From: an uncultured Methylobacter sp.
GTDB lineage: Bacteria > Pseudomonadota > Gammaproteobacteria > Methylococcales > Methylomonadaceae
Assembly (NCBI GenBank): GCA_903832775.1
Contig: CAILCX010000040.1
Coordinates: forward strand, 1-48,898
Direction of reading: 5' to 3'
Length of the DNA: 48,898 bases
This document shows, in pieces, positions 1 through 48,898 of the stretch. The translations under genes were made by a program, and so were the position numbers. How positions within the stretch are numbered: the first letter of the stretch is position 1; the number at the start of each line of letters is the position of its first letter. Under the pieces are notes generated by a model that had not been told where the DNA came from, did not search any database, and saw only the letters and a list, made by a program, of their open reading frames with translations.

Positions 1-418
1 GAGCGGGGAACTTAGCCGATGAATCTATTGAGGCCGATGTTGGCATATCCTTGGTACCAAATTCTTCAAACATCAACATCTTGGCAGTAAACGGTGTCGC
101 TTGGTTTGCAAGAGGACAATTCGCATTGGGCGTGCCATCGGCGTTCATTGTATTTAAAATCTGTCCTTTAGCATTAACGACTGTAGCCACAGAGCACAGT
201 GGACTAGGAACAGGGACAGCAGCAAGAGTCACCGGATTTACAGTTGCCGTAGGAATATTAAACGCTGCTTCCGCTGTAGTTGCCAAACAACCTGATAATA
301 AGGCGATGGCAACACCTAAAGTGGAAGCGAGTTTAAATTCGCCGGGACGACCAATTTCAATGGCCTCGTGAGTAGTGACATCACCCCGCAGGTTGATGCT
401 GTTATTGATTGTTTTCAT
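1..418 (-). CDS. N-terminal part of a secreted protein (runs off left edge)
   Basis: About 139 codons are visible from an ATG at 418; the gene continues past position 1. An AGGAAG ribosome binding site lies just upstream of the ATG in the gene's direction. The protein starts with about 30 mostly polar residues, then a hydrophobic stretch ending near TTAEAAF, which looks like a signal peptide with an unusually long N-region. The mature part is Ala/Thr/Pro-rich and contains a MLMFEEFG segment followed by Ser-rich sequence. From memory this resembles N-termini of large secreted multicopper oxidases of the MofA type, but no copper-binding motif falls inside the window, so no function is assigned. 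The leader region holds ACTGTAA repeats. Confidence 0.6.
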   Translation of the reverse strand, partial: MKTINNSINLRGDVTTHEAIEIGRPGEFKLASTLGVAIALLSGCLATTAEAAFNIPTATVNPVTLAAVPVPSPLCSVATVVNAKGQILNTMNADGTPNANCPLANQATPFTAKMLMFEEFGTKDMPTSASIDSSAKFPA

Positions 419-732
419 AATAAATTTCTTCCTAATTAAAAAAAGTAATGATTAAAAATGTTAATGCAAAATATCTTTATCTAAAATTCCAAGCTTTCAA
501 TCCATATCTGTTAAGCAGTGGCTACTCGAGGTCAATTACTCTTTATTTACTGCGTCCTTGAACCTTCATCCATGAATAGGGAACTAACATAGGAATGTGT
601 TAAAAGCCTTCAGAACCTTTTATTCCGCCCTACTTAGTACTAAGCAAGTAAGGTGCCAACACTGCTAAGTCTATGTTTTAAATTAAAAGTCTTATTTTTT
701 ATAATGGAATCGACAACAACTTATCATCTAGG

Positions 733-807
733 ACTGTAATATTTTTGATACAAGTACAACGCTATTAGTGATTAAACCTAAGATCGCACTGTAATATTTT
801 TGATACA
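733..807. repeat. 20-base direct repeat, two copies 55 bases apart
   Basis: The 20-base string beginning ACTGTAATATTT and ending GATACA occurs at 733-752 and again at 788-807. The start-to-start spacing of 55 bases is five helical turns. A degenerate third copy, ACTGTAACTTTCTTAATACA, begins near 999. Spaced copies upstream of a gene suggest a protein-binding operator rather than a mobile element. The ACTGTAA core recurs in the array upstream of the ribbon-helix-helix gene at 11.9 kb. Confidence 0.65.
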
Positions 808-1077
808 CACGCAAACGATAAGCCCACATAAAACAAGGTTATCCATGGGCTAATCTGCACTAACCAGCCATTCAGCAATAAAATAAAAAGACCAATTAAA
901 ATAAAATTTATATTTTAAATCAGTATCTTATATTTTAATTTAATTAAATTTATGTTAAATAACTGTTTTTGAAATCCAAAAAACCTGGAATTTATTGAAC
1001 TGTAACTTTCTTAATACAACGGTTTATTTATAACTACACCAAAGAAAAACCAATAATCTCATTAATTATTGTTTTTC

Positions 1078-1272
1078 ATGCAGTTGCAGGAAAAAACCAA
1101 AGTAGATCCCCTTAAAAAAGCGTGCGAGGGTCTTTTAAAAAAAATAAATGAAAAAATAGAAGAATGCCAGGACATATGACAAAAACGGTATATCAAGCAA
1201 GTTTTGGCAGTCGAGGTGTCAGACTGTATAGAATTAGTTGAAGAACAGGGAAGGGTAAGACAGAAGTTTTAA
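1078..1272 (+). pseudogene. Small reading frame interrupted by one in-frame TGA
   Basis: From ATG 1078 the frame encodes a 33-residue, Lys/Glu-rich, coiled-coil-like peptide ending at TGA 1177-1179. The same frame then stays open for 30 more codons (segments VSDCIELVEEQ and RVRQKF) to TAA 1270-1272. Composition on both sides is protein-like. No ribosome binding site is visible. It may be a decayed small gene or chance; no family was recognised. Confidence 0.2.
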
Positions 1273-1282
1273 GCTTGCGGCT

Positions 1283-1311
1283 TATCGGATAGTCTTTTTG
1301 GCTACCCGATA
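1283..1311 (-). terminator. Hairpin downstream of fliS
   Basis: TATCGGATAG (1283-1292) pairs with CTACCCGATA (1302-1311) around a 9-base loop with a single mismatch. It lies about 60 bases past the fliS stop in the direction of transcription. There is no proper U-run, so a terminator role is tentative. Confidence 0.3.
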
Positions 1312-1373
1312 GTTTAATTGGAGGTTATTTCTTTGCTACCAGAACTGCAGCCGTGCGGAGAAAGTGCTTTCGG

Positions 1374-1766
1374 TTAATTCTTGTAAGCATCGGGCATGGC
1401 ATCCCAGCCCATTTTGACTTGCAGCATCAAACCGAATACTTCATCTAATATGGTTTCGTCATTTTTGCTGTTGGCCATCAACAACCGACGAATCATATAG
1501 TCATAAAGATTGTGCAAGTTTTCTGCAATCGCGCCACCGGCTTCTTTATTTAAAGAACCTTGCAAACCACCCACTATATTAATAGCGACACTGATATTCT
1601 GACCTTTAGTGGCAATCTCGTTACGCGCCATGCTGGCTTTTGCAATTGAAATCCTTTCCAGAGCCCCTTCCATCAGCATTTGCACCAGACGATGAGGCGA
1701 TGCGCCCATTACGGAACTACTCACACTCACTTGTTGATATTGTTTAATGGCTGACATTGCATTCAT
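1374..1766 (-). CDS. fliS: Flagellar export chaperone FliS
   Basis: This 130-residue protein matches the FliS family: an N-terminal AIKQYQQV segment, a SPHRLVQMLMEGAL helix and a C-terminal VKMGWDAMPD segment. FliS is a cytoplasmic chaperone that binds flagellin's C-terminal region before export. The frame stays open to 1814, but ATG 1766 is chosen because GAGGA stands 7 bases upstream of it, giving the usual family length. The gene is isolated: its usual partners fliD and fliC are not visible on either side, and the nearest upstream gene is divergent. It is probably transcribed from its own promoter in the 1767-1977 gap. Confidence 0.9.
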   Translation of the reverse strand: MNAMSAIKQYQQVSVSSSVMGASPHRLVQMLMEGALERISIAKASMARNEIATKGQNISVAINIVGGLQGSLNKEAGGAIAENLHNLYDYMIRRLLMANSKNDETILDEVFGLMLQVKMGWDAMPDAYKN

Positions 1767-1977
1767 TTGACTATCCTCATTGATCGATTCATTGCGTTCC
1801 ACTACCTGAAACACCTGTTTACTGTAGCGACAGCTAGAACAAAAACTTTATCTTTGCTTACAAAAGAATTGCCTGGTGCTTGAAGAGAAAGCATAACGCA
1901 AAACCATAAACCCCACAAAACCACTTTGCATGATAAAATAAATAAATATTAAAAATACTGGTTATCAAAAGTTAAAC

Positions 1978-3138
1978 ATGAATCACATTGCCTTAAAAAT
2001 GCTAATGGGCGATAAAGGCAAATATTTCGGTATTGTCATGGGACTAACTTTTGCCTCGTTAATCATGACCCAGCAACCGGCGATATTTTTAGGTCTGATG
2101 TCGCGCTCGTACAGCTTTATTTCCGATGTCGGTTTGCCTGATATTTGGGTCATGGATTCAAAAGTACAGTTTGTTGATGATATCAAGCCTTTACAGGACA
2201 CCGAACTTTATCGGGTGCGCGGCATTTCCGGTGTGGAATGGGCGATGCCGATGTACAAAGGGCTTTTAAAAGCTCGGCTGACCGACGGCACTTTTCAAAC
2301 CTGTAATGTCATCGGTCTTGATGATGCCACTTTAATTGGCGGCCCACCGCTGATGCTGGATGGAAAGCTTGAAGACTTGCGCCGCAGTGATGGCGTTATC
2401 GTTGATATAGATGGAGCCCGAGATAAACTCGGCAAGCCATCCTTAATACCGGGCGGCCAGCCTGTCGCACTTAAAGTCGGTGACAGCCTGGAGTTAAATG
2501 ACCATCGCGCCATTATTGTCGGTATAGCCAAGGTTACCCGCACTTTTCAATCCCAACCGGTGGTTTATACCACCTATTCCCGCGCCAAAAGTTACGCTCC
2601 CCGAGAACGCAAGCTGTTATCTTTTGTTATGGTTAAAGCCAAACAAGGCCAGGACCCAGCCGAATTAACTCGCCGCATCCGCGACAATACCGGTTTGGCG
2701 GCTTATACCCAAGCCGAATTCATGACACTAACTTACGAATACTTCATGCACAACACCGGCATTCCGATCAATTTCGGGATTTCCGTACTCTTGGGCTTTA
2801 TCGTTGGCGCCGCGATTGCCGGCCAGACTTTTTACAATTTTACACTGGAAAACCTGCGTCAATTCGGCGTTCTAAAAGCCATGGGCACCAGCAACTGGAC
2901 CTTGCTACGCATGATTCTGTTGCAGGCGGTTTTAGTGGGCAGTACCGGTTATGGCTTGGGCGTGGGTTTGACAGCCTTGTTTGGTTATTTAATGCGGCAT
3001 TCGATTTTGGCATTTAAATTTCCTTGGCAACTGCTGCTGTTCAGCGGTACCGGCGTTAGTCTGATTTGTGTTTTTGCTGCACTCATCAGCATCTTTAAAG
3101 TCATTCGTCTGGAACCGGCGATTGTGTTTAAAGGCTAA
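1978..3138 (+). CDS. ABC transporter permease, FtsX/DevC-like
   Basis: This 386-residue inner-membrane protein has one N-terminal membrane helix (about residues 17-40), a large extracytoplasmic domain, and three C-terminal helices (about 265-290, 310-340, 350-375). That is the topology of MacB/FtsX-type and DevC permeases. The C-terminal part includes LRQFGVLKAMGTSN, the typical cytoplasmic loop of this superfamily. It starts a run of four genes spaced 3 bases or overlapping by 4. With the ATPase, HlyD-like adaptor and outer-membrane factor it should form a trans-envelope export machine resembling cyanobacterial DevBCA-TolC. The substrate cannot be read from the sequence. Confidence 0.85.
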   Translation: MNHIALKMLMGDKGKYFGIVMGLTFASLIMTQQPAIFLGLMSRSYSFISDVGLPDIWVMDSKVQFVDDIKPLQDTELYRVRGISGVEWAMPMYKGLLKARLTDGTFQTCNVIGLDDATLIGGPPLMLDGKLEDLRRSDGVIVDIDGARDKLGKPSLIPGGQPVALKVGDSLELNDHRAIIVGIAKVTRTFQSQPVVYTTYSRAKSYAPRERKLLSFVMVKAKQGQDPAELTRRIRDNTGLAAYTQAEFMTLTYEYFMHNTGIPINFGISVLLGFIVGAAIAGQTFYNFTLENLRQFGVLKAMGTSNWTLLRMILLQAVLVGSTGYGLGVGLTALFGYLMRHSILAFKFPWQLLLFSGTGVSLICVFAALISIFKVIRLEPAIVFKG

Positions 3139-3141
3139 GCT

Positions 3142-3870
3142 ATGACCAACTCAAGCTTGGCGGTACGCTGCCAAAATGTGCTCAAAGTTTATGATACCGG
3201 CGGGCAAAAAGTAACTGCCCTGAATGGTGTCAATCTGGATATTGCCCAAGGCGAACTGATGATGCTGGTCGGCCCTTCAGGTTGTGGCAAAACCACGTTG
3301 ATTTCTGTAATCGCCGGCATTCTTGATCAGGATAGCGGCTGTTGCGAAGTGTTCGGCGAAGATTTGTTAAGTCTGAGCAACCAGAAAAAACTGGCATTTC
3401 GGGCGCGGAACATCGGTTTTGTTTTTCAGGCCTTTAATCTGTTACCTTCACTTAACGCTGCGGAAAACGTTTCAGTACCGCTACTCATCAACGGTATAAA
3501 ACGCGTCGAAGCCGAACGCAAAGCTGTCGCCGTACTGGAACAAGTCGGCCTGGGTAACCGGATCAAAGCGTTACCCTCCGAGCTTTCCGGCGGTCAGCAA
3601 CAACGTGTCGCTATTGCCCGTGCGTTGATTCATAATCCAAAACTGATTGTTTGCGACGAACCGACCAGCTCTCTGGATCATGAAACCGGCCGTAATGTGA
3701 TGAACTTGCTAAAGGAAGTCGCTTTACATCAGGACAGAACTTTGGTGATCGTCACCCATGATGCCCGAATTTTTGAATTCGCTGATCGCATAGCGAAAAT
3801 GGATGACGGCCATATTATTGAAGTCAATAAAATAAACGCACCTGATAATCTCACCCCTGAGCTGATATGA
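3142..3870 (+). CDS. ABC transporter ATP-binding protein (LolD/MacB/DevA-like)
   Basis: This 242-residue ATPase has a Walker A GPSGCGKT near residue 44, Q-loop VFQAFNL, signature LSGGQQQRVAIARAL, Walker B LIVCDEPTSSLD and H-switch VTHD. The domain order and length match MacB/LolD/DevA-type cytoplasmic ATPases that drive mechanotransmission rather than pore transport. It starts 3 bases after the permease stop, and its stop overlaps the adaptor start by 4 bases (ATGA), indicating translational coupling. Confidence 0.92.
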   Translation: MTNSSLAVRCQNVLKVYDTGGQKVTALNGVNLDIAQGELMMLVGPSGCGKTTLISVIAGILDQDSGCCEVFGEDLLSLSNQKKLAFRARNIGFVFQAFNLLPSLNAAENVSVPLLINGIKRVEAERKAVAVLEQVGLGNRIKALPSELSGGQQQRVAIARALIHNPKLIVCDEPTSSLDHETGRNVMNLLKEVALHQDRTLVIVTHDARIFEFADRIAKMDDGHIIEVNKINAPDNLTPELI

Positions 3871-4826
3871 AAATCAAATACCTACTTCCCATACTCGCTG
3901 CAGCCGGATTCGTTTTTGCTATTTATACGGTTATCAAGGGCAACAAGCCCATACCGGTTGCTCCGGCAGTTGCCGAACCTGCTTCTGCACCCTTTAAATT
4001 ATTTATTGCCGGTTCCGGGATCATCGAACCCAAAAGCCGTAACATCGCCATTGGCACGCCTTTGCCTGGCATCGTTAAGACCTTGTCCGTTAAGGTTGGC
4101 GATAAAGTCAAAATAAAAACGCCGCTGTTTTACCTTGATGACCGTGACACTCAGGCCGAACTGGCGGTCAAACGCGCAGATCTGGCCAAGGCTCAGGCAG
4201 CCATTAACGAAGCCCAAGCGTCACGCAAAGACACCCAATCGCTAAGCGATCTTGCCGAAGCGGTAACCGACCGTCGCGCCATTAGTTCCGAAGAACTGCT
4301 TAGACGACGCAACGCACTGCAAATTAGTACCGCCAAACTGAAATCTGCCGAAGCGCAGGTGCAACAAGCCGAAGCCGCAGTGCTCAGTACGCAAACTACG
4401 CTAGCCCGACTCGTTGTTCAGTCGCCCATAGAAGGCGAGATACTGCAAGTCAATATCCGCCCCGGCGAATTTGCCCCGGCCGGCACTTTGAATACTCCGC
4501 TGCTGGTACTCGGCAATCTGGATCAATTGTATGTGCGGGTTGACATTGATGAAAATGATGCCTGGCGTTTTGATAAAAACAGCAAAGCCGTGGCTTTTTT
4601 GCGCGGCAATCGCAATTTCAAAGTCGATTTAACGCCGGCTTATGTTGAGCCTTTCGTAGTGCCTAAAAAATCACTGACCGGCGACAGCACCGAACGGGTT
4701 GATACCCGCGTCTTGCAGGCTTTGTACAGTTTTGAACGTAGTCAATTGCCAGTTTATGTTGGGCAACAAATGGATGTGTTTATTGAATCCAGGGATTCTT
4801 CCGGTAATGAAGGCACTGGTTTATGA
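3867..4826 (+). CDS. HlyD/DevB-type periplasmic adaptor protein
   Basis: This 319-residue protein has a single N-terminal hydrophobic anchor (about residues 5-22), then a lipoyl-like half motif (GIIEPKSRNIAIGTPLPG), an Ala/Gln/Glu-rich coiled-coil hairpin (about 100-175), a second lipoyl-like half (VVQSPIEGEILQVN) and a beta-barrel domain. This is the membrane-fusion protein architecture linking an inner-membrane ABC pump to an outer-membrane factor. Both ends overlap the neighbours by 4 bases, so it is made in fixed ratio with the pump. DevB and MacA are the closest functional models. Confidence 0.88.
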   Translation: MKIKYLLPILAAAGFVFAIYTVIKGNKPIPVAPAVAEPASAPFKLFIAGSGIIEPKSRNIAIGTPLPGIVKTLSVKVGDKVKIKTPLFYLDDRDTQAELAVKRADLAKAQAAINEAQASRKDTQSLSDLAEAVTDRRAISSEELLRRRNALQISTAKLKSAEAQVQQAEAAVLSTQTTLARLVVQSPIEGEILQVNIRPGEFAPAGTLNTPLLVLGNLDQLYVRVDIDENDAWRFDKNSKAVAFLRGNRNFKVDLTPAYVEPFVVPKKSLTGDSTERVDTRVLQALYSFERSQLPVYVGQQMDVFIESRDSSGNEGTGL

Positions 4827-6310
4827 TTATACGAGTAATTTTGCCAAGCTTTGCCGTCCTGCTAGCTGGCTGCTTTGCAGTCGGCCCGGACTACAAACCG
4901 CCAGCAATGCAGATTCCGCAACACTGGACTGAAACGGCAGGCGCTTCCCTTTCTCCAGCAAAGCAAACCAATGAAACTCAAGCCGACAAATGGTGGAAAT
5001 CGTTCAATGATCCAATCCTCGACAAACTGATCAGCGAAGCATTAACATCAAATCTGAATTTAAAAATCGCCCTGGAACGGGTGAAAGACGCACGGATATT
5101 GCGCGCCGCCACCATTGCCGCAGGCTTGCCCAGCTTGACGGCGAAAAGCAATGTCAGCAGACGCTTTAATAACTCGTCTTCCTCGCAATCCGGTAGTTCC
5201 GGCTCTGCAATCGGCGGTTCAGGGGTTGGCAATCAACTGATTAATATTTTCTCGCTGGGCTTTGACGCGCAATGGGAACTGGATTTTTTTGGCGGTATCC
5301 GGCGTGCGGTCGAAGCCGCTGACGCAACCATTGATACCGAAGTTGAAAATAGTCGTGACGTGTTGATTACTTTGCTGGGCGATGTAGCACGCAACTACAT
5401 TGAGCTGCGTGCAAATCAACAACTATTGGCAATAAGCCGGCAAGATTTACTCGCTCAGCAGGACACACTTGCCTTGACGCAAATCCGGCAACAATCAGGA
5501 CTTGCCAGCATGCTTGACGTAACCCAGGCTCAGGCTCAAATTGCCACAACCGAAGCCCAGTTGCCCAACTATGAAAAAACCATCAAGCAATCGATACACG
5601 CATTGAGCGTGTTGCTCGGTAAAGAACCCGGCGCGCTAGTCCCGCAATTGACTCAGACTGGACTTATCCCAACCGTTTCAACACAGCTGACAAGCAATCT
5701 CCCCTCAGAATTATTAAAACGCAGACCGGATATACGTCTCGCCGAACGCCGACTGGCTGTTGCCAATGCCTCAGTGGGTATTGCTACCGCAGAGCTGTAT
5801 CCAAAAGTCAATCTGGCCGCTTTCATCGGCTTGCAAAATAGCAAAATCACCGACTTTACCCCGATCGGCAAATCCTGGTCTTCAGCCGCTTCTTTAACCA
5901 TGCCGATCTTTAACTGGGGAAAACTAAACGCAAATATCAACAGCAAAAAGACCCAGTTTGAACAAGCCTTTCTAAGTTATAAAGCCACCGTATTATCGTC
6001 CTTTCAGGAAGTTGAAGATGCGCTAATCGCAAACAGTCAAGAACAGGATCGTCATAAAGCGCTAGCGCAAGCGGTGGCCGCCAATCAAACCGCCGTACAA
6101 CTGGCAACCGAGCGTTACCAAAAAGGTTTAACGGCATTTTTGGATGTGCTGGAAAGTCAAAAAGCGCTGTATCAGGCCCAAAGTTTATTGATTACTAGCG
6201 AAGCCCAGCTTTCCAGCAACCGGATTGCCTTATATAAAGCGCTGGGCGGGGGTTGGCAAACCGAGCTCATCGTAAATGATGCCACCCAATCACCGGTTAT
6301 GGTTTTTTAA
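4823..6310 (+). CDS. NodT-family outer-membrane efflux lipoprotein
   Basis: This 495-residue protein begins with a lipoprotein signal whose lipobox is LLAGC (cysteine at about residue 17), followed by AVGPDYKPP, the hallmark N-terminus of the NodT/OprM outer-membrane factor family. Two tandem OEP domains are seen, with GFDAQWELDFFGG and ERRLAVANASVGIATAELYP segments typical of the family, and a late RYQKGLTAFLDVLESQ motif. It is the exit duct for the upstream ABC pump. NodT proteins more often accompany RND pumps; here the adjoining pump is ABC-type. Confidence 0.92.
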   Translation: MIIRVILPSFAVLLAGCFAVGPDYKPPAMQIPQHWTETAGASLSPAKQTNETQADKWWKSFNDPILDKLISEALTSNLNLKIALERVKDARILRAATIAAGLPSLTAKSNVSRRFNNSSSSQSGSSGSAIGGSGVGNQLINIFSLGFDAQWELDFFGGIRRAVEAADATIDTEVENSRDVLITLLGDVARNYIELRANQQLLAISRQDLLAQQDTLALTQIRQQSGLASMLDVTQAQAQIATTEAQLPNYEKTIKQSIHALSVLLGKEPGALVPQLTQTGLIPTVSTQLTSNLPSELLKRRPDIRLAERRLAVANASVGIATAELYPKVNLAAFIGLQNSKITDFTPIGKSWSSAASLTMPIFNWGKLNANINSKKTQFEQAFLSYKATVLSSFQEVEDALIANSQEQDRHKALAQAVAANQTAVQLATERYQKGLTAFLDVLESQKALYQAQSLLITSEAQLSSNRIALYKALGGGWQTELIVNDATQSPVMVF

Positions 6311-6344
6311 TCGGTTACCTACGCAATAAAATCAGGAGTACAAA

Positions 6345-6899
6345 ATGGAAACGCCACTATTAGTTAAAGTATGGGATCTCCCGCTTAGGATTTTTCACTG
6401 GCTGTTGGTTGCGGGTTTTTTTATCGCTTACCTGACAGAAGATGAGCTCTTAGACGTTCATGTTTGGGCTGGATACCTGGTAACCGGTTTATTGGTCTTT
6501 AGAATAATCTGGGGATTCATCGGCAATGACTACGCCCGATTCTCCAATTTTGTATGCAGTCCTATTAAGTCAATCGCTTATCTTAAAGACCTTGTCGCCT
6601 TAAAAACCAAGCGATATCTCGGACACAATCCGGCAGGAGCAGCGATGATTATCTTATTGCTAATTAGCTTGTTAATGACCGTAAGTACCGGCTTTGCAGT
6701 TTATGGCGCTGACCAAGCAGCCGGCCCGTTAGCGGCAATAGGCCCAGCCAACGAAAAAATGTGGGAAGAATTGCATGAGTTTTTCGCCAACTTTACCTTG
6801 GTACTGGTTGCGATACATATCTTAGGCGTGATTCTTGAAAGCTATATACACCATGAAAATCTGCTTCGAGCCATGATTCATGGGTTTAAGAAAAAATAA
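6345..6899 (+). CDS. Cytochrome b561-like di-heme membrane protein
   Basis: This 184-residue protein has four predicted membrane helices and the layout of the bacterial b561/Ni-Fe-hydrogenase cytochrome b family. Candidate heme ligands are His in FHWLL (helix 1), His in DVHVWAGY (helix 2), and His in ELHEFF and AIHILG (last helix). It would pass electrons between quinones and a periplasmic partner. It starts 34 bases after the efflux operon with a plausible AGGAG site upstream, so read-through co-expression is possible. No hydrogenase or c-type cytochrome partner is adjacent. Confidence 0.82.
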   Translation: METPLLVKVWDLPLRIFHWLLVAGFFIAYLTEDELLDVHVWAGYLVTGLLVFRIIWGFIGNDYARFSNFVCSPIKSIAYLKDLVALKTKRYLGHNPAGAAMIILLLISLLMTVSTGFAVYGADQAAGPLAAIGPANEKMWEELHEFFANFTLVLVAIHILGVILESYIHHENLLRAMIHGFKKK

Positions 6900-6918
6900 A
6901 TCTTTAAAATCCAGCCAC

Positions 6919-6947
6919 GTTGGGTTGCCACAATTTAGCAACCCGAC
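6919..6947 (+). terminator. Hairpin after the export/cytochrome operon
   Basis: GTTGGGTTGC (6919-6928) pairs with GCAACCCGAC (6938-6947) across a 9-base loop with one wobble. It sits 20 bases past the cytochrome stop. No U-run follows, so it may need Rho or merely stabilise the 3' end. Confidence 0.4.
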
Positions 6948-7031
6948 AGCTAGAATACTGCCGAAGTAAGAAGGCATATCATCTCGTGTTTGATGCGCTT
7001 CATGATGTTCAGTAACGATCGGTCTTTAGTG

Positions 7032-7880
7032 CTAATCATTAAACACCGCATCCAAAGTGCTTGCCTCCAGCAATCGATCGGACCATTGTTCTAATTGATC
7101 TTGTGTAGCTTGTTGTAAACGTTTTTTTACCAGCTCCGGTAATTCGCCAAAGCGTCGTGTCAGCATACGTTGCAATAAAATTTGCTCGCCTTCTTGACGA
7201 CCTTCTTGACGTCCTTTACGCTCGCCTTCTTGCCGCTCTTCTTCGGCAATTTCCTGATAAAAACGGGTTTGTTTTAATTCTATTTCATTTAAAGCTAACA
7301 TGGTTTTAATCTCCTCCCGACTCAAACGGGGTAATTTGTAGACCAAAATGGTTTCGATAAAATCCAGTCCATCTGTACCATAAACGTCTCGTCGCTCAGC
7401 AAGTTTTCGGGCCAGGAGTATTGCCTGTTGCTCCTGGCTGGCAATCAAACGGATCAATTCAAGTGGTGGCGTCAGTTCCGCACAGTCCAGATAATCTTCC
7501 AGATAAATCCTCCGCAACTGCGGTAAATCCATGAATGGTTTGAAGGCAAGGTTAGCATGTTTTTCTGTTTTACGCGTCGGGTAAATCACTAACGCAAGCC
7601 ACGAATAATTGGGCTTATGCAGGCGTAAATACAAGGTTATTTGACTGAACAACCGGTCATAAAAATCATTGTCCGGCTGATATTGCACTTCAACAAAGAT
7701 CAACGGTTGCTCTGTGTTATCTGCAATCGGAGTAAATAAACCATCCAGACGAAACGCGGTCTGTTTGATTTCTTCCGACCCAAAACGATAACTCTCGCTA
7801 CGGTATTCGAGTCCGAGTAACTCCAAAGCCAGTTTTGGCCAACGCTGAAATAATCGGTAAAACAGAGTGTCGGTTTTCAT
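7032..7880 (-). CDS. DUF2887 / Rpn-like PD-(D/E)XK nuclease-fold protein
   Basis: The N-terminal half (about residues 1-100) carries the degenerate PD-(D/E)XK core seen in DUF2887 and Rpn (transposase_31-related) proteins: Asp in RLDGLF and Glu/Gln in FVEVQYQ. A charged tail follows with the repeated EGxxEG pattern (EGERKGRQEGRQEGEQ) that is common in this family. Such proteins occur as multicopy families in cyanobacteria and proteobacteria; some Rpn members are recombination-promoting nucleases. The frame is open to 7901, but ATG 7880 is preferred because GGTGG lies just upstream and the conserved MKTDTLFYRLF begins there. An inverted repeat straddles the upstream region. Confidence 0.8.
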   Translation of the reverse strand: MKTDTLFYRLFQRWPKLALELLGLEYRSESYRFGSEEIKQTAFRLDGLFTPIADNTEQPLIFVEVQYQPDNDFYDRLFSQITLYLRLHKPNYSWLALVIYPTRKTEKHANLAFKPFMDLPQLRRIYLEDYLDCAELTPPLELIRLIASQEQQAILLARKLAERRDVYGTDGLDFIETILVYKLPRLSREEIKTMLALNEIELKQTRFYQEIAEEERQEGERKGRQEGRQEGEQILLQRMLTRRFGELPELVKKRLQQATQDQLEQWSDRLLEASTLDAVFND

Positions 7881-7898
7881 TGCACCACCAACGATCCT

Positions 7899-7951
7899 CA
7901 TGGTTTCAATATAGCAGAAATAGATACAGCGTCCTATATTGAAATGCCATG
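7899..7951. repeat. Inverted repeat at the 5' end of the DUF2887 gene
   Basis: CATGGTTTCAATATAG (7899-7914) is matched by CTATATTGAAATGCCATG (7934-7951), its reverse complement apart from a 2-base insertion. A third related half-site, CATGGTTTCAGTAT, lies at 8025-8038. It could be an operator, a terminal fragment of a small mobile element, or a hairpin in the leader RNA. Confidence 0.5.
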
Positions 7952-8172
7952 AAACAGTCTTGAATGATTAAGATAAATACGCCCCTGACCGAGTTATTTT
8001 GCCCACGTTACAGCTAACACTCTGCATGGTTTCAGTATGGAAGTCGATCAACAAAGCTTTTATCTTGCTTGCCCAAGCTTTTTTGTCGGCTGTTGTTGCC
8101 TAAAAGCTGGACACTGTTGCTAATAGGCCGAAGCGTCAGCGTTTATGCTTCAGCCTTCAAGCAATTAACTGC

Positions 8173-8649
8173 TTAAGCGTGGCCCAGCGGTGCTTTACCC
8201 GGCCCTGGCGCTTTTCTGGCGAAGCGTCGAGCGAGACTGTCCAGGTGTTCATCAAGAGCGCCGCCCTTACCGGCAAGTTTAGCCGCCTGATAAACCAACA
8301 AGGTTATGGTATAAGCATCACTGCCCGCGGCCACATAGGTATCTTCCAGTTTTTTCATTAATTGACGCATGGCCAGAACAACTGGTTCCAACTGTCGAAC
8401 CAGTAACACATCGCGCTGATACTCGGCAACGTCAAAGTTACGCGGCAATATGTCCTGATTTTGCATGGCCAACACCAAAACCTGATCGACAAAGGCGCGG
8501 CTTTTGTCGCCCATCTTGGGTAAACTGCGTCGCTCTTCCATGGTTAAATCGACCATAAACGGCATTTTAGCCTGGATGTTAAGTAATGCTTGAATGATGG
8601 TTTGTTGTTGCTCGGCGGAGAGTTCGCCTTTGATAAGATCGGTGGTCAT
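8173..8649 (-). CDS. Conserved hypothetical cytoplasmic protein
   Basis: This 158-residue protein has no signal peptide or membrane helix and looks mainly helical. It opens with LSAEQQQTIIQALL and has a central PKMGDKSRAFVDQ segment; the tail is Ala/Gly/Pro-rich. A GGAGA ribosome binding site precedes ATG 8649. I do not recognise a named family, although related helical proteins of this length recur in other bacteria as far as I recall. It stands alone between the DUF2887 gene and a terminator. Confidence 0.7.
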   Translation of the reverse strand: MTTDLIKGELSAEQQQTIIQALLNIQAKMPFMVDLTMEERRSLPKMGDKSRAFVDQVLVLAMQNQDILPRNFDVAEYQRDVLLVRQLEPVVLAMRQLMKKLEDTYVAAGSDAYTITLLVYQAAKLAGKGGALDEHLDSLARRFARKAPGPGKAPLGHA

Positions 8650-8761
8650 AAAAGTCTCCAGAAAGTGAAGTGAGTCAAACTCCTTTTATAATTGCAGCTG
8701 TTCCTGGGCGCACTTTACGTTAGACTAAAATTTATTGCAAGTGACATTTTGTTTAAACGAA

Positions 8762-8796
8762 AAAAACCCAACCGCCTTGTTGACGGTTGGGTTTTT
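8762..8796 (-). terminator. Strong bidirectional intrinsic terminator
   Basis: A perfect 13-base stem (AAAAACCCAACCG at 8762-8774 with CGGTTGGGTTTTT at 8784-8796) encloses a 9-base loop and has T-rich tails on both strands. It terminates the leftward 540-residue protein gene ending at 8852 and insulates the 158-residue gene further left. Confidence 0.9.
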
Positions 8797-8851
8797 ATTT
8801 ATCGTTGAGTCGTCCCTAACTCAAACCAGGATTGCCCCGGCTTTTAACTTC

Positions 8852-10474
8852 TTACATTCTAGCAGCGCCAGAATTCCAGATAGTTGGTACGCGGCAGTTT
8901 TCAATTGCTGCACTTGGAGTTGCACGGCTATATGGGTTAACCGGTCTGGCTGAGTTATATGCACCATTAGCTTCTGGAGCAAACAAACTTGGCACTGCCA
9001 AATATGCACCGTTACCTGCAGTATGAACAAACCCAGTATTAAGAGCTGCCATAACTTCTGGTAAAGCCGCTTTAGCAATAATACCGTCAACAACCGCTTT
9101 TTTATCAGTAGTTAAACCAGCATAATGAGTAACATTGTATTGGAACGTATTTTCAACCCAATCATGGTAAGTACCATTAACAACGTTAGCCAAAGTTGGC
9201 GCTACACCATCAACTTTAACAAATTCAAAGTTCGCGCTTGATTTTTCCAGAGATTGGATACCCACTGCCCAACGAGCACCACCAGTTACAGCAGCGCCAT
9301 TAGCGTCACCTGTTGAACCGGTTTTCCAGTAGTTGGTAAATGCACTAGCTGATTTTTGAGTTGCTGTATTCAATGTATCCAAGCAATCAGAAACACCACC
9401 GGAAGTTTCCAGTTCATGAACCATGGCAAAGCCATCACCCTCAGACGAACCTTGATCATGTGCAGGCGCTGTAGATGAAGATGCTTCAGCACAAGGTGAA
9501 TTCAAGAACACGATACCATGTTGTGCTTGAGTACCTGAACCATCAACACGACGACAAACGTGAACATCAGCCGTAGCAGGTTTATAAGTTGCTGCATTAG
9601 CAACCGTCCAGTCATACAAACCTAAACCAGTAGTGCCCACTTTGATGCTGTTCCAGCTAGTCCATGAACCACTGTGTATTGAAGCGATTTGTGCAGAAGT
9701 CAGGTTAGGTAAACAAGCTTCAGTTTTAAGACCTACTGTACAAGTTCCAGGTAATTGACCAGTCGAAATTTGTGCTGCTTGCAAAGCTTGGAACAATTGC
9801 AAGGTCACTGGCTCACCAAAAACAACAGCTGAAGCACCTTTAACAGTCAAAGCATTTAAATCATCAGCTGTAACTGGTGAGTAGCCAGCAGGCACGTTAT
9901 TGCCACGGAACTGAATAGGATCAACATCTGACATACCAAAGTCAGGTATTGCAGCTGTAAATTGAGTAGCAACAGTACCGAAGGTATCATAAGTACATGC
10001 GGCAGCACCTACTACTGCAGCTACAGGAGGAGTTGCAAGGGGATTAGCCGCTACTGCAGCTGTCGTTTGTGCACAAGTTGCATTACCAGTAATGTTTAAA
10101 AAATTAACCGTAGCATTGCTAATTAATGGTGTTACACCCATCGCAGAACCACCTTCACTGCGTTTGTAAATCAACAAATGACTTTTAGCACCTGCCAAAG
10201 ATGGATTGGTACCGGCTTTTGTACAATAAAATGCATTTTGAGTTTTGCCATCGATAGTATCGTTAAATCTCCAAACTTCCTGATTAGTGTCACAAAAACG
10301 GTCAGCAGTCGGTACGGCAGAAGATGTAAGCAACTTGTTTACATAATCCAGGGAAGCTGAAGCGCCTGATAAATAAATAACTGTAGTGTCGCTTGCGATA
10401 GTTGGTAAAACAGCGTGGGCATTACCTGCCATTAATACAGCTGTAATTGCTGCACCTAATATTTTCTTTTTCAT
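8852..10474 (-). CDS. Secreted protein, possibly with a periplasmic-binding-protein-like fold
   Basis: This 540-residue protein has a clear signal peptide (MKKKILGAAITAV... ending AHA, cleavage near residue 22). The mature part begins with an IYLSGASASLDY segment and has about ten cysteines, suggesting disulfides. The segment YKRSEGGSAMG recalls the phosphate-binding loop region of PstS-like binding proteins, but the similarity is weak and the protein is longer than usual. It lies 38 bases downstream of the VPLPA-CTERM gene on the same strand and is probably cotranscribed with it, so it may share control by the structured leader. An AAGAGAATC site precedes ATG 10474. The product is not confidently identified. 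Confidence 0.75.
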   Translation of the reverse strand: MKKKILGAAITAVLMAGNAHAVLPTIASDTTVIYLSGASASLDYVNKLLTSSAVPTADRFCDTNQEVWRFNDTIDGKTQNAFYCTKAGTNPSLAGAKSHLLIYKRSEGGSAMGVTPLISNATVNFLNITGNATCAQTTAAVAANPLATPPVAAVVGAAACTYDTFGTVATQFTAAIPDFGMSDVDPIQFRGNNVPAGYSPVTADDLNALTVKGASAVVFGEPVTLQLFQALQAAQISTGQLPGTCTVGLKTEACLPNLTSAQIASIHSGSWTSWNSIKVGTTGLGLYDWTVANAATYKPATADVHVCRRVDGSGTQAQHGIVFLNSPCAEASSSTAPAHDQGSSEGDGFAMVHELETSGGVSDCLDTLNTATQKSASAFTNYWKTGSTGDANGAAVTGGARWAVGIQSLEKSSANFEFVKVDGVAPTLANVVNGTYHDWVENTFQYNVTHYAGLTTDKKAVVDGIIAKAALPEVMAALNTGFVHTAGNGAYLAVPSLFAPEANGAYNSARPVNPYSRATPSAAIENCRVPTIWNSGAARM

Positions 10475-10512
10475 TTTGATTCTCTTAATAAATTTAAATA
10501 ATGTTTTAACAA

Positions 10513-11286
10513 TTAGATTGCAGCTGATTTACGACGGTTCAAACGCAACACACCCATTAAGCCTGCGCCAAACATCCAAACAGCAGCTGGTAATGGAACT
10601 TGTGAAACTTGTGAAATAGTAAACGTATTTCCAATCAATGACACAGTTCCAATGTTCGCACCACCAACAACAGCAGAAACAACATTTTCATAATACAAAT
10701 TGCCACTCAAGCCATAAGCAATAGCAGCACTTGCATTACCTAAACCACCAAACAGGTTTGTTGGAACATTTGTACTACCATTAGCTGTAGCCCATTGACC
10801 TGTACCTGAAGTAGCGGTATCAAGAACTAATTTGCTCACATTCAGAGCAGTATTAACCGTCGCACCAACGTTAATCCTACCAGCTTGCAATGCAATATTA
10901 TTGCCTGCAGTAGTTAAAAGAGGGGCTGAGGCAGCCAATGGTGCTGAAACAGCATCACTGGAAAAAACAACTTTAGCGCCGTTACCGCCAACTACAGCAA
11001 ACTTGGTATCATTGGCAGCAAATGATCCGCCAGTAAAAGTAGTCCAGTTAGCATCGCTTAAAGTAAGACTGAAGTTAGTTCCAGCAGCAGCATTTGCAAT
11101 CAATGTTGCAACTGTTACGCCCAGATCAAGATCATAAGTTAAACCATTTGTATGGTCATAAACTTGCATAAATGCTTCAGCAGTAGTGCCTGTTGCTGCA
11201 GTAGCTGCGTTAATGCTAGCATTAGCCGCGCCAGTTCCAGCAGCCAATAAAGCTACTGCTAATAAAGATTTTGAAAGATTTTTCAT
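10513..11286 (-). CDS. VPLPA-CTERM sorting-domain secreted protein
   Basis: This 257-residue protein has an N-terminal signal peptide (MKNLSKSLLAVALLAAG... ending ANA) and a C-terminal tripartite sorting signal. The signal consists of VPLPAAVWMFGAG, a short hydrophobic helix, then basic RLNRRK. This is the VPLPA variant of PEP-CTERM, processed by an exosortase/archaeosortase-type enzyme that is not in this window. The body is Ala/Thr/Asn/Gly-rich and low in charge, typical of exported surface or matrix proteins. Its AAGG ribosome binding site, 7 bases before ATG, is caught in a stem with the end of an upstream structured leader. Confidence 0.85.
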   Translation of the reverse strand: MKNLSKSLLAVALLAAGTGAANASINAATAATGTTAEAFMQVYDHTNGLTYDLDLGVTVATLIANAAAGTNFSLTLSDANWTTFTGGSFAANDTKFAVVGGNGAKVVFSSDAVSAPLAASAPLLTTAGNNIALQAGRINVGATVNTALNVSKLVLDTATSGTGQWATANGSTNVPTNLFGGLGNASAAIAYGLSGNLYYENVVSAVVGGANIGTVSLIGNTFTISQVSQVPLPAAVWMFGAGLMGVLRLNRRKSAAI

Positions 11287-11293
11287 TTTATTG

Positions 11294-11331
11294 CCTTATG
11301 TTTTAAAAATTAAAAAAGTATTTACATAAGG
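11294..11331 (-). promoter_or_regulatory. Shine-Dalgarno-sequestering stem
   Basis: In the transcript, CCUUAUGU (complement of 11324-11331) pairs perfectly with ACAUAAGG (complement of 11294-11301) across an AU-rich loop. The second arm contains the AAGG ribosome binding site of the VPLPA-CTERM gene. The first arm begins exactly where the candidate aptamer ends, the arrangement expected of a translational riboswitch expression platform. Confidence 0.6.
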
Positions 11332-11413
11332 TGATAGACCAGCCATCTTGCTTGTTTAAACTCAAGATCTGTGACTTTCCGTCCCCGCTTCACAACGGGT
11401 TTGGCTTTTACAC
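11330..11413 (-). promoter_or_regulatory. Structured leader resembling a c-di-GMP-I (GEMM-I) riboswitch
   Basis: Read on the minus strand, the leader contains GCCAAACC and then a 6-bp hairpin (11384-11399) capped by a GUGA GNRA tetraloop. GGGACGGAAAGUCAC follows, then a second stem (AUCUUG with CAAGAU plus CAG with CUG, 11340-11371) and a GAUGGCUGGUCU closing segment. This order mirrors c-di-GMP-I aptamers: GGCAAACC, tetraloop hairpin, GGGACGCAAAGC, long stem, GCCGGGUU. Several consensus bases differ and the outer P1 is weak (GUG with CAC), so ligand identity is uncertain; it could be a diverged relative or another RNA class. It ends about 45 bases before the VPLPA-CTERM start. Confidence 0.45.
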
Positions 11414-11676
11414 GCTTTTAATTATCTTACATCCCTTACACTATCTAACAGCTTGACAGTGCTGCGCCCCGCTACCATTTTTTTATAGTATGTCTCCATT
11501 TCCCTCACACTACTCCTGCGCTCCTTTCATTTTGTGACACTAAAAATTAAATAAAGCCATCCTGATGCTTTTTTCCAGTGTCGCCGATATGTGCTTCCTG
11601 CTTTTCCTGACTCGGCTGGCATCCGTTTTGGATGCCATCAATTTGTCAGTATTGTGCCATAACGAATTGAAGCGTA

Positions 11677-11865
11677 GGTTACAGGTCGGTTACAGCTTAG
11701 TTACATTATCGGGTCAATTATTACAGCCAACCTATTTTGAAGGAGACCGCTCAAAATCAGGCCGTCCAACCAAAATAGAATGGATACTTGTATTTCAGCA
11801 TATTTTGCAGCTTTGAAATGTTACAGTTTGATGAATTGTAGGCGTTGTTATCAAACTGTAACATT
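11677..11865 (+). promoter_or_regulatory. Phased TTACA array and 16-bp inverted repeat upstream of an RHH-like gene
   Basis: TTACA elements occur at 11679, 11690 and 11701, exactly 11 bases apart, with another at 11721. A perfect 16-base inverted repeat follows: AATGTTACAGTTTGAT at 11817-11832 with ATCAAACTGTAACATT at 11850-11865. A degenerate half-site, ACGGTAACT, lies at 11881. The element ends about 65 bases before ATG 11931. Helically phased direct repeats plus a palindrome of the same core are typical operators for ribbon-helix-helix regulators, so autoregulation is inferred. Confidence 0.6.
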
Positions 11866-11930
11866 GGTCGATTATATTAAACGGTAACTTAAACTTTTAA
11901 GCTGCTGAGCTTATAACCGAAAACCGCACA

Positions 11931-12461
11931 ATGTCATCACAAGACACTACACCAGGCGAGAAGAAACACATTGTTTCCATGCGCATCAATAATAATGACC
12001 GTAACGCAATGCAGTCCATGGCGTCACGTCTTTGCATCCGGGAATCGGAACTGTATCGCCTTGCAGTGAGCATTATGTTGAAACACTTGATCAAGCTTAA
12101 CGACCTGGACCTTTCCGGCAGCGATTTACTGCCACTGTTTATTGATTTCAGGGAAGAACTAGTTCAAAACCTGGGTTTGAAAAAACAACAGTTATTCACC
12201 ATCATCAACAATGGTAATATCCACCCGGATAAATTTGTCGGCATGGCCGATATTGAATTGTTGTTACTACCGCAGCATTTGTTAAAGCAACGCTTGTTAA
12301 TGCTGAATGATGTACCAACCGACCAGCAACAAGACATCAATGCCTGCTTGAAGAGTTACTTTGTAATCAAATATGATCTGGAAAAAACCACAAAAGTATT
12401 TGATGATGTCATGAAATCTGAAATACGATCTTCTGCTCCTGCCATTTCTTGGGATAGTTAA
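11931..12461 (+). CDS. Putative ribbon-helix-helix DNA-binding protein
   Basis: This 176-residue protein begins with a short polar segment, then HIVSMRINNNDRNAM followed by ASRLCIRESELYRLAVS. That is the beta-strand, helix, helix pattern of Arc/CopG/MetJ-like ribbon-helix-helix domains (about residues 12-50). The C-terminal 120 residues are helical, with no recognised domain, and could mediate dimerisation or effector sensing. The upstream region holds an 11-base-phased TTACA array and a perfect inverted repeat, supporting a DNA-binding autoregulatory role. No clear ribosome binding site precedes ATG 11931. The domain call rests on pattern reading, not a profile match. Confidence 0.6.
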   Translation: MSSQDTTPGEKKHIVSMRINNNDRNAMQSMASRLCIRESELYRLAVSIMLKHLIKLNDLDLSGSDLLPLFIDFREELVQNLGLKKQQLFTIINNGNIHPDKFVGMADIELLLLPQHLLKQRLLMLNDVPTDQQQDINACLKSYFVIKYDLEKTTKVFDDVMKSEIRSSAPAISWDS

Positions 12462-12467
12462 GTCTAA

Positions 12468-12552
12468 GGGAACGCCGTGCCCCTGCTCGGCTTGGGCGCC
12501 GCCGTTACTTTAATGTTAAGGTAAAATCGGCCAAGCAGGGGCTTGGCGTTCC
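12468..12552. repeat. Long imperfect palindrome between convergent genes
   Basis: Arms around 12469-12491 (GGAACGCC, GCCCCTGCT, GGC) and 12530-12552 (GCC, AGCAGGGGC, GGCGTTCC) pair with a few mismatches over about 23 bases, leaving a loop of about 38 bases. It fills the whole gap between two convergent genes. The GC-rich arms stand out from the AT-leaning surroundings, and there is no U-run. A dispersed REP/BIME-like intergenic element is more likely than a simple terminator. Confidence 0.55.
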
Positions 12553-12553
12553 A

Positions 12554-12826
12554 TTAAAATCCTAAATGACTAGCCCTCAATATCCCCACAATCCCGACCA
12601 GAATCCAGAATAGATTCAGCAAGGTATAGGCATGGTCTTTCTTTAGGATAGAACACCAGGAAAGTATGATCGCATCTACCGTATTGAAGGCCCAGACAAA
12701 TAAGAACGGGCTTTCTGCTCCCAGCCAACTCACCAGTGAAAAACTGAAGATGCGCATCAGCACACCCAGCATTTCTATAAAACGAATATATCTGAAGATG
12801 AATAAATTTAAGCGGCTTTTGATCAT
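12554..12826 (-). CDS. Small integral membrane protein of unknown function
   Basis: The protein is about 90 residues with two or three hydrophobic segments (about residues 15-35, 38-58 and 66-85) and few charges apart from an N-terminal KSRLN. ATG 12826 is preferred over a TTG at 12832. No strong ribosome binding site is visible for either. It converges on the RHH-like gene across the palindrome. Family unknown. Confidence 0.55.
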   Translation of the reverse strand: MIKSRLNLFIFRYIRFIEMLGVLMRIFSFSLVSWLGAESPFLFVWAFNTVDAIILSWCSILKKDHAYTLLNLFWILVGIVGILRASHLGF

Positions 12827-12933
12827 TATCAATCCGGTTGGTTGCTGTTCATTTACGCATTAGTCTACGTTGTTTGTATTAAAACGGCTTTACTCGTATA
12901 TTATATGGTTGTTTAAATTACCGGAATTATTTA

Positions 12934-15750
12934 ATGGATACGATCAGCATCCGTGGTGCCAGAACGCATAACCTCAAAAATATTGATCTGGATTTACCCA
13001 GAGATAAACTCATCGTCATCACCGGACTTTCCGGTTCCGGTAAATCATCGCTAGCCTTTGACACCATTTATGCCGAAGGACAACGGCGCTATGTAGAATC
13101 GCTGTCTACCTATGCCCGCCAGTTTCTATCTATGATGGAAAAGCCTGACGTAGATCATATCGAAGGTCTGTCACCGGCGATTTCCATCGAACAAAAGTCC
13201 ACTTCGCACAATCCGCGATCCACGGTCGGCACCATCACCGAAATCTACGATTATTTACGACTGCTCTATGCCCGTGCCGGAACACCGCGTTGCCCGGAAC
13301 ATCAGGCGTCGCTGGAAGCGCAAACCATCAGCCAGATGGTTGATCATGTATTGTCACAACCGCAGGATCAACGCTGGATGTTGCTGGCACCGGTGGTCAA
13401 TGAGCGCAAAGGCGAACATATTCAACTGCTGGATGATTTGCGCGCCCAGGGCTTTATTCGCGCCAGAATTGACGGCACTGTTTATGATCTGGATGAAGCC
13501 CCGGCGCTGGATTTAAAAAAGAAACATACCATCGAGGTGATTGTCGACCGCTTTAAAATCCGTGAAGATATCGCCTTACGCTTATCCGAATCGTTTGAAA
13601 CGGCATTGCGCATTGCCGACGGCATTGCAATTGCCGTATGCATGGATGATGGCACCGAACTGATGTTTTCAGAACGCTATGCCTGCCCGCAATGCGGCTA
13701 TAGTTTAACGGAACTGGAACCGCGTATTTTCTCTTTTAATAACCCCAAAGGCGCTTGCGGTAGTTGTGACGGACTGGGTGTTCGACAACATTTCGATCCC
13801 GAGCTGATTATCCATAATCCGGACATCAGTTTAGCTGGCGGTGCGGTTCGCGGCTGGGATCGACGCAACGCCTATTATTACCAGATCATTTGCTCACTGG
13901 CCAAACATTATAATTTCGATCCGGAGATTCCGTTTTCGGAGCTTCCAAAATCAATCCAGACCATTATTCTTTATGGTAGCGGAACTGAAGTTATCGAATT
14001 TAAATTCATGACCGGTGCCGGTGGCCACAAAAAGAAGCACCATAGTTTTGAAGGCATTATTGCCAATATGGAACGGCGCTACCATGAGACTGACTCGTCT
14101 TTGGTGCGCGATGAACTGGCCAAGTATTTATCTCAAAAAGCCTGTAATGTTTGTGAAGGTGCGCGGCTTAATGTTTCTGCACGAAACGTATTTATCGAAA
14201 AACTGCCCATTCATCAACTTACCCGCTTTCCGATTCGCAAATCGCTGGATTTTTTTAAGCATCTTCAGCTGAGCGGTAAACGCGGTGAGGTGGCGGTGAA
14301 AATCGTCAAGGAAATACAGGAACGTCTGGAGTTTTTAGTCAATGTCGGTCTCGATTATTTAACGCTGGATCGCAGTGCAGACACGCTTTCGGGCGGCGAA
14401 GCACAACGTATTAGGCTGGCCAGCCAAATCGGCGCCGGTTTGGTCGGCGTGATGTATGTGCTGGATGAACCGTCGATTGGTTTACATCAACGCGATAACC
14501 AACGCTTGCTGAACACCCTGTTCCGTTTACGCGACTTGGGCAACACCGTAATCGTGGTTGAACATGATGAAGATGCCATCCGTTCCGCCCAGCATATTGT
14601 CGACATTGGCCCCGGTGCCGGTGTTCATGGCGGACGCATTATTGCCCAAGGTTCCCTGGACGACATTCTTAACAGTGAGGAGTCTTTAACCGGCCAGTAT
14701 TTATCAGGAAAAATCGGCATTACCGTTCCTGATAATTTAACGCCGGTCAATAAAGACAAACAAATTACCTTGCGTAATGCCAATGGCAATAACCTGAAAA
14801 ATGTCGATATTGCCTTTCCGATTGGATTATTGACTTGTGTAACCGGCGTGTCCGGTTCGGGCAAATCAACCTTGGTCAATGATACCTTGTACCGCCATGC
14901 CGCGCGATTGATTAACCGAGCCGGTGTGATTCCCGCGCCTTGCGATGCAGTTGAAGGTCTGGAACATTTTGATAAGGTCGTCGATATCGATCAAAGCCCG
15001 ATTGGCCGCACGCCTAGATCGAACCCTGCCACTTACACCGGCTTATTTACGCCGATTAGGGAATTGTTTTCGGCAACGCCCGAAGCCCGTTCACGCGGCT
15101 ATACACCGGGACGTTTCAGTTTTAATGTCAAAGGCGGTCGTTGTGAAGCCTGTAAAGGCGATGGCGTCATTAAAGTTGAAATGCATTTTTTGCCGGATAT
15201 TTTCGTGCATTGCGATAACTGCGCAGGCAAACGTTATAACCGGGAAACATTGGAGATTCGCTATAAAGGCAAGACCATCAATCAGGTGCTGGACATGACG
15301 GTTGAAGACGCGGCGCTTTTTTTCAGTCCGGTGCCAACGCTGGCTCGCAAACTTCATACCTTGGTCGAAGTTGGTTTAAGTTATATCACCCTGGGACAAA
15401 ATGCGACGACCTTGTCCGGCGGTGAAGCACAGCGGGTGAAGCTTGCCAAAGAACTGTCCAAACGCGATACCGGCAAAACTTTATATATACTTGATGAGCC
15501 AACCACCGGCCTGCATTTTCATGACATCAAGCAATTATTGACCGTATTGCATACCTTGCGCGATCACGGCAATACTGTCATCGTTATTGAGCATAATCTG
15601 GATGTGATTAAAACCGCAGACTGGCTTATCGACATGGGTCCCGAAGGCGGTGATGGTGGCGGAACCTTGGTTGCAGAAGGCACACCGAAACAGGTTTCCG
15701 AGAATGAAGCTTCGCATACGGGGATGTATTTGAAACGATTTTTTGAGTAA
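12934..15750 (+). CDS. uvrA: Excinuclease ABC subunit A
   Basis: UvrA is the damage-recognition ATPase of nucleotide excision repair; as a dimer it loads UvrB onto damaged DNA. At 938 residues it is full length. Motifs in order: Walker [15 protein letters not shown] (about residue 31), zinc module CPQCGY...CGSCDGLG, first signature [14 protein letters not shown] with Walker [12 protein letters not shown]. In the second half come Walker [14 protein letters not shown], second zinc module CEACKGDG...CDNCAGKRY, second signature [15 protein letters not shown] and Walker [14 protein letters not shown] see no clear LexA-type operator immediately upstream. Confidence 0.98.
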
Positions 15751-15799
15751 GTTTGAACTTTGGATTAGTTAATGATGTTCATCAATCCCAGGTTTAAAC
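15751..15799 (+). terminator. Imperfect hairpin just after uvrA
   Basis: GTTTGAACTTTGGATT (15751-15766) and AATCCCAGGTTTAAAC (15784-15799) pair at 13 of 16 positions. It begins directly after the uvrA stop, and GAGTTTTTAAA follows. A terminator role is plausible. Confidence 0.45.
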
Positions 15800-15842
15800 T
15801 CCTGAGTTTTTAAATAAACACCCTAACTATTAAGCAGAAAAG

Positions 15843-16046
15843 CCTTCATCCCGTTTACCGCGCCGAGCACCGAAGCTTTTAACAGGATTAGCCCGTCAGG
15901 GGTGCGGCAGAGATGCCGCGCGCTGCCAAAGGGACAGGAGTCCCTTTTGGCAGCCTCCTGTTAAAAGTAAGGCGCGCAGGATGAAGCGGTAACCGGGTGG
16001 CCTTTCTTTTGGATACTTTTCTTTGGCCATGCAAAGAAAAGTATCT
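15843..16046. repeat. Composite palindromic intergenic repeat element
   Basis: Several nested hairpins lie side by side. CTTTTAACAGGA at 15876-15887 pairs with TCCTGTTAAAAG at 15956-15967. GCTGCCAAAGGGAC at 15922-15935 pairs with GTCCCTTTTGGCAGC. A perfect 14-base pair, GATACTTTTCTTTG (16012-16025) with CAAAGAAAAGTATC (16032-16045), follows. Sequences of this type recur as dispersed elements in many proteobacterial genomes, as far as I recall, and give rise to annotated spurious proteins containing a KGTPVPLAARG segment. That segment is in fact encoded here in an overlapping minus-strand frame. Confidence 0.65.
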
Positions 16047-16149
16047 CACCTTCGGATGCGAGAACCCGATCAAAAAAAGCCGTCGCGATAGCGACACTGT
16101 TTCTGCGTAATATCTGTTCATAACCTGTTTAAAAAAACCAGCTACACCC

Positions 16150-17250
16150 TTAACCTTTTGCAATCGGCCTGGACAACTCAAGATCATTAATTACCGGCTT
16201 GGCATTGTAAAAAACCCCAATCACTTTCATCCATGCAGGCAACATCGGCATTGTAATATGTGAGTAACCGTTAAAGTCACAATACTCTTTAACCAGTTTG
16301 CTTAACTCGGGCAACTTGGTGTAACAAACTCCGACAAATAAATGATGATCAATTTGATAATCCAGACCTGACATCAAAAACCGTCCATACCAGTTAGTAC
16401 GAATATTAATAGTTGTCGCTGTTTGTTTTAAAAAGAAATCGGCAGAACTTTGATCATTGCTAGCAAAAACTGCCTCGGGCACCAAATGTGAAGCGCCCAG
16501 CGTAAAAAACAGAGCGTAAGATAACAACGCATTTCTTAACAGATAAAACAGCAATACATCGGATGTTTCAAACCAAAGACAAGGCAGTGCTATCCAGAAA
16601 ATAACATGGAGAATATGACAGCCCAAATCGAAACAATATCTTATGTTTGTTTTATCTTTACGCATTTTTCCTAACAGATATGCAAGTCCCTGCCGTTGAA
16701 TATCAAATGCCAGAAAACCAATCGCAACCGGAAAAATAATTCCTTGAAGATAGCGATAATAAAAACCGTGCAAACCGGGAGTATTATCTTTTTCGCCCTT
16801 GATCACCGAAAAGATAGGGGCAAAGTCAAAATCGAAATCATGACCAACAATGTTAGGGTTTTTATGATGAACAATATTGTGTTTGTATTGCCAATAATTA
16901 ATCGAAAAACCCATAATGATTACGTTACCAACATAAGCCAGGACATCATCCAGTCGCTTACTGTTGGTACTCGCATAATGCGCTGAGTTATGAGTGTGCG
17001 TACCAATCCCCAACAAACCGAGCAACAACAGAGCTGTAGCTAAAAGCGTCAGCCATAAATTAGTCGAGCTAATAAATAAAGCAATGCCGACGGTGGTGAA
17101 TACGACGTGTAAAAACAAATGCAGAAGTACGATTTTCGTATCTTTCTTATAAAGTCCGCGCATTTTTATTTCTTTTTTTAAGGCGGATAGACTGCTCAGG
17201 TAAGGTTTATCTTGTGTTATTTCGTTTTTGCTTTGTGTAGTTATTTCCAT
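16150..17250 (-). CDS. Membrane fatty acid desaturase
   Basis: This 366-residue multi-pass protein has the three histidine boxes of the membrane desaturase superfamily: HTHNSAH (about residue 85), HNIVHH (about residue 124) and QIDHH (about residue 301). Hydrophobic pairs lie between them. The boxes bind the di-iron centre that inserts a double bond into acyl chains at the inner membrane. The final box beginning with Gln (QxxHH) is typical of front-end (delta-5/6-like) desaturases, but many bacterial acyl desaturases share it, so regiospecificity is open. It is a single-gene unit, with its 3' end close to the composite repeat. Confidence 0.88.
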   Translation of the reverse strand: MEITTQSKNEITQDKPYLSSLSALKKEIKMRGLYKKDTKIVLLHLFLHVVFTTVGIALFISSTNLWLTLLATALLLLGLLGIGTHTHNSAHYASTNSKRLDDVLAYVGNVIIMGFSINYWQYKHNIVHHKNPNIVGHDFDFDFAPIFSVIKGEKDNTPGLHGFYYRYLQGIIFPVAIGFLAFDIQRQGLAYLLGKMRKDKTNIRYCFDLGCHILHVIFWIALPCLWFETSDVLLFYLLRNALLSYALFFTLGASHLVPEAVFASNDQSSADFFLKQTATTINIRTNWYGRFLMSGLDYQIDHHLFVGVCYTKLPELSKLVKEYCDFNGYSHITMPMLPAWMKVIGVFYNAKPVINDLELSRPIAKG

Positions 17251-17381
17251 CTATATCTTGTCGGTGGGAGGATTGAGGCAGAAGCAGATATTTTCCACTT
17301 CCCTGAGGGGTAGGCAATAATACATTTATTTAACAATAACGCAAGATACGTAAGCCATAACGGATGATGCTTACGCCATCT

Positions 17382-17939
17382 TTATTCAAAATCTTGCGCA
17401 TTGACAATGCGAATTCTAAAAGCAGCTTCCGCAACAAAACCGCAAAATGCTTTATCAACAACATTTAACTCTGCAAGTTGTTGCACGCTAAAACCAGGAC
17501 CGATTAAAGCCGACTTTATCAGGATAAGTTCAGATGCAGAAACAGTATGAGCCAGCCAAGCCGACAAACTGTCCGAAGTAATATCCCAACTTGCCGCTAC
17601 GCCAGCGTTGTCGAGCTCATTAATATCCGGCGACCAAATTACAATTTTGCTAGTGTTTGACAAAACATGAATCTCAGCGCTGTTAGTTGCAATGGCAAAC
17701 TTGGCTTTAAGTCCTTTAAACATCAAGGCCATTTGCTGCATGGCTAAAATCGCCATGCGATGAGCGGTAAGATCATCAAAACACCAGCATTGTTGTGCGA
17801 CTCTGACCTGATCGGCAAACCCGCCACCGCCGGGAACGAGGACCACAGACCGCCCCCGATAATTTTTTTCTATTCGCTCCAGGCAGTTTAGCAATTGATC
17901 AGAACCGGACAAACTACCACCCAGCTTGATAACAATCAT
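17382..17939 (-). CDS. Amino acid kinase family protein, MfnE-like
   Basis: This 185-residue protein has the amino acid kinase fold: MIVIKLGGSL phosphate-binding start, VLVPGGGGFADQVR glycine loop, and SWDITSDSLSAWLA nucleotide-binding segment. Archaeal MfnE phosphorylates [5-(aminomethyl)furan-3-yl]methyl phosphate in methanofuran synthesis, and bacterial relatives occur in methylotroph C1-cofactor clusters. The start overlaps the pabB stop by 4 bases (ATGA), so the two are translationally coupled. MfnB, the preceding pathway enzyme, is encoded at 33.6 kb in this window, which supports the assignment. Other small-molecule kinases of the fold are not excluded. Confidence 0.75.
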   Translation of the reverse strand: MIVIKLGGSLSGSDQLLNCLERIEKNYRGRSVVLVPGGGGFADQVRVAQQCWCFDDLTAHRMAILAMQQMALMFKGLKAKFAIATNSAEIHVLSNTSKIVIWSPDINELDNAGVAASWDITSDSLSAWLAHTVSASELILIKSALIGPGFSVQQLAELNVVDKAFCGFVAEAAFRIRIVNAQDFE

Positions 17940-19315
17940 GGGCGGCTAAATTGTCGCAATAAATCCAGCATGGCAGCCGCCTTGTCGAAACTTTCCTGGT
18001 ATTCATCTTCAACAACCGAATCATTAACAATACCACCGCCCGCCCAAAAACGAATAGTGCCGGCTGAATGCACCAGGGTTCTTATGGCGATATTAGTGTC
18101 CATGTTGCCATTAAAACCGATATAACCAATAGCCCCACAATAGACGCCACGCCGATTGGGTTCAAGTTCTTCAATCACCTCCATCGCCCTGATCTTGGGA
18201 GCGCCGGTAATCGAACCGCCCGGAAAACAGCTTTTCAACAAATCCATCGCATGCCGATCGTCAGCCAATAGCCCGGTTATCGTACTAACCAGATGATGGA
18301 CTGTAGCGTAGCTTTCTACATCGAATAATTTGGGTACTTTGACCGAACCATTTTTACAGGTTTTACTGATGTCATTACGGAGCAAATCGACAATCATCAA
18401 ATTTTCTGCACGATCTTTTTTGCTGGCCCCCAGCTCTTTAATCTGCTGCTGATCATCTAAATAATCCTGCTTTCTTGGCCGTGTGCCTTTTATAGGTTTG
18501 GTCTCAACAACGCCGTTGATAAGCTTTAAAAAGCGCTCGGGAGAGGAACTTAGAATCTGAACTTCGGGTAAATTAAGATAACAACTAAAAGGCGCCGCAT
18601 TCAATTTACGCAAAGTTTGATAAGCGACCCAGGGATCTCCTTGGCAAGCGGCATTAAATCGCTGGGCAAGATTCACCTGATAACAATCCCCTTCCTTGAG
18701 ATAATGCTTGATCCGATTGAAGGCATGGATATAAGTGTCCTTATCCATATTGGATTCAATCTCGCTCTCGACTTTAAAGGAACCAGCCTTTTGTGGTGAC
18801 CTTACCTGACTAAACTGGCTAAGCAAATCTTGCCATTTTTGTTCATCACAAGAACCGGTCAGATAAGATTGTTGTTGTAAATGATCGACAATAACAGCCC
18901 AGGAATAGATGCCCACCGCCATTTCAGCAATATGTTCCGCATCCTCCGCTGTTGCCGGCAAATGCTCCAACCGACGAGCCAAATCATAAGAAAAATAGCC
19001 GATGGCTCCACCATTGAAAGGCAAATGTTCAGCTAAATTTAAGCCCGAGAATTGTTCCAACTGCCGTTTAACCAGATCAAACGGATTTTCAGTTGATTTG
19101 ATAGTCTCGCCATTAGCGGTAATCTTGGTTATTTCGCCCTGTGTGACCAAGGTACACAAAGGCTCAGCCGCAATGATATCGTAGCGTCCCTGTGCACTAT
19201 GGGGAAAACCACTGTCCAGAAAAACTGCCCACGGCTGATCTGCGTATACGGAGAAAAGCTCTGAACTATCAGGAAAATAAGGGAGAGCAGCGATACGTTG
19301 AGTCGATGACGGCAT
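17936..19315 (-). CDS. pabB: Aminodeoxychorismate synthase component I
   Basis: This 459-residue chorismate-utilising enzyme makes 4-amino-4-deoxychorismate, the precursor of p-aminobenzoate for folate and tetrahydromethanopterin. The segment PIKGTRPR carries the Lys that marks PabB, where anthranilate synthase TrpE has PIAGT. FPGGSITGAPKIRAM and the final RFWAGGGIV are typical of the chorismate-binding domain. The N-terminal domain (about 1-150) resembles the TrpE/PabB N-domain. It leads a two-gene unit with the MfnE-like kinase. Pairing pABA synthesis with a methanofuran-type kinase points to C1-cofactor rather than purely folate demand. Confidence 0.93.
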   Translation of the reverse strand: MPSSTQRIAALPYFPDSSELFSVYADQPWAVFLDSGFPHSAQGRYDIIAAEPLCTLVTQGEITKITANGETIKSTENPFDLVKRQLEQFSGLNLAEHLPFNGGAIGYFSYDLARRLEHLPATAEDAEHIAEMAVGIYSWAVIVDHLQQQSYLTGSCDEQKWQDLLSQFSQVRSPQKAGSFKVESEIESNMDKDTYIHAFNRIKHYLKEGDCYQVNLAQRFNAACQGDPWVAYQTLRKLNAAPFSCYLNLPEVQILSSSPERFLKLINGVVETKPIKGTRPRKQDYLDDQQQIKELGASKKDRAENLMIVDLLRNDISKTCKNGSVKVPKLFDVESYATVHHLVSTITGLLADDRHAMDLLKSCFPGGSITGAPKIRAMEVIEELEPNRRGVYCGAIGYIGFNGNMDTNIAIRTLVHSAGTIRFWAGGGIVNDSVVEDEYQESFDKAAAMLDLLRQFSRP

Positions 19316-19391
19316 TTTTATGAGCGATTGGTACTGCGGTTTGTATTAACATTGTGATAAATAAAAAATATCACTACGAAGACACGAAGCA

Positions 19392-19413
19392 CGCAAAGCC
19401 ATAGTTCTTTGCG
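19392..19413 (-). terminator. Short hairpin after the beta-propeller gene
   Basis: CGCAAAG (19392-19398) pairs with CTTTGCG (19407-19413). In the leftward direction the hairpin is followed, about 25 bases on, by ATATTTTTT. Part of a longer CACGAAG/GCAAAG-rich element. Weak terminator candidate. Confidence 0.3.
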
Positions 19414-19430
19414 TCTTTGCAAGGAAGAAA

Positions 19431-20390
19431 CTATTTCCCCATAAACTGTCCAAAAGCACGACTGCCTTGACCGGTTTTAATCGTCGCTATTACTTTCAGT
19501 GTTCTTGCATCAATCACTGAAACATTATTATCAAACCAATTAGCCACGTAAACATGTCGATCATCGATATGAGTGCTAATGCCTTCGGGTTTATCGCCCA
19601 CGGTAATCTGGGCAATTTCCTTCAAGGTTTGCGTATCGATCACAGAGACCGAGCCATCTTCCTGATTGGTCACTAACAATCGACTGTCATTAAGTGCCAA
19701 AGCCGTTGCATAAGGCAATTTATTAACTTTAACGGTCGCAACCGGTTTCATGCTCGCTGCTTCCAAAACCGTTACATCATCACTTTTGACATTGGCAACA
19801 TAAATACGCTCGCCCCTGCCATCAATCGTGAGTCCAAACGGGTGCTCACCAACCTGCGCTGTATTCTGCACAGTCAATTTATTTAAATCAATCCTGGACA
19901 CCGAATTACTGACCCGGTTGGCAACGTACAACCAGTGATTGTCCGGACTGACCACCAGACCGGAGGGCGATTCGCCAACGGCTAGAGTTTTAATCAGTTG
20001 AAGACTTTCTGCATCAACCACGGAAATCGTATTTTTATACCAGTCCGCAACATAAATACGTTTGCCATCCACGCCCACCGCAATACCCAAAGCACCATTA
20101 CTGATCGTAACCTTGGCAATGACCTGACGTTTTTTGGTATCAACAACCGCAAAGCCATTGGCTTCTGGTGTGCTGACATAGAGCCTGGTGCCGTCAGGAG
20201 CAACTGCAATTCCGGCCGGTTTACCGGAAACAGAAATGGTATCAACAACCTTACCCGACTCCGTATCAATAACGGAAACGCTATCGTCCAGTTGATTGGT
20301 AATATAAGCGTAAGGCTGTGCGACTGCCGGTATAGCTAAAAAAGCGGTAGCGAAATAAATCGCTACCGCTTTAAGGTTCACTTGGAACAT
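19431..20390 (-). CDS. Secreted YVTN-type beta-propeller protein
   Basis: This 319-residue protein has a signal peptide ending AVAQ (about residue 25) and roughly seven 40-residue blades. Each has a xxVYVANxxxxxVSVID pattern (for example LYVANRVSNSVSRID and IYVANVKSDDVTVLE), as in YVTN/YncE-like propellers. Members of this group accompany PQQ-dependent alcohol oxidation in some bacteria. It starts 9 bases after the MxaD-like gene on the same strand, so the two form one unit acting in the periplasm. A scaffold or maturation role is inferred from context only. Confidence 0.85.
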   Translation of the reverse strand: MFQVNLKAVAIYFATAFLAIPAVAQPYAYITNQLDDSVSVIDTESGKVVDTISVSGKPAGIAVAPDGTRLYVSTPEANGFAVVDTKKRQVIAKVTISNGALGIAVGVDGKRIYVADWYKNTISVVDAESLQLIKTLAVGESPSGLVVSPDNHWLYVANRVSNSVSRIDLNKLTVQNTAQVGEHPFGLTIDGRGERIYVANVKSDDVTVLEAASMKPVATVKVNKLPYATALALNDSRLLVTNQEDGSVSVIDTQTLKEIAQITVGDKPEGISTHIDDRHVYVANWFDNNVSVIDARTLKVIATIKTGQGSRAFGQFMGK

Positions 20391-20399
20391 TGATTAGCC

Positions 20400-20963
20400 T
20401 TACTTTTCAGCGAGGGCTTTAAGATTTTGCAATCCCGCTTTCAAAATTCCTGTAACTGAAGAATTGGCAGCTTCTTCGTTCATTTCTTCCGGTGGATTGT
20501 TATTCATGTAAGCACGGTAGTAACCGGCTTTCCAGGAAACTACAGTACTGCCGCCTTGCTCGGTTAAATCGATGCTGGCTGCATAATTATCTACTGGTAA
20601 AACGGGGACTTTTTCTTCAACACCGGCATGAGTGATGGTTTTAGCCGTGCTCATTTCAGTGATTTTATAGGCGTAAGACATTGCCTTATCGTCATGTTTT
20701 TTTAATTCTTCGGTAATCGTGCCACCGTCTTTTAAGGTCAACACACGAATCGCGCCTTTAGTATTGCCACCCTCAACTTTTGTACTTTTTATAGCAGGCA
20801 ACCAGGACATATCACCAAAGTCTTTAATGATGGCCCAAACTTTTTCTGCTGGTGCGTTGATGGTGATGTCTTCTTCAACTTTTTGACGCACAGGACCATG
20901 AGCGCTGACTAGCGAGGAAAAAGAGAACAGTAAAACTGAAATAAATAAAATGATTTTCTTCAT
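20400..20963 (-). CDS. MxaD-like periplasmic SRPBCC protein
   Basis: This 187-residue protein has a signal peptide ending VSAHG (cleavage near residue 22). A START/SRPBCC-like domain follows, with the segment INAPAEKVWAIIKDFGDMSW characteristic of MxaD and related polyketide-cyclase-like proteins. MxaD is encoded in methanol dehydrogenase clusters and is thought to aid electron transfer or assembly between methanol dehydrogenase and cytochrome cL. Here it is outside any mxa cluster and paired with a beta-propeller gene. AGGTGAG provides a good ribosome binding site. The family call is firm; the exact role is not. Confidence 0.82.
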   Translation of the reverse strand: MKKIILFISVLLFSFSSLVSAHGPVRQKVEEDITINAPAEKVWAIIKDFGDMSWLPAIKSTKVEGGNTKGAIRVLTLKDGGTITEELKKHDDKAMSYAYKITEMSTAKTITHAGVEEKVPVLPVDNYAASIDLTEQGGSTVVSWKAGYYRAYMNNNPPEEMNEEAANSSVTGILKAGLQNLKALAEK

Positions 20964-21133
20964 ATTGACTCACCTTTCGGAAACATAAAAAACTAAAACC
21001 GCCATTATATGACAACAAGCGACTGCAAGCATCAGCTTAGCTGATTAAAATTCAGGAACAGGAAAATAGCTTTGAGTTCATAAAATGCATGATCAACATT
21101 TTAAACACCAAAAAAACGCATTTTCAATCTAAA

Positions 21134-21159
21134 GGTGTATGGCGGTTTGCTTATACACC
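21134..21159 (-). terminator. Hairpin downstream of rnd
   Basis: GGTGTAT (21134-21140) pairs with ATACACC (21153-21159) in the short gap past the rnd stop. A similar GTGTAT/ATACAC hairpin (22413-22439) lies on the other side of rnd. Terminator or small dispersed palindrome. Confidence 0.35.
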
Positions 21160-21169
21160 CTACAAGTAG

Positions 21170-22327
21170 CTATTTATTTTCAATAATCGCCAGTCGGTCA
21201 GATTCAATTCCAAGTAACAACTGCCCTTTTATCAGCCCAACCAATTCCTGCCCCGCCATTTTAAAACGCCAGCCGTGCAACAAAGGACATTCTTCATCGT
21301 CATTAAACATCAATACTTCAAGGTCCTTACGTGTCGCAAGAATCATTGGGTTTAATGAATTTTCTTCAGCACGCACTCTGACCAATGCCGTTAAAATATC
21401 CAGGATAGCTTCTTGCTGCTGAGTTTTCTTGGCGGGTCTGCCATTTTCATTCAAGGGTACCGGCAATCGATTTTTGGCTTCAGTAATTAATTGGCACAAT
21501 TCAACGCCATGCCGATTAACCGCACGCTCATTAATGCCACGAATATCGGCTAATTCACTGACTGATTCCGGCTGAAGTTTGGCCATGTCAAAAATCATCT
21601 CATCACGCAACAGCCAACTCTTGGGACGATCCTCGGTTTGCGCCAGCTTTTCCCTCCATCCGGCCAAGGTCTGAACAATTGATAATTGCTTGCCAGTCAG
21701 TTTATTTTTACCTTTTATTTTCAACCAGGCTTTTTCAGGCTTGACCTCATAAAGATCGGGATTCGACAGGTCAGCAAAATCTCTATCCAACCAGTCGGTC
21801 CGTCCCAATTCAGCCAGCTTCTGCACCATCATTTGATAGATTTTGCATAAATAAATCACATCATCCGCAGCATATTGAATTTCAGCGTTACTTAACGGGC
21901 GCTTGCTCCAGTCCGCACGGGTATGCGCCTTGTTTAAATTAACATTCAACAAACTGGAAACCAGCATCGCATAACCGGGATTCTCCTGAAAACCCAATAA
22001 AGGCGCGGCTATTTGAGTATCAAAAACCGGTTCGGGAAGTTTTCCGGTTAATTGATAAAAAATCTCCAGATCCTGCCTGCAAGAATGAAATACTTTGACA
22101 ATTGATGTGTCATAAAGGACTTCAAAAAGAATATCCAAAGACGGCAAGGCAATGGGATCAACACACACTACCCATTCTGGCGTTGCAATTTGCAACAGAC
22201 AAAATTTGGGATAATACGTTTTTTCCCTTAAGAACTCTGTGTCCAGGGCTAGCCAGGACTCTTTTTTTATTTGCTCACACAGTTTAGCCAACTGATCTGT
22301 TGTATTAATGTATTGAATAGTTGTCAT
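21170..22327 (-). CDS. rnd: Ribonuclease D
   Basis: This 385-residue 3'-5' exoribonuclease trims tRNA and other stable RNA 3' ends. The DEDDy catalytic residues are seen in LALDTEF (about residue 29), FHSCRQDLE (about residue 83) and YAADDVIYL (about residue 155). An HRDC domain follows (about residues 210-290, with WREKLAQTEDRP). Length and order match E. coli RNase D. It appears to be a single-gene unit flanked by small GTGTAT hairpins. Confidence 0.95.
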   Translation of the reverse strand: MTTIQYINTTDQLAKLCEQIKKESWLALDTEFLREKTYYPKFCLLQIATPEWVVCVDPIALPSLDILFEVLYDTSIVKVFHSCRQDLEIFYQLTGKLPEPVFDTQIAAPLLGFQENPGYAMLVSSLLNVNLNKAHTRADWSKRPLSNAEIQYAADDVIYLCKIYQMMVQKLAELGRTDWLDRDFADLSNPDLYEVKPEKAWLKIKGKNKLTGKQLSIVQTLAGWREKLAQTEDRPKSWLLRDEMIFDMAKLQPESVSELADIRGINERAVNRHGVELCQLITEAKNRLPVPLNENGRPAKKTQQQEAILDILTALVRVRAEENSLNPMILATRKDLEVLMFNDDEECPLLHGWRFKMAGQELVGLIKGQLLLGIESDRLAIIENK

Positions 22328-22451
22328 ATAGTTAAACGTGGAGTCATGGGCAACCGTAAAGCGCTAATGGCATACGGTTAAAAGTTATTTTAGTTTCAAG
22401 AATAGACCTGAAGTGTATATTCGCTTAAGAACTATACACCAAGCTGTTAGT

Positions 22452-22838
22452 TTAACTCTCGATAGTTTTAGCGTCAGATCCTGATGCTTTCGGTTTCCCG
22501 CGTCGGTAATAGTTGTTACCGCGTTTTTTATTACGTGCCTTTACGCGTTTGATATCGAGTTTATGCTGTTTTATTTCTACTGATTTTAAATGTAAAAATA
22601 TATCCTGCGGCATCTCATCGGGCAACTCAACAAGCGTATAGTCCCCTTGAACATTTGCCTTAATATAGTTCTTATCTACCCCCGACTCATCAATCAATAC
22701 TTTTTTGATTTCTTCGAGAGTAATCTGGTGATTCGAACCTACGCCCAAACGATAACGAACCATCTTAATAGATGGTTGATTTATAATTGTTTCAATCGGT
22801 TTCAAGTCCATTACATCATTTGTGTTGAAGACGCTCAT
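22452..22838 (-). CDS. Stand-alone DbpA-type RNA-binding domain protein
   Basis: Residues about 24-100 of this 128-residue protein fit the DbpA/CsdA C-terminal RNA-binding domain: MVRYRLGVGSNHQI, then a VDKNYIKANVQGDYTLVELP segment and IKQHKLDIKRV. A basic, Gly/Lys/Arg-rich tail (RNKKRGNNYYRRGK) follows and could contact RNA. Normally this domain is the C-terminus of a DEAD-box helicase, but no helicase domain is encoded here and the upstream neighbour is surA. It may act as a small RNA chaperone or ribosome-assembly factor. The function is inferred from the domain alone. Confidence 0.72.
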   Translation of the reverse strand: MSVFNTNDVMDLKPIETIINQPSIKMVRYRLGVGSNHQITLEEIKKVLIDESGVDKNYIKANVQGDYTLVELPDEMPQDIFLHLKSVEIKQHKLDIKRVKARNKKRGNNYYRRGKPKASGSDAKTIES

Positions 22839-22878
22839 ATATTTTCTTATAACAGACCCAAGCAGATCTTAAAGCGCT

Positions 22879-24183
22879 TCAGAGTCTATCCTGATGAATT
22901 TCCACAAAAGCCTCATCACGCAGCTTTCTTATCCAAAGCTCTGTTTCCTCTTCAATTTTTCGCTTGCGTATGGCTTCTCTGATCAGGTTCTTTTTAAATT
23001 CACTGCTATCATCCTTATTTTCACGACCTAAAACCTGGATGATGTGCCAACCAAACTGTGTCTGCACCGGCTCGCTTATTTCATTAATACCCAATTTCGA
23101 CATCGCTTCTTCAAACGGTTTTACCAAATCGCCAGGTCCCACCCAATCTAAAGAGCCACCTTTTAAAGCCGAGCCTTTGTCATCTGAATGCGCTCTTGCC
23201 AGTGCAGAAAAGTCGTCGCCATCAGTAAGCCGGGCCTTTAATGCCAATAAGCGTTTTTTAGCTTCAGCATCATCAACCAGTTCATTGGTCTTAACCAAAA
23301 TATGCCTTACTTTGGTTTTCAAAATCGTATGGTTTTCCGTACCTTTAATTTCCACCATTTTTATGATGTGAAAACCGCTGGGACTACGTATGGGTTCTGA
23401 AACTTGCCCTTGCTTAAGCTGTTGTATGTCATTAACAAACAAGGTTGGAATCTCACCACGGGTACGCCAGCCCAAATCGCCGCCCTTTAAGGCATTGGCA
23501 TCATCTGAAAAACTAATCGCAGCCTGAGTAAAATCTTCTCCCCCGCGAAGTTTCTTGACCAGATCATCAGCTTTGGCCATCGCTTTTTGTATCTCTGAAG
23601 AAGAGGCGCCTTCTTTGACTGCAATTAAAATATGCCCCAAATGGAATTGAGTTGATTCTTCACCAACTTTGTCCTGCGTTTCCATGTAATGCTCGACCTC
23701 ACGGTCAGTGACCTTGATACGCCCGCCTATTTCTCGTCCGCGCAATTGATTTATGATGATTTCATTGCGCATATTATCCAGAAAACTCTGGTAGCTAATG
23801 CCCTGCCCTTCAAGTTCAGCCCTGAACGCATCCACGTCCATATTATTTCTTTTGGCAATATCGGCAGCGGAACTATTCAGCATCTCTTCGCTGACCGTTA
23901 TCCCTGCCTTTTCAGCTAACTGCCTCTGGAGCTTGTCAACAATCATTTTTTCCAAAACCTGTTTACGCAGCACATAAGCAGGAGGCACGGCCGATTTACT
24001 TTGCTGAATTCTTTGCTCAATGACCAAAACCTCCTTTTGCAATTCCCCCTCAAGGATAACGTCATCTTCAACCACCGCAACAATGGTATCAAGTACTTCA
24101 GCGTGTACCAAAAAACTGCAAAACAACAAATGATTTAACAGCAGGATGATAACGATTTTTTTCATGTTTTCTAATCTGATCAT
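22879..24183 (-). CDS. surA: Periplasmic chaperone / peptidyl-prolyl isomerase SurA
   Basis: This 434-residue protein escorts outer-membrane proteins, including LptD, to the BAM complex. It has a signal peptide (KKIVIILLLNHLLF, ending near HAE), a SurA N-domain (VVEDDVILEGEL onward), and two parvulin domains with HLGHILI/GGDLGWRTRGE and VRHILV/GGSLDWVGPGD segments. A C-terminal helix closes the N-domain. ATG 24183 overlaps the lptD stop by 4 bases, favouring coupling; ATG 24165 (MKKIV) would give a tighter signal peptide and cannot be excluded. The lptD-surA order is conserved in gammaproteobacteria. Confidence 0.95.
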   Translation of the reverse strand: MIRLENMKKIVIILLLNHLLFCSFLVHAEVLDTIVAVVEDDVILEGELQKEVLVIEQRIQQSKSAVPPAYVLRKQVLEKMIVDKLQRQLAEKAGITVSEEMLNSSAADIAKRNNMDVDAFRAELEGQGISYQSFLDNMRNEIIINQLRGREIGGRIKVTDREVEHYMETQDKVGEESTQFHLGHILIAVKEGASSSEIQKAMAKADDLVKKLRGGEDFTQAAISFSDDANALKGGDLGWRTRGEIPTLFVNDIQQLKQGQVSEPIRSPSGFHIIKMVEIKGTENHTILKTKVRHILVKTNELVDDAEAKKRLLALKARLTDGDDFSALARAHSDDKGSALKGGSLDWVGPGDLVKPFEEAMSKLGINEISEPVQTQFGWHIIQVLGRENKDDSSEFKKNLIREAIRKRKIEEETELWIRKLRDEAFVEIHQDRL

Positions 24184-27134
24184 TTCTGGGTTTTCCGATA
24201 ACCATAAATTTGCTTTTCAAAGAAGGTATCCAGCTTTTCTCCAAATCCGCTTAAGCCTTTAAATTCAACTTCAAAAAATATGCCTGACTGCGCCACACCG
24301 GTAGCATTGACGATAGTGTTGGCAGCAGTATTAGTAGGATTTCCATTAACCAGAACGCTGTTAACCCAACGCCGCCCAATAATACGGAAGGCCCAGCAAC
24401 AGTTCTCTTTTTCTACGCCGATAAAACTTTCCTGGGTTGTGTCATTCAACAAGGAATAGGTCCAGCGCCCAACGGCTGACCACTCGTTATAAACCGGCCA
24501 GTGAAAGGATACATCACTTTGAATGATGTCATAAGGTCTTGTTCCCGCCAGTTCCTTCGGTACTGGAATAAGTGTATTTTTTCTGTAACGATAGCCCACA
24601 TTAAAAATCTCACCCGGCAAATTCGGGTCGGGCTTATTAAGATAATGCAAGCCGGAAGTGTGCCTTACAATCTCATTCAATTGCGGATCCCATTGGGTTC
24701 CTGTGGTGAGCGATATATGGTCCGTCAAACCGGCATTAAGCTCAGTGACCAGATTCGACCATCTATTGGTTTCAACAGGATAGTTCAAGGAATTAGGGTA
24801 AATCGAACTTAAGGTAACATCTCTGTTTTGAAAATATGCAATCTCACCAACACTCAATTTCAATCTTTCTTTTCCTGATTTGGCATCTATCAAGCGCGTT
24901 GACACAGCCGCGGTAAGCTGATTTGCATCCTGAACCCTATCAGTTCCACTAAAACGGTTTTCCAGAAACAAACTGTTAAATGACGAGTCAATCAAACCGG
25001 AATCAAATATGGGAATATCGTTCTGATTTACACGGGGCACGTATAAATAAAACAAACGTGGCTCCAGTGTATGCAGATAAGATCTATCGGCAAACGACAC
25101 ATCTTTTTCCACATAAAGCCCGGTATCCGTAGAAAAAATAGGCAGGGTTCTGGAGAGACTGGTTGATGATCCGCCCAGAGGATTACTTAAATCATATTGA
25201 GTTGACTGCAAGGTCATCTTGGGCGTTAAAAACCCGCTTGCCATTTTCATTGGAAAACTGACTGACGGCTTAACATTAATACGTTGAGCATTAACCAAAG
25301 CATCATGCTGGAAATACACATATTCAGTATCCATCAAGGTAGTCAATGGCATAAAGTCGAACGAATGGTTCAAATTCATGTTAACTTGCGGCAATCTCCG
25401 ATACGGAATCCCCGCTGGTGTAATCGCGGGATCGATCGATTGATAACTATCAACATGGCCTCTTAAGGCTCCCCAAGTATCCGTATAAGCAAGATTAGCC
25501 TGACTTAACAAAAAACTGCTGTAAGTCGAAGTGCTCAGCGCATTTCCCAAATCTGAAAAATAATTTTTGTCAGACACATTATTCAAATCCAGATTAGAAC
25601 TTATGTGAGAATTCAATTGTATAGTGTTCTTGATTGCTACTTCATACCTTGATCTATTAAGAAGATCGTCATAGGGCATATACTCAACATTCGCAACTCC
25701 CTTGGACATCTCGGTCAAATAACGGAAAGATCCTCCCAATAAGGGACCTCTTTTTGAAAAATAACGGGGACGGAAAGTCGCGTCATAATTCGGCGCAATA
25801 TTCCAATAATAAGGCGCAGAAAGAATAAAGCCACTTCGGGTTGTATTGCCGAAGTTAGGCGCAAGAAAACCGGAAAGCCTTCTGTTGTCTATCGGAAAAC
25901 CAATATGAGGGGTATAAAACACTGGCGCACCTTTAAACTCAAGCCAGGCATTTCTGGCAGAACCCTGGCCTGTCGCTTTATTCATCTTCAGTTCACTGGC
26001 ATGCATTACCCAGTCCTGGTTGCCAGGACGACAACTGGTATAAGCAACATCCTGATAGCGAGACAGGGTGCTGCTATCCCGATAAATTGTTTTTGCCCGA
26101 CCTCTAAGTCGAGAAGCGGGCGAAATAAACAGCGCCTCTCTTAGTTTTGCCTGATCAGAATTAATATTAATCGAAGCCGACTCGCTGTGCAGTGCCAGTT
26201 CCTCATCACTGTAATAAACACTACCTTGTAAATCCAAGGCGCCTGAAACATTGTCATAGCTGGCTTTTTTTGACACAGAACGCTGATCGGCGTGCATCAT
26301 TTCAACGTTGCCGGTATAGCTGTAAATTTCATTTTCAAATACTTCAGCGTAATTGGAATTAATATCCAAAGGCATCGCATCTTTCGAGTTATTCACAAGC
26401 AGATTTTTCTTGGTCCCTCTGGGTGCCATGCAGTTCTGCCAGGGATCATTTTTCAATTGCGCTTTAATATTATTAAAGGTTTGCTCCTCGTTATAATCAA
26501 ATGCCGGAGTGAGCAAATTCAGGCCAGAAGCGCTTGTTTCAATGATACGAGCTTGCCCTTTTGGGTCAGCACCCGCCAGTTTGCAATCCCAGTTCTGATC
26601 AGCAGTCTTGGCATCACAAGTCCAGCCTGGACGATTAGCTTCTGTTTGAAGAGTGTTTTTGGTATTTGAATCAGCTGGTGACTGGACTGCACGACTTGGC
26701 TCAACCCCTGCTGGTTCCTTATCAGTTTTAGTATAATTGGGTGTTGGCGGAGTATTTTGTTGCTTAATAGCAGACACCGCAGGTGCCTGCAGCGGTTCTA
26801 ATCTTTCGGGGGGTACCGAAACGGCTTTTGTGTCAACCGGCTGAGTTTCAGGAACAGCAACTTCATGAGACTTAGGCTCCGGGGAAACCACTTCAGAAAC
26901 CTTTTCCGCATTAACCGTTACCGGCTTGTTGACCACAGGAGATTGGGAGACATCATCAGACTGAATGCTGGCTGGAGTCTTTACTGTATTGGCTTTATCA
27001 ACCGGCTTTTTTTCGCCGGTACAAACCCACTCTTTGCTATCTTTGTTTTGCTCACAATTCCAGATTGCTTCATTTGCAATACTGACAGGGACATAAATAG
27101 AAGGTAAAAAAAACAGTAATAAGCGGCGGCGCAT
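24180..27134 (-). CDS. lptD: LPS-assembly protein LptD
   Basis: LptD is the outer-membrane beta-barrel that, with LptE, inserts lipopolysaccharide into the outer leaflet. After the signal peptide there is an unusually long N-terminal region of about 200 residues: a WNCEQ...WVCTG module, a Pro/Val/Lys-rich linker, and a second WTCDA...WDCKL module. The OstA jelly-roll (about 245-390) and the barrel follow. The C-terminal CC pair in ENCCWAF matches the disulfide cysteines of the family. ATG 27134 is chosen over an upstream TTG (27146), since neither has a good ribosome binding site. It is divergent from amgK-murU, as in pseudomonads. Confidence 0.94.
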   Translation of the reverse strand: MRRRLLLFFLPSIYVPVSIANEAIWNCEQNKDSKEWVCTGEKKPVDKANTVKTPASIQSDDVSQSPVVNKPVTVNAEKVSEVVSPEPKSHEVAVPETQPVDTKAVSVPPERLEPLQAPAVSAIKQQNTPPTPNYTKTDKEPAGVEPSRAVQSPADSNTKNTLQTEANRPGWTCDAKTADQNWDCKLAGADPKGQARIIETSASGLNLLTPAFDYNEEQTFNNIKAQLKNDPWQNCMAPRGTKKNLLVNNSKDAMPLDINSNYAEVFENEIYSYTGNVEMMHADQRSVSKKASYDNVSGALDLQGSVYYSDEELALHSESASININSDQAKLREALFISPASRLRGRAKTIYRDSSTLSRYQDVAYTSCRPGNQDWVMHASELKMNKATGQGSARNAWLEFKGAPVFYTPHIGFPIDNRRLSGFLAPNFGNTTRSGFILSAPYYWNIAPNYDATFRPRYFSKRGPLLGGSFRYLTEMSKGVANVEYMPYDDLLNRSRYEVAIKNTIQLNSHISSNLDLNNVSDKNYFSDLGNALSTSTYSSFLLSQANLAYTDTWGALRGHVDSYQSIDPAITPAGIPYRRLPQVNMNLNHSFDFMPLTTLMDTEYVYFQHDALVNAQRINVKPSVSFPMKMASGFLTPKMTLQSTQYDLSNPLGGSSTSLSRTLPIFSTDTGLYVEKDVSFADRSYLHTLEPRLFYLYVPRVNQNDIPIFDSGLIDSSFNSLFLENRFSGTDRVQDANQLTAAVSTRLIDAKSGKERLKLSVGEIAYFQNRDVTLSSIYPNSLNYPVETNRWSNLVTELNAGLTDHISLTTGTQWDPQLNEIVRHTSGLHYLNKPDPNLPGEIFNVGYRYRKNTLIPVPKELAGTRPYDIIQSDVSFHWPVYNEWSAVGRWTYSLLNDTTQESFIGVEKENCCWAFRIIGRRWVNSVLVNGNPTNTAANTIVNATGVAQSGIFFEVEFKGLSGFGEKLDTFFEKQIYGYRKTQK

Positions 27135-27239
27135 AGGTAATGTCAAGTTTAGTAGCGTAGTGAATCATAAATCGAATAAAATGCCGGACGTTAATTTTAC
27201 CTCACTACCCCCTGATTATACTAATCTATCCTAAACATC

Positions 27240-28238
27240 ATGATGCCTGAAGACTTAAGAACAATATCGATGTTCGATTGGCTGGAAAACGATTTACTAC
27301 TTAGCATAACGGACTGCGAACCCGCTTCCAGCGATGCGAGTTTCCGACGTTATTTCAGGATTCTCACACCAACTGGGCGATTTATCGTCATGGATGCACC
27401 TCCAGCGCAGGAAAATATTGCCGCTTTTATCAAGGTTGCCAGGTTATTTGACCGCTCTCAAGTAAACGTCCCGGATATTTTCCAACAAAACCTGACTGAC
27501 GGTTTTCTGCTATTGGAGGATTTTGGTAACCAACCTTTTTTGGATCAACTGAATGTCAATACCGCAGAGGCTTTATATCAAAGTGCTTTCGATAGCTTGT
27601 TTAAACTGCAAACCCAAACTTCCTTACTCGACTCAGATCTTCCTTGCTATGACCAGGCCCTGTTGCACAGAGAACTGGGTATTTTTGAAGAATGGTTTTT
27701 AGGCCAGTTTCTTGATATTGAAATACCGGAAATACTGTGGGATCAGGTTCGCAGCCTGCTTACCACTTCGGCATTGGAACAACCAAGCACTTGTGTGCAT
27801 CGGGATTATCATTCCCGCAACCTGATGGTTTTAGACAACAACTCACCTGGCGTTATCGACTTTCAGGATGCAGTTATTGGCCCGATTACTTATGATTTGG
27901 TGTCCTTATTACGTGATTGTTATATTGCCTGGCCAGAACACCAGATCGAGCAATGGAGAAATAACTATTTCACTCTACTCCAGGAAGCAGGTCTGATTTC
28001 TTGTAACACAGACCAATTTAAGCGCTGGTTTGACCTGATGGGACTGCAACGTCACCTTAAAGCCATCGGCATCTTTTCACGTTTGCATTTGAGAGATGGC
28101 AAGTCAAACTATCTGGGTGACATTCCTCGCACACTAAACTACGTGAGCTCGGTTTGTGCAACTTACCCTGAACTTAGCGACTTCAACATTTTTTTGCATG
28201 AGCAGGTACTGCCAAATCTGAGTGCAGTCGAAGCATGA
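27240..28238 (+). CDS. amgK: N-acetylmuramate/N-acetylglucosamine anomeric kinase AmgK
   Basis: This 332-residue aminoglycoside-phosphotransferase-fold kinase shows SSDASFRRYFRI near the N-terminus, catalytic loop VHRDYHSRNLM, and metal-binding VIDFQDAVIGPITYDL. AmgK phosphorylates MurNAc at the anomeric position in cell-wall recycling, bypassing de novo UDP-MurNAc synthesis. Its stop overlaps the murU start by 4 bases. The pair divergent from lptD matches the arrangement known in Pseudomonas. Confidence 0.9.
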   Translation: MMPEDLRTISMFDWLENDLLLSITDCEPASSDASFRRYFRILTPTGRFIVMDAPPAQENIAAFIKVARLFDRSQVNVPDIFQQNLTDGFLLLEDFGNQPFLDQLNVNTAEALYQSAFDSLFKLQTQTSLLDSDLPCYDQALLHRELGIFEEWFLGQFLDIEIPEILWDQVRSLLTTSALEQPSTCVHRDYHSRNLMVLDNNSPGVIDFQDAVIGPITYDLVSLLRDCYIAWPEHQIEQWRNNYFTLLQEAGLISCNTDQFKRWFDLMGLQRHLKAIGIFSRLHLRDGKSNYLGDIPRTLNYVSSVCATYPELSDFNIFLHEQVLPNLSAVEA

Positions 28239-28909
28239 AAGCCATGATCCTGGCCGCAGGGCGCGGTGAGAGAATGCGGCCACTCACAGACAATACCCCA
28301 AAGCCGTTGCTTCAAGCCGCCGGTAAACCCCTAATCGAATACACCATCAGACAACTGGTAAAGGCCGGTTATGATGAAATAATCATCAATCATGCGCATC
28401 TTGGTTTGCAAATAGAAACCCAACTGGGTGACGGCAAGCAATTTGACGCGACCATCAGCTATTCACCGGAAGGCGAACAGGCCTTAGAAACCGCAGGCGG
28501 CATTATTAATGCCCTGAACTTATTGGGTGATGAAGTGTTTCTTGTCGTCAATGGCGATATCGCTACTGACTTTTCGTTTGCTGAACTTAAAAACCAAACT
28601 GTAGATTTGGCGCATCTGGTATTGGTCGATAATCCCGAACATCACCCTGAAGGCGACTTCGGACTGGATAATAAGAGCTTAGTCATTTCAAACAGCAACG
28701 AAAAATTTACTTTTAGCGGCATTGGTTTATATCGCCCCGAACTTTTTAGAAATATAGCCGCCGGTCCCAGTAAACTAGGGCCTTTATTACGCCTAGCCAT
28801 CGCCGACAATCGGGTTTCAGGGCAAAAAGCGAATGGTTTCTGGATGGATATAGGCACACCGGAGCGTTTGCAGGAACTGGATTTCTATTATTCTCAACGC
28901 AACAGCTGA
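28235..28909 (+). CDS. murU: N-acetylmuramate-1-phosphate uridylyltransferase MurU
   Basis: This 224-residue nucleotidyltransferase starts with MILAAGRGERMRPLTD, the sugar-nucleotide pyrophosphorylase signature, with TPKPLLQAAGKPLIEY next, VVNGDIATDF for metal binding, and FWMDIGTPERLQEL at the end. It converts MurNAc-1-phosphate and UTP to UDP-MurNAc, directly after AmgK in the recycling route. The 4-base overlap with amgK indicates coupling. Confidence 0.92.
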   Translation: MKAMILAAGRGERMRPLTDNTPKPLLQAAGKPLIEYTIRQLVKAGYDEIIINHAHLGLQIETQLGDGKQFDATISYSPEGEQALETAGGIINALNLLGDEVFLVVNGDIATDFSFAELKNQTVDLAHLVLVDNPEHHPEGDFGLDNKSLVISNSNEKFTFSGIGLYRPELFRNIAAGPSKLGPLLRLAIADNRVSGQKANGFWMDIGTPERLQELDFYYSQRNS

Positions 28910-28972
28910 TACTTTGCTGACCGCGCTGTTTGATAGACTAAATGCACTACCTTGCCTTGCCCGGAATAATTT

Positions 28973-29944
28973 ATGAATTTTGATGTTTTCAATGGTGATG
29001 CCGACGGTATTTGCGCTCTGCTACAATTGCGTTTGGCTAAACCACAATCAGCGCAATTGATTACCGGTATTAAACGCGACATAAATCTATTGAACAAATT
29101 TACTGTAAACGCAGGCGATCAGGTCACGGTACTTGATATTTCGCTGCAAAAAAACAGTTCGCAGGTTGATGTGTTTTTAAAACAGGGGGCGCATATTTTT
29201 TATGTCGATCACCATCAATCCGGTGACATTCAACAGCACCCGAACTTTACAACACTTATCAATACCGATAGCACCATCTGCACCAGTCTGCTGGTTAATC
29301 AATATTTGCACGGACAATATCCTTTATGGGCAATCACTGCGGCCTTTGGCGACAACTTAATTCGCAGCGCTGAACAACTGGCTTCCACACTGAATCTATC
29401 GCAAACCCATCTCGAAACTCTTAAGAATCTAGGTATTTACATAAATTACAACGGCTACGGCAGTTGCATAGCTGACCTGCATTTTGCGCCAGATAAACTG
29501 TATCTGGAAATGGCTGATTTCGAATCGCCACTGAATTTTATCAGTGATAATCCTGAGATATTTAAGCAGCTTGAGCAGGGCTATCAGGAAGATATGCTTA
29601 ACGCCAGACTTATAAAGCCTGAATTTCAAAGCTACTCTGTTTGCGTAACCCTTTTGCCAGATACCGCCTGGGCAAGAAGAGTAAGCGGTGTTTTCGGCAA
29701 TTATCTGGCCAACCTTAATCCAACCAGAGCCCATGCAGTCATCACCCATAACCAGGATGATACTTTTCAGATTAGCGTTAGATCTCCATTAAGTTATGGA
29801 ACCCTTGGAAATAGAGCCGGCGCTGACCAACTATGCTCAATTTTTTCTAGCGGCGGCGGACGAAAAGCGGCCGCCGGCATTAACCATCTGCCCCGAGATC
29901 AACTGACTTTCTTCATCCAAAAATTCAAAGATTTTTATTGTTGA
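28973..29944 (+). CDS. DHH-family phosphoesterase-like protein
   Basis: This 323-residue protein has DHH-family motifs: FNGDADGICAL (motif I), VLDISL (motif II), and YVDHHQSG (motif III, the DHH triad). A C-terminal DHHA1-like GGGRKAAAGI segment precedes the end. Members cleave phosphodiesters of cyclic dinucleotides, nano-RNA or related substrates. It has no membrane, PAS or GGDEF domains, so it is not a GdpP-type enzyme. The substrate is unknown. It follows murU by 63 bases on the same strand and may be cotranscribed. Confidence 0.8.
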   Translation: MNFDVFNGDADGICALLQLRLAKPQSAQLITGIKRDINLLNKFTVNAGDQVTVLDISLQKNSSQVDVFLKQGAHIFYVDHHQSGDIQQHPNFTTLINTDSTICTSLLVNQYLHGQYPLWAITAAFGDNLIRSAEQLASTLNLSQTHLETLKNLGIYINYNGYGSCIADLHFAPDKLYLEMADFESPLNFISDNPEIFKQLEQGYQEDMLNARLIKPEFQSYSVCVTLLPDTAWARRVSGVFGNYLANLNPTRAHAVITHNQDDTFQISVRSPLSYGTLGNRAGADQLCSIFSSGGGRKAAAGINHLPRDQLTFFIQKFKDFYC

Positions 29945-29996
29945 GTATTTATTTTCATCCGCCTTCATCTCTGGCCTAATTTCGTTTTTACAGTAA

Positions 29997-30875
29997 TCAA
30001 GCAACTACCGAGGCCTGCTTAATCGCCCAAGCGACATCAACAGCCTGGCGATTTTCTTTGACATCATGCACCCTAAACATCTGTACTCCAGCCATCACAC
30101 CTAAAGCCGTGGTCACTGCGGTAGCGATAACCAGCTCCGAAGGTTCCGAAACATCACAAATAGCACCCATAAAGCGTTTACGGCTTGTACCTAATAAAAC
30201 TGGAAAACCTAAAGCTACAATCGCATCCAGATTTGCCAACAAATCAATATTATCCTGCTTACGCTTGCCGAAACCTATTCCCGGATCAATCGCAATCGCT
30301 TCTTTTTTTACACCCGCTTTCAGGGCTGCCTCAATACCTTCCTTTAACGCATCAAGCACTTCCAGAACAACATCGATGTAATACGGGTTATCCTGCATGG
30401 TTTTTGGTGTTGCCAGGCTATGCATCAAAATAATCGGCATACCGGTTTGCGCCGCCAACGTCAGAATCGAGGGATCCACTCTGCCTCCAGAAACATCATT
30501 TATTATATTCGCACCGGCATCCAGCGCCGCTTTGGCGACCTCACTTAAAGTTGTATCAATACTGAGTAAAACATCGTCTGCCAACTGCTGCCTGATCGCC
30601 TGAATGACCGGAACGACGCGCTGAATCTGCTCTTGGGCAGCAACCGAATCAGAGCCTGGACGTGTTGACTCACCACCGATATCGATAATATCCACACCTT
30701 CAGACAACATCAGTTCGACTTGCTGAATCGCTTCATCAAGACCCGAGAATTTGCCGCCATCAGAAAAACTATCCGGCGTAACATTTAAAATCCCCATTAT
30801 CAGAGGTTTGTCGCTGTATAACGTATTTATGCCAAAGACCAGCCTGGAACTGTCCCTGTGTTTAAGTTGGCTCAT
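29997..30875 (-). CDS. folP: Dihydropteroate synthase
   Basis: This protein of about 292 residues condenses p-aminobenzoate with dihydropterin pyrophosphate. The signatures MGILNVTPDSFSDGG and DIGGESTRPG are both intact, as are ISIDT-type (LLSIDTTLSEVA) and NDVSGG segments. Two ATGs are adjacent; the second (30875) is better spaced from the AGGA site. It lies 80 bases from, and divergent to, a set of C1-cofactor genes that includes a distant DHPS relative. This pairing of canonical folate and methanopterin-type enzymes is notable. Confidence 0.95.
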   Translation of the reverse strand: MSQLKHRDSSRLVFGINTLYSDKPLIMGILNVTPDSFSDGGKFSGLDEAIQQVELMLSEGVDIIDIGGESTRPGSDSVAAQEQIQRVVPVIQAIRQQLADDVLLSIDTTLSEVAKAALDAGANIINDVSGGRVDPSILTLAAQTGMPIILMHSLATPKTMQDNPYYIDVVLEVLDALKEGIEAALKAGVKKEAIAIDPGIGFGKRKQDNIDLLANLDAIVALGFPVLLGTSRKRFMGAICDVSEPSELVIATAVTTALGVMAGVQMFRVHDVKENRQAVDVAWAIKQASVVA

Positions 30876-30921
30876 CATTTCCTAAAAGCTCCTGCTGTCA
30901 AAATTAGCGGTTTGATTGATG

Positions 30922-30927
30922 TATAAT
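30922..30927 (+). promoter_or_regulatory. Candidate -10 element of the cofactor operon
   Basis: TATAAT in the 80-base gap between folP and the divergent flavoprotein gene, about 31 bases before its ATG. No good -35 is evident at the expected spacing. Confidence 0.3.
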
Positions 30928-30958
30928 AACCAAATGTTTTTGACTGTGATTAAATTTA

Positions 30959-31495
30959 ATGGATAAACCTCGATTAGCCTGGGCCATCACCGGCTCCGGT
31001 CATTATATAAAAGAATGCCTGGACTTCATGCTGACCCTAGACGATGTTGACGTCTATCTAAGCTTGGCAGGAGAAGAAGTCTTGAAAATGTACGGCATCA
31101 CTCTCGAGGATATCCGCAAAAAAATGCCTGTTTACCGGGACAAAACCGCTTCAGCGCCACCGGTTGGTCATTTTTACAAAGGCTATTACCACACTTTTGT
31201 GATGGCACCGACCACCTCAAATACGGTTGCCAAATGCGTGCTAGGCATTGCCGACTCTTTGGCAACCAATCTTTATTCGCAGGCCGGAAAATGCCGGGTA
31301 GAAAGCATTGTCTACCCTTGTGACATCGCTCCGGAAATGGAAACCACCGCGCCGGGCGGCAAAGTGATGGTTTATCCACGTAAAATCGATCTGGAAGGCA
31401 CAGCCAAATTACGTACTTTTGAATACACAACCGTCGTTGACAGTGTTGATGAACTAATCAACACTGTTAAAAAACGCTTGACTACCTTGCCATGA
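30959..31495 (+). CDS. Flavoprotein, dihydromethanopterin reductase-like (DmrB/AfpA family)
   Basis: This 178-residue protein has the flavoprotein (HFCD-like) fold: AWAITGSGHYIKE at the N-terminus and MAPTTSNTVAKCVLGIADSLATNL, the FMN-binding segment. A Cys-containing YPCDIAPE follows. Archaeal and methylotroph relatives reduce dihydromethanopterin to the active tetrahydro form. The stop overlaps the next gene by 4 bases (ATGA). The context of DUF6513, DUF447 and MfnB genes makes a C1-cofactor role likely. Substrate specificity is inferred. Confidence 0.8.
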   Translation: MDKPRLAWAITGSGHYIKECLDFMLTLDDVDVYLSLAGEEVLKMYGITLEDIRKKMPVYRDKTASAPPVGHFYKGYYHTFVMAPTTSNTVAKCVLGIADSLATNLYSQAGKCRVESIVYPCDIAPEMETTAPGGKVMVYPRKIDLEGTAKLRTFEYTTVVDSVDELINTVKKRLTTLP

Positions 31496-32880
31496 GCGAA
31501 CACATCCTTTTCCTGACCGGCAAACTGGCTGAAAAACAGCTGCATAATATTCTGGAAAAAATGCAGCCAGATTTTACCTACTCCGTGCATCAACTAGGAC
31601 TTAAAGTCGCAGCACTGATGACCGCCGACATGATTAGTAGGCGCTTGACCGACACCTTTGGCGCCGAACGCATCCTTGTGCCTGGGCGTTGCCGTGGTGA
31701 TCTGGAAGCCTTATCCAGAGATTTGGGCATACCGGTAAGCCGAGGTCCGGACGAACTTAAAGATTTACCGATGTTTTTTGGCAAGGCAGCGCACAAGCTC
31801 GATTTAAGCCGTTACAGCGTCAAAATCTTTGCCGAAATCGTTGACGCGCCCAATGTCAGTGTCGAAGAGGTGGTCAAGCGCGCCACCCATTACAAACAAA
31901 ATGGCGCTGATGTCATTGACATAGGCTGCTTGCCAAGCACTGATTTTCCGCATCTGGAAGACATTATCCGCACACTTAAACAGGAAGGTTTTACCGTCAG
32001 CATCGATTCGCTGGAAGCGGAAGACCTGCTAAGGGGCGGTAAAGCAGGCGCTGATTACATGCTCAGTCTGCACGAAAGTACCTTGTGGGTGGCTGACGAA
32101 GTAGCAGCAACGCCAATTTTAATCCCTGAAACGCATGAAGATCTGGCCTCACTGGATAGAGCCATTAAAATCATGCAAGCCAAAAACAAAGTTTTTATTG
32201 TCGATCCGATCTTAGACCCACTCCACTTTGGCTTTACCCAATCCATAGTACGTTATCATGAAGTCAGAAAAAAACATCCAGACATTGAAATGATGCTGGG
32301 AGTTGGCAACATTACCGAGCTGACCCATGCCGATACCGCCGGTATGAACGCTTTGTTGCTGGGCATCTGCTCAGAACTCAACATCAACAGCATTTTGGCA
32401 ACCGAAGTCAGCCGTCATGCCTGCCGGTCGATTAAAGAAGCCGATCTGGCACGGCGTATCATGTTTGCCGCAAAAGAACAGGACCGATTACCCAAGCATA
32501 TTGATCCAGGCTTAATGGCCTTGCATGAAACCGCGCCCTTCCCGTATAGTCTTGAAGAAATCAAGGAACTCGCTGCACAAATCAAAGATCCCAGTTTCCG
32601 CGTTCAAATCACTACAGATGGCGTACATATTTTCAATCGCAACGGCTTGCACAGTGCCACTGATCCGTTTGAGTTGTTCCCAAAACTTCAGGTCGAAAAT
32701 GACGGCGGTCACGCTTTTTATCTGGGCGTGGAACTGGCCAGAGCTGAAATTGCCTGGCAATTAGGTAAACGTTATACACAAGATCAAGCGCTGCAATGGG
32801 GTTGCGCAACCGAAAACACTGAACCCACAGTCGATCTGCACACCTTTAAACCGGCTGGAAGTACTTTGATGAAATCTTAG
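31492..32880 (+). CDS. DUF6513 / dihydropteroate synthase-like protein
   Basis: This 462-residue protein has an N-terminal DUF6513-type domain (HILFLTGKLAEKQL, about residues 1-110) and a TIM-barrel pterin-binding-like domain with DVIDIGCLPS and VSIDSLEAEDL. It belongs to the dihydropteroate-synthase-related family found in methanogens and H4MPT-using methylotrophs. In that pathway a DHPS-like step is replaced by ribofuranosylaminobenzene phosphate synthase, so this enzyme's true reaction is unsettled. It is translationally coupled to the flavoprotein gene. Confidence 0.85.
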   Translation: MSEHILFLTGKLAEKQLHNILEKMQPDFTYSVHQLGLKVAALMTADMISRRLTDTFGAERILVPGRCRGDLEALSRDLGIPVSRGPDELKDLPMFFGKAAHKLDLSRYSVKIFAEIVDAPNVSVEEVVKRATHYKQNGADVIDIGCLPSTDFPHLEDIIRTLKQEGFTVSIDSLEAEDLLRGGKAGADYMLSLHESTLWVADEVAATPILIPETHEDLASLDRAIKIMQAKNKVFIVDPILDPLHFGFTQSIVRYHEVRKKHPDIEMMLGVGNITELTHADTAGMNALLLGICSELNINSILATEVSRHACRSIKEADLARRIMFAAKEQDRLPKHIDPGLMALHETAPFPYSLEEIKELAAQIKDPSFRVQITTDGVHIFNRNGLHSATDPFELFPKLQVENDGGHAFYLGVELARAEIAWQLGKRYTQDQALQWGCATENTEPTVDLHTFKPAGSTLMKS

Positions 32881-32934
32881 GCAGGGTGGGCATCGCCCAT
32901 CAAACAGCTTTAGATGTGGGCTATGCCCTACCTA
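32881..32934. repeat. GC-rich imperfect hairpin within the cofactor gene run
   Basis: AGGGTGGGCATCGCCCAT (about 32883-32900) pairs with ATGTGGGCTATGCCCT (about 32914-32929) with a small bulge. It fills the gap between the DUF6513 and DUF447 genes. GTGGGC/GCCCAC palindromes of this type are common as dispersed elements; it may attenuate downstream expression. Confidence 0.5.
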
Positions 32935-32980
32935 ACTTAAAACATCACACTTGTTTAATTTTTGCTGCTTAATAGTTACC

Positions 32981-33565
32981 ATGATTCAAGAAACCATTGT
33001 CATCACCCAAAACAGTCTAGGTCTGGCTCATATCGCCCCGATGGGGATTCATGTGTCCGCTACCGGCGATGAATTTATCATTTTGCCGTTTCGTCCCTCA
33101 ACCACGCTTAATAATCTGCTGGAAACCAAAACCGCTGTACTCAACTATTGTGATGATGTGCGAGTGTTTGCCGGTTGCCTGACCGGGCGCAAAGATTGGC
33201 CCTTAAAACCAGCTGAAAAAATCAACGGCCAGGTATTAGCCTGTGCGCTGGCTCATACCGAACTTGAACTGGTGCGTGTTGTCGATGACGAAACTCGGCC
33301 TAAACTGGTTTGCAAAGCTGTGCATACCGCCAATCACGCACCCTTTAAAGGCTTTAACCGCGCCCAATATTCAGTACTGGAAGCGGCTATTTTAATCAGT
33401 CGCTTACACATGCTCCCCTTGGAAAAAATACAAGCCGAAATCGACTACTTACGTATCGGTCTGGAAAAAACCGCTGGCGATCGGGAGCTGGAAGCCTGGT
33501 CGTGGCTGATGGCTGTCATTGAAGCTCATAAAGCAAGTCTGCCTCTAGCCGGAGTTATAGCATGA
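32981..33565 (+). CDS. DUF447 family protein
   Basis: The protein is about 194 residues from ATG 32981 (the frame is open from 32951 via TTG, but a start at MIQETIV fits better). It shows a split-barrel flavin-binding-like start (AHIAPMGIHV, FIILPFRPSTTLNNL) and a helical tail. DUF447 proteins are restricted mainly to methanogens and H4MPT-using methylotrophs and are linked genetically to tetrahydromethanopterin/methanofuran synthesis. The stop overlaps mfnB by 4 bases. The biochemical step is unknown. Confidence 0.82.
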   Translation: MIQETIVITQNSLGLAHIAPMGIHVSATGDEFIILPFRPSTTLNNLLETKTAVLNYCDDVRVFAGCLTGRKDWPLKPAEKINGQVLACALAHTELELVRVVDDETRPKLVCKAVHTANHAPFKGFNRAQYSVLEAAILISRLHMLPLEKIQAEIDYLRIGLEKTAGDRELEAWSWLMAVIEAHKASLPLAGVIA

Positions 33566-34248
33566 CCGGCATGCTGGCCAGCGTTAACAGCATCGAAGAA
33601 GCTATTTTGGTGCTCAATGAAAACGTCGATATTATTGATTTAAAACAACCGGCTTTAGGTGCTTTGGGCGCCTTGGAAACCAGCCTTGTTAAAGAGATTA
33701 TCGCCAAAATTAAGGGCCGTTGTCCGGTCAGCGCAACCATTGGTGACCTGCCAATGTTGCCAGACGTTATTTACTCAGCGGTAACAGCCATGGCCGAAAC
33801 CGGCGTAGATTTTATTAAAATCGGTTTTTTTCCCGGTGGTGACTGGCAGGCAACATTAAATAAACTGGCAACGCTTCAAAATCAAAATGATGTAGCGACA
33901 AACTTGATTGCCGTATTATTCGCCGACACCCAGCCTGTTTTTTCCGTTATCGTTGAGCTCAAAAAGGCTGGCTTCAAAGGCGTCATGCTGGATACCATGA
34001 ACAAGAAAAATGGCAGCTTAACTCAAGTTATGGCTAAAACCCAACTTGCGGAATTTGTCCGGCTAGCCAAAGCCCATCAGTTACTTTGCGGACTTGCGGG
34101 TTCGCTCCAGTTTGAGGATATTGAAGAGCTTTTGCCTTATACACCCGATTATCTGGGCTTTAGAGGAGCCTTATGTATGAATCACAAGAGAACTGCACAC
34201 TTAAATCAACAAGCCATTTTTAAAATAAAACACGCTCTAATGCGATGA
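33562..34248 (+). CDS. mfnB: (5-formylfuran-3-yl)methyl phosphate synthase
   Basis: This 228-residue TIM-barrel enzyme of the DUF556 family condenses two glyceraldehyde-3-phosphates into the furan precursor of methanofuran. Conserved lysines are visible in IIDLKQPALGALGA (residue about 28) and FIKIGFFPGG (residue about 87), and in the AGSLQFEDIEEL phosphate-binding segment. It closes the cofactor gene run with a 4-base overlap to DUF447. Together with the MfnE-like kinase at 17.4 kb it marks a methanofuran-type pathway. Confidence 0.9.
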   Translation: MTGMLASVNSIEEAILVLNENVDIIDLKQPALGALGALETSLVKEIIAKIKGRCPVSATIGDLPMLPDVIYSAVTAMAETGVDFIKIGFFPGGDWQATLNKLATLQNQNDVATNLIAVLFADTQPVFSVIVELKKAGFKGVMLDTMNKKNGSLTQVMAKTQLAEFVRLAKAHQLLCGLAGSLQFEDIEELLPYTPDYLGFRGALCMNHKRTAHLNQQAIFKIKHALMR

Positions 34249-34399
34249 CTTTCCTTTACCCAACCGTCCGCTTGATAACACTGCTCAAATTCTTTAGGAG
34301 TCTTTGCTTGTATACCGGAATTGGTGCAACCATTTTAGATTCATCCGCTGTAGACGCGGAACCCAATCATGTGCAACTTCGCTGGTATCATCAATATTC

Positions 34400-34768
34400 A
34401 TGAATAAAGAAAATAAAATCAGGGTAATCATTGCTGATGATAACGAAATAAATTTATTGTTATTGGCTAACCTACTTGAATTGCAGGATTGTATAGTTGA
34501 CTCCGCCATAAATGGTGAAGAAGCTTTGCATTTAATAAACCAACATCCTTATAAAATAGCGCTGATAGACCTTAATATGCCGGTAATGTCAGGACTGGAG
34601 TTAGTAAAAATCCTGAGAAACCAAAATAATCACTTAAAAATGGTAGCTATCAGCGCTTATGCAGATAACAACAAAATCAATGAAACTCTGGCGGCCGGAT
34701 TTGATTACTATCTTATCAAGCCGATTGATGAAGAACTGTTAAATGTACTGATAAATCAACCCTATTAA
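34400..34768 (+). CDS. Single-domain response regulator (receiver only)
   Basis: This 122-residue CheY-like receiver has the acidic pocket in VIIADDNE, the phosphoacceptor Asp in LIDLNMPVMSG, the switch Thr/Ser in VAISAYAD, and the conserved Lys in LIKPID. ATG 34400 is chosen because the receiver fold starts right after it; the open frame extends back to 34304. No output domain or kinase is adjacent, so the partner is unknown. It could act by protein-protein contact, for example on the nearby pilus system. Confidence 0.88.
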   Translation: MNKENKIRVIIADDNEINLLLLANLLELQDCIVDSAINGEEALHLINQHPYKIALIDLNMPVMSGLELVKILRNQNNHLKMVAISAYADNNKINETLAAGFDYYLIKPIDEELLNVLINQPY

Positions 34769-34856
34769 AACCCTGACACTTATCCAATTGCTTACTTTAA
34801 TCTCAACTTCCCGCAAGTTTTGCCCATTTATCATTTAATTCAAGACCTGCGCCAAA

Positions 34857-37800
34857 TCAATAAACCTCACGAAGATAAATAATTTTACTATTCCCCTGGT
34901 AAATACCAAAGGTCGCTCGACCGACAGGGGATTCGTCACCTACAGTAGCAGAAATCCAGTCAAATTTAAGCCAGTTTGGTGCCTGAATACTTAGATCAAC
35001 ATAACCATCATTTGAAGCGCCGGGCGCCGAAAAGCTAAGCTGCGCATCGCCAGCAACCAGTTTCCCTGTGGCACTTACAGTTGCATTGGTTTCGGAAGCA
35101 CTTAGATGATTGCCTTGTGCCGTGATTGCAACTTCCGGATAAAAAGTCAATCCCGAACCGCTGACAGGTGCTGACACCATGGTACAGCTATCATCGCTAT
35201 TCAATACAAAGCTACTGCCATTCCAATATTGAGCGGTCAAGGATACCGGTAAATCAAGCAACTCAGAACCGATTGCATTTTGCAAACCTAACCGACCACT
35301 GTAGATAAGATCGATATCTTCACTAAACCCTTGGGAGCTGACACCATCGGTATCTTTTGCGCGAAAATTAAGCGTTTTGGGCACCGTAGATTTTGATGGA
35401 AATGTATACACGATATCTGCATCCTTACCGACACCTTCTGACCAATCAACATCAAGAGTGTTAAGCGTAAATCCCGTGACACTACCGGCATCACTCAATG
35501 TAACAGCTTTAGAAAATCCATAGCTATAGTCGTAATTGGCTGTAATATCCTCGGAAGCATCTAATGCTGATAGGGTGACATCGGCGTGCTGGCCAGAATA
35601 AGTAAAGGGTGTGGCCGAAGAACAGGCGGATGTAACATTTGTGGAAAAATGATCAGGTGTGAAACGTCCGACATTGCCGGAGGTAGCACTGACATTGCCC
35701 ACCCCCATATAATCGCCATCAGCAATATTGGCGGTTAAAGAAATAATACCCACCTCGTCCCAACTCAGATCGGTTATTTGAACTGCTCCGCTGATAAACT
35801 CATTGCCAATTGCTAATAAAGAACCGCTGAAAGCGCCTATTGTGGCTCCCGTCGCAGGATCGGGGGCCACCAAATTATTATTTAAAATAATCCCTTCGGA
35901 AATGCTTTCGTTGCCAAAATTAGGTGTTGCTGTGTTTGAACTGGTAATCGAGGTAACGGTAGTAGCAAATGGATTGCCGGCCTTAATAAACACAGGACCG
36001 CTAGCGTTGCTGGCAGCAGGATTGGCAAAATTATCGGCCGTTCGTTTGATATTGCTAAAAGCAAATCCCCACGGCTTGACTACAAACAGATTACTGTTCC
36101 CTTGCATATAGCTACCACCGCCGAGGGCATAGCGGGCAAAAAGTGCTATTTTGCCAACATCGGGATAATTGACGGTAAAACTGGTTTTTGATGCCGTATC
36201 AAAGCTAAGGGGTACAGCCGTATAAGCACTGACACCAGTGGCTGGATTAATCGATATAGGTGTGGCATTGACGCTAACTTGCATACCGGCACAAGTGCCG
36301 GGATCAATGCATTGAAACGCCATTTCTATGCTTTTACTGCCGCTGCTTAATCCAGAACAGGTGCCTCCGCTACCGCCCGTGATAGCCTGTAAGTTAATGG
36401 CAGTAGATGTCGTTCCAGCAGTTTGCGTGGGAATGCTTGAAAAAGCGAAGCCCGAGGACGCAAAGGGCAGACTGCAATTTTGCGCGGCATTAACATAACA
36501 ACCTGTGCCGTAAACAGTTGCAGGAACCACTGCACTGGTTCCCAAAGTAACTGTCTGTGCACTGGTGACTGCCAAGTTAACACTGGTGCTCCCTGTGAAA
36601 GTAATCGGATTAGCCCCCCAACTGATATTAGCTGTAGCACTAGGTAACAGCGTGACGGTTGTAATCCCGGCATACAAAACACTACAGGCCGAGTCGGCAC
36701 AGGCCTTGATAACAATGGTTTCCGGTACGCACGTTACACCGCTGCCATCCTGTTCTATCTGGATATGATCTACAACTCCAAATCCACTGGCTCCCGAAGG
36801 TTTTAGTGCCAGTAAATGTGTCGCCCCTCGATCGTTCGTGGCTGTAGCTTTAGCACTTTTAGTACCGGTAGCTGTTGCCGTCGCTTGAAGTTGATAAGTC
36901 ATTTCCATTGACTCACCAGAACTGCTATTAATGGCTCGAGAGGCTACATCAACGGCTTCTATCATCCCACTAGGCGCAGTCCATGTACCGGAACTGGCGT
37001 AACTGAATGTTCCTACTAACATTACATTCGTACTGGTTGGCGAGATGCTTGGAGTAGTATGTGTGGCTGATGAGGCTGTGGTTTTACCGTTTTCGGCGGT
37101 GATAGGAGTCGTGCTATCAACACCGCTAAAAGACATTATTCCTCCAACGGCTCCATTATGACTGCCACTAAACGTCCAGGTATAACTTGACGGTTCACTG
37201 CTCGTGGCTACACGTTGGAACACCGCTAAGCGACTGGTTGTCGAAGAAGTATTCTGAATAGTCCTGACCAAAGTCCAACCGGTGGGTGTGGCGATTTTTA
37301 CTGATCCAGGAGAAATTGCTAGCGAGGCAATCATTACATCACCGCTAGTTGTTCCGGTTGGTTTATTAATACTCAAACTTAAAGTGTCTGGTAATGGCCG
37401 TAACGCCAGTAATACCCCGTTACTGACGGCAGCAGTCGACGATTTAGAATATACGACTGTCCCCACAATTGGACCAACACTTCCGGCCGTAGGTTTTGAT
37501 GCATAATAAAGACTGACTGCAAGACCCTCGCCAATCTCATTGATATTGGTACTGGAATCAAAGAATGATTGGCTCCAGTTTAATCCCCCGGTACTTGTTA
37601 CACTGAGAGAGCTATGATCATCTGCCATATGTCCTGCAAACAATAACAGGCTATTCGGCGTCACTGTAGTTAGCGTACCGGTATCAACTGTTTTATCTGC
37701 TAAGGATGCAGCTAGGGCATAAGGAGTGTCAAAAGGATTGGTGGTGTCAACACCTCTATATGCAGAACAGTTAGCAACGATACTGCCGCCAGCGTTATGT

Positions 37801-38186
37801 GTGAAAAAAGGATCAAATTCGAATGAACTTGTAGCAAACTTATAGAACAACGACGCTTGAGAATTAGCTCCATTTGAAGATGAGTATAACTTAGTCCAGC
37901 CGCTGGGATAGGAAATATTAATAGCTACATTATCGCGAGACTCGACCACGCAGATAAATAAATCTCCAACAGTATAGTTTGGTAATTGCGGCCATACATA
38001 ACTATTAGACCAACTATCCGCCTGGCCAGCGCCTACGTGGGTAATGCCTGAGCCTGAGCCACTACCACTTATAACAAGGGCTTGAGATGCAGCGCGATAA
38101 GCAATGGCCGCGTGAAGAGTGTTGACTGTCGTTAACCATAAGCAAACCAACACAAATAGCTTTATCCAGTGGTTATTGATTCTCAT
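34857..38186 (-). CDS. mshQ: MSHA biogenesis protein MshQ-like, DUF6701
   Basis: This 1109-residue secreted protein has a signal peptide ending LHAA. Ser/Thr/Ala-rich adhesin-like repeats follow (two copies of a PSGWT/TGWTL-type lectin-like segment at about 90-260 and 280-460). The C-terminal DUF6701 region ends with the typical FDWISATVGDESPVGRATFGIYQGN. MshQ is the large surface-exposed accessory of MSHA pili. Here it is on the opposite strand from the pilins and separated from them by about 740 bases, rather than last in the pilin operon as in Vibrio. Confidence 0.85.
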   Translation of the reverse strand: MRINNHWIKLFVLVCLWLTTVNTLHAAIAYRAASQALVISGSGSGSGITHVGAGQADSWSNSYVWPQLPNYTVGDLFICVVESRDNVAINISYPSGWTKLYSSSNGANSQASLFYKFATSSFEFDPFFTHNAGGSIVANCSAYRGVDTTNPFDTPYALAASLADKTVDTGTLTTVTPNSLLLFAGHMADDHSSLSVTSTGGLNWSQSFFDSSTNINEIGEGLAVSLYYASKPTAGSVGPIVGTVVYSKSSTAAVSNGVLLALRPLPDTLSLSINKPTGTTSGDVMIASLAISPGSVKIATPTGWTLVRTIQNTSSTTSRLAVFQRVATSSEPSSYTWTFSGSHNGAVGGIMSFSGVDSTTPITAENGKTTASSATHTTPSISPTSTNVMLVGTFSYASSGTWTAPSGMIEAVDVASRAINSSSGESMEMTYQLQATATATGTKSAKATATNDRGATHLLALKPSGASGFGVVDHIQIEQDGSGVTCVPETIVIKACADSACSVLYAGITTVTLLPSATANISWGANPITFTGSTSVNLAVTSAQTVTLGTSAVVPATVYGTGCYVNAAQNCSLPFASSGFAFSSIPTQTAGTTSTAINLQAITGGSGGTCSGLSSGSKSIEMAFQCIDPGTCAGMQVSVNATPISINPATGVSAYTAVPLSFDTASKTSFTVNYPDVGKIALFARYALGGGSYMQGNSNLFVVKPWGFAFSNIKRTADNFANPAASNASGPVFIKAGNPFATTVTSITSSNTATPNFGNESISEGIILNNNLVAPDPATGATIGAFSGSLLAIGNEFISGAVQITDLSWDEVGIISLTANIADGDYMGVGNVSATSGNVGRFTPDHFSTNVTSACSSATPFTYSGQHADVTLSALDASEDITANYDYSYGFSKAVTLSDAGSVTGFTLNTLDVDWSEGVGKDADIVYTFPSKSTVPKTLNFRAKDTDGVSSQGFSEDIDLIYSGRLGLQNAIGSELLDLPVSLTAQYWNGSSFVLNSDDSCTMVSAPVSGSGLTFYPEVAITAQGNHLSASETNATVSATGKLVAGDAQLSFSAPGASNDGYVDLSIQAPNWLKFDWISATVGDESPVGRATFGIYQGNSKIIYLREVY

Positions 38187-38312
38187 CGGCGATCAAAACT
38201 TCCTAGCAACCCAGCATAATAGGCGCTAAAAGGAGTTGCATCGCAACTTCGACAGACTGTCCTTGTGGTTAAGTTATATGACGATTTGATATCGCGAAAC
38301 TGCAACACAAAA

Positions 38313-38540
38313 TTATATGTCTTTTTTGATTGCCCGACATTCAGGGCAAACATGTCGACCATCCGATGTACATAGCCAACGGTTTTTTACAGCGTTATTT
38401 AAATCTCCCTCAATCCAGGCCCGGCCGTCACCTAATCGTCGTCCGGTACGTTGATTTTCTCTTGGGGCGCGACGCAACTCGATAGAACGAATCCCTTGTG
38501 GGTTGCAAATGTCACAGAAAATAAATTTTCGTATACTCAT
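38313..38540 (-). CDS. Small zinc-ribbon-like protein
   Basis: This 75-residue basic protein has a CDIC pair near residue 9 and a CPEC pair near residue 64, with one more Cys (WLCTSDG) between them. This pattern suggests a zinc knuckle. AAGG stands near the ATG. No family was recognised. It lies between mshQ and the pilin genes on the mshQ strand. Confidence 0.55.
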   Translation of the reverse strand: MSIRKFIFCDICNPQGIRSIELRRAPRENQRTGRRLGDGRAWIEGDLNNAVKNRWLCTSDGRHVCPECRAIKKDI

Positions 38541-38929
38541 GTAATACCTTATTTAGAATACGGATAGCTAAATTAATTAAGTTTGAATTTTTTAATATAT
38601 TTGAGTTATTATCAACTGCCAGTATAGATTAAATCGATATTTAATAAAAATACTGGGTACTTTATTAATTTTGTTACTTAAAAATGCAATTTATGCCGAA
38701 TAAAAATAGAATAAATATACCTATATAAGATATTTTTTTATTTAATTACCAGTCGACATGGATTCAATCAAGTTTAACAAAAATAGTAATGATAATTCTA
38801 TTAATTAAATTCTTTCAAAAAAATATCTTAGATGCAATTTAATTAATAAAAAGCCGCATCTAGTTTTTTTGTGTGCATTTACGCAATACATCTCAAATAT
38901 CTTACACTTACAAATAAATAGGTAAAAAT
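38541..38929. other. AT-rich upstream region of the pilin genes
   Basis: No gene was found in about 390 bases of very AT-rich DNA. A weak hairpin (TAGATGC 38829-38835 with GCATCTA 38856-38862) followed by GTTTTTTT lies about 60 bases before the first pilin and could be an attenuator-like terminator. An AGGT stands 7 bases before the GTG at 38930. Confidence 0.5.
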
Positions 38930-39388
38930 GTGAACATGAATAGACAACAAGGTTTTACCCTGATTGAATTGGTCATGGTGATAGTAATTTTAGGTATTTT
39001 AGCCGCAACGGCATTACCTAAGTTTGCAAATATGCAGGTTGATGCCCGTTTATCCACTTTAAACGCTACACTCGGCGCCGTAAATTCGGCAGCAGCGGTA
39101 GCTCATGCTCAAGCATTGCTAAATAACCAATTAGGGGCGACCGGCTCCATTACCATGGAAACAGGCGCAGTATCACTAGTTTATGGCTATCCTGCAGCTA
39201 CCGCAGTCGGCATTCAAGCAGCGCTAAACCTTTCTTCTGACTTTACTGTCACTCCTGTTAGTGGAGGAGCCACTCTTACAATTGATGTGGCCCACGCAAC
39301 AACACCTGCAACTTGCAGGATTACCTATACGGCTGCTACCAGTGCAACTGTCCCGGCAACCTCCGCAACTATTACTTCAGGCTGCTAA
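38930..39388 (+). CDS. mshA: Type IV pilin, MshA-like
   Basis: This 152-residue prepilin has a short leader ending in Gly and the processed start FTLIELVMVIVILGI, with Glu5 present as expected of major pilins. A Ser/Thr/Ala-rich globular domain follows, and two C-terminal Cys are seen (TCRIT and SGC) that could form the D-loop disulfide. GTG 38930 has AGGT 7 bases upstream; ATG 38936 is the alternative. It heads the rightward pilin set and is probably the major subunit. Confidence 0.88.
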   Translation: MNMNRQQGFTLIELVMVIVILGILAATALPKFANMQVDARLSTLNATLGAVNSAAAVAHAQALLNNQLGATGSITMETGAVSLVYGYPAATAVGIQAALNLSSDFTVTPVSGGATLTIDVAHATTPATCRITYTAATSATVPATSATITSGC

Positions 39389-39422
39389 AATTTGTCTTGA
39401 CTGGTATATTTAGCTCAGCAAA

Positions 39423-39896
39423 ATGACTGACTTGAGCAATCAAGAAGGTTTCACGCTTGTTGAGCTAGTCATGGTTATTGTAGTTCTAGGTATACTCTCT
39501 GCAACCGCATTACCGAAGTTCTTTTCTATTTCCAGTTATCAGCAACAAGCTTTTTTTGACGATACACTTAGTGCGGTCCGCTATGCACAAAAAATGGCCG
39601 TGGCCACAGGTTGCAAGGTACAAGTATCGATCAATGCAAATGCCTATGTTTTGAACCGCCCCGCTAATCGTAGCCAATGCTTAAGCAACACTGCAGTTTT
39701 TTCTCTGCCTGTTCGCAATCCGGCAACCGGTGATACTTCTTATACCTACAGCCAAGCTGGGGTCTCTTTAACATCAAATCACTCTACTTTTTATTTCGAC
39801 GCTCTCGGAAGGGCCTCAGCCAATGTCCTATTAACAGTTGCCGGTGTCAAAACCATTACTGTAGTTAGTGAAACCGGTTTTGTTTATGGACTCTGA
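39423..39896 (+). CDS. mshC: Minor pilin, MshC-like
   Basis: This 157-residue type IV prepilin has a cleavage site before FTLVELVMVIVVLGIL and Glu5. It is GspH/MshC-like: one helix, then a beta-rich domain with SAVRYAQKMAVATGCKVQVSI. It lies 34 bases after the mshA-like gene and overlaps the next gene by 11 bases. Confidence 0.82.
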   Translation: MTDLSNQEGFTLVELVMVIVVLGILSATALPKFFSISSYQQQAFFDDTLSAVRYAQKMAVATGCKVQVSINANAYVLNRPANRSQCLSNTAVFSLPVRNPATGDTSYTYSQAGVSLTSNHSTFYFDALGRASANVLLTVAGVKTITVVSETGFVYGL

Positions 39897-40347
39897 CGCT
39901 CTTACCAATAAGCGTTATCAATCTGGTGTAACGCTGATAGAACTAATCCTGTCTATGGTCATTATCAGCATCGCTGTTACTGGCACTTTTTCGGCCATAA
40001 ATCTTACTGTCAGACACAGCGCAGACCCTGTTGTTCAATATCAGGGAATAGCGATTGCCGAAGCGTATCTGGAAGAGATTCTTTTGCAGCCTTATGTTGA
40101 TCCCAACGGCACGGATGTTGGTGAAACTCGCGCCAGCTTCGACGATGTTGTCGACTATAATGGCTTGACAGACGTCGGAGCGCATAATCAACAAGGCGTT
40201 TTACTGAGTAACTTGTCTGCTTACCATGTAAATGTTGCTGTTGTTGATCAAACAATCTCAAGTATGGCTGCGAAAGAAATTACAGTCGACGTAACAGGTC
40301 CCGGCGCCTCAAAACTTGTTCTGATTGGTTATAAGTTTTTATATTAA
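39886..40347 (+). CDS. mshD: Minor pilin, MshD-like
   Basis: The prepilin motif is SGVTLIELILSMVIISIAV, with Val at +1 in place of the usual Phe, as in several minor pilins (GspI/MshD type). The AEAYLEEILLQPYVDP segment is typical of MshD. ATG 39886 (MDSDALTNK) gives a normal leader; an earlier in-frame ATG at 39868 lies inside mshC. Confidence 0.82.
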   Translation: MDSDALTNKRYQSGVTLIELILSMVIISIAVTGTFSAINLTVRHSADPVVQYQGIAIAEAYLEEILLQPYVDPNGTDVGETRASFDDVVDYNGLTDVGAHNQQGVLLSNLSAYHVNVAVVDQTISSMAAKEITVDVTGPGASKLVLIGYKFLY

Positions 40348-40350
40348 CTG

Positions 40351-41184
40351 ATGATCCGATATAAATATCAAGGCTTTACTTTAATCGAATTAATTATGGT
40401 GATCGTCATTGTTGGCATTTTGGCAACCATAACGACTAAAATTATTACGTTCCCGGTAAGCAGTTACCTTGATCTACAACGCCGCACGACACTCGTTGAC
40501 ACCGCAGAACTAGCTTTAAGACTTATGCAGAGGGATATTCGTCGGTCTCTACCCAACAGTGTGCGCATTACCGGCGGGGATACGGTGATTGAACTATTGC
40601 ATGTCGAGGAAGGTGGGCGTTATCGGGCTGGCCTGGATATAAACGCCGCCGCAACTGCCGGTTTGTGTTCAAGCAACCCAGCGGGGGATATTTTGGATTT
40701 TACTCTGGCTGATAATTGTTTTGAAGTAATTGGTAATTTAAAAGTTTTTAATCCACAAGCGACTGCGGGAGAATCTCTGGTTATTTATAATCTGGGCAAC
40801 TTGTCTGCGGATGCTTATGCTGGCAGCAATCAAACAAAGATGATCAATTCAAGCAATGCCAAAGTAATCAACTTTAATACCTTTAGATTTCCGTTCAACT
40901 CGCCACAACAACGTTTTTTTATTATCGATACACCTGTCACCTATCTTTGCACCAATAACCAATTATTACGTTATTCCGGCTATGCAATTAGCGCAACTCA
41001 ACCCAACCCACCAACTGGCGTCATTGGTCAATTGCAGGCCAACAAAATAGCGAGTTGTAGCTTTATTTACGACCCCGGCACAGCAGCTCGCTCTGGCTTA
41101 GTGACCATAAAAATCACCCTGACGGATACAGTCGGAGAGTCCGTGCAACTCATGCAGCAAATCCATGTGGATAATGTACCGTGA
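40351..41184 (+). CDS. mshO: Minor pilin, MshO-like
   Basis: This 277-residue prepilin has QGFTLIELIMVIVIVGILA and then the ALRLMQRDIRRSLPNSVRI segment seen in MshO/GspJ-like minor pilins. It lies 3 bases after mshD; its stop overlaps mshP (GTGA). Confidence 0.84.
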   Translation: MIRYKYQGFTLIELIMVIVIVGILATITTKIITFPVSSYLDLQRRTTLVDTAELALRLMQRDIRRSLPNSVRITGGDTVIELLHVEEGGRYRAGLDINAAATAGLCSSNPAGDILDFTLADNCFEVIGNLKVFNPQATAGESLVIYNLGNLSADAYAGSNQTKMINSSNAKVINFNTFRFPFNSPQQRFFIIDTPVTYLCTNNQLLRYSGYAISATQPNPPTGVIGQLQANKIASCSFIYDPGTAARSGLVTIKITLTDTVGESVQLMQQIHVDNVP

Positions 41185-41711
41185 ATAACTATCCTGATAA
41201 ATTGCTAATAAAATTCTTTAACAAATTCAGGACGAACGTTAAATTATTGGAACGTCAGCGAGACCAGGAACACGATAAAGTTCTTCAGTCTACCCCCAGA
41301 TATCGTCCCAAGGCACATAATCAGCAAGGCTTTACTTTGATTATGGCCATTTTTATTTTAGTGGTTTTGGGTTTGCTGGGCGGTTATATGGCAAGACTCA
41401 GTGGTGTACAAAATGCAACCTTAACTTATGCCGTTCAAAATGCCAGAGCATACCAGGCCGCTAAAGCCGGCTTGGATTGGGCTCTGGCCAAAATAAGCTC
41501 AGGCGGTACCTGCCTGGATGTGAGTTCACAATCGGCGTTAACTTTTCCTGACATGCCCGGATTTACGGTCAGCTTGACCTGCACATTGACACCTTTTCAA
41601 GAAGGTAACAATAGCCAGGGCATTTACCAAATAAATGCACTCAGTGAGTTTGGTGCTTATAACGGAATCGATTACGTATCCAGAGGAACCGAAGCGTCAA
41701 CAGTAAAATAA
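41181..41711 (+). CDS. mshP: Minor pilin, MshP-like
   Basis: This 176-residue protein has a prepilin-like HNQQGFTLIMAIFILVVLG in which position +5 is Met, not Glu, as in MshP/PilX/GspK-type minor pilins that cap the fibre. With GTG 41181 (overlapping mshO by 4 bases) the leader is about 50 residues, unusually long; a TTG near codon 23 would shorten it. The gene ends 12 bases from the convergent mshG stop. Confidence 0.75.
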   Translation: MNNYPDKLLIKFFNKFRTNVKLLERQRDQEHDKVLQSTPRYRPKAHNQQGFTLIMAIFILVVLGLLGGYMARLSGVQNATLTYAVQNARAYQAAKAGLDWALAKISSGGTCLDVSSQSALTFPDMPGFTVSLTCTLTPFQEGNNSQGIYQINALSEFGAYNGIDYVSRGTEASTVK

Positions 41712-41723
41712 ATAATGTTAAAT

Positions 41724-42953
41724 CTAGTGCACTACACTCGACAAGTTCCACATCGGCAAAAAGATACCCAGTGCCAATACAAGCACCATCATGCCGATGA
41801 TTACGATTAATATGGGCTCAATCACGCTGGCTATGTTTTTTAATTCCTGATCAACTTCCGCTGCGTAAAAATCGGCAACTTCCAAGAGCATATCACTGAT
41901 ATTTCCAGTTTCCTCACCCACCATCATCATTTGCACAACTAACGGCGGAAACAGATTTGTACTTCTGGCCATACGACTGATAGAGTCGCCTTTTTCGATT
42001 CCGACACGCATTTGGCTTAGCTTGGAAGCAATATAGCTATTTCCAATGGCATCAGAAACGATAGTAATACCCTGAATCAGCGGCACACCAGAGCTTAACG
42101 TCATGGCAAATGAACGCGAAAAGCGCTCCATAGTTGAGCGCTCCACAATACTTCCCACTCCTGGAATACGCAGTGTCAACCAATCCCATTGCAAGCGCCC
42201 TTCAGGACTATTGATATATTTAATAATCACCGTAGTTAAAATCATCAGACCCCCAAGCATATAAGGCCAATAACTGACGGTAAAATTAGAAACAGACATC
42301 AGCAGCTTGGTTTGCCAAGGTAATTCCGCCTGCATCTTGTCAAATACACTTTTGAATGAAGGAATCACATAAATATTAATGACCACCATAGCGATACTGA
42401 TGGCGACAATCACCATAATCGGATAGCGGAATGCCGATTTGATCCGGCTTTGGGTTTCCTTTTCCCGTTCCAGATAGTTGCAAATTTGCAAAAATGCCTG
42501 ATCCAGTTCTCCACTGGTCTCTCCGACATGCAAAATATTGATAAATAGAGGACTAAACACTTTCTTATGATGATTCATTGCCTGACTTAGGGACGAGCCA
42601 GACTCAAGGCGTCTGGCAATATCTTTCAGCGCTTCCGCCAATGCTTCATTACGTGTTGACTCAGTTAGGCTTCGCAAGGCTCTAATCAGGGGCACGCCCG
42701 CTTTAGACAAGCTATACATTTGCCGGCTAAATAACATCATATCGGTAATACTCAGACTATCTAACGCACGCCAATGATTAAATTGCTCGATTAAATCAGA
42801 ATTAATAACTGTTTGAGTAATAGACACTGGGACCAAGCCACGGCTGCTGAGAATTTGAGCCGCGAGAAAACGGTCTTTGGCTTCAAGAACATTAGTGACC
42901 AGTTGGCCATCAGCATTACGGGCCGTGCATTTGAAATGTGACACCTTATTCAC
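41724..42953 (-). CDS. mshG: MSHA pilus inner-membrane platform protein MshG
   Basis: This 409-residue GspF/PilC-family protein has two T2SF repeats (about 72-195 and 275-397), each with the LVQMMMVGEETG or ILHVGETSGELD motif and hydrophobic helices. It is the inner-membrane platform for pilus assembly. The start overlaps mshE's end by 8 bases. Confidence 0.93.
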   Translation of the reverse strand: MNKVSHFKCTARNADGQLVTNVLEAKDRFLAAQILSSRGLVPVSITQTVINSDLIEQFNHWRALDSLSITDMMLFSRQMYSLSKAGVPLIRALRSLTESTRNEALAEALKDIARRLESGSSLSQAMNHHKKVFSPLFINILHVGETSGELDQAFLQICNYLEREKETQSRIKSAFRYPIMVIVAISIAMVVINIYVIPSFKSVFDKMQAELPWQTKLLMSVSNFTVSYWPYMLGGLMILTTVIIKYINSPEGRLQWDWLTLRIPGVGSIVERSTMERFSRSFAMTLSSGVPLIQGITIVSDAIGNSYIASKLSQMRVGIEKGDSISRMARSTNLFPPLVVQMMMVGEETGNISDMLLEVADFYAAEVDQELKNIASVIEPILIVIIGMMVLVLALGIFLPMWNLSSVVH

Positions 42954-44646
42954 CAGCTCCGGTAATGCGTAATACCTCAGCTACCGTGGTAATACCCTGT
43001 TCAGCATACTCGGCAGCGCAGGATATAAAACTGACATAGCCAGGGGTTTGTATGGCGGCCTGAGTAAAACCGGCAGAGTCGTTACGCCGTAACGCATCCA
43101 GAGTTTCCGTCCGAAGATCAAGCAATTCATAAACACCAATCCTGCCTTTGTAACCCGTATGGCTACATTGGTGACACCCGCGACCGTGTTTGAAAACCAC
43201 ATGGGCATAATCTTTATGTTGGGAATTTTCTAACCAGATGAGCTGTCCAGGTTCTATTTCTACTGGTTCCACACAATATTCACAAATTCTGCGTACCAGC
43301 CGTTGGGCTATAATCACTCTTAAAGCACTGGCTAAAATATAACCTTCAACTCCCATATCCAACAAACGGGTAGCGGTTTCAATCGCGCCATTGGTGTGTA
43401 AGGTAGAGAACACCAAATGGCCAGTAATTGATGCACGAATGGCAATTTCTGCCGTCTCATTATCGCGCATCTCACCAACCAGGATAATATCAGGATCCTG
43501 ACGCAAAGCTGATCGTAATATACTCGCAAAAGTAAGCCCAACTTTTTCATTAACCTGCGCTTGATTGACTCTTGGCAAGCTGTACTCAACCGGATCTTCG
43601 GCGGTAATAATTTTGGTTTCCGGCTTGTTGACTTCGTTCAGTGCTGCATAAAGTGTTGTAGTTTTGCCGCTACCGGTAGGACCTGTTACCAAAATCAAAC
43701 CATGAGGACTTTTGATGTGTTTTCGAAATCGGGTAAGAATAGTTGTCGGTATACCCAAATGATCCAGATTTAAAAGCCCGTGCGAATGATCCAGCAAGCG
43801 CATTACCACGGATTCGCCATGTTGGACCGGTAACATGGAAATCCTGACATCAATGGTTCGACCTTTCACCCGGATATTAAAGCGGCCATCCTGTGGCAAC
43901 CGTTTTTCGGAGATATTAAGCCCGGCTATCAGCTTTAAACGGATAACCACCGCCGAGGCGATATTGACCTCATCAAGCACTTGCTCGATTAAAACACCGT
44001 CAACCCGCTGCCGGATACGCAATACTTTTTCATCGGGTTCAATATGAATGTCAGAGGCCTTGGCTTGAACGGCATCTTCAAATAATGATTGCAAGAGCTT
44101 GACGACCGGCGCATCGGTAACCTCTTCAGACGTCAGCAGCGACGTGAGATCAATATCATTTTCTGACAGTTCACTTCGCAGCTTTCCTGCCAGCACACCA
44201 ATTTCGGCTGTGCGTCGGTAGATTTGATCAATGGAAGCCAGCAAATCTGATTCCCTGACCACCGCTACCCGAATGGATTTTTTAAGCAGCCTCGTTAATT
44301 CATCCAGCGCCATTAAATCGGTTGGATCGGCCATTGCCAGAAGCACATCAGCGGCATTATTCTCCAACAGCATGACGCGAAAGCGCCTAGCCATGCTCTC
44401 CGGTAAAATCTTAACTGTCTCAGTGCTTCTTGGATGCCGCGTAATATCCAGAAACGGGATTTGTAATTGCCGTGACAGGAAATTAAGCAAATCGGTTTCT
44501 TTGATAAAATTAAGATCGATCAGCGTACGTCCCAGTTTTCTGCCGGTCTTTTTTTGTTCGGCCAAGGCCGATAGCAATTGGTCATGGGTTATAACCCGGT
44601 TTTGAACCAGCAAATCGCCTATACGAATTTTTTTGGTAATATCCAT
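42946..44646 (-). CDS. mshE: MSHA pilus extension ATPase MshE
   Basis: This 566-residue GspE/PilB-type ATPase powers pilus extension. Walker A GPTGSGKTTTLYAAL, Walker B-type ILVGEMRDNETAEIA, His box and a zinc tetracysteine (CEYC ... CHQC) are all seen. Two N-terminal MshEN-type motifs are visible (IGDLLVQ...HDQLLSALAEQ at about 9-31 and LGRTLID...TDLLNFLSRQ at about 38-60). In Vibrio and Pseudomonas such motifs bind c-di-GMP and switch the ATPase on. It lies 37 bases after mshL. Confidence 0.95.
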   Translation of the reverse strand: MDITKKIRIGDLLVQNRVITHDQLLSALAEQKKTGRKLGRTLIDLNFIKETDLLNFLSRQLQIPFLDITRHPRSTETVKILPESMARRFRVMLLENNAADVLLAMADPTDLMALDELTRLLKKSIRVAVVRESDLLASIDQIYRRTAEIGVLAGKLRSELSENDIDLTSLLTSEEVTDAPVVKLLQSLFEDAVQAKASDIHIEPDEKVLRIRQRVDGVLIEQVLDEVNIASAVVIRLKLIAGLNISEKRLPQDGRFNIRVKGRTIDVRISMLPVQHGESVVMRLLDHSHGLLNLDHLGIPTTILTRFRKHIKSPHGLILVTGPTGSGKTTTLYAALNEVNKPETKIITAEDPVEYSLPRVNQAQVNEKVGLTFASILRSALRQDPDIILVGEMRDNETAEIAIRASITGHLVFSTLHTNGAIETATRLLDMGVEGYILASALRVIIAQRLVRRICEYCVEPVEIEPGQLIWLENSQHKDYAHVVFKHGRGCHQCSHTGYKGRIGVYELLDLRTETLDALRRNDSAGFTQAAIQTPGYVSFISCAAEYAEQGITTVAEVLRITGAGE

Positions 44647-44683
44647 GACTATTTATATTTGAAAGGTTAGAAACTAAGAGTCT

Positions 44684-46321
44684 TTATTTCCAGCGTGGCT
44701 GAGCATCCAATGCTTTTACGCGCTGTTGACTGGCATCAATATCGTTTTGCCAGTCGTTATCGCTATTAACCAATGTCGCTTTAAGCAAAATGACCAGTTC
44801 TGTTTTTACGCTATTACCGGTGTTAACTCTAAACAAATTACCAATGTACGGAATCCTGGAAAACCCGGAGACGCCTTCTTTATTTTCATCAATGGAACTC
44901 TGCATTAAGCCACCCAAGACAATAATTTGACCATTACTGGCCTTAACAATGCTGTCTGATTCCCTGATAGTACTCTTCGCTGTAGGCACAGAAGAAGTTT
45001 TGTCGGTACCATCAATTCTATATTCTCTATTTAGACTTTCCACTTTAGTAATGGAGGGATGAATATGTAATGAGATATCGTCGTTATCGTTTATTTGCGG
45101 TGTAACATCCAGCGCTATACCGGAAAAAAACGCTGACAAAATCGGCGCAGGCTGAACCAGATTACCACTAACACCACCGCCCGACAGACCAGGTGAAACA
45201 CCGGTGACAAAGCTTTCATCTGTGCCTACTTTGATGATGGCTTGTTGATTATTTAACGTAGAAATCCGCGGACTGGAAAGTACATTGGTTTTGCCTTGCG
45301 ACTCAAGCAAGGTAACGACAGCAGTAAAATCTCCTGCAGTAAAACTACCTGCACGTGAAGCCAAGGTATATAACCCTCCGGTAAACGCAGGTAGTGCAGC
45401 CCCCATTCCTTCCCTGATAATGCTTTTCCATTCCACACCATCTTGATGGCTGTCATTAAGAACCACTTCCAGTATCTTGGCTTCAAGAATTACCTGTCTA
45501 CTTATCTGATGCTGGGTTGTATTTAAAAAACTCTCAATTTCACGTAATTGCATCGGTTTTGCGCGAGCAATAACAATACCGGATTGCCGATTAACAACCA
45601 CGGTAGCTTCCTTGTCGACAGCAATCAGCGTTCTCAATGCTTCTTCAAGCTCTTTCCAGAAATCCGTTTGTGTGGTGGTGGTAATAGAACTGCCAGATGA
45701 TCGCGTGACTGCAGGGCTGGGGCCCGCCGGTTGTTGCGTTAAACCACCCGACTGTTGCTGCATTATGCTTTGGCCCTGCTGACTACCGGAACCTGTAGAC
45801 GAGCCACCAGTCTGTCCGGAAGATACATAGGTATTTGATTTTCCCTCGCGCAATAAATCCAGGCGATCAATCTTGAAAGTTTTAGTTTGTAAGGTTGACG
45901 GATAAATGATGTAACCGATATCGGTTTTTTTATAATCATAGCCGTAGACTTTTTGTACTGCATCGAGAATCTGCGCGATATTGACGTTTTTTAATTCCAG
46001 TGAAATGGTTCCTCTGACCTCAGGATGTACCAACATATTATCTTCAGAATCAACCACAAGCCCCATAAAAAACTCACGCGCATCGACCTCATGAACAGAC
46101 ACATTAAGCGGATGATTTACCAAGTATCTGGAGGAGGCCGACGGCAGCTTTATATCAGGCGCCTGAATATTCTGTGCAACCGAGGGTAACGGTTTGCGGG
46201 GCATCGGGGAAGATACAGGAAATGCTTCGGCAAATTGATTAGACTTTGGTTGCGGCAAAATCGAACAAGAAGTCAGAAGTAACGATAAAGCGATATTAAT
46301 GACGGGGTTGTTTTTAGTCAT
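44684..46321 (-). CDS. mshL: MSHA pilus outer-membrane secretin MshL
   Basis: This lipoprotein secretin is about 545 residues from ATG 46321. The lipobox LLLTSC ends the signal peptide; longer in-frame starts back to 46393 would place the hydrophobic stretch too far inside. A secretin N-domain is seen near VNIAQILDAVQKVYG. A Gly/Gln/Ser-rich linker follows, then the secretin barrel with VLSSPRISTLNNQQAI and IIVLGGLMQSS. It forms the outer-membrane pore for the pilus. Confidence 0.93.
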   Translation of the reverse strand: MTKNNPVINIALSLLLTSCSILPQPKSNQFAEAFPVSSPMPRKPLPSVAQNIQAPDIKLPSASSRYLVNHPLNVSVHEVDAREFFMGLVVDSEDNMLVHPEVRGTISLELKNVNIAQILDAVQKVYGYDYKKTDIGYIIYPSTLQTKTFKIDRLDLLREGKSNTYVSSGQTGGSSTGSGSQQGQSIMQQQSGGLTQQPAGPSPAVTRSSGSSITTTTQTDFWKELEEALRTLIAVDKEATVVVNRQSGIVIARAKPMQLREIESFLNTTQHQISRQVILEAKILEVVLNDSHQDGVEWKSIIREGMGAALPAFTGGLYTLASRAGSFTAGDFTAVVTLLESQGKTNVLSSPRISTLNNQQAIIKVGTDESFVTGVSPGLSGGGVSGNLVQPAPILSAFFSGIALDVTPQINDNDDISLHIHPSITKVESLNREYRIDGTDKTSSVPTAKSTIRESDSIVKASNGQIIVLGGLMQSSIDENKEGVSGFSRIPYIGNLFRVNTGNSVKTELVILLKATLVNSDNDWQNDIDASQQRVKALDAQPRWK

Positions 46322-46340
46322 TGTAGGCATGTCTTTGGGT

Positions 46341-46664
46341 TTATTGGGACTTGTAAGGACGTTGCAACAATTGCAATGTTTTGATGATGCCATTCTGATT
46401 AATGGTGACCGCGTTTTTACTGATTTTAATAATTTTTATGTTAGCTGAGATAGACTGGCCTTGTTTCGCCTGGATTCCATTAATGGTTGCCCATCTGGCT
46501 TTAGAGGTAATCCAGATCGCAGACAATCGGGGTTGCTCTTCAATATTAGCTATCGCAGCCTCGACATGTGTCGGGTAATCAGGCTGAGTAGGATCTCTAA
46601 ACTCAGCGTGAATTTGAAATGAGCTGAAAGTTAGTACAATTAAGCTAAATAGTTTTTTAAACAC
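46341..46664 (-). CDS. mshK: MSHA biogenesis protein MshK
   Basis: This periplasmic protein of about 107 residues has signal peptide FKKLFSLIVLTFSSFQIHA, then EFRDPTQPDYP, the conserved opening of MshK/PilP-related proteins, and a small beta domain (GIQAKQGQSISANIKIIKIS). GTG 46664 is chosen because AAGGA lies 8 bases upstream; the frame also has a TTG at 46682. It overlaps mshJ's end by 8 bases. Confidence 0.8.
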   Translation of the reverse strand: MFKKLFSLIVLTFSSFQIHAEFRDPTQPDYPTHVEAAIANIEEQPRLSAIWITSKARWATINGIQAKQGQSISANIKIIKISKNAVTINQNGIIKTLQLLQRPYKSQ

Positions 46665-47292
46665 CAAGCCAATCCTTTTCAAAACTAAGCGTGACTATAT
46701 GGACAGTGATTTCAGCCATGGGAAACTCTTTAACCTGATAATCAAAACTCTCCCAGATAATAGCCCAAGGTAGATTTTCCAAAGTTTTAAGGTAATTAAG
46801 CGTATCAGTATATTTACCAGTAAAGGTCATCACCAGTCCATGCTTATAGATAGGGAAATTTTGCTGCTTCTCAGCCAGCAAGGTTGTAACTGGCAAGGTA
46901 CTCAATTTAATCAAGGTCAGCTCTTGATTCTGTTTTAGCATATCGTTCAATGCTTTTGCCATTAACGATGGCGGCACAAATTTTTTATTGCCCTGCATGA
47001 CCTGGTCTTGCAAATGACCGTATTGGGCTTTTAACTTATTTAGTTTATTCTGATTATCGGCATTAGGATCGATGTTACCACCGACTTCAAGTTGGGTTGT
47101 AATTTCCTGTTGACTACTTATTTGCTTATTGAGGCTGATTAATTCTTGCTTGAGTGTGGCTTGTTTTAACGCAACAGATTGGTAAAAAAAATGATCCCAA
47201 CTACCCCATAAAGCGGCTAGAATTGTGACAACCACAATAACTCTCTCGCGTGGAGTAAGGCTTTGGAATCTTTCCTGGAGATTATTGAGCAT
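46657..47292 (-). CDS. mshJ: MSHA biogenesis protein MshJ (PilO-like)
   Basis: This 211-residue protein has an N-terminal membrane helix (about 18-35), a coiled coil (about 42-95), and a C-terminal ferredoxin-like domain with YTDTLNYLKTLENLPW. It corresponds to PilO in the inner-membrane alignment complex. The start overlaps the preceding gene's end by 11 bases. Confidence 0.88.
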   Translation of the reverse strand: MLNNLQERFQSLTPRERVIVVVTILAALWGSWDHFFYQSVALKQATLKQELISLNKQISSQQEITTQLEVGGNIDPNADNQNKLNKLKAQYGHLQDQVMQGNKKFVPPSLMAKALNDMLKQNQELTLIKLSTLPVTTLLAEKQQNFPIYKHGLVMTFTGKYTDTLNYLKTLENLPWAIIWESFDYQVKEFPMAEITVHIVTLSFEKDWLGV

Positions 47293-47899
47293 GATCTGTT
47301 ATCGTTAAAGGCTGCTCGGAACTACTAAGTGTATAGTCCATCTGTCCTATTATTTTGGTAGACGGTTGCAAAAGCAATTTGGCAAATGTTTGACCTTTGA
47401 ATACCGGTTCTTGTTGTAATTTTTGCAATGTCTGTGCAATTTGTTCCGGTTTGAAAGTGCTACCCTCAAGCCTTAAGTTTCTATTTCGGTTATCAATGTG
47501 AATTGCTGTTAACCAGACATCGGAGCTAAATTGATTGGCTAAACCCTGTAGATAAACCGAAAAACCTTGCGACAGAATTGATTCCCTGCCACCAAGCAAA
47601 TGCAACGTTTGTTCTGCTTGAAGGATGTTATTTTGCCATTGCTCGATTTCACCGATTAATTGCTCATTAAGTTGTAGGCCGGGCCTTTTCGATAATAGCT
47701 CATTGACCCGAACTTGTTGCTGATCAAGAGTTAACTGTGCTTGATGCAACTCAGTTTCGGTGGCGCCAATATTCCACAATAAATAAGCACTAAAACTTGT
47801 AGATGACCCAATCATGGCCGCCAAAACCAACGTGGTCAGCTTGATACCAGATTGTTTTTGATGTTTAAGAATTTCGCTATATAAATTGACCTGCTGCAT
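47282..47899 (-). CDS. MshI2 / PilN-like alignment complex protein
   Basis: This protein of about 205 residues has the PilN hallmark MQQVNLYSEI at the cytoplasmic N-terminus, one membrane helix (about 22-45), a coiled coil and a C-terminal domain with LRLEGSTFKPEQIAQTL. ATG 47899 shares its base with the mshI stop (TAATG). It bridges MshI/PilM to MshJ/PilO. Confidence 0.87.
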   Translation of the reverse strand: MQQVNLYSEILKHQKQSGIKLTTLVLAAMIGSSTSFSAYLLWNIGATETELHQAQLTLDQQQVRVNELLSKRPGLQLNEQLIGEIEQWQNNILQAEQTLHLLGGRESILSQGFSVYLQGLANQFSSDVWLTAIHIDNRNRNLRLEGSTFKPEQIAQTLQKLQQEPVFKGQTFAKLLLQPSTKIIGQMDYTLSSSEQPLTITDHAQ

Positions 47900-48867
47900 T
47901 ACAGAGCTTCCACTGCATAGCGTAAAGTTGCGCCAATCACTCCTGCGCACTTTGATTGAGTGCTGTCATCCAACAAAATATCACAGTCAACAATCGCCGA
48001 AAGATCCATGACTCTAGCGGTAATACTATGATTGTCATTAAGAATATTTAATAACTGCTGGGTATTTTCCGCCAACGGAATGACTGCCAACCCGGAAATA
48101 GGCGGCATATTGTAATAACTTTCAACGTAATCCAGTGACCGCTGTATTTCCAGGGCCAAATTATTTTGTTCAATGCTATTCTGAGTATCGTTGCCGCTAT
48201 TATAGGAAGCTAAACCTAAATCCCGGTAACCAATGTCAAAATTGCGCGACAGGTATATTCTTCCTTCTTTTTGTATCAAGATGGTTCCTGAAGACTCATG
48301 GAGCATGAGCACCGCAACTCCCCGCTGATTCTCAGGAAGTAGAACAGCCAGATTGCGCAAAACTGTTTCTTGAATATCAATCACTTTCAGCTGCAAACCA
48401 GCATGGGTAGATTTATCGGCCAGTTCCTTGATCAACTCCTGCGGACTGACAACCACTTCCAACATATTAGTGCTAGTTGCACGCATCGAAACCGGAACAG
48501 GATAATAATCGATAACTGCTTTGTCGATAGAGAAATCAATAAGATCACTGATTTTCCAGCGTATGGCTTGGCTCATTTCATCATCAGCCACTGCGGGGGC
48601 CTCAATGTTAATGCGACGGTAATTATCAGCGGTAAGAAGTAAATGGCAGTCGTAATTAACTAGATGATACCGAGTAACAAGATCGCGCAGTAACTCTGGC
48701 TGATCGTTAACATTCAGTATCGAAATAAATTCACAATAATTAAGTCTAAGCTTGTTATTGTCTACATAATTGGAAACAGCGACAGCAATGCCATCCGGTA
48801 AATAACTAATACCAACAAATCCATTATTTTGTAATTTTTTTCCCAATAGTTTTTGTAGCAATTGCAC
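47899..48867 (-). CDS. mshI: MSHA biogenesis protein MshI (PilM-like)
   Basis: This 322-residue cytoplasmic actin-like protein of the PilM/MshI family has segments GFVGISYLPDGIAVAVS, MSQAIRWKISDLIDF and ALEIQRSLDYVESYY. It starts at GTG 48867, behind GGATGAGATGAA, close to the right edge. It anchors the inner-membrane alignment complex. Confidence 0.88.
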   Translation of the reverse strand: MQLLQKLLGKKLQNNGFVGISYLPDGIAVAVSNYVDNNKLRLNYCEFISILNVNDQPELLRDLVTRYHLVNYDCHLLLTADNYRRINIEAPAVADDEMSQAIRWKISDLIDFSIDKAVIDYYPVPVSMRATSTNMLEVVVSPQELIKELADKSTHAGLQLKVIDIQETVLRNLAVLLPENQRGVAVLMLHESSGTILIQKEGRIYLSRNFDIGYRDLGLASYNSGNDTQNSIEQNNLALEIQRSLDYVESYYNMPPISGLAVIPLAENTQQLLNILNDNHSITARVMDLSAIVDCDILLDDSTQSKCAGVIGATLRYAVEAL

Positions 48868-48898
48868 TTCATCTCATCCAAATCGCTTTATATATATC

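Follow-up and report, generated by a model that had tools for sequence, protein, structure and literature searches.

A class-I c-di-GMP aptamer and a predicted Shine–Dalgarno hairpin in the composite leader of a VPLPA-CTERM-like gene of Methylobacter

The gene pair and its class-I aptamer

The window (the whole stretch of DNA that was analysed, 48,898 nucleotides) carries on its minus strand two adjacent genes preceded by a long leader. The first gene (10513–11286) encodes a 257-residue protein that resembles secreted VPLPA-CTERM surface proteins: its profile matches lie below the cut-offs (TIGR03370, 19.6 bits compared with a curated cut-off of 25.35; PF07589, 19.5 bits, also below its cut-off), and VPLPAAVWMFGAGLMGVLRLNRRKSAAI can be read directly at its C-terminus, where the motif, a hydrophobic stretch and a basic tail are all present (by eye). 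The second gene (8852–10474) encodes a 540-residue protein with a signal-like N-terminus, which matches no Pfam family up to an E-value of 1 and gives weak matches to PstS families. Its AlphaFold model (mean pLDDT 86.4) was compared with the PDB using Foldseek, and all 32 matches at E ≤ 0.001 are phosphate-binding proteins (best E-value 1.8e-8); the best PstS match has a TM-score of 0.75 by target length and 0.36 by query length. From this model, the protein is predicted to have a PstS-like phosphate-binding fold. The genes are separated by 38 nt, in which the terminator scan gave no terminator-like site; it places a terminator-like hairpin 3′ of the second gene (8762–8796, minus strand). The CTERM gene and the second gene are found together in 13 of the 13 loci tested and probably form an operon kept in relatives. 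A first-pass annotation of this DNA had suggested that control might extend to the 540-residue protein downstream, which indeed belongs to the same conserved gene pair.

A single RNA match was obtained in the whole 48.9 kb window using cmscan at the gathering threshold, namely RF01051 (c-di-GMP-I) at 11330–11415 on the minus strand, with 57.4 bits for a cut-off of 35 and an E-value of 1e-8; no T-box was matched in the window at this threshold. The elements named in the first-pass annotation were all found in their places when the leader was read. Along the minus strand, GCCAAACC is followed by a 6 bp stem with a GUGA cap (a GNRA loop, on P2), GGGACGGAAAGUCAC, a second stem with a 2 nt GG bulge, GAUGGCUGGUCU and then CCUUAUGU. 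The 5′ strand of P1, GUG (11411–11413), has CAC (11333–11331) as its partner, according to the sequence and to the P1 brackets of the RF03167 alignment. The folding energy of the segment 11270–11415 is −30.5 kcal/mol, a value equalled by five of 200 dinucleotide shuffles. The annotation had left the choice between a diverged GEMM-I and a new related class. The covariance search upholds the c-di-GMP-I aptamer, and the RF01051 cut-off is passed so comfortably that a new riboswitch class is ruled out: judged by its sequence, this is an ordinary class-I aptamer, which matches the covariance model over its whole length. Membership of RF03167 (c-di-GMP-I-GGC), which belongs to the same clan, was likewise rejected, since the window aptamer scores 54.7 bits for a cut-off of 59 and carries A at position 47, where RF03167 has G; some orthologous leaders do exceed this cut-off.

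The window aptamer has G at model position 11 and A at model position 38, which we take to be G20 and A47 in Vc2 numbering, with position 92 assigned in the same way. It differs from RF01051 by a C–G instead of a G–C pair at 21–46, by U at position 92, where C is usual although not strictly defining for the family, and by the Shine–Dalgarno (SD) hairpin that directly follows P1. Position 92 (11334, minus strand), usually a ligand-contacting C, was read as U in the RF03167 alignment and in our alignment of related leaders (A1). This U92 is found in 23 of the 26 related leaders of A1 and in three of the 28 further class-I aptamers in the genus that had loci (34 were listed), and it could alter affinity or ligand choice. 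We may wonder at this stage whether the natural ligand is 3′,3′-cGAMP or another dinucleotide. The frequency of U92 in the related leaders and its rarity elsewhere in the genus would fit such a change, which is nonetheless improbable: natural C92U variants still bind c-di-GMP. The cGAMP riboswitches (GEMM-Ib) have A at position 20, and the window aptamer, with G there, was rejected as a member. The literature bears on both sides of this question. The Vc2 residues G21, C46, A47 and C92 are named in PMC9049102 in agreement with the numbering used here; G20 and C92 are presented as central to ligand binding, and G20A/C92U, a double mutant, is stated to bind c-di-AMP (PMC9049102; also PMC7288161), which speaks for another ligand. 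Against it, the mutant that binds cGAMP is altered at G20 (G20A; PMC7288161), the very residue kept in the window, and A47 is described as conserved but G20 and C92 as less so (PMC9049102).

The Shine–Dalgarno hairpin and the second platform in relatives

Directly 3′ of P1, the anti-SD arm CCUUAUGU (11331–11324, minus strand) is fully complementary over eight pairs to ACAUAAGG (11301–11294), which contains the AAGG Shine–Dalgarno site; the end of AAGG is 7 nt from the ATG at 11286. The anti-SD arm begins with a C that doubles as the final base of the P1 3′ strand, and the overlap of the hairpin with P1 amounts to this one nucleotide. When the preceding stretch was mononucleotide-shuffled 200,000 times, a perfect 8 nt complement of the SD arm arose in 231 cases. 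In alignment A1, which comprises 26 related leaders (22 distinct rows; 31 leaders minus six near-duplicates, plus L102), 95.5% of the cells of the eight-pair helix are paired, compared with 29–54% after sliding by 1–3 columns, and this paired fraction was reached by 34 of 500 shuffles. The changes in the helix are mostly wobble; both sides change in two pairs, a result reached by 26 of 500 shuffles, and the covariation support for the hairpin is modest. RNAalifold retains five of the eight pairs in the short alignment A1 and none of the eight in the longer, 15-row leader alignment A2. The alignment of the leaders shows that a predicted SD-containing hairpin directly 3′ of P1 is conserved among them, in line with the masking of the ribosome-binding site put forward in the first-pass annotation. 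No terminator was found by the scan of the window leader. The leaders of a different CTERM protein (L130 and L131) have the same leader motif (see below) and aptamer, with SD arms that are shortened yet complementary (by eye).

RF01051 is matched five times in the source genome, in 12 of the 23 genomes of the genus and in 125 of the 237 genomes of the family (123 above the cut-off). Homologues of the CTERM protein, some of them weak or partial, occupy 61 places in 52 of these 237 genomes. We scanned 58 of the 61 places for aptamers (cmscan) and obtained a class-I-clan call immediately upstream of the homologue at 38 of them: above a family cut-off at 29 of 40 places (18/20, 8/10 and 3/10) and, at a laxer E-value setting, at nine of 18 places, where the call is to RF03167 but under its cut-off of 59. 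At three further places the aptamer core is recognizable by sequence with a long insertion, and 20 of the 58 gave no aptamer call. Two leaders of the same gene pair without a call (L148 and L150) resemble a degenerate aptamer (by eye).

Among named genomes, a scan using the window protein alone found no relative, and a scan using an alignment of the second protein gave 61 loci. A recognized CTERM gene precedes the second gene in 33 of them; 23 of these 33 have the aptamer, and 13 have both the aptamer and the upstream motif. The aptamer-bearing loci include Methylobacter, Methylomonas, Methylicorpusculum and Methylomicrobium records and a Porticoccus bin. When the 23 platforms were read, 15 had an anti-SD arm (two of them seen in part), six had a hairpin followed by a U-run and two were unclear (L146, which gave no terminator, and L179, with a doubtful long hairpin). 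In the terminator type (those six leaders and L171, with L170/L171 and L180/L183 as near-identical pairs), the stem before the U-run begins inside the aptamer and its 5′ arm takes 9–14 aptamer nucleotides. The aptamer and the terminator would be mutually exclusive, which implies ON logic. The platform hairpins in L107 and L114 were absent from the output of the simple terminator scan, which covers loops of up to 8 nt. One orthologous gene set thus has two platforms, an SD hairpin or a terminator, behind the same aptamer, which offers a direct comparison of sign and mechanism in methanotrophs. A second leader type is also seen in the genus (L011, L014, L015, L019, L021 and L026), with a terminator-like hairpin that reuses the 3′ strand of the aptamer before no clear gene (by eye).

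Mechanism and sign of control

We propose, with a probability of about 0.7, that the c-di-GMP-I switch acts on the translation of the first gene through the SD hairpin, the sign of control being left open. Without ligand, the P1 3′ strand would be free and the SD hairpin at its longest, giving low translation. Binding of c-di-GMP would close P1 (GUG/CAC), which would capture the shared C of the anti-SD arm; the loss of this C would free the outer G of the SD site, weaken the hairpin and raise translation. For a translational switch of this kind we lean towards such an ON sign, mainly by analogy with the orthologous leaders whose aptamer-controlled terminator has ON logic. The source genome contains 37 GGDEF matches, 36 of them above the cut-off.

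Folding calculations were made in which P1 was forced in 19 leaders (in L056 it could not be forced). The unpaired probability of the SD Gs rises from 0.00–0.06 to 0.13–0.52 in 18 of the 19, and only from 0.01 to 0.02 in L034. The SD hairpin nevertheless keeps a probability of 0.77–1.00 in 16 of the 19 leaders, falling to 0.10–0.12 only in L034, L039 and L051, which implies that ligand binding need not open it. In contrast to the terminator type, the leaders of the SD-hairpin type show no mutual exclusion of aptamer and platform.

This coexistence leaves room for two other accounts. Because P1 and the SD hairpin adjoin with one common base and are compatible in the folding models, a ligand-closed P1 could stack end to end on the hairpin and lock it, c-di-GMP then repressing translation as in an OFF switch. 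We regard this as unlikely, since the terminator-type orthologous leaders of the same gene imply ON and since none of the 19 leaders became less exposed at the SD site when P1 was forced. Somewhat less probable again is a genuine aptamer next to an SD hairpin that serves as a constitutive brake or provides a site for another regulator, with the ligand mainly affecting transcript elongation or stability. The slight overlap of the hairpin with the aptamer, its prediction with and without P1 in most leaders (including the long window leader) and the existence of further conserved parts in the leader would all suit this account; against it, no anti-SD arm was seen by eye in the six leaders that retain the upstream motif but lack the aptamer.

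Vc1, upstream of Vibrio cholerae gbpA, resembles the window leader in combining a class-I aptamer, a long leader, an attachment protein and a positive response to c-di-GMP, but the text available describes it as having no apparent terminator or anti-SD sequence (PMC4744006), whereas the window has a conserved anti-SD hairpin; the mechanism that follows ligand binding in Vc1 and Vc2 is called unclear or unknown there. In Methylophaga nitratireducenticrescens GP59, c-di-GMP riboswitches lie beside one VPLPA-CTERM and three PEP-CTERM genes, and transcripts were higher in biofilm for ten of 11 riboswitches, the exception being one PEP-CTERM switch (PMC12530212). The available text of that study differs from the present case in describing no platform, leader conservation or phosphate-binding partner (PMC12530212). 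Our searches of a limited library of papers, which were not aimed at the motif itself, found no account of the leader, of its pair of platforms or of the motif upstream. The aptamer is thus known, as are c-di-GMP riboswitches next to VPLPA/PEP-CTERM genes; what makes the present system a variant is its composite leader together with the platform change.

The upstream leader and the other class-I switches

The aptamer appears to lie within a longer conserved leader made up, in order from the promoter, of CTGTAAC-N4-CTGTAAC repeats, a GGA-rich stretch, UGGUAGCGGGG and a hairpin. Through this leader, c-di-GMP would be connected both with a conserved leader motif and with a gene pair, one of whose products resembles phosphate-binding proteins. 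The PHO-box-like direct repeat was located by a pattern search at 11678–11695 (minus strand), the only match to CTGTMAYNNNNCTGTMAY in the source genome; a two-repeat PHO-box pattern with a loose second repeat is found in 14 of 31 leaders. The source genome has no second occurrence of the stricter pattern, so its other phosphate genes lend no support to this reading. A weak −10-like CACAAT preceded by TGG (11651–11656, minus strand) is a candidate from the sequence and the leader alignment; the sigma-70 scan gave no site there. A sigma-54 site at TGGTAGC was considered and rejected, as it has no fixed second element (by eye).

The GGA-rich stretch (11416–11615, minus strand) contains nine GGA and no TCC in 200 nt. 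In 25 related leaders the mean is 10.1 GGA per 200 nt, compared with 1.7 in 27 other class-I leaders (a control set that leaves out L018), which is about sixfold, and with a dinucleotide expectation of 6.8. These could possibly be CsrA sites or ribosome standby sites; for CsrA, the sole hints are the GGA density and one csrA gene.

Further 3′, the near-invariant motif AUGGUAGCGGGG (11467–11478, minus strand) was identified in the leader alignment. Its 11-mer UGGUAGCGGGG is exact in 21 of 25 leaders, has one mismatch in three (L033, L039 and L051) and is absent from L034; six orthologous leaders that gave no aptamer call retain the motif as well. Between it and the aptamer, a hairpin is predicted at 11438–11462 (minus strand), as it is in relatives despite the varying sequence (17 leaders with and six without the aptamer were folded). 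A short upstream ORF starting from AUGGUAGCGGGG was rejected, since the frame after GGG differs among orthologues and the AUG is not always kept (by eye). The leader motif is also present in L134 (839–915).

UGGUAGCGGGG occurs three times in all in the source genome and is perfectly complementary to the 3′-terminal 11 nt of its tRNA-Met(CAT). A highly speculative reading, to which we give very little credence, is that it pairs with the 3′ end of the initiator tRNA-fMet, from the acceptor 3′ strand through the discriminator to CCA. Under a phosphate-responsive promoter, the leader would then sense free or uncharged initiator tRNA together with c-di-GMP, as a riboswitch joined to a novel sort of T-box-like device. 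ARAGORN labels the tRNA only as tRNA-Met(cat), and the term ‘initiator’ rests on the tRNA sequence; among the matches listed, tRNA-Met has U72, save for A72 in three genomes of one genus. As this tRNA hardly varies, covariation is uninformative on the pairing. In L059 and L060 (genomes G126 and G127; the mismatched leader was dropped as a near-duplicate before the count of 25), the motif has a one-base mismatch to the genome's own, unchanged tRNA, which counts against the idea.

The other four class-I aptamers of the source genome (L001, L003, L004 and L005) precede genes for a phytase-like protein, an Lcl_C/PEP-CTERM protein, a protein without a family match and a TPS protein, respectively, as determined from searches with the first 300 residues or fewer of each product. 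They form a mixed set of phosphate and surface genes, and the protein without a family match has a GNHE motif (by eye). In the named loci, 15 further aptamers lie downstream; of the ten that were read, every one is followed by a gene for a protein resembling the TPS/filamentous-haemagglutinin protein of L005 (by eye).
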